Assembly: GCA_002494975.1 (NCBI GenBank) | Contig: DADI01000038.1 | Location: forward strand, 1-18,735 | Reading direction: 5' to 3' | Source of the DNA: Euryarchaeota archaeon UBA556 | GTDB taxonomy: Archaea; Thermoplasmatota; Poseidoniia; Poseidoniales; Thalassarchaeaceae | DNA length: 18,735 nt | Shown here: positions 1 through 18,735 of the stretch, piece after piece | Layout: each line of letters starts with the position of its first letter | Position numbering within the stretch: position 1 is the first letter of the stretch | Position numbers and translations under genes: made by a program | The notes under the pieces: generated by a model | Seen by the model: the letters and a program-made list of their open reading frames with translations, nothing else | Database searches by the model: none | What the model was told of the DNA's origin: nothing

Positions 1-212
1 GCATAGTAACCGTGGAAGATCATTCAGTTATAGGAGGTCTTGGAGGAGGAGTGGCAGAATACCTTTCCAGGAATATACCTACTCCGCTAGAAATGGTTGG
101 TGTTGATGATAGATTTGGAGAGAGTGGCGGCACATCTGAATTAATGGCACATTTGAATATTAATTATAATGCTATTATTAATGCATGTCACGCAGTAATA
201 AAGCGTAAATAA
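1..212 (+). CDS. Transketolase, C-terminal subunit (3' end only)
   Basis: This is the last ~70 residues of a transketolase C-terminal domain; the 5' part lies outside the window. The frame is open from base 3. The sequence VTVEDHSVIGGLG, followed by the GVDDRFGESGG segment, is the usual C-terminal signature of transketolase and related thiamine-diphosphate enzymes. Transketolase moves two-carbon ketol units between sugar phosphates in the non-oxidative pentose phosphate pathway, in the cytoplasm. Many archaea encode it as two subunits, and this would be the end of the second one; that split cannot be checked here. A GTG at base 12 is internal and is not a real start. The protein ends in a basic KRK tail at a TAA stop. 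Confidence 0.85.
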   Translation, partial: IVTVEDHSVIGGLGGGVAEYLSRNIPTPLEMVGVDDRFGESGGTSELMAHLNINYNAIINACHAVIKRK

Positions 213-275
213 TTAAGCAAAGAAGATACTTTCTTGGGTTTCATTCATGAAGGAGTGAGGTTCGAAAGTGAATTA

Positions 276-1133
276 ATGAATGAGGCCGAAAGACTCAGAG
301 ACTTACTTGATGGGTCAATGGATCCTTCAGAATTAGAGTCTTACAAAGAATATTACAAATTGGCTGAAAGAATTTATGGGAGTGAAGCATTAGATGAAAT
401 CGGGATCATTAGCCCTAAAGAAGTCGAAGAAAAATTAGAACCTTCAGGAAATAGTGAATTTACGCACGATGTAATTTTGCCTATTCCAAAATCTGATTTA
501 AAAGAAGAAATTTTAGATACAAAGGGACGAACTGGAAGGAGAAGGACATTTGTAATGTTAGTAGGGGTAATTGGGTTGATTCTTATTAGCTCAAACATTT
601 TCATTGGTATCGATTCAGTACTTGGTTTGTGCGAAGATACAGAGAAAATGGGGGATGTGGAACTCGTGGCTACACCAGCAGTTAATGGGAATACATTAAC
701 CATATTCTGGAGCGCTAAAAATGTCACAATAGGCGAAGAATATTCAATCACATGGGATATCTCACAGAATGGATCACAGGAATTAGTCAGTAGTGGGGGA
801 ATCAATATGATTGCAAATGGAAATTCATTCACACACTCAACTAATGCTACAGTGCAAATAGAACCATATTCGTATTCATCCCAACTATTACTGAATGGGA
901 CAATAATAGCTACTGCTGGAGGAAGTTACGAGAGTACACAAGTAAGCACCATGTCAACTATTCAAACGACAAAACTTTGTGAAGATAATCCAAGATTAAA
1001 ATTAACTGAGATTGGAAACTACAAAAATATTGATTCTTGGGGACAAGTAGGTGAAGGAGAAATTATTGATGGCATGTTGTTGGTAATTTTCGCATTCATC
1101 TCTTTGTTCGGAATGACAAAAAAGAAGAAATAA
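276..1133 (+). CDS. Unknown two-helix membrane protein with extracytoplasmic domain
   Basis: I do not recognise the family. With the ATG at 276 the protein has 285 residues. An acidic, helical N-terminal region of about 90 residues (start MNEAERLRDLLDGSMDPSEL) is followed by a basic RTGRRR stretch and a hydrophobic helix (about residues 90-112). Next comes a Ser/Thr/Asn-rich, beta-looking domain of about 145 residues, with several N-x-S/T sites and two LCED motifs whose cysteines could pair. A second hydrophobic helix and a KKKK tail end the protein. The layout suggests a cytoplasmic N-terminus, an outside domain and a C-terminal anchor. The open frame extends to TTG 234 and also has GTG 255; ATG 276 was chosen because the acidic motif starts there, but no well-spaced ribosome-binding site decides it. 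It follows the transketolase gene on the same strand and may be co-transcribed. Confidence 0.6.
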   Translation: MNEAERLRDLLDGSMDPSELESYKEYYKLAERIYGSEALDEIGIISPKEVEEKLEPSGNSEFTHDVILPIPKSDLKEEILDTKGRTGRRRTFVMLVGVIGLILISSNIFIGIDSVLGLCEDTEKMGDVELVATPAVNGNTLTIFWSAKNVTIGEEYSITWDISQNGSQELVSSGGINMIANGNSFTHSTNATVQIEPYSYSSQLLLNGTIIATAGGSYESTQVSTMSTIQTTKLCEDNPRLKLTEIGNYKNIDSWGQVGEGEIIDGMLLVIFAFISLFGMTKKKK

Positions 1134-2654
1134 TTAGTACATTCGAGCAAGATGTTGCTTTCGAGTAGTTAACTTTCCAGTAATAGCACAGGGAATTGAT
1201 TCAGGATAAGGTTCCACACAATCACCGAGTAATGCTAGCCCTGTTATTTTCTCTAAAACCTCAGCATCAGCATCGTTCCCATCGAATGCTAACTCGTAAA
1301 CTATACCATCCACAATTGGAGAATTTAATTCCCAACCAGAATCCTTAGAGGAAATCCCAGGGAATTTTTGCACCAATTCTGAATTATTATTTAATGAGCG
1401 ATTCAGTAATGTTTCAGAAATATCATCTAAGTACTGATTTATTGTTTGCGATAGATTTTCTAAACTAACTTCTATTTTACCACCTGTTCTTAGAGATAAA
1501 ACACACTTATTCGCATCTAAATCACGAGGACCAAGTTCTAATCTTATTGGAGCGCCTCTAATTTCCCAATGGTAATGTTTACCTCCGGGCCTGATATCTC
1601 TATCATCAACGTGAACTCTGAATCCAGAACCTCTAAGTTCCTTCGCTAGATCATTAATCTTAGGTATTACTTGCTCATTCACGTGGGCTGCAACAGGCAT
1701 CAAGATTATTTGGTATGGAGACACTGAGGGTGGTAATATCAGCCCAGAATCATCACCATGCATACCTACAACTGCACCGAGTAATCTTTCAGACATACCA
1801 AATGTAGTTTGGTGACAATTCTGCGTATTACCCTCTGCATCTTCATAATTTAGATCGAATGCTTGTGCCCATTGGTCACGGTAATGATGATAAGTTGCGA
1901 TTTGAAGTGTGCGTCCATTAGGCATTACGGCATCTACTGCGGTAGTGTACCATGCACCAGGGAACGTATCCCAAACAGGTCTTTTTGATACGATAACTGG
2001 CATGCATAAAGATTTCATTAGTCTTTGAACAATTTCTGCATCTTGTTCTATTTGTCTTGTAGCGCCCTGCTCATCTTTGTGCACAGTATGAGCTTCAAAG
2101 AAATGAATTTCTCTCACACGAATAAATGATCGTGTTTGCTTAGTTTCATATCGAAATGTATTAACAATTTGGAATGTTTTTAGTGGAAGATCAGCATGAC
2201 TCCTCACCCAAAGAGAAAACATAGTGTACATAGGAGTTTCAGACGTAGGTCGTAAAAACATAGGGATATCTAGTTCGTTTTCTCCGCCCTTTGTTACCCA
2301 ATAAACTTCTTTCTTGAACCCTGAGTCTTCTTCATCCATTCTAAGTTCTGATGGATCTACTCCCAATTCTCTTGCTGCTTTGAGGCGTGAAACTAGTTGA
2401 TTCTCTTTTTCGAGAAGATCTTCAGGAACTAAGAGTGGAAAATTATATTCTTGGTGGCCTGATTCTTCCATTTCTTTACGAGTTAAACTATCAATTAAGC
2501 GCATTGTAGACCAGCCATAAGGTTTCCAAACATCCATTCCTTTGATAGGATATCTCTTATCGACTAAATCTGAAATTTCTACAATTGCAGGGTACCAGGC
2601 ATTAAAATCCGACTTAGGAGGTATTCCTCTCTTGGCCTTACCATGCTTCCCCAT
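1134..2654 (-). CDS. proS: Prolyl-tRNA synthetase, archaeal/eukaryal type
   Basis: A class II aminoacyl-tRNA synthetase that charges tRNA-Pro with proline. About 506 residues, near the usual archaeal length of about 480. The N-terminus (MGKHGKAKRG...DFNAWYPAIV), the motif 2 region (FRYETKQTRSFIRVREIHFFEAHT, residues about 170-195), the LQIATYHHYRDQWAQAF segment, and HGDDSGLILPPSVSPYQI leading into the anticodon-binding domain are all typical of archaeal ProRS. It ends in Tyr, as the archaeal/eukaryal type does. The C-terminal zinc-binding domain looks degenerate, with only two cysteines (GDCVEPYPESIPC). The open frame extends upstream to a TTG at 2708 that overlaps the CoaBC stop, but the family start is the ATG at 2654. 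It lies 50 bases downstream of CoaBC on the same strand, probably in one operon. Confidence 0.93.
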   Translation of the reverse strand: MGKHGKAKRGIPPKSDFNAWYPAIVEISDLVDKRYPIKGMDVWKPYGWSTMRLIDSLTRKEMEESGHQEYNFPLLVPEDLLEKENQLVSRLKAARELGVDPSELRMDEEDSGFKKEVYWVTKGGENELDIPMFLRPTSETPMYTMFSLWVRSHADLPLKTFQIVNTFRYETKQTRSFIRVREIHFFEAHTVHKDEQGATRQIEQDAEIVQRLMKSLCMPVIVSKRPVWDTFPGAWYTTAVDAVMPNGRTLQIATYHHYRDQWAQAFDLNYEDAEGNTQNCHQTTFGMSERLLGAVVGMHGDDSGLILPPSVSPYQIILMPVAAHVNEQVIPKINDLAKELRGSGFRVHVDDRDIRPGGKHYHWEIRGAPIRLELGPRDLDANKCVLSLRTGGKIEVSLENLSQTINQYLDDISETLLNRSLNNNSELVQKFPGISSKDSGWELNSPIVDGIVYELAFDGNDADAEVLEKITGLALLGDCVEPYPESIPCAITGKLTTRKQHLARMY

Positions 2655-2704
2655 AATTGCTTGCAACCTTAGATAATGCTTGAATGTGCCGCAGATAGAG
2701 TCTA

Positions 2705-3853
2705 TCAAGAAATGAATTTTTCTAGTTCATCACACAAATCCATCTGGCTGTTTAATAGTTTAAAACTGCCATCTGGGATTACAAATCTCGCTCTAGGATA
2801 CTGATTATCACCAATTTGTTCTAATAAATTAGCCACTACTGCATCAACTCCATATTTTGAAATTTGATCTAAAGATTTCTTAATTAAAATTTCTTCTGAC
2901 ACACTAGTTTCTAACTTAAAACCAATTCGAACACATTCACCAACATAATCAGAAAGTTCGGAAATATGTTTCAAAGTAGGCTTTAATTCAATATTCCAAC
3001 TATCTTGACCACTTGCTCGTTTCCCTGATTCTGCAGGCATAGAATAGTCTAGAACTGCTGCTGCATGGATCCAAACATCAGGATTGGAATCATCTTTTGC
3101 TATTTTAATAGATTCTGACAACATATCTTCTGGAGAACCGGCTCTTATGATATTGGGAAGTTCAAATGAGGAAGAAGCAGATGTTTTACCAACAATACAA
3201 CGAACATCGTGCCCCATCATGAATAAATGCTCAGCTATTGCCCAACCTGTCTTACCAGAAGAGGCATTTTGGATTGCTCGAACCGAATCTATTGGAGCAC
3301 GAGTCGCCCCTAGAGTAATTGCAATTTTTTTCCGGTTGGGGAGACTGGAATTAGTAATATTTGCTAATTTAGCTACAATTTCAGTTGGAGAAGGTTGCTT
3401 TCTTCGACCTTCTTTTTCAGAATCAATAATACAATAGCTCCCTTCCTGAATGAGTTTTTCAAGAAGTTCCGTTGTTACTGGATCATCAAATAAATCTTGA
3501 TGCATCGATGGCACAAATACAATTGGAGTACGGTTTCCTCTTGCAGCAGAAAGTGCCATCATTAGGGGAGAGTCCATAATCCCATGAATATGCTTCGAAA
3601 TTGTATTTCTTGTCGCTGGAGCCACAAGAACTGTATCATAATTTTCTAACTGTTGCATCTTAGGATTCCAATCAGTAAGTATATCTTGACCTGACGCCCA
3701 AGATAAGGCCAATGGTGAAATAATTTTTTCGGCATCCCTAGACATCATGATTGTTAGTTGCGCCTGGTGGCGCCTTAATTCTCTGGAGAGACGTACAGAT
3801 TCAACTGCGGCTATGCCGCCTGAAACTAAGAAAAGCACCTTCTTACCCTTCAT
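2705..3853 (-). CDS. coaBC: Bifunctional phosphopantothenoylcysteine decarboxylase/synthetase
   Basis: Two coenzyme A biosynthesis steps in one protein: CoaB ligates cysteine to 4'-phosphopantothenate, and CoaC decarboxylates the product to 4'-phosphopantetheine using FMN. 382 residues. The flavoprotein domain (about 1-165) shows VLFLVSGGIAAVES, VLVAPATRNTISK and PSMHQDLFDDP. The synthetase domain (about 175-382) shows ITLGATRAPIDSVRAIQNASSGKTG, AAVLDYSMP, KPTLKH, IGFKLET and VANLL, all expected of CoaB. The decarboxylase histidine normally found before the NYDTVLVAPAT segment is not obvious; that stretch reads DWNPKMQQLEN. An upstream extension to 3994 is open but unlike the family, so the ATG at 3853 is used. 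It is upstream of proS in a likely operon and divergent from the membrane protein at 3959. Confidence 0.9.
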   Translation of the reverse strand: MKGKKVLFLVSGGIAAVESVRLSRELRRHQAQLTIMMSRDAEKIISPLALSWASGQDILTDWNPKMQQLENYDTVLVAPATRNTISKHIHGIMDSPLMMALSAARGNRTPIVFVPSMHQDLFDDPVTTELLEKLIQEGSYCIIDSEKEGRRKQPSPTEIVAKLANITNSSLPNRKKIAITLGATRAPIDSVRAIQNASSGKTGWAIAEHLFMMGHDVRCIVGKTSASSSFELPNIIRAGSPEDMLSESIKIAKDDSNPDVWIHAAAVLDYSMPAESGKRASGQDSWNIELKPTLKHISELSDYVGECVRIGFKLETSVSEEILIKKSLDQISKYGVDAVVANLLEQIGDNQYPRARFVIPDGSFKLLNSQMDLCDELEKFIS

Positions 3854-3946
3854 ACTGGAGCCACGAACGACTACTCCTGTGTCTTTTACCACACACCTCG
3901 CAGAGGGGGAGCATTCATGAGTTCGTCGCAACAGTAGATAGACATA

Positions 3947-3952
3947 GGAGGG
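3947..3952 (+). promoter_or_regulatory. Ribosome binding site of the 3959 gene
   Basis: GGAGGG lies six bases before the ATG at 3959. It selects this ATG over the nearby in-frame ATGs at 3968 and 3974. Confidence 0.65.
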
Positions 3953-3958
3953 CTTTGG

Positions 3959-4477
3959 ATGTCGAATATGGTGATGGAAAATTTGCATAAACACCTGTAT
4001 AGATTCATGATCGTTGATTTGTTATTAGGTATTTTCATAGTTTCACCCATTCTGATATTACTTCCAAACTATATATCATTAACTTTAGTAATACCTATAT
4101 TTGGAGTGATTACATTCAAAAATAGAAGAAAATATGGTGATTTATGGGGTATGTTCTTGCTACTAATTTTATCATTGATATTCGTATTAGTTGGATTACA
4201 AGATTTAGGAAGAGGCGATAACTCAGATACAATCCAAGGAATTTTATTATTACTTCTCTCAATTTCTACACTTCGCAGAATTAAGACAATAAGAAATCCA
4301 ACATACAAAAACTGGTATAATAATGTGAAAGAAAATATTGGAGATCTAAATAGTCAACTGGAAGAAGATGAAGTTTTTGCAACATGTCCATTATGTTCAA
4401 CACTATTAGCAGTAATTCCAAGCAAACTATCGTTAGCAGATAAATGCCCAAACTGTAATGGCAATTTGGTTAATTAA
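3959..4477 (+). CDS. Small membrane protein with C-terminal zinc ribbon
   Basis: 172 residues, family not recognised. Residues about 17-105 hold four hydrophobic segments: two close together (FMIVDLLLGIFIVSPILILL, then LTLVIPIFGVITF), a third (LWGMFLLLILSLIFVLVGL) and a fourth (IQGILLLLLSIS). A cytoplasmic-looking tail ends in a C-x2-C-x16-C-x2-C zinc ribbon (CPLC...CPNC). The ribbon could bind nucleic acid or a partner protein, so the protein may be a membrane-tethered adaptor; this is inference. The start is fixed by a strong GGAGGG site. It is divergent from coaBC, sharing the 3854-3958 spacer, and convergent with the thiolase gene 13 bases downstream. Confidence 0.7.
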   Translation: MSNMVMENLHKHLYRFMIVDLLLGIFIVSPILILLPNYISLTLVIPIFGVITFKNRRKYGDLWGMFLLLILSLIFVLVGLQDLGRGDNSDTIQGILLLLLSISTLRRIKTIRNPTYKNWYNNVKENIGDLNSQLEEDEVFATCPLCSTLLAVIPSKLSLADKCPNCNGNLVN

Positions 4478-4484
4478 AATATTG

Positions 4485-4490
4485 AAAAAA
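4485..4490 (-). terminator. Short T tract after the thiolase stop
   Basis: On the minus strand six T residues follow the thiolase TAA directly, then further T-rich sequence. Archaeal terminators are often simple T runs, so this is a plausible end for the thiolase transcript. No stem-loop precedes it. Confidence 0.35.
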
Positions 4491-5624
4491 TTAAACTTTT
4501 TCCAAGGCAATGGCTATTCCCATACCGCCACCAATACACATGGTTGCTACTGCGCGCTTTGAATCAGTTGATTTGAGTAAACTAGCCGCTTTGCCTGTGA
4601 TTCTAGCACCAGATGCACCTAATGGATGCCCTATAGCCAATGCACCACCATGTAAGTTTACCTTCTTGTAATCAATACCAAGGTCCTCTATAACCGCTAA
4701 ACTTTGACTTGAGAACGCTTCATTTAGTTCAAATAAATCAACATCTTCGATATCCCAATTTGCTCTTTCTAGAACTTTTCGAGTAGCTTCTATTGGGCCG
4801 ATACCCATAACATCTGGCGAACAACCAGTTACTGAACCTGCAACAATTCTGGCGATAGGTGTGAGATTATTGGTAGCAGCGAATTCTTCACTACAAACTA
4901 TCATGAATACAGCCCCATCAGTTAGAGGGGAGGAAGTTGCGGCAGTAACTATACCATCATCTCCAAACGCAGGATTCAGTCGAGCCATCGATTCCAGAGT
5001 AGTATTGCCACGGATACATCCATCTTGGCTAATGTCGCCATCATCTGTTTGAATACTTACAATTTCATCTGAAAATAAACCATTAGACTGAGCAATTGCT
5101 GCTTTTTGATGTGATGAAAGTGCAAACTCTTCATGTTCAATACGTGTTTGTTGCCATTCTCTAGCAACATTCTCTGCGGTAATCCCCATACCCATGTAAG
5201 CATCAGGAAATTTAACTTCTAATTCAGGAGATGGACTCCAGTTGAAACCACGTCTTTGGACGCGGCTCATAGACTCAACACCACCTACTAAGATACATTC
5301 ACCCCAACCAACTTCTATGTGTGCTGCAGCAGAAAGAATTGCCTGCATAGATGAACCACAAAGTCTGTTTATTGTGGCCCCAGGGACAGTGTTTGGCAAG
5401 TCGCCAAGAAATGTCAACAATCTCCCCATATTGTAACCTTGCTCCCCTTCAGGATATGCACAACCTAGAATTAAGTCATCTATCATTGAACCTGAAATAT
5501 CATTTCTTTTCATTAACTCCCTAATCACTTGACCTGCTAACTCATCAGGCCTAATATTTGCTAATTTACCCTTATGAGCTCTATGAAATGGAGACCTAAG
5601 CCAATCAACAATTACTGCTTTCAT
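4491..5624 (-). CDS. Acetyl-CoA acyltransferase (thiolase)
   Basis: Thiolase, which cleaves 3-ketoacyl-CoA with CoA or, in reverse, condenses acyl-CoAs. 377 residues, slightly shorter than the usual 390-400. The three catalytic elements are present: the nucleophilic Cys89 in INRLCGSS, His333 in IGHPLGASGAR, and Cys363 in MCIGGGMG. LFELNEAFSSQS also matches. The active-site context and GGVESMSR are those of degradative (FadA/FadI-like) thiolases rather than the archaeal HMG-pathway thiolase, which usually sits with HMG-CoA synthase and an OB-fold (DUF35) protein, neither of which is nearby. A role in fatty acid beta-oxidation is therefore favoured, although acetoacetyl-CoA supply to the mevalonate pathway cannot be excluded. 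The start is the ATG at 5624. It is divergent from kptA. Confidence 0.9.
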   Translation of the reverse strand: MKAVIVDWLRSPFHRAHKGKLANIRPDELAGQVIRELMKRNDISGSMIDDLILGCAYPEGEQGYNMGRLLTFLGDLPNTVPGATINRLCGSSMQAILSAAAHIEVGWGECILVGGVESMSRVQRRGFNWSPSPELEVKFPDAYMGMGITAENVAREWQQTRIEHEEFALSSHQKAAIAQSNGLFSDEIVSIQTDDGDISQDGCIRGNTTLESMARLNPAFGDDGIVTAATSSPLTDGAVFMIVCSEEFAATNNLTPIARIVAGSVTGCSPDVMGIGPIEATRKVLERANWDIEDVDLFELNEAFSSQSLAVIEDLGIDYKKVNLHGGALAIGHPLGASGARITGKAASLLKSTDSKRAVATMCIGGGMGIAIALEKV

Positions 5625-5737
5625 GTGTGAGGGGACACGCCATAGAACATAATAATTGGCAAAGTAATTGATTATGAATTTAGACTATATCAACCGTGAG
5701 GTTCTTGAACCAAATTAAACTCGAAGTATCTGATAAT

Positions 5738-6433
5738 ATGATTAGAGAGTGCACAAGACACGGATATTACTCCGATGACAACCTATGTCCAGCATGTAAT
5801 GAAGAAGGGAAATTTATACTAAGATCTAGAGAAAGAGATAGTCTTGCTCGTAGACTTGCATTGATTTTGAGACATGCTCCAGAGAAATTTGATCTAGAGA
5901 TGGATATTAACGGATGGGTAGATGTTAAGGATATAATTAGCAGATTCAAGAAACAAGATGAGAGAAGATACCATTGGCTAAGACCTCATCACTTTAGGGC
6001 TGTTTCAGAAACTGATGGGAAAGGAAGATATGAAGTCAGAGGTAACATGATTAGAGCAACATATGGCCATACACTTGAGATCGAACTAGACTTACCAACG
6101 GAAAATATACCTACGTCATTGTTCTATCCATGTAACCCTGATGAAGCTGAGAACTTACTTGAAGTTGGAATTACACCTAGCGGAAGAGCGCATGTTCACT
6201 TATCATCAAGCATCAGATCTGCAGCAGAAGCAGGGAAAGTCCACTATAATTTACCAACCATATTAGAGATTGATACTGCAAGAATGGTTGCAGATGGAGA
6301 AACTATCTGGCATGCTGGAGTAACGGTTTACCTTGTTGAATCAGTTGATTCAGGATATCTAACTAAGATTGAAAATGATCACCCTGAATACGAAGTTGCA
6401 AGGGCGAGATGGGTAGTAGAAGAAGAAGAATAA
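5738..6433 (+). CDS. kptA: RNA 2'-phosphotransferase (Tpt1/KptA family)
   Basis: The enzyme transfers an RNA 2'-phosphate to NAD+, giving ADP-ribose 1''-2''-cyclic phosphate; in eukaryotes it ends tRNA splicing. 231 residues. The N-terminus is the archaeal zinc-binding extension (Cys5, His8, Cys17, Cys20). The core follows: LARRLALILRHAPEKF with the conserved Arg45-His46 pair, the NGWVDV segment, RATYGHT, GRAHVHLSSS, and the C-terminal IWHAGVTVYLVESV strand region. The usual L-Y-H/Y-G-T motif reads LFYPCN, which is unusual. The frame is open up to a GTG at 5696, but the archaeal family begins at the MIREC segment, so ATG 5738 is preferred. Its stop codon directly abuts the stop of the convergent zinc-ribbon gene. 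Confidence 0.85.
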   Translation: MIRECTRHGYYSDDNLCPACNEEGKFILRSRERDSLARRLALILRHAPEKFDLEMDINGWVDVKDIISRFKKQDERRYHWLRPHHFRAVSETDGKGRYEVRGNMIRATYGHTLEIELDLPTENIPTSLFYPCNPDEAENLLEVGITPSGRAHVHLSSSIRSAAEAGKVHYNLPTILEIDTARMVADGETIWHAGVTVYLVESVDSGYLTKIENDHPEYEVARARWVVEEEE

Positions 6434-6754
6434 TTACAGAAACTCTCCGCAGTTAATGCAGAAATCTAGTTCTGGAGTTATTGGTTTTTCACAAGATGAA
6501 CAGAAACTACCTGAAGATTCTTTGACTACTTCATCATTAGATACTACTCTTACTGAAGATTCTCTTTCTACAAATGGAGGAGCAATGTCTTCTACAAGTG
6601 ACATAAGATTCCTGAAATTAATAGTTTCTTGAATTGAGGATTCTAACTGAATCTGACGTCTTTCTTTCTCATCAACATCTTCAATTGACCCCACATCATC
6701 TAATTGAGATTGAAGCCACCGCTGAAATTTTTCAATATCGGATAGTTCCGCCAT
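6434..6754 (-). CDS. Small zinc-ribbon protein
   Basis: 106 residues from the ATG at 6754; a GTG at 6772 would add six residues. Function unknown. The first ~60 residues are highly charged and probably helical, possibly a coiled coil. The C-terminus holds a C-x2-C-x10-C-x2-C zinc ribbon (FCSSC...FCINCGEFL). Such short ribbons often mediate contacts with nucleic acid or proteins. The gene is divergent from isopentenyl phosphate kinase across a spacer of about 74 bases, and its stop abuts the kptA stop (TAATTA). Confidence 0.65.
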   Translation of the reverse strand: MAELSDIEKFQRWLQSQLDDVGSIEDVDEKERRQIQLESSIQETINFRNLMSLVEDIAPPFVERESSVRVVSNDEVVKESSGSFCSSCEKPITPELDFCINCGEFL

Positions 6755-6828
6755 ATTCTTTCGAATATCCACTCGGAAATGAACCCATCGTTTTGAGTCT
6801 CACCAGAGTAATATATGAATACAGCAAT

Positions 6829-7659
6829 ATGCCAAAGACGATTCGAAGTATATGGGGTTCAACTTTGGCTAATAATAAAATCGTGATTAAATTTGGCGGA
6901 GGGTTAATCACAGATAAAACTCAATTGAAAACAATCAAGGCACAAAATCTAGATTCTGTGTGTGAAATCATAGCGAATGTTTTGGGAAAAGGAAACGAAG
7001 TGATAATCGTCCACGGGGCCGGATCTTTCGGTCATTTAGAAGCGAAAAAATGGAAATTAGCCGCAGGATATGATGAAAATATCATAAAAGAGCAACGAAT
7101 TGCAGTTGAAAAGGTAAGACGTGACATGCTAGAACTAAACAAAATAGTCCTAGATAATTTGAAGAAATTTGGAATAAATAGCATATCTCATCCGCCTTCA
7201 CTCTGGGCTAACGGTCTGGGACCAGAATTTAATGGAGATATTAATCGATTTAAGGAAAATAATAGTAATACTATTCACGTGACATTTGGAGATGTAGTTG
7301 ACATTAATGATAAAAGAGAATTTGGAATATTATCAGGGGATGATTTAATGGTTAGGATTTGTAATGAAATTCCTGAAATTAGCCATTGTATATTCCTTTT
7401 AGGAGATACTGAGGGGTTACTGACTAAGCCTCCAAATCAAGAAGGAGCAGAACTTATTCCAATTTGGTCTAAAGGCCAAAAAATAATAGGAGTTCATGAA
7501 AAATCACAAGATGTAACCGGAGGGATTTTCTTGAAGGCTGAGAGTGCCAGCATTATTTGTCAAAAAATACCAAACGTTTGGATGCTTGATGGAAGAAAAC
7601 CAGAGAGAATCGAAGAACTTATTCAAACGGGTAATACTACAGGAACTAAAGTTATTTAA
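6829..7659 (+). CDS. ipk: Isopentenyl phosphate kinase
   Basis: Phosphorylates isopentenyl phosphate to isopentenyl diphosphate with ATP, the kinase step of the modified archaeal mevalonate pathway. An amino-acid-kinase fold protein of 276 residues (usual about 250-265). The Lys-Gly-rich N-terminal motif IKFGGGLIT (about residues 20-28) and IVHGAGSFGH (about 60-69) are diagnostic; the final His69 corresponds to the catalytic histidine that separates this family from other kinases of the fold. GILSGDD, LLGDTEGLL, VTGGIFLKAESA and a C-terminal GTKVI also fit. The frame is open far upstream, but the ATG at 6829 is the first plausible start; an AT-rich TATA-like stretch (6808-6816) precedes it. 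It is directly followed by the fused isomerase-synthase gene, which uses its product. Confidence 0.9.
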   Translation: MPKTIRSIWGSTLANNKIVIKFGGGLITDKTQLKTIKAQNLDSVCEIIANVLGKGNEVIIVHGAGSFGHLEAKKWKLAAGYDENIIKEQRIAVEKVRRDMLELNKIVLDNLKKFGINSISHPPSLWANGLGPEFNGDINRFKENNSNTIHVTFGDVVDINDKREFGILSGDDLMVRICNEIPEISHCIFLLGDTEGLLTKPPNQEGAELIPIWSKGQKIIGVHEKSQDVTGGIFLKAESASIICQKIPNVWMLDGRKPERIEELIQTGNTTGTKVI

Positions 7660-7702
7660 TGAAGCATCTATTATATGTAACCACCTCGGAGATATGAGAA
7701 AT

Positions 7703-9397
7703 ATGGTAAGAGAGATTCCAGATAGTAGTCTGAACAGGCTAGATTCATCACAACTAGAGATGATGGAAGAAATGTGCTTAGTTGTAGATGCAAATGATAA
7801 CATCATTAATTCCGCTAGTAAAATCGATTGCCACAGAGGTATTGGAATAAGACACCGAGCATTCAGTGTACTGATTTTTGATTCAGAAAATAGGCTCCTT
7901 ATGCAACAAAGAGCAGAAGAAAAAATAACATTCCCTGGAATTTGGGCTAATAGTTGCTGCAGTCATCCATTAGATATTGAATTTGAAAATAATGATGCAA
8001 AAGAAGGTGTGATTCATGCTGCGAAAAGGAAAATGTTCCAAGAACTGGGAATTCCTATGGAAGTTTCAGAATCATGGGATTACAGCCATATTGGAAGATT
8101 CGAATACAGCTGCAGATGGGATGATGAATGGATAGAACATGAAATTGATCATGTGTTAATAGTCAGAGCAAATGTTGATTTATCAATAAATAAAAATGAG
8201 ATTAAAGAAACAAGGTGGCTCGATCATAATGGAATTAACCAGATGTTAGAAGGTAAAAATGAATGGTCTGATATGGTAGTAGCGCCATGGTTCAGGATGA
8301 TATGGAAGCACTTCATAAAACCGCATTACCCCAATATGAATGACTTAATGAATACGAATAATGAAGAAATCATTAATTGTGGAAGATTATCTTTAACTAA
8401 AGATTCTTCAAATGGAAGAGAATTAAAAAAGGCCCTAGGAGAACATAAAGAAATAGTAGAGAAAGAAATTATGAATTCTATGGAAAAAATAAGCCAAAAA
8501 AGATTGCATGGCGCAATGACACATCTATTCGCAGGAGGTGGAAAGAGGTACAGAGCGATTCTCCCAAGACTGGTTGGAGAAGCAACAGGAATAGCCCATA
8601 ATGGACACTACACACTTGGATCTAGTATAGAAATAATTCATAATTTTACATTAGTGCATGATGACATTATGGATCAGGACCCAATAAGAAGAGGGTTAAA
8701 TGCAGTACACATAGAGTATGATGATGCGACCGCTATAAATGCTGGAGATGCCATGTTAGCAGTCGGTTTTGAAATTCTAGCTGATTCAAATGAAATTAGT
8801 CCGGAAAATTTGAAGTTCTTAGTTCAGTCAATTGGTGAAATGGTCAGAAGAGTGGCAGAAGGTCAACAAGAAGATTTTGACTTTGAGACAAGAGATAATG
8901 TTAGTGAAGAAGAATATATTGCTATGATTGGAGGTAAAACTAGCGCCATGTTTGAAACATGTGCTGAAACGGGTGCAAAACTCGCAGGCGCAGATTCTAA
9001 AACAGTAGAAAATATGGCTGATTGGGGACTTAAGTTGGGATTATGTTTCCAACTTATGGATGATTTAATTGACATCACAGGAGATACTGAAACTCTGGGT
9101 AAACCTGCAGGCTCAGATGTAGTACAAGGAAAGAAGACCTTGATTGCTATACATGCCTTACATAGTAATAATGAATTACCTGCATTTAAGAAAGTTTACG
9201 GGAAAGGTGAATGTTCTGATAATGATTTAGAATCTGCAGTTAACGAATTAAGAAAAAATGGATCAATTGACTACGCAATGGATAGAGCAATGAGATACCA
9301 TTCTGAAGCACACCAAATATTGGATAGCCTAAAACCATCACCTGCATTAGAAGTTTTGAGACAACTAACAGATATGCAATTAACACGAATTAATTAA
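7703..9397 (+). CDS. Fused type 1 IPP isomerase - prenyl (geranylgeranyl) diphosphate synthase
   Basis: One uninterrupted frame of 564 codons joins two enzymes. Residues about 10-205 are a Nudix-type (type 1) isopentenyl diphosphate isomerase: HRAFSV, KITFPGIWANSCCSHPL with catalytic Cys86, and HEIDH with Glu147; it converts IPP to DMAPP. After a hydrophilic linker (about 210-240), residues about 240-564 are a trans-prenyltransferase: GGGKRYR, the first Asp-rich motif HDDIMDQDP (Asp320, 321, 324), GKTSAMF, and the second, FQLMDDLIDITGD (Asp453, 454, 457). Phe315, five residues before the first motif, predicts a short-chain (C15-C20) product, so GGPP for archaeal membrane lipids is likely. GGAG at 7688-7691 favours ATG 7703 over ATG 7694. 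The gene starts 43 bases after ipk, so this is a likely operon of consecutive pathway steps. Confidence 0.92.
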   Translation: MVREIPDSSLNRLDSSQLEMMEEMCLVVDANDNIINSASKIDCHRGIGIRHRAFSVLIFDSENRLLMQQRAEEKITFPGIWANSCCSHPLDIEFENNDAKEGVIHAAKRKMFQELGIPMEVSESWDYSHIGRFEYSCRWDDEWIEHEIDHVLIVRANVDLSINKNEIKETRWLDHNGINQMLEGKNEWSDMVVAPWFRMIWKHFIKPHYPNMNDLMNTNNEEIINCGRLSLTKDSSNGRELKKALGEHKEIVEKEIMNSMEKISQKRLHGAMTHLFAGGGKRYRAILPRLVGEATGIAHNGHYTLGSSIEIIHNFTLVHDDIMDQDPIRRGLNAVHIEYDDATAINAGDAMLAVGFEILADSNEISPENLKFLVQSIGEMVRRVAEGQQEDFDFETRDNVSEEEYIAMIGGKTSAMFETCAETGAKLAGADSKTVENMADWGLKLGLCFQLMDDLIDITGDTETLGKPAGSDVVQGKKTLIAIHALHSNNELPAFKKVYGKGECSDNDLESAVNELRKNGSIDYAMDRAMRYHSEAHQILDSLKPSPALEVLRQLTDMQLTRIN

Positions 9398-9992
9398 TAC
9401 ATTTGGCATTTAGCCTACTCACGATATTCCCATCTGAGTTTTTCATCCAAGCATTGACCTGATCTCCTACAAACATTCTCCCAACTCCTTTGGGTGTCCC
9501 TGTCCAAATATAATCTCCTGATGAAAGGCCATACCATTCATTGAGATGGAATAAAAGAGATTCTACTCCATGAACCATAAGGTCAGTCTTAGCCAACTGT
9601 CTGATTTCACCGTTTACTGACAGACAAATTTCTAAAACCCCAGAATCCCAATCGGTCCAAGTGCCCAAAACTGCTGAGCCTCTGAATGATTTTCCTTCAG
9701 TCCATGGCCACCCCTTTTCCTTAGCAAGCCCTTGCCTAGTCCGATTAGTGGAGTCACAACCTATGCACATTGATTCAGGTAACAAATCATCACCTAATTT
9801 TATGACCAATTCAACCTCATGATCAATATGCTCATTATCATCCATTAGTTTTATCCAATTATTCCCTACCTCATCTGAATAGGAGTGAGATGAATGAGGC
9901 ATTATGAAAAATCGTGGATAATCAGTAACATCACCCCCTATTTCTTCTGCGTGTTCTACATAGTTTCGAAAGCATGCCCAACCAATAGCCAT
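9390..9992 (-). CDS. Fumarylacetoacetate hydrolase (FAH) family enzyme
   Basis: 200 residues, slightly shorter than FAHD1-type proteins (about 220). Visible family marks are the metal-binding acidic pair in DHEVELVIKLGDD (Glu59, Glu61), a further Asp in the CIGCDSTNRTRQ segment (Asp80), GWPWTEGKSF, and the C-terminal WTGTPKGVGRM with a following GDQV. The family hydrolyses or decarboxylates beta-diketo or oxo acids such as acylpyruvates and oxaloacetate, or hydrates/isomerises catechol-pathway intermediates, using a divalent metal in the cytoplasm. The substrate cannot be told here. The start is the ATG at 9992. Its last eight bases overlap the 3' end of the convergent prenyl synthase gene, and its 5' side is divergent from dnaJ. 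Confidence 0.85.
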   Translation of the reverse strand: MAIGWACFRNYVEHAEEIGGDVTDYPRFFIMPHSSHSYSDEVGNNWIKLMDDNEHIDHEVELVIKLGDDLLPESMCIGCDSTNRTRQGLAKEKGWPWTEGKSFRGSAVLGTWTDWDSGVLEICLSVNGEIRQLAKTDLMVHGVESLLFHLNEWYGLSSGDYIWTGTPKGVGRMFVGDQVNAWMKNSDGNIVSRLNAKCIN

Positions 9993-10084
9993 ATTGTGGC
10001 TAAAGCGAGATAGGTCTTGATAGCATCGATACAGAGATTAAGAATTCAATAGGGTTGAAGTTAGGTGACCTGTTAGTAGTTGTA

Positions 10085-11056
10085 ATGTCAGATAACCCGT
10101 ATGTTGTTTTGGGTGTCCCTAAAGATGCGACAAATGCTGAAATTAAGCGGGTTTACAGGAAATTAGCAAGACAGTATCACCCAGATAGAAATCCAGGAGA
10201 TGCGGCTGCTGAGGAGAAATTTAAATCCATACAAGCAGCTTATGATTCAATCGGAACGGTAGAAGGAAGAAAAGAATACGATAATCAGGGACGTGCCCAA
10301 GATATGTTCCGAGGAGGAAACCCATTCTCCAATTTTGGCACAGGGGGGGGGTTTCCAGGAGGAGTAGACATTGGCGATATCTTTTCACAATTCATGGGTG
10401 GAAGAAACCAACAACAAAGAAATGAGTTTGAAGCTTCAAGAGCAAGAAAAGAGCCAAATAGATCTGCGGAAACCGAAAATGGTAGCGATATTGAATCAGG
10501 ATTAGATATTACTTTAGATGATGCTAAAAATGGTACAGATGTAAAATTCACTCATAGAAGATTAAAAAAATGTAAGAAATGTGATGGTAGAGCCTTTGGA
10601 ACCACAAAAGGTTGTTCGGAATGTAAAGGCTTAGGAGTAAGCACTAGAGAGTCAGTAATTACTGTAAAAGTACCCCCTGGCGCTATTCATGGTCAACAAC
10701 TTAGACTTAACAAAATGGGTAATGAACATCCTCACGGTAAACCGGGTGATTTGATAATAAACATAAGACTCGATGCTGAAGATGGAAGAAGATGGGAAAA
10801 TGGTAGACTTATACAGGAAGTACCAATAAACTACACAACACTATTGTTGGGCGGAAATGTACAAATCAAAACACCAAGTAATAAGAGAATACAAATCGAA
10901 ATTCCTGCAAGAAGTAAAATTGGCGACAGAAGAAGATTGAATGGACAGGGACATGATGGAGGGCCTTTAGATATTGAATTCACCATCATCGAACCTGACA
11001 AGCTGAATAAAAAACAAATTATTGCTTTAGAAAAATTGAAAGAATTAGGGTTATGA
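10085..11056 (+). CDS. dnaJ: DnaJ-type co-chaperone with a shortened zinc domain
   Basis: 323 residues, against about 375-390 for standard DnaJ. The J domain (about 1-68) carries HPD at 32-34, which activates DnaK ATPase. A Gly/Phe-rich region (about 75-105) and a charged linker follow. The cysteine-rich domain has only two C-x2-C-x-G units (Cys163/166 and 177/180), so it can bind one zinc rather than the usual two. The C-terminal substrate-binding beta domains are present (VKVPPGAIHGQQLRL, GKPGDLIINI, and the second barrel from about residue 240). The start ATG 10085 is chosen because the J domain begins there (MSDNPYVVLG); an upstream TTG or ATG extension to 10055 is unlikely. No dnaK or grpE is nearby, so this may be a second, specialised DnaJ. 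Confidence 0.88.
   Translation: MSDNPYVVLGVPKDATNAEIKRVYRKLARQYHPDRNPGDAAAEEKFKSIQAAYDSIGTVEGRKEYDNQGRAQDMFRGGNPFSNFGTGGGFPGGVDIGDIFSQFMGGRNQQQRNEFEASRARKEPNRSAETENGSDIESGLDITLDDAKNGTDVKFTHRRLKKCKKCDGRAFGTTKGCSECKGLGVSTRESVITVKVPPGAIHGQQLRLNKMGNEHPHGKPGDLIINIRLDAEDGRRWENGRLIQEVPINYTTLLLGGNVQIKTPSNKRIQIEIPARSKIGDRRRLNGQGHDGGPLDIEFTIIEPDKLNKKQIIALEKLKELGL
10343..10351 (+). repeat. Nine-G homopolymer inside dnaJ
   Basis: A run of nine G encodes three glycines in the Gly/Phe region. In this sequence it keeps the frame open. In an AT-rich genome such a run stands out and is prone to slippage or to sequencing error. Confidence 0.9.
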
Positions 11057-11057
11057 C

Positions 11058-11067
11058 GTTGTACAAC
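11058..11067. repeat. Perfect 10-bp palindrome after dnaJ
   Basis: GTTGTACAAC, fully self-complementary, starting one base after the dnaJ stop. It could be an operator half of the 43-bp spacer or simply chance. Confidence 0.5.
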
Positions 11068-11075
11068 CAGTGATA

Positions 11076-11094
11076 TATGGGAAATAGTCCCATA
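11076..11094. repeat. Inverted repeat just upstream of the RND gene
   Basis: TATGGGA, five-base spacer AATAG, TCCCATA: a perfect 7-bp inverted repeat ending five bases before the ATG at 11100. It could be an operator or an mRNA hairpin at the translation start. No clear Shine-Dalgarno sequence lies between it and the start. Confidence 0.55.
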
Positions 11095-11099
11095 CTATT

Positions 11100-14000
11100 A
11101 TGAGGGACTTCAAAAAAGTAGCTGGAGTGCTAATTCCTCAGAGAAAAAATGTTCATCTCGCTGTATTAATTATTTCCTTACTTATGTTACCCGGATTTGC
11201 AGCAACTCTAACTCCAATAGATGTTGAATCATATAATCTAGAATCTCCAGAACTAGAAGCAGCAGAGGTCATGCGAGAAGAATTTTCAGGAGCAGGAAAT
11301 ATTTGGGGATTCGGATTATTTATCAGAGATTCACAATATTTCGGAGAATCACCATCTCAAATAAGCCAAGTAGATAGTTTTACTGGAATAAATTCTGGTC
11401 AAAGTGAACCATTAGGAGGTATACTGAATCTTTCTGTTCTCAGAGAAATCGATATGAAGGCCGAATTCCTAGAACAGCATGAAATTTCAGAATATTATCT
11501 CTCATTTGCATCTGAGATATCTGGTCAACCAATTCTCGGAGTTCTAGACCTAGCAACTGAATTTAGAGTATTTATGTCTGGACAGTCACTCCTAACAAAG
11601 CCACAATTTAATCCAGACACATTTAGAATGGAAGAAGCACCAACTAATTGGAACGACTGTGGAGCCTTAGAATGCTTATCATTTGATGATCCCAATATAA
11701 CTCAAGAACATATAGATTTGGCATCCCATAGAATGGCAAATAATAGCAAAGGAGCTTTTCTGAGGTTCCTTTCTATAGATAGAGCTTTTATTCAAGATAA
11801 TAGTAGTACGCTAATTGGTCCTATTGGAGGTGTTTTAGATGAAAATGGAAGCATTGAAACAGACTCTTGGGGCTATGGGAGATGGTCTGCATCTTCTGCT
11901 TGGTTAATATTAAACCTCGACAGAGAAAGAATGCAAAATGAAGGGTGGACATTTACTTGGATTAATGCAAGTGCAGAATGGGGATATGACAGAGATGGAG
12001 TAGAATTATCTACAAACCCAATAAGATATTCTATTGATGAATGTAGAGAAAAAGAAGAAAGAGTTGAACCCTTGTGCTCAGTAGAGTGGTTATATCTATC
12101 TATTGAAGAGGATTTGCGAGAACAAGATGAGTTGGTAGTCACTATACTTCTTGGTGAAGGACCAAATGTAGAAATAAACAGGGAACTTCTCTCCAGTGCT
12201 TATCTTATTGTGCTAATGTCTATAGTTGTCATTGCCTTGTTATGGTTGAGTTTGAGAAGAGTTTCAGATGTGTTGATAGTAGGAATAGGACTATTTCTTT
12301 CCCTACTTTGGATGCAAGGACTGATAGGATGGGGTATTAAGTTTGGTCAGTCATATGGTTTTGAAATAATATTTAGATCGCAATTCTCAAATCTACTTCC
12401 TATCTTAATTTTAGCACTAGGAATAGATGACAGCCTGCATGCACTTCATCGTTATAAAGAAGAAAGAAAGAAAGGAAAAACTATTAAAAAGTCGGCTGAA
12501 GAATCTATTTCTCGCGTTGGTAGAGCAATTTTACTGACTTCATCAACAACTATAGTTGCATTCCTTGCAAATCTCACTTCAGATATTGCTGCATTGAGAT
12601 CATTTGGAATTGAAGCAGGTTTGGGTGTTGCTGCAGCATTTTTGCTAACTGGCCTTTGGGTACCTTTGGTAAGATTAGATGTGGATTTGTGGCTCCTAAA
12701 GAAAGATAAATTAATAGAAGAAAAAGAAGGTCAACTGCATCTAATTCCTAAAGATTGGCTAGTAAATATAACTTCGAACTCTACAAAAAAAGGAATTACA
12801 GTAGGTATAGTTGCTATCTTGATAACTTTAGCTGCAACACCTCTTATGTTATCATTAGAAGGGGATTTTCAGATTGATGATTTCTTAGATGATGAATCTG
12901 ATTTCGCTCAAGGAGTTTATCTAGTAAATGAAAGATTCACAGATGGAGAACCAGGGTACATACTTGTTGAAGGAGATATTGCAAATCCAAAAGTCATTGA
13001 GGCCATTGGTTTGACAAGAGAGAATATGAATTCGCATAATCGAAGCATAGACCCAGATCAGATTTCTAGAACACCTTCAGGAGAAGTTGAATTGATTGCA
13101 TTAGATGAGATATTGATGTTTGTACAGGCAGCAATGTATGAGAATATCACACCTTTTGAAGAGGCGGGTTGGGATTCCAGCAAAGATGACGGAGGTTTAG
13201 AATGCCAAACAATGAGTCTAATTTATCCAGGAGTAGGGATAAGAAATATACCCACTTTAGAAGATAGAGATTGTTTAGTATTTCTATATGGATTCATTTT
13301 AACAAGAGGAGTTCCAGCAAGTGGAGGTTATCCGGCTCTACCTCCATCTATTACTTCAGAATACATCCAATCTGAATTAGATTTAGATTATGATCAGCCA
13401 TGGCTTGACACTTCTGGAAATACACCTAAATATGTCAGAATGACTATGAGATTTGGTCTATCAAATGCTGAACAGTTTGCTAAGGTAGGACCCGCATTAG
13501 AACAATTAGTTGATGACTTATCTCCATTCCAAAACTTATCAAAAACAAATCTTGTAGAACGAGGAGAAATTGAAACGGCATTTAGTTCAGAAGAGTATCC
13601 GATCACATGGACTATACCAACCGGCGATCCAGTTATTAGATTCGTAGCCGCTGATTCTATGCAAAACGAAATGCAATCAACACTTTTGCTAGGCATAGTA
13701 TTCTGTACAATTACATTATGGGGCGGTTTTAGAGACGAAGAGACCCTCAGCCAGAGAACTAAATACATCAAAAAGAATAAAATCAGATATTCAATGAAAA
13801 CTATAGCAGCAATGACGTTTATGGGTGGAATAATGTACTTCCTCGTAAGTATAGAGGCAGCTATAGCCTTCTCATTATTGACACTAGTATTGAGTATATT
13901 ATGGGGAATTTCTGGGTTTGGAATTGCTGTTATGACTACAACGCCAATATTTTTGGTAATAATTTGGCTTTATGGAATGATAGAAATTGCAGGCTATGGT

Positions 14001-14333
14001 TTGAATATGGTAACAGTTGCAATAGCAGCGATGTCTCTCGGTGTAGGAATTGATTATGTGATTCACGTTGTAGAGAGATTCCGAGAAGAACAAGAAAATG
14101 GCCATGATACTATAACAGCAATCGAAATAGTAGGAGGTGCATCAGGACTAGCTCTATTTGGTTCAGCATTATCTGACATAGGAGGATTCCTAGTCATTAC
14201 TCAATCAAGTATGGGATTCTTCTCTACATTTGGACTATTTTGCGCAATAATGATCGGATTATCATTACTAGCAAGTATAATCCTAACGCCTGCTTTAATA
14301 GGAATTATTCATAGAAATAAAATTTCAGTTTAA
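11100..14333 (+). CDS. RND/MMPL-superfamily membrane transporter
   Basis: 1077 residues with the two-fold RND plan: one helix (about 19-37), a large outside loop (about 40-362), six helices (about 364-585), a second large loop (about 588-870), and a final group of helices to the end. The fourth helix of each half ends in the charged motif of the family, GIDDSLHALHRY (441-452) and GIDYVIHVVERF (983-994), the acidic residues expected for ion-coupled movement. Paired cysteines in loop 1 (187/192, 314/326) could form disulfides. Archaeal members, like MMPL and HpnN proteins, are thought to export lipids or other hydrophobic molecules; the substrate here is unknown. It lies 43 bases after dnaJ on the same strand and converges on EF-2. 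The start is the ATG at 11100. Confidence 0.85.
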   Translation: MRDFKKVAGVLIPQRKNVHLAVLIISLLMLPGFAATLTPIDVESYNLESPELEAAEVMREEFSGAGNIWGFGLFIRDSQYFGESPSQISQVDSFTGINSGQSEPLGGILNLSVLREIDMKAEFLEQHEISEYYLSFASEISGQPILGVLDLATEFRVFMSGQSLLTKPQFNPDTFRMEEAPTNWNDCGALECLSFDDPNITQEHIDLASHRMANNSKGAFLRFLSIDRAFIQDNSSTLIGPIGGVLDENGSIETDSWGYGRWSASSAWLILNLDRERMQNEGWTFTWINASAEWGYDRDGVELSTNPIRYSIDECREKEERVEPLCSVEWLYLSIEEDLREQDELVVTILLGEGPNVEINRELLSSAYLIVLMSIVVIALLWLSLRRVSDVLIVGIGLFLSLLWMQGLIGWGIKFGQSYGFEIIFRSQFSNLLPILILALGIDDSLHALHRYKEERKKGKTIKKSAEESISRVGRAILLTSSTTIVAFLANLTSDIAALRSFGIEAGLGVAAAFLLTGLWVPLVRLDVDLWLLKKDKLIEEKEGQLHLIPKDWLVNITSNSTKKGITVGIVAILITLAATPLMLSLEGDFQIDDFLDDESDFAQGVYLVNERFTDGEPGYILVEGDIANPKVIEAIGLTRENMNSHNRSIDPDQISRTPSGEVELIALDEILMFVQAAMYENITPFEEAGWDSSKDDGGLECQTMSLIYPGVGIRNIPTLEDRDCLVFLYGFILTRGVPASGGYPALPPSITSEYIQSELDLDYDQPWLDTSGNTPKYVRMTMRFGLSNAEQFAKVGPALEQLVDDLSPFQNLSKTNLVERGEIETAFSSEEYPITWTIPTGDPVIRFVAADSMQNEMQSTLLLGIVFCTITLWGGFRDEETLSQRTKYIKKNKIRYSMKTIAAMTFMGGIMYFLVSIEAAIAFSLLTLVLSILWGISGFGIAVMTTTPIFLVIIWLYGMIEIAGYGLNMVTVAIAAMSLGVGIDYVIHVVERFREEQENGHDTITAIEIVGGASGLALFGSALSDIGGFLVITQSSMGFFSTFGLFCAIMIGLSLLASIILTPALIGIIHRNKISV

Positions 14334-14348
14334 CCTAAAATGTTAATT

Positions 14349-16556
14349 TTAATCTTGGTAGTTTGCTTCACCAGGTATTTCTTCCTTCAAGCCCTTTCGT
14401 TGCCTGATTTCAGCTGTAACTTTATGGAAAAGTGCGTGTGGTAACTGAACGAAACCTGCATTTTCAGTATTCCAAACCGCTCTACCTTGGCTTGCAGCTC
14501 TAATATCATTTGAGAAACCAAAAGACTCTGCAACTGGCATTTTACCAATTACACTTGCAGTACCGCCATCGACTGGCATATCTTCGATTATTCCACGACG
14601 TGTTGTTAACTCACGTGTCACTCCGCCAATTACATCGTTAGGAGCATCGATACGAATATTCTGCATCGGTTCATAAATTACGGATCTAGCCCTTAGAACT
14701 GCTCCCTTGACTGCATTACGCACAGCAGGTATAGTTTGAGCAGGACCACGGTGAATCGCATCTTCGTGGAGCTTAGCGTCAACGAGACGAACTAATACAC
14801 CCATTAGAGGTTCTTCAGCAGTAGGTCCTTTCTTACATACATCATTGAAACCTTCAATCATAAGTTCTCTAGTTTCGTGAAGATTTTGAATACCTTTGGT
14901 ATCATTAACGAAAACATTAGTGCCGTGAATAGCATAGATTTTTCTCATTAAATCTTTGTCCATACCGAACTCAGCGAATTTATTACCTGTTTCTTTAGCA
15001 TCTTTTGTTCTAACAGGTCCATCTCCGAAATGACCCTCTCTTAGAGCATTGATGACATCTAGAGGTAATGGTTCACATTCAATATAGAATCTGTTGTGTC
15101 TATTAGGTGATTTACCTTCAAATGGGCGACCACTATTATTGCTTTCAATGGATTCTCGGTAAACAACAATTGGCTCACTGACCTTAACTTTGATATTCTG
15201 CTCTTCTTGCATGCGGAAAATTGTAATCTCAAGATGCAATTCACCCATACCTGCTAATAGAGCCTCTCCGGTTTCTTGGTTAGTTGTAACTTGCAAAGAA
15301 GCATCTGCTTTAGCAAGACCACGTAGAGCATCAATGAATTTTGGTAGGTCCTTCATTGATTTAGGTTCAACAGCAACAGTAACAACTGGTTCAGAGTAAT
15401 GCCTGATTGCTTCGAATGGAGTAGCTTCTGGATCTCTAGAAATCGTAACTCCAGCCGCTGCACTTCGCACACCGGTCAAAGCAGCAATATTACCTGCAGA
15501 TACTTCTGGGACTTGGATCCTATCTCCGCCGACCATCATACTAACTTGTTGAACTCTCTCCGATTTAGCAGCGCCAATAGCCCAAACAGTCTCGCCATGT
15601 TTTATTGAACCTGAGTAAACTCTTCCTACTGCAACTTCTCCTGCATGAGGGTCCATCCATATCTTTGTAATCATTAATTGAAGAGGCCCATCTGGATTAG
15701 TGTCAAGCATTGACTTACCAACTTCTGATTCTAAGTCACCTTGCCAGATATTAGGGATACGGTATTTCTGAGAAATTAGCGGAGATGGTAGTTTTTCGAC
15801 AGCCATGTCAAGTAAAACTCGATGCACTGGTGCTTTCTTAGACAATTCTTTTTGTTCATCATTATGGCAATGTTCAAAGATATCTTTAAAATTTAATCCT
15901 GATTTTTCCATGTACGGAATAGACATCCCCCAGTTGTAATAAGCTGAACCAAAAGCAACAGTTCCTTTTCCAACAGATACTTGCCACTCTTTAGCGAGTT
16001 CTGCAGGAGCGAAAGTCTCAATTAATTTGTTGACTTTTGTAATAATTTTTTCGAATCTCTTCATCATTTCGGGGCCATCAATCTGTAATTCATTGATTAA
16101 CCTGTCAACTTTATTGATGAATAATACTGGGCGCACTTTTTCTTTCAATGCTTGACGAACAACAGTCTCAGTTTGTGGCATAGTACCTTCAACCGCACAT
16201 GCAAGGATAATACATCCATCAACTGCCCTCATAGCTCGAGTAACGTCACCACCAAAATCAACGTGACCAGGAGTATCGATGAGATTGATAAGATAATCAT
16301 CACCATCTATGTCGTGAACCATTGAAGCGCTTGCTGCATTAATTGTAATTCCACGTGCACTTTCTTGTTGATCAAAATCAAGAACCCTTGACTTCCCTGC
16401 TAAATCTTCAGACATCATTCCAGCGCCAGCAATTAGATTATCTGACAAAGTTGTTTTCCCATGGTCAATGTGTGCTGCGATTGCAAGATTTCTGATTTTC
16501 TCTCTGACGTGCATAACTTCTGTTGCTCGCTTTATGTTGTCTTCTTTACGACCCAT
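14349..16556 (-). CDS. fusA: Translation elongation factor 2 (aEF-2)
   Basis: GTPase that moves tRNA and mRNA through the ribosome after peptide transfer. 735 residues, the usual archaeal length. The G domain shows G1 AHIDHGKT (28-35), the switch region ARGITINAAS, G3 DTPGHVDF and G4 NKVD. Domains II-V follow. His602 in LHEDAIHRGPAQ is the residue converted to diphthamide in archaea and eukaryotes and is absent as such in bacterial EF-G, which makes this an archaeal factor. The start ATG 16556 follows an AAGGTG ribosome-binding site five bases away. It is third in the uS12-uS7-EF-2 order, but a 107-base spacer with its own promoter-like sequence separates it from uS7. EF-1A and uS10, often next in this cluster, are absent; a convergent RND gene follows. 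Confidence 0.97.
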   Translation of the reverse strand: MGRKEDNIKRATEVMHVREKIRNLAIAAHIDHGKTTLSDNLIAGAGMMSEDLAGKSRVLDFDQQESARGITINAASASMVHDIDGDDYLINLIDTPGHVDFGGDVTRAMRAVDGCIILACAVEGTMPQTETVVRQALKEKVRPVLFINKVDRLINELQIDGPEMMKRFEKIITKVNKLIETFAPAELAKEWQVSVGKGTVAFGSAYYNWGMSIPYMEKSGLNFKDIFEHCHNDEQKELSKKAPVHRVLLDMAVEKLPSPLISQKYRIPNIWQGDLESEVGKSMLDTNPDGPLQLMITKIWMDPHAGEVAVGRVYSGSIKHGETVWAIGAAKSERVQQVSMMVGGDRIQVPEVSAGNIAALTGVRSAAAGVTISRDPEATPFEAIRHYSEPVVTVAVEPKSMKDLPKFIDALRGLAKADASLQVTTNQETGEALLAGMGELHLEITIFRMQEEQNIKVKVSEPIVVYRESIESNNSGRPFEGKSPNRHNRFYIECEPLPLDVINALREGHFGDGPVRTKDAKETGNKFAEFGMDKDLMRKIYAIHGTNVFVNDTKGIQNLHETRELMIEGFNDVCKKGPTAEEPLMGVLVRLVDAKLHEDAIHRGPAQTIPAVRNAVKGAVLRARSVIYEPMQNIRIDAPNDVIGGVTRELTTRRGIIEDMPVDGGTASVIGKMPVAESFGFSNDIRAASQGRAVWNTENAGFVQLPHALFHKVTAEIRQRKGLKEEIPGEANYQD

Positions 16557-16561
16557 ATAAT

Positions 16562-16567
16562 CACCTT
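16562..16567 (-). promoter_or_regulatory. Ribosome binding site of EF-2
   Basis: AAGGTG on the minus strand, five bases before the ATG at 16556. The same hexamer type precedes uS7 and uS12, which shows that these genes use Shine-Dalgarno leaders. Confidence 0.75.
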
Positions 16568-16602
16568 ATGATAGCCACCCGACCCAACTTCGGTTCATAA
16601 AG
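16568..16602 (-). promoter_or_regulatory. EF-2 promoter and leader, similar to the uS12 one
   Basis: Reading the minus strand, a TATA-like CTTTATG (16602-16596) is followed by CCGAAG, then GGTCGG, GGC and TCAT, and then the ribosome-binding site. The TATA-to-start distance of about 42 bases fits a short leader of 15-20 bases. The order and spacing of these blocks match the uS12 promoter region. Confidence 0.5.
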
Positions 16603-16606
16603 CCGA

Positions 16607-16627
16607 TTGTATCACGTAGTGATACAA
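16607..16627. repeat. 9-bp inverted repeat upstream of the EF-2 TATA box
   Basis: TTGTATCAC, spacer GTA, GTGATACAA: a perfect 9-bp inverted repeat. An extra ATACAATC at 16631-16638 pairs exactly with GATTGTAT at 16605-16612, giving three copies of the TTGTAT/ATACAA half-site. Its position immediately upstream of the TATA-like box suggests a transcription-factor operator. As an RNA hairpin it lacks a following T tract, so it does not look like a terminator. Confidence 0.6.
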
Positions 16628-16656
16628 GCCATACAATCCATCCGAAAGGAAAGGCG

Positions 16657-16661
16657 AAAAA
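16657..16661 (-). terminator. Short T run after the uS7 stop
   Basis: Five T residues on the minus strand two bases after the uS7 TGA. They may help end the uS12-uS7 transcript before the separate EF-2 promoter. Weak evidence. Confidence 0.25.
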
Positions 16662-16663
16662 TA

Positions 16664-17272
16664 TCATCGAGCAGAGGAAGCGATTCTTTCAACTTCTTCT
16701 CTCTTACCAACTGCAAAGGAGCCTACGTCTCCACTCGCAGCCTTAGAAAGTTCAGAAACTATACCTTGAGTGAGAGTTTTCTTACTCTTAGCTGTAGCAG
16801 AGGCACAACCCTTGCCGAGATTTCTCAGAGCCATATCTAATCGACGACTTGGCGATGAATCTACAGCCTTAGGAGCGCTAACTGCACCCATTTTTATTCT
16901 AGTTGTTTCTTCACAAGGAGCAGATTCAATTATTGCATTAATGAATACTTGGAGGGGGTTATCTTCACTACGCTGTGAAATGACATCTAATGCATCCTCG
17001 AAAGCCTTAGCACAGTGTTGTTTCTTACCTGAAAATTGTCCGGATCTCATTAGATTATTGATAAATCTCTCAATAACTGATAACTTCGCTTTACCAAACC
17101 AAGAGTTAGCATGCCTACCGCCGCTGTGAGGTGTTCCAATAGTTGTCAAATTAATGTATGGTGCTAGACCAGGGTCGGAACAGGTTACATCTGTTGCATC
17201 CCATTTCCCAAAAACCATTGTACCTATTCCAGCAATAGGAGCATCTTGTGTAGATTGAATTTCTTCTGACAT
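16664..17272 (-). CDS. rps7: Small ribosomal subunit protein uS7
   Basis: Binds the 3' major domain of 16S rRNA and starts assembly of the 30S head. 202 residues, normal for archaea, which carry an N-terminal extension compared with bacterial S7. The extension here (about 1-45) leads into YINLTTIGTPHSGGRHANSWFGKAKLSVIERFINNLM; NPLQVFINAIIESAPCEETTRIKMGAVSAPKAVDSSPSRRLD and the C-terminal KREEVERIASSAR are family hallmarks. The start ATG 17272 has AAGGTG five bases upstream, and the first bases of that site are the TAA stop of uS12, so translation of the two genes is probably coupled. Confidence 0.96.
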   Translation of the reverse strand: MSEEIQSTQDAPIAGIGTMVFGKWDATDVTCSDPGLAPYINLTTIGTPHSGGRHANSWFGKAKLSVIERFINNLMRSGQFSGKKQHCAKAFEDALDVISQRSEDNPLQVFINAIIESAPCEETTRIKMGAVSAPKAVDSSPSRRLDMALRNLGKGCASATAKSKKTLTQGIVSELSKAASGDVGSFAVGKREEVERIASSAR

Positions 17273-17277
17273 AAAAA

Positions 17278-17283
17278 CACCTT
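17278..17283 (-). promoter_or_regulatory. Ribosome binding site of uS7 overlapping the uS12 stop
   Basis: AAGGTG on the minus strand, five T bases before the ATG. Its AA is part of the uS12 TAA stop codon, which favours re-initiation or coupled translation. Confidence 0.7.
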
Positions 17284-17722
17284 ATCTAATTGGTTTCTCT
17301 TTACGGCCACGGACCATCTCGTCTAAAGATACGCCGTTAACCTTGATTACCTTGTAACGAACACCGGGAAGATCTCCCATGGACTGACCACGAGGACCAC
17401 CAATACCTTCTACAAGTACTTCATCGTGCTCATCAATAAATGATATAGCACCGTCTCCTGGAGCAAACGCAGTAAGTTTGTTACCAGTTCTAATTAAAGA
17501 AATCTTAACCGCCTTACGAATACCTGAATTGGGCTGTTTTGCTTCGAAACCAACCTTTTCGATAACTATCCCCTTAGCTTGTGATGAACCTTTTAGAGGG
17601 TCGTGCTTCAAAACTCCGCCTTGGCGGCGCTTAATCTCACGGTCACGGAATCTCTTCTCCTTCCAGCGATATTTACGACGGTCACTTTTCATCTTCGATC
17701 CGGAGAAAAGTCCTCTACCCAA
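17282..17722 (-). CDS. rps12: Small ribosomal subunit protein uS12
   Basis: Decoding-centre protein of the 30S subunit. 146 residues from the TTG at 17722, matching the usual archaeal length of about 142-147. The conserved loop [23 protein letters not shown] and the segments [39 protein letters not shown] are typical; KQPNS holds the universally conserved decoding-site residues. A GTG at 17731 opens the longest frame, but it lies inside the GAGGTG ribosome-binding site. TTG 17722, six bases downstream of that site, gives the family N-terminus ([19 protein letters not shown]). First gene of the uS12-uS7 unit, divergent from the UbiD-family gene. Confidence 0.95.
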
Positions 17723-17728
17723 GTAATA

Positions 17729-17734
17729 CACCTC
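17729..17734 (-). promoter_or_regulatory. Ribosome binding site that decides the uS12 start
   Basis: GAGGTG on the minus strand, six bases before the TTG at 17722. It parallels AAGGTG before uS7 and EF-2 and rules out the overlapping GTG as start. Confidence 0.7.
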
Positions 17735-17771
17735 TTAATGACAGGCCGCCGACCTACCTTTGGTATAAGAG
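17735..17771 (-). promoter_or_regulatory. uS12-uS7 operon promoter and leader
   Basis: On the minus strand CTTATACC (17769-17762 region) is a TATA-box candidate about 45 bases before the start codon. It is followed by AAAGGTAGGTCGG, CGGCC and TGTCATTAA before the ribosome-binding site. The block order CTTAT, CC-AAG, GGTCGG, GGC, TCAT, AAG is shared with the EF-2 upstream region. An ACCTAC/GTAGGT inverted pair (17752-17757 and 17787-17792) brackets the TATA box. Confidence 0.5.
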
Positions 17772-17860
17772 CATGACGGGGAGGCAGTAGGTAGAAGTTT
17801 GACACTAATACTCAATTTCTATCGCTAACATTGAAATCGAAACGGCATTGGGTTGTTAAT

Positions 17861-18735
17861 ATGGCGTTCCGAGATTTACTTGTTGATGTAGAAAAAATAG
17901 ACACTGAAACCAGCGTAATACATGGAATAATGAATGGTTCGAAAGAAAAAAACCATAGACCCTTAGTCTTCTCTAATTTGAAAGAAGCACCTAATCATTC
18001 AGCCGCACTTAATGTATTGACTAGGAAAAGAATATGTGAAACATTTAATGTTAGTCCGGGAGAACTTATTGACATTTTAGCTTGGGCCATGAATAATCCT
18101 TGTGAGCCAGAGATTATTGATTCAGGTTCTGCTCCAGTAATGGAGAATACAATGGAAAAAGTAAATCTAGAAAAAATACCAATACCTTGGCACTACCCTG
18201 AAGATAGGGGAAGATATCAATCAGCATCCGTGATTATAGCCCAATATAATGGAATAAGAAATATGTCTTTCCATAGGCAATTCTTGAGAGATGGAAATCA
18301 TACTGTTTCAAGATTTGTCCCCAGACATCTCAGAACTATGACAGATCTTGCGACTAGCGACGGTAAGAATGTAGATATCGCAGTTGTAAATGGCGCTGAC
18401 GCTGTCGTTTTGTTAGCAGCAGCAATGTCATTCACAGTAAATCTAGATGAATTGACTGTTGCAGCAGCACTCCACCAGAAATTACATGGGAAACCACTAA
18501 AGCTAGTGGAACTTTCTAATGGCATTCAAGTCCCTGCTAATGCAGAATACGCCATGGAAGCTGAAATTACTCTAGAAAGAGATGATGAAGGGCCGTATGT
18601 CGACATAACTGGGACTGTTGATGACGTTAGACAAGAAAATGTCATACGATATAATGCCATACACCACAGGGATAATCCGGTTTTCCATGCACTCATTCCA
18701 GGAGAAGTAGAACATAGAACACTAATGGGTATGCC
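17861..18735 (+). CDS. UbiD-family decarboxylase (5' part, cut by window end)
   Basis: The frame is open from ATG 17861 to the window edge (291 codons); the family is about 420-490 residues, so roughly a third is missing. UbiD enzymes use prenylated FMN for reversible decarboxylation of unsaturated or aromatic acids. Family marks are MSFHRQFLRDG (135-145) with FVPRHL (152-157), the DIAVVNGADAVVLLAAA segment (172-188), AEYAMEAEITLERDDEGPYVDITGT (228-252, with the conserved acidic residues), and NAIHHRDNPVFHALIPGEVEHRTLMGMP. Archaea carry several paralogs, one of which is anhydromevalonate phosphate decarboxylase (AMPD) of the modified mevalonate pathway; ipk and the prenyl synthase nearby make that an attractive but unproven assignment. 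It is divergent from rps12 across about 138 bases. Confidence 0.85.
   Translation, partial: MAFRDLLVDVEKIDTETSVIHGIMNGSKEKNHRPLVFSNLKEAPNHSAALNVLTRKRICETFNVSPGELIDILAWAMNNPCEPEIIDSGSAPVMENTMEKVNLEKIPIPWHYPEDRGRYQSASVIIAQYNGIRNMSFHRQFLRDGNHTVSRFVPRHLRTMTDLATSDGKNVDIAVVNGADAVVLLAAAMSFTVNLDELTVAAALHQKLHGKPLKLVELSNGIQVPANAEYAMEAEITLERDDEGPYVDITGTVDDVRQENVIRYNAIHHRDNPVFHALIPGEVEHRTLMGM

What the first reader, a model, noticed from the sequence alone, without database searches (positions are those of the whole stretch)
6829..9397. IPP isomerase fused to prenyl diphosphate synthase, directly after isopentenyl phosphate kinase
A single frame without a stop encodes a complete type 1 Idi (Cys86, Glu147) and a complete short-chain prenyltransferase (both Asp-rich motifs). 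Three successive reactions (IP to IPP, IPP to DMAPP, chain elongation) are thus encoded by two adjacent genes. A fusion would fix the ratio of DMAPP supply to elongation and could pass the intermediate between domains. I do not know this fusion as a standard archaeal arrangement. Most archaea use the unrelated flavin-dependent type 2 isomerase, and the Idi part here reads close to eukaryotic IDI1, which hints at lateral transfer.
Basis: partly seen in the sequence, partly recalled or inferred. Interest (0 to 1): 0.75.

Follow-up and report, generated by a model that had tools for sequence, protein, structure and literature searches.

The report
IPP isomerase–prenyl synthase fusion, marine archaea
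In the ocean's common Marine Group II archaea, the enzyme that makes the starter unit of isoprenoid chains (a eukaryote-like form) is fused into one protein with the enzyme that builds the chain, a conserved arrangement that I did not find described.

Summary
One gene (ATG 7694 to stop 9397, 567 aa) encodes a type 1 IPP isomerase (Idi1) and a class I prenyl diphosphate synthase, 34 bases after an isopentenyl phosphate kinase gene. Of 145 sampled genomes of the class, 102 have both domains in one uninterrupted frame; selection is purifying throughout. The fusion belongs to Marine Group II. Marine Group III relatives have the two genes separate but overlapping, in different frames. Type 2 isomerase passes its cut-off in 0 of 37 Poseidoniia and 101 of 108 other Thermoplasmatota. 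In other archaea it follows the kinase (19 of 20 distinct loci read) and precedes the synthase in 11 of those 20, the place Idi1 holds here. The Idi1 is eukaryote-like and groups with fungal IDI1 (97/98); transfer direction is unresolved. Most likely a bifunctional enzyme turns IPP alone into GGPP. The C20 product rests mainly on one residue; channelling is untested. Ten literature searches and passages of eight papers showed no mention of the fusion.

The parts
6829..7659 (+). isopentenyl phosphate kinase (IPK), makes IPP from isopentenyl phosphate
   Evidence: NF040647 159.9 bits over cut-off 120; AA_kinase; IPK in the same place in 74 of 76 distinct fused loci with at least 850 bases upstream
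7694..9397 (+). idi1-GGPPS fusion gene, 567 aa plus stop
   Evidence: single open frame; closest homologues start at the same Met; dN/dS far below 1 in all parts against L001
7694..8389 (+). type 1 IPP isomerase domain, residues 1-232, with a C-terminal extension; its last strand (226-232) seems to match the IHxMGE end of the unfused MGIII protein
   Evidence: TIGR02150; nearest fold human IDI1, TM 0.89 by target length; strand 226-232 in the model; MGIII C-terminus, match judged by eye
8390..8422 (+). linker, residues 233-243, least conserved part
   Evidence: mean share of the commonest residue 0.39 against 0.72 (Idi core) and 0.80 (GGPPS) over 36 sequences; pLDDT under 50 at 237-240
8423..9394 (+). 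class I (all-trans) prenyl diphosphate synthase domain, residues 244-567, probably GGPP synthase
   Evidence: PF00348 216.6 bits; best NCBIfam matches IdsA_Meth and GGPP_syn, both under their cut-offs; archaeal GGPPS structures 5jfq and 1wy0
7958..7960 (+). catalytic Cys89 of the Idi domain
   Evidence: aligns with the E. coli Cys of the C-x-H motif, invariant in 36 of 36; role recalled
8135..8143 (+). Glu148-x-Glu150, metal and catalytic Glu of the Idi domain
   Evidence: alignment, invariant; roles recalled
8660..8674 (+). first Asp-rich motif DDIMD (323-327); Phe318 stands five residues before it
   Evidence: rule on the fifth residue from PMC4244643 passages
9059..9073 (+). second Asp-rich motif DDLID (456-460)

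Best explanation
This is a bifunctional enzyme of Marine Group II archaea. The N-terminal type 1 isomerase makes DMAPP from IPP. The C-terminal synthase uses that DMAPP as primer and adds further IPP to give, most likely, geranylgeranyl diphosphate for membrane lipids. IPP alone, delivered by the IPK encoded just upstream, is then the only input. Shown here: the fusion, intact catalytic residues, conservation, purifying selection, the upstream IPK, and no type 2 isomerase over cut-off in 37 sampled Poseidoniia. Inferred: both activities, the C20 product, and the benefit, which I take to be a fixed 1:1 supply of primer-maker and chain-builder with DMAPP made next to its user. Also inferred is the history: a eukaryote-like Idi1 took the place of type 2 Idi beside IPK and the synthase, the new gene pair became overlapping (as still in MGIII), and a frame change fused it in MGII.
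For: Both domains by Pfam and NCBIfam, by sequence of solved structures and by fold; catalytic residues invariant in 36 of 36 aligned, D460 in at least 90%; 102 of 145 class genomes fused without a stop; dN 0.08/0.18/0.05 against dS 1.25/1.67/1.36 for Idi/extension plus linker/synthase versus L001; IPK upstream on the same strand in 74 of 76; AcnX, the marker of the archaeal MVA route that ends in isopentenyl phosphate, in 57 of 60 and diphosphomevalonate decarboxylase over cut-off in 0 of 60; type 2 Idi over cut-off in 0 of 37 Poseidoniia against 101 of 108 other phylum members; 19 of 19 fetched split loci have the two genes overlapping or touching, in different frames; IPK followed by type 2 Idi in 19 of 20 distinct other archaeal loci, the synthase behind in 11; Phe five residues before the first Asp-rich motif as in the Sulfolobus C20 enzyme (PMC4244643 passages).
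Against: No activity has been measured. The synthase domain misses the cut-offs of all product-level models (IdsA_Meth 258 of 468, GGPP_syn 247 of 500). A second, separate prenyl synthase is in each of the six MGII genomes (two sequences read), so chain roles could be divided otherwise, and it too needs DMAPP, which argues against a closed channel. Two MGII-like genomes (G110, G146) keep two separate genes. A few MGII genomes have a second, weaker Idi-like NUDIX match under the cut-off (G016, G018, G026 at 57-65 bits), so a further isomerase is not fully excluded. In 9 of the 20 other archaeal loci no synthase was found behind type 2 Idi in the stretch read, so the replaced 'slot' is certain only for the IPK side.
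Confidence: 0.8

Rival explanations
1. The two enzymes are fused only so that they are made in equal amounts; each works as it would alone and DMAPP diffuses freely. The fusion is translational coupling of an overlapping gene pair made permanent. (This is a rival on the benefit only; it shares the bifunctional reading.)
For: The unfused relatives have overlapping or touching genes, which can couple translation; the linker is short and poorly conserved; the second prenyl synthase needs free DMAPP.
Against: None direct. The wide retention of the fusion (102 of 145 class genomes) suggests some benefit but does not tell which.
Confidence: 0.5
2. The synthase domain makes a product other than C20 (C15 or C25), and GGPP comes from the second prenyl synthase.
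For: All product-length models fall below their cut-offs; a second synthase is present.
Against: Phe318 at the fifth place before the first Asp-rich motif fits C20 (rule); the two second synthases read have Ala there (sequences), which fits longer chains; the fusion lies beside IPK like the archaeal IdsA of 11 loci.
Confidence: 0.2
3. The Idi domain is a dead or regulatory remnant.
For: Nothing found.
Against: Invariant catalytic and metal residues, dN/dS about 0.06 against L001, and no type 2 Idi over cut-off in 37 Poseidoniia.
Confidence: 0.03
4. Assembly or frameshift artefact that joins two genes.
For: Split genes do exist in relatives.
Against: 102 of 145 genomes, including G010 on a contig that reaches at least 2.0 Mb, and many unrelated assemblies.
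Confidence: 0.005

Closest known systems
Eukaryotic type 1 IPP isomerase (IDI1; human 2icj/2dho/2i6k)
   Same: Best solved match of the N-terminal domain: 174 bits, fold TM 0.89 by target length, 38% identity; alignment to human IDI1 reaches further at both ends than that to E. coli Idi
   Different: The human and fungal enzymes seen stand alone; here it is archaeal and fused to a synthase
Archaeal GGPP synthase / IdsA (5jfq Geoglobus, 1wy0 Pyrococcus)
   Same: 201 and 177 bits, both Asp-rich motifs, a similar fold
   Different: Those are single-domain; the domain here is under the NCBIfam equivalog cut-offs
Archaeal gene row IPK - type 2 Idi - (in some another gene) - IdsA
   Same: IPK neighbour on the same side; synthase on the other side in 11 of 20 distinct loci
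   Different: Unrelated isomerase (type 1, eukaryote-like) in place of type 2, and fused to the synthase
Marine Group III idi1-GGPPS gene pair
   Same: Same two genes, same order, overlapping or touching (17 of 17 read)
   Different: Two reading frames, not fused; no IPK found in the flanks held, 1-3 kb upstream
Type 1 Idi of haloarchaea and of a few other Thermoplasmatota
   Same: Same NUDIX isomerase family; three Thermoplasmatota (G181, G183, G228) pass TIGR02150 and lack type 2 Idi
   Different: Bacterial-like branch, 27-34% identity, not fused to a synthase in the loci read

Membership tests
Type 1 IPP isomerase (TIGR02150) | Score over the curated cut-off | tested here: met
   143.2 bits, cut-off 105.8
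Type 1 IPP isomerase (TIGR02150) | Catalytic Cys and Glu, metal-binding His/Glu | tested here: met
   C89, E150, H47, H54, H91, E148 align with the E. coli enzyme (roles recalled) and are invariant in 36 of 36
Type 1 IPP isomerase (TIGR02150) | IPP to DMAPP activity | not testable with these tools
   needs purified protein
Class I trans prenyl diphosphate synthase (PF00348) | Family score and both Asp-rich motifs | tested here: met
   216.6 bits, cut-off 27; DDIMD and DDLID
GGPP synthase, equivalog level (NF041003, NF040698) | Score over the curated cut-off | tested here: not met
   246.6 of 500 and 258.2 of 468; so the C20 product is inferred, not assigned by membership
GGPP synthase, equivalog level (NF041003, NF040698) | Phe at the fifth place before the first Asp-rich motif, as in the Sulfolobus C20 enzyme | tested here: met
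   Phe318; rule from PMC4244643 passages
Isopentenyl phosphate kinase (NF040647), upstream gene | Score over the curated cut-off | tested here: met
   159.9 bits, cut-off 120
Type 2 IPP isomerase (TIGR02151) | Family match (FMN-dependent TIM-barrel type) | tested here: not met
   no such match in the fusion; none over cut-off in 37 of 37 Poseidoniia

The most novel reading that the evidence does not exclude
The fused enzyme is a dedicated IPP-to-GGPP machine with local DMAPP transfer, and its isomerase half shares a private ancestor with eukaryotic IDI1, so that eukaryotes and planktonic Poseidoniia exchanged this gene, possibly from the archaea to early eukaryotes. In the Idi trees the sampled eukaryotes (fungi only, fungi and one rodent record) fall beside a Marine Group III branch (99/94), but one-clade Poseidoniia is not rejected (p-AU 0.15).
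Probability: 0.1. Interest if true: 0.8.

Novelty: new variant of a known kind. Interest (0 to 1): 0.5.

Why it matters
Marine Group II are called the most abundant planktonic archaea of ocean surface waters and have no cultured member (PMC6461757, abstract in the listing). The nature of their membrane lipids is an open question: papers report GGGP and DGGGP synthase genes but no glycerol-1-phosphate dehydrogenase (PMC6962369 passages). A fusion that ties isomerase output to chain elongation shows how they start isoprenoid synthesis and gives one protein to assay for chain length. It also suggests replacement of an archaeal enzyme by an unrelated eukaryote-like one beside the same neighbour, followed by fusion, with an unfused state still alive in MGIII. 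Current databases name the protein after one half only: isopentenyl-diphosphate delta-isomerase at NCBI, geranylgeranyl diphosphate synthase at JGI.

Tried and rejected
Fusion of type 2 Idi with GGPPS in other Thermoplasmatota: long open frames (615-650 aa, 657 aa) suggested it, but Pfam finds only the synthase in the 657-aa frame, and in every locus where both genes were seen they lie in different open frames (12 of 21 loci); rejected for these. In the other nine the synthase was not seen.

Fission versus separate origin in G110 and G146: the concatenated tree (49 of the 96 usable rows) leaves them unplaced, with the fused rows as one clade in 20% of bootstraps. The EF-2 tree puts them inside MGII (95/93), which speaks for a split after fusion or a second fusion, but holding the fused genomes together is not rejected (p-AU 0.27). 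Left open. GGPPS tree (38 chosen rows): MGII and MGIII do not come out together; holding them together is not rejected (p-AU 0.384); no conclusion.

Search for donors of the Idi: best 103 bits in the phylum of G007 apart from its own MGII-like contig (145 genomes), 79 in the phylum of G257 (148), 87 in the phylum of G260 (151), against 174 for human IDI1. I call these Verrucomicrobiota, Halobacteriota and Thermoproteota from the record titles of the centre genomes. Other bacteria, Asgard archaea, plants and protists were not reached, so the donor is unknown. The protein search with an MGIII Idi found 3834 proteins; of the 120 listed, those with an organism name are one Ca. Poseidoniales and one Marine Group III; no donor. 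Whether the fusion exists outside Poseidoniia was looked at only through open-frame lengths and the best 120 of 1960 hits.
Full report
What is there. The window reads as Marine Group II (Ca. Poseidoniales) DNA: the closest named relatives of the fusion are L007 (uncultured Ca. Poseidoniales AG-319-P11, 94% over residues 1-473, cut by its contig end) and L001 (Ca. Thalassarchaeum, 88% over the whole). The frame 7544-9397 on the + strand is open; the closest relatives start at the Met encoded at 7694, giving 567 residues. Pfam and NCBIfam find a type 1 IPP isomerase (TIGR02150, 143.2 bits, cut-off 105.8) followed by a polyprenyl synthetase (PF00348, 216.6 bits, cut-off 27) in this one frame. The gene before it, 6829-7659, passes the isopentenyl phosphate kinase model; 34 bases lie between.

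Are both halves intact? In an alignment of 36 MGII proteins the residues that align with the E. coli isomerase's metal and catalytic residues (alignment; the roles are recalled) are invariant: H47, H54, C89, H91, E148, E150. So are the first Asp-rich motif's three Asp and the first two Asp of the second; D460 is kept in at least 90%. The mean share of the commonest residue is 0.72 in the Idi core, 0.80 in the synthase and 0.39 in the 11-residue linker. Against L001, dN/dS is about 0.06, 0.1 and 0.04 in Idi, C-terminal extension plus linker, and synthase; against three more distant loci dS was mostly saturated. The AlphaFold2 model has mean pLDDT 85.7 and pTM 0.85, with low confidence at 1-15, 237-240, 328-332 and 465-469. 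Its best PDB matches are human IDI1 (TM 0.89 by target length) and archaeal GGPP synthases (0.91-0.94); to judge by alignment length none of the 50 listed rows spans both domains.

How widespread is it? In 145 genomes of the class, 102 have one match over both domains in an uninterrupted frame. Twelve more have partial or separate matches: G110 and G146 are split; G130 has a stop; seven (G051, G058, G068, G081, G119, G134, G140) look cut by contig ends; G107 and G127 are unexplained. The remaining 31 have no fused match: 19 have MGIII-like separate genes, and 12 show only weak best matches (E from about 1e-18 to 1e-42), which I did not explain; missing contigs are likely, and G053 does hold a cut Idi piece next to an IPK. 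G010 carries the fusion on a contig that reaches at least 2.0 Mb. A search of 5.8 billion proteins gave 1960 fusion-length hits with the Idi part; the 120 listed all carry both Pfam domains. One contig filed under a Pedosphaera assembly (L050/G007) holds the fusion too; it looks like a foreign contig.

The unfused state. In 17 fetched loci from small genomes of the class (L140-L156; 0.8-1.4 Mb) and in G110 and G146 (L157, L158) the two genes are separate, on the same strand, overlapping or touching by a few bases, with the synthase in another frame (19 of 19; starts read by eye). That the small genomes are Marine Group III rests on P0329, named Marine Group III euryarchaeote CG-Epi4, which is 75% identical to the Idi of L145; another listed relative, P0296, is named only Ca. 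Poseidoniales archaeon. The fusion therefore needed a frame change, not only loss of a stop. No IPK was found next to the MGIII pairs within the flanks held (about 1-3 kb upstream). In 74 of 76 distinct fused loci with at least 850 bases upstream, IPK precedes on the same strand within 500 bases; the exceptions are L010, where none was found, and L159, where it is farther off and in two frames. G110 and G146 have IPK directly before the split pair.

Replacement of type 2 isomerase. In the 145-genome phylum sample, type 2 Idi passes its cut-off in 101 genomes, none of them among the 37 Poseidoniia, which reach at most about 32 bits against a cut-off of 281. Type 1 Idi passes in 38: 35 of the 37 Poseidoniia and 3 of the 108 others (G181, G183, G228), and those three lack type 2. 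Passing for neither are G032 and G049 (Poseidoniia), G207 and G208, and G156 and G175 with broken or partial type 2 matches. Some genomes have further matches to the type 1 model under its cut-off, among them the MGII genomes G016, G018 and G026 (57-65 bits). I read 21 other archaeal loci, of which L055 and L198 are the same place, so 20 are distinct; seven (L052-L070) had been found by their synthase and the rest were picked mainly for long type 2 Idi frames. IPK comes before type 2 Idi in 19 of 20 (not seen in L196). The synthase follows in 11 of 20, in L052, L056 and L069 with room for another gene between; in nine it was not seen in the stretch read. So Idi1 stands where other archaea have type 2 Idi beside IPK, and in part of them also beside the synthase.

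Pathway. AcnX, given as exclusive to the archaea-type MVA route (PMC11052028, section 3.1 read), is present in 57 of 60 sampled Poseidoniia, while the diphosphomevalonate decarboxylase model passes in 0 of 60 (three weak matches). So isopentenyl phosphate must pass through IPK to IPP (established knowledge of that route, recalled), and the fusion's Idi domain is the only IPP isomerase over cut-off of the two known types in the Poseidoniia sampled. The synthase domain has Phe at the fifth place before its first Asp-rich motif, like the Sulfolobus C20 enzyme (PMC4244643 passages). It misses the cut-offs of product-level models, so C20 is a likely guess. The second prenyl synthase (31-32% identical in the two read) has Ala at that place, which points to longer chains; it too would need DMAPP.

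Origin of the Idi. The Idi domain scores 174 bits against human IDI1 and about 48 against E. coli Idi, at most 103 in the Verrucomicrobiota sample apart from the G007 contig, 79 in Halobacteriota and 87 in Thermoproteota. In a tree of 44 rows Poseidoniia and fungal IDI1 form one group (97/98) apart from bacterial-like type 1 Idi, with the fungi next to one MGIII branch (99/94); Poseidoniia alone as one clade is not rejected (p-AU 0.15). In the larger tree of 57 rows MGII and MGIII do not form clades either. The alignments have 217 and 227 columns, eukaryotes are fungi plus one rodent record, and 13 rows were left out. A lateral transfer between eukaryotes and this archaeal lineage is therefore likely, its direction unresolved.

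How it most likely works. IPP from IPK enters the fusion; the Idi domain turns part into DMAPP; the synthase adds IPP to it, probably three times, to GGPP. One C20 chain needs one DMAPP and three IPP, and a 1:1 fusion ties starter supply to chain building. Whether DMAPP passes directly is untested. The unfused genes in MGIII and in G110 and G146 show that fusion is not needed for the chemistry, which makes co-expression a serious rival to channelling.

Literature. Ten searches ran (one search was not run); the first found no paper. I saw passages of PMC11052028 (plus section 3.1), PMC3533463, PMC4244643, PMC6962369, PMC6336850, PMC6864105, PMC8473941 and PMC7852524, and a term look-up without hits in PMC6461757. 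No passage mentions an Idi-prenyl synthase fusion; the words fusion or fused were looked up in all of these but PMC6962369, and their one hit (PMC4244643) concerns vesicles. PMC3533463 mentions IDI1 in Haloarchaea and Thaumarchaeota as likely bacterial transfers; the term marine group does not occur there. Most subscription papers, preprints and supplements were not searched, so 'undescribed' is limited to this.

Verdict. Real, conserved, typical of a whole archaeal group, and apparently unremarked: a new combination of known enzyme families, not a new kind of enzyme.

Noticed in passing
window 17831-18733 (+): UbiD-family decarboxylase, cut by the window's end (TIGR00148, 177 bits, cut-off 245); UbiD-type enzymes serve as anhydromevalonate phosphate decarboxylase in the archaeal MVA route (recalled), so it may belong to the same pathway.
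   Followed up: no
window 4491-5624 (-): Acetyl-CoA C-acyltransferase (thiolase, TIGR01930 over cut-off) near the isoprenoid genes; could serve the first MVA step or fatty acid breakdown.
   Followed up: no
L050 (Pedosphaera sp. isolate ARS72), G007:C2: A contig with the MGII fusion lies in an assembly named Pedosphaera; probably a foreign contig.
   Followed up: partly
L199 (G165:C81): IPK and type 2 Idi lie in the same 561-aa open frame, with the Idi matching only from model position 61: a possible IPK-Idi2 fusion or a sequence error.
   Followed up: no
L160 (G228), L161 (G183), L162 (G181): Three Thermoplasmatota outside Poseidoniia have a bacterial-like type 1 Idi and no type 2 Idi: an independent replacement.
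   Followed up: partly
L157, L158 (G110, G146): MGII-like genomes with separate IPK, idi1 and GGPPS genes; their Idi and synthase sit on a long branch although their EF-2 is ordinary MGII.
   Followed up: partly
window 9390-16556: In 19 of the 21 MGII genomes the EF-2 match lies 30-506 bases from the fusion or synthase match and faces it (1.6 kb in G060, 5.0 kb in G001). In the window about 5 kb lie between, with an FAA-hydrolase-like gene, a DnaJ-like gene and an RND-like transporter.
   Followed up: no
L159 (G130:C31): Fusion frame with an internal TAA and an IPK in two frames; probably sequence errors of this assembly.
   Followed up: no
L168 (G016:C14), G018:C18, G026:C34: A second, weaker Idi-like NUDIX match (57-65 bits, under the TIGR02150 cut-off) in some MGII genomes; function unknown.
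   Followed up: no
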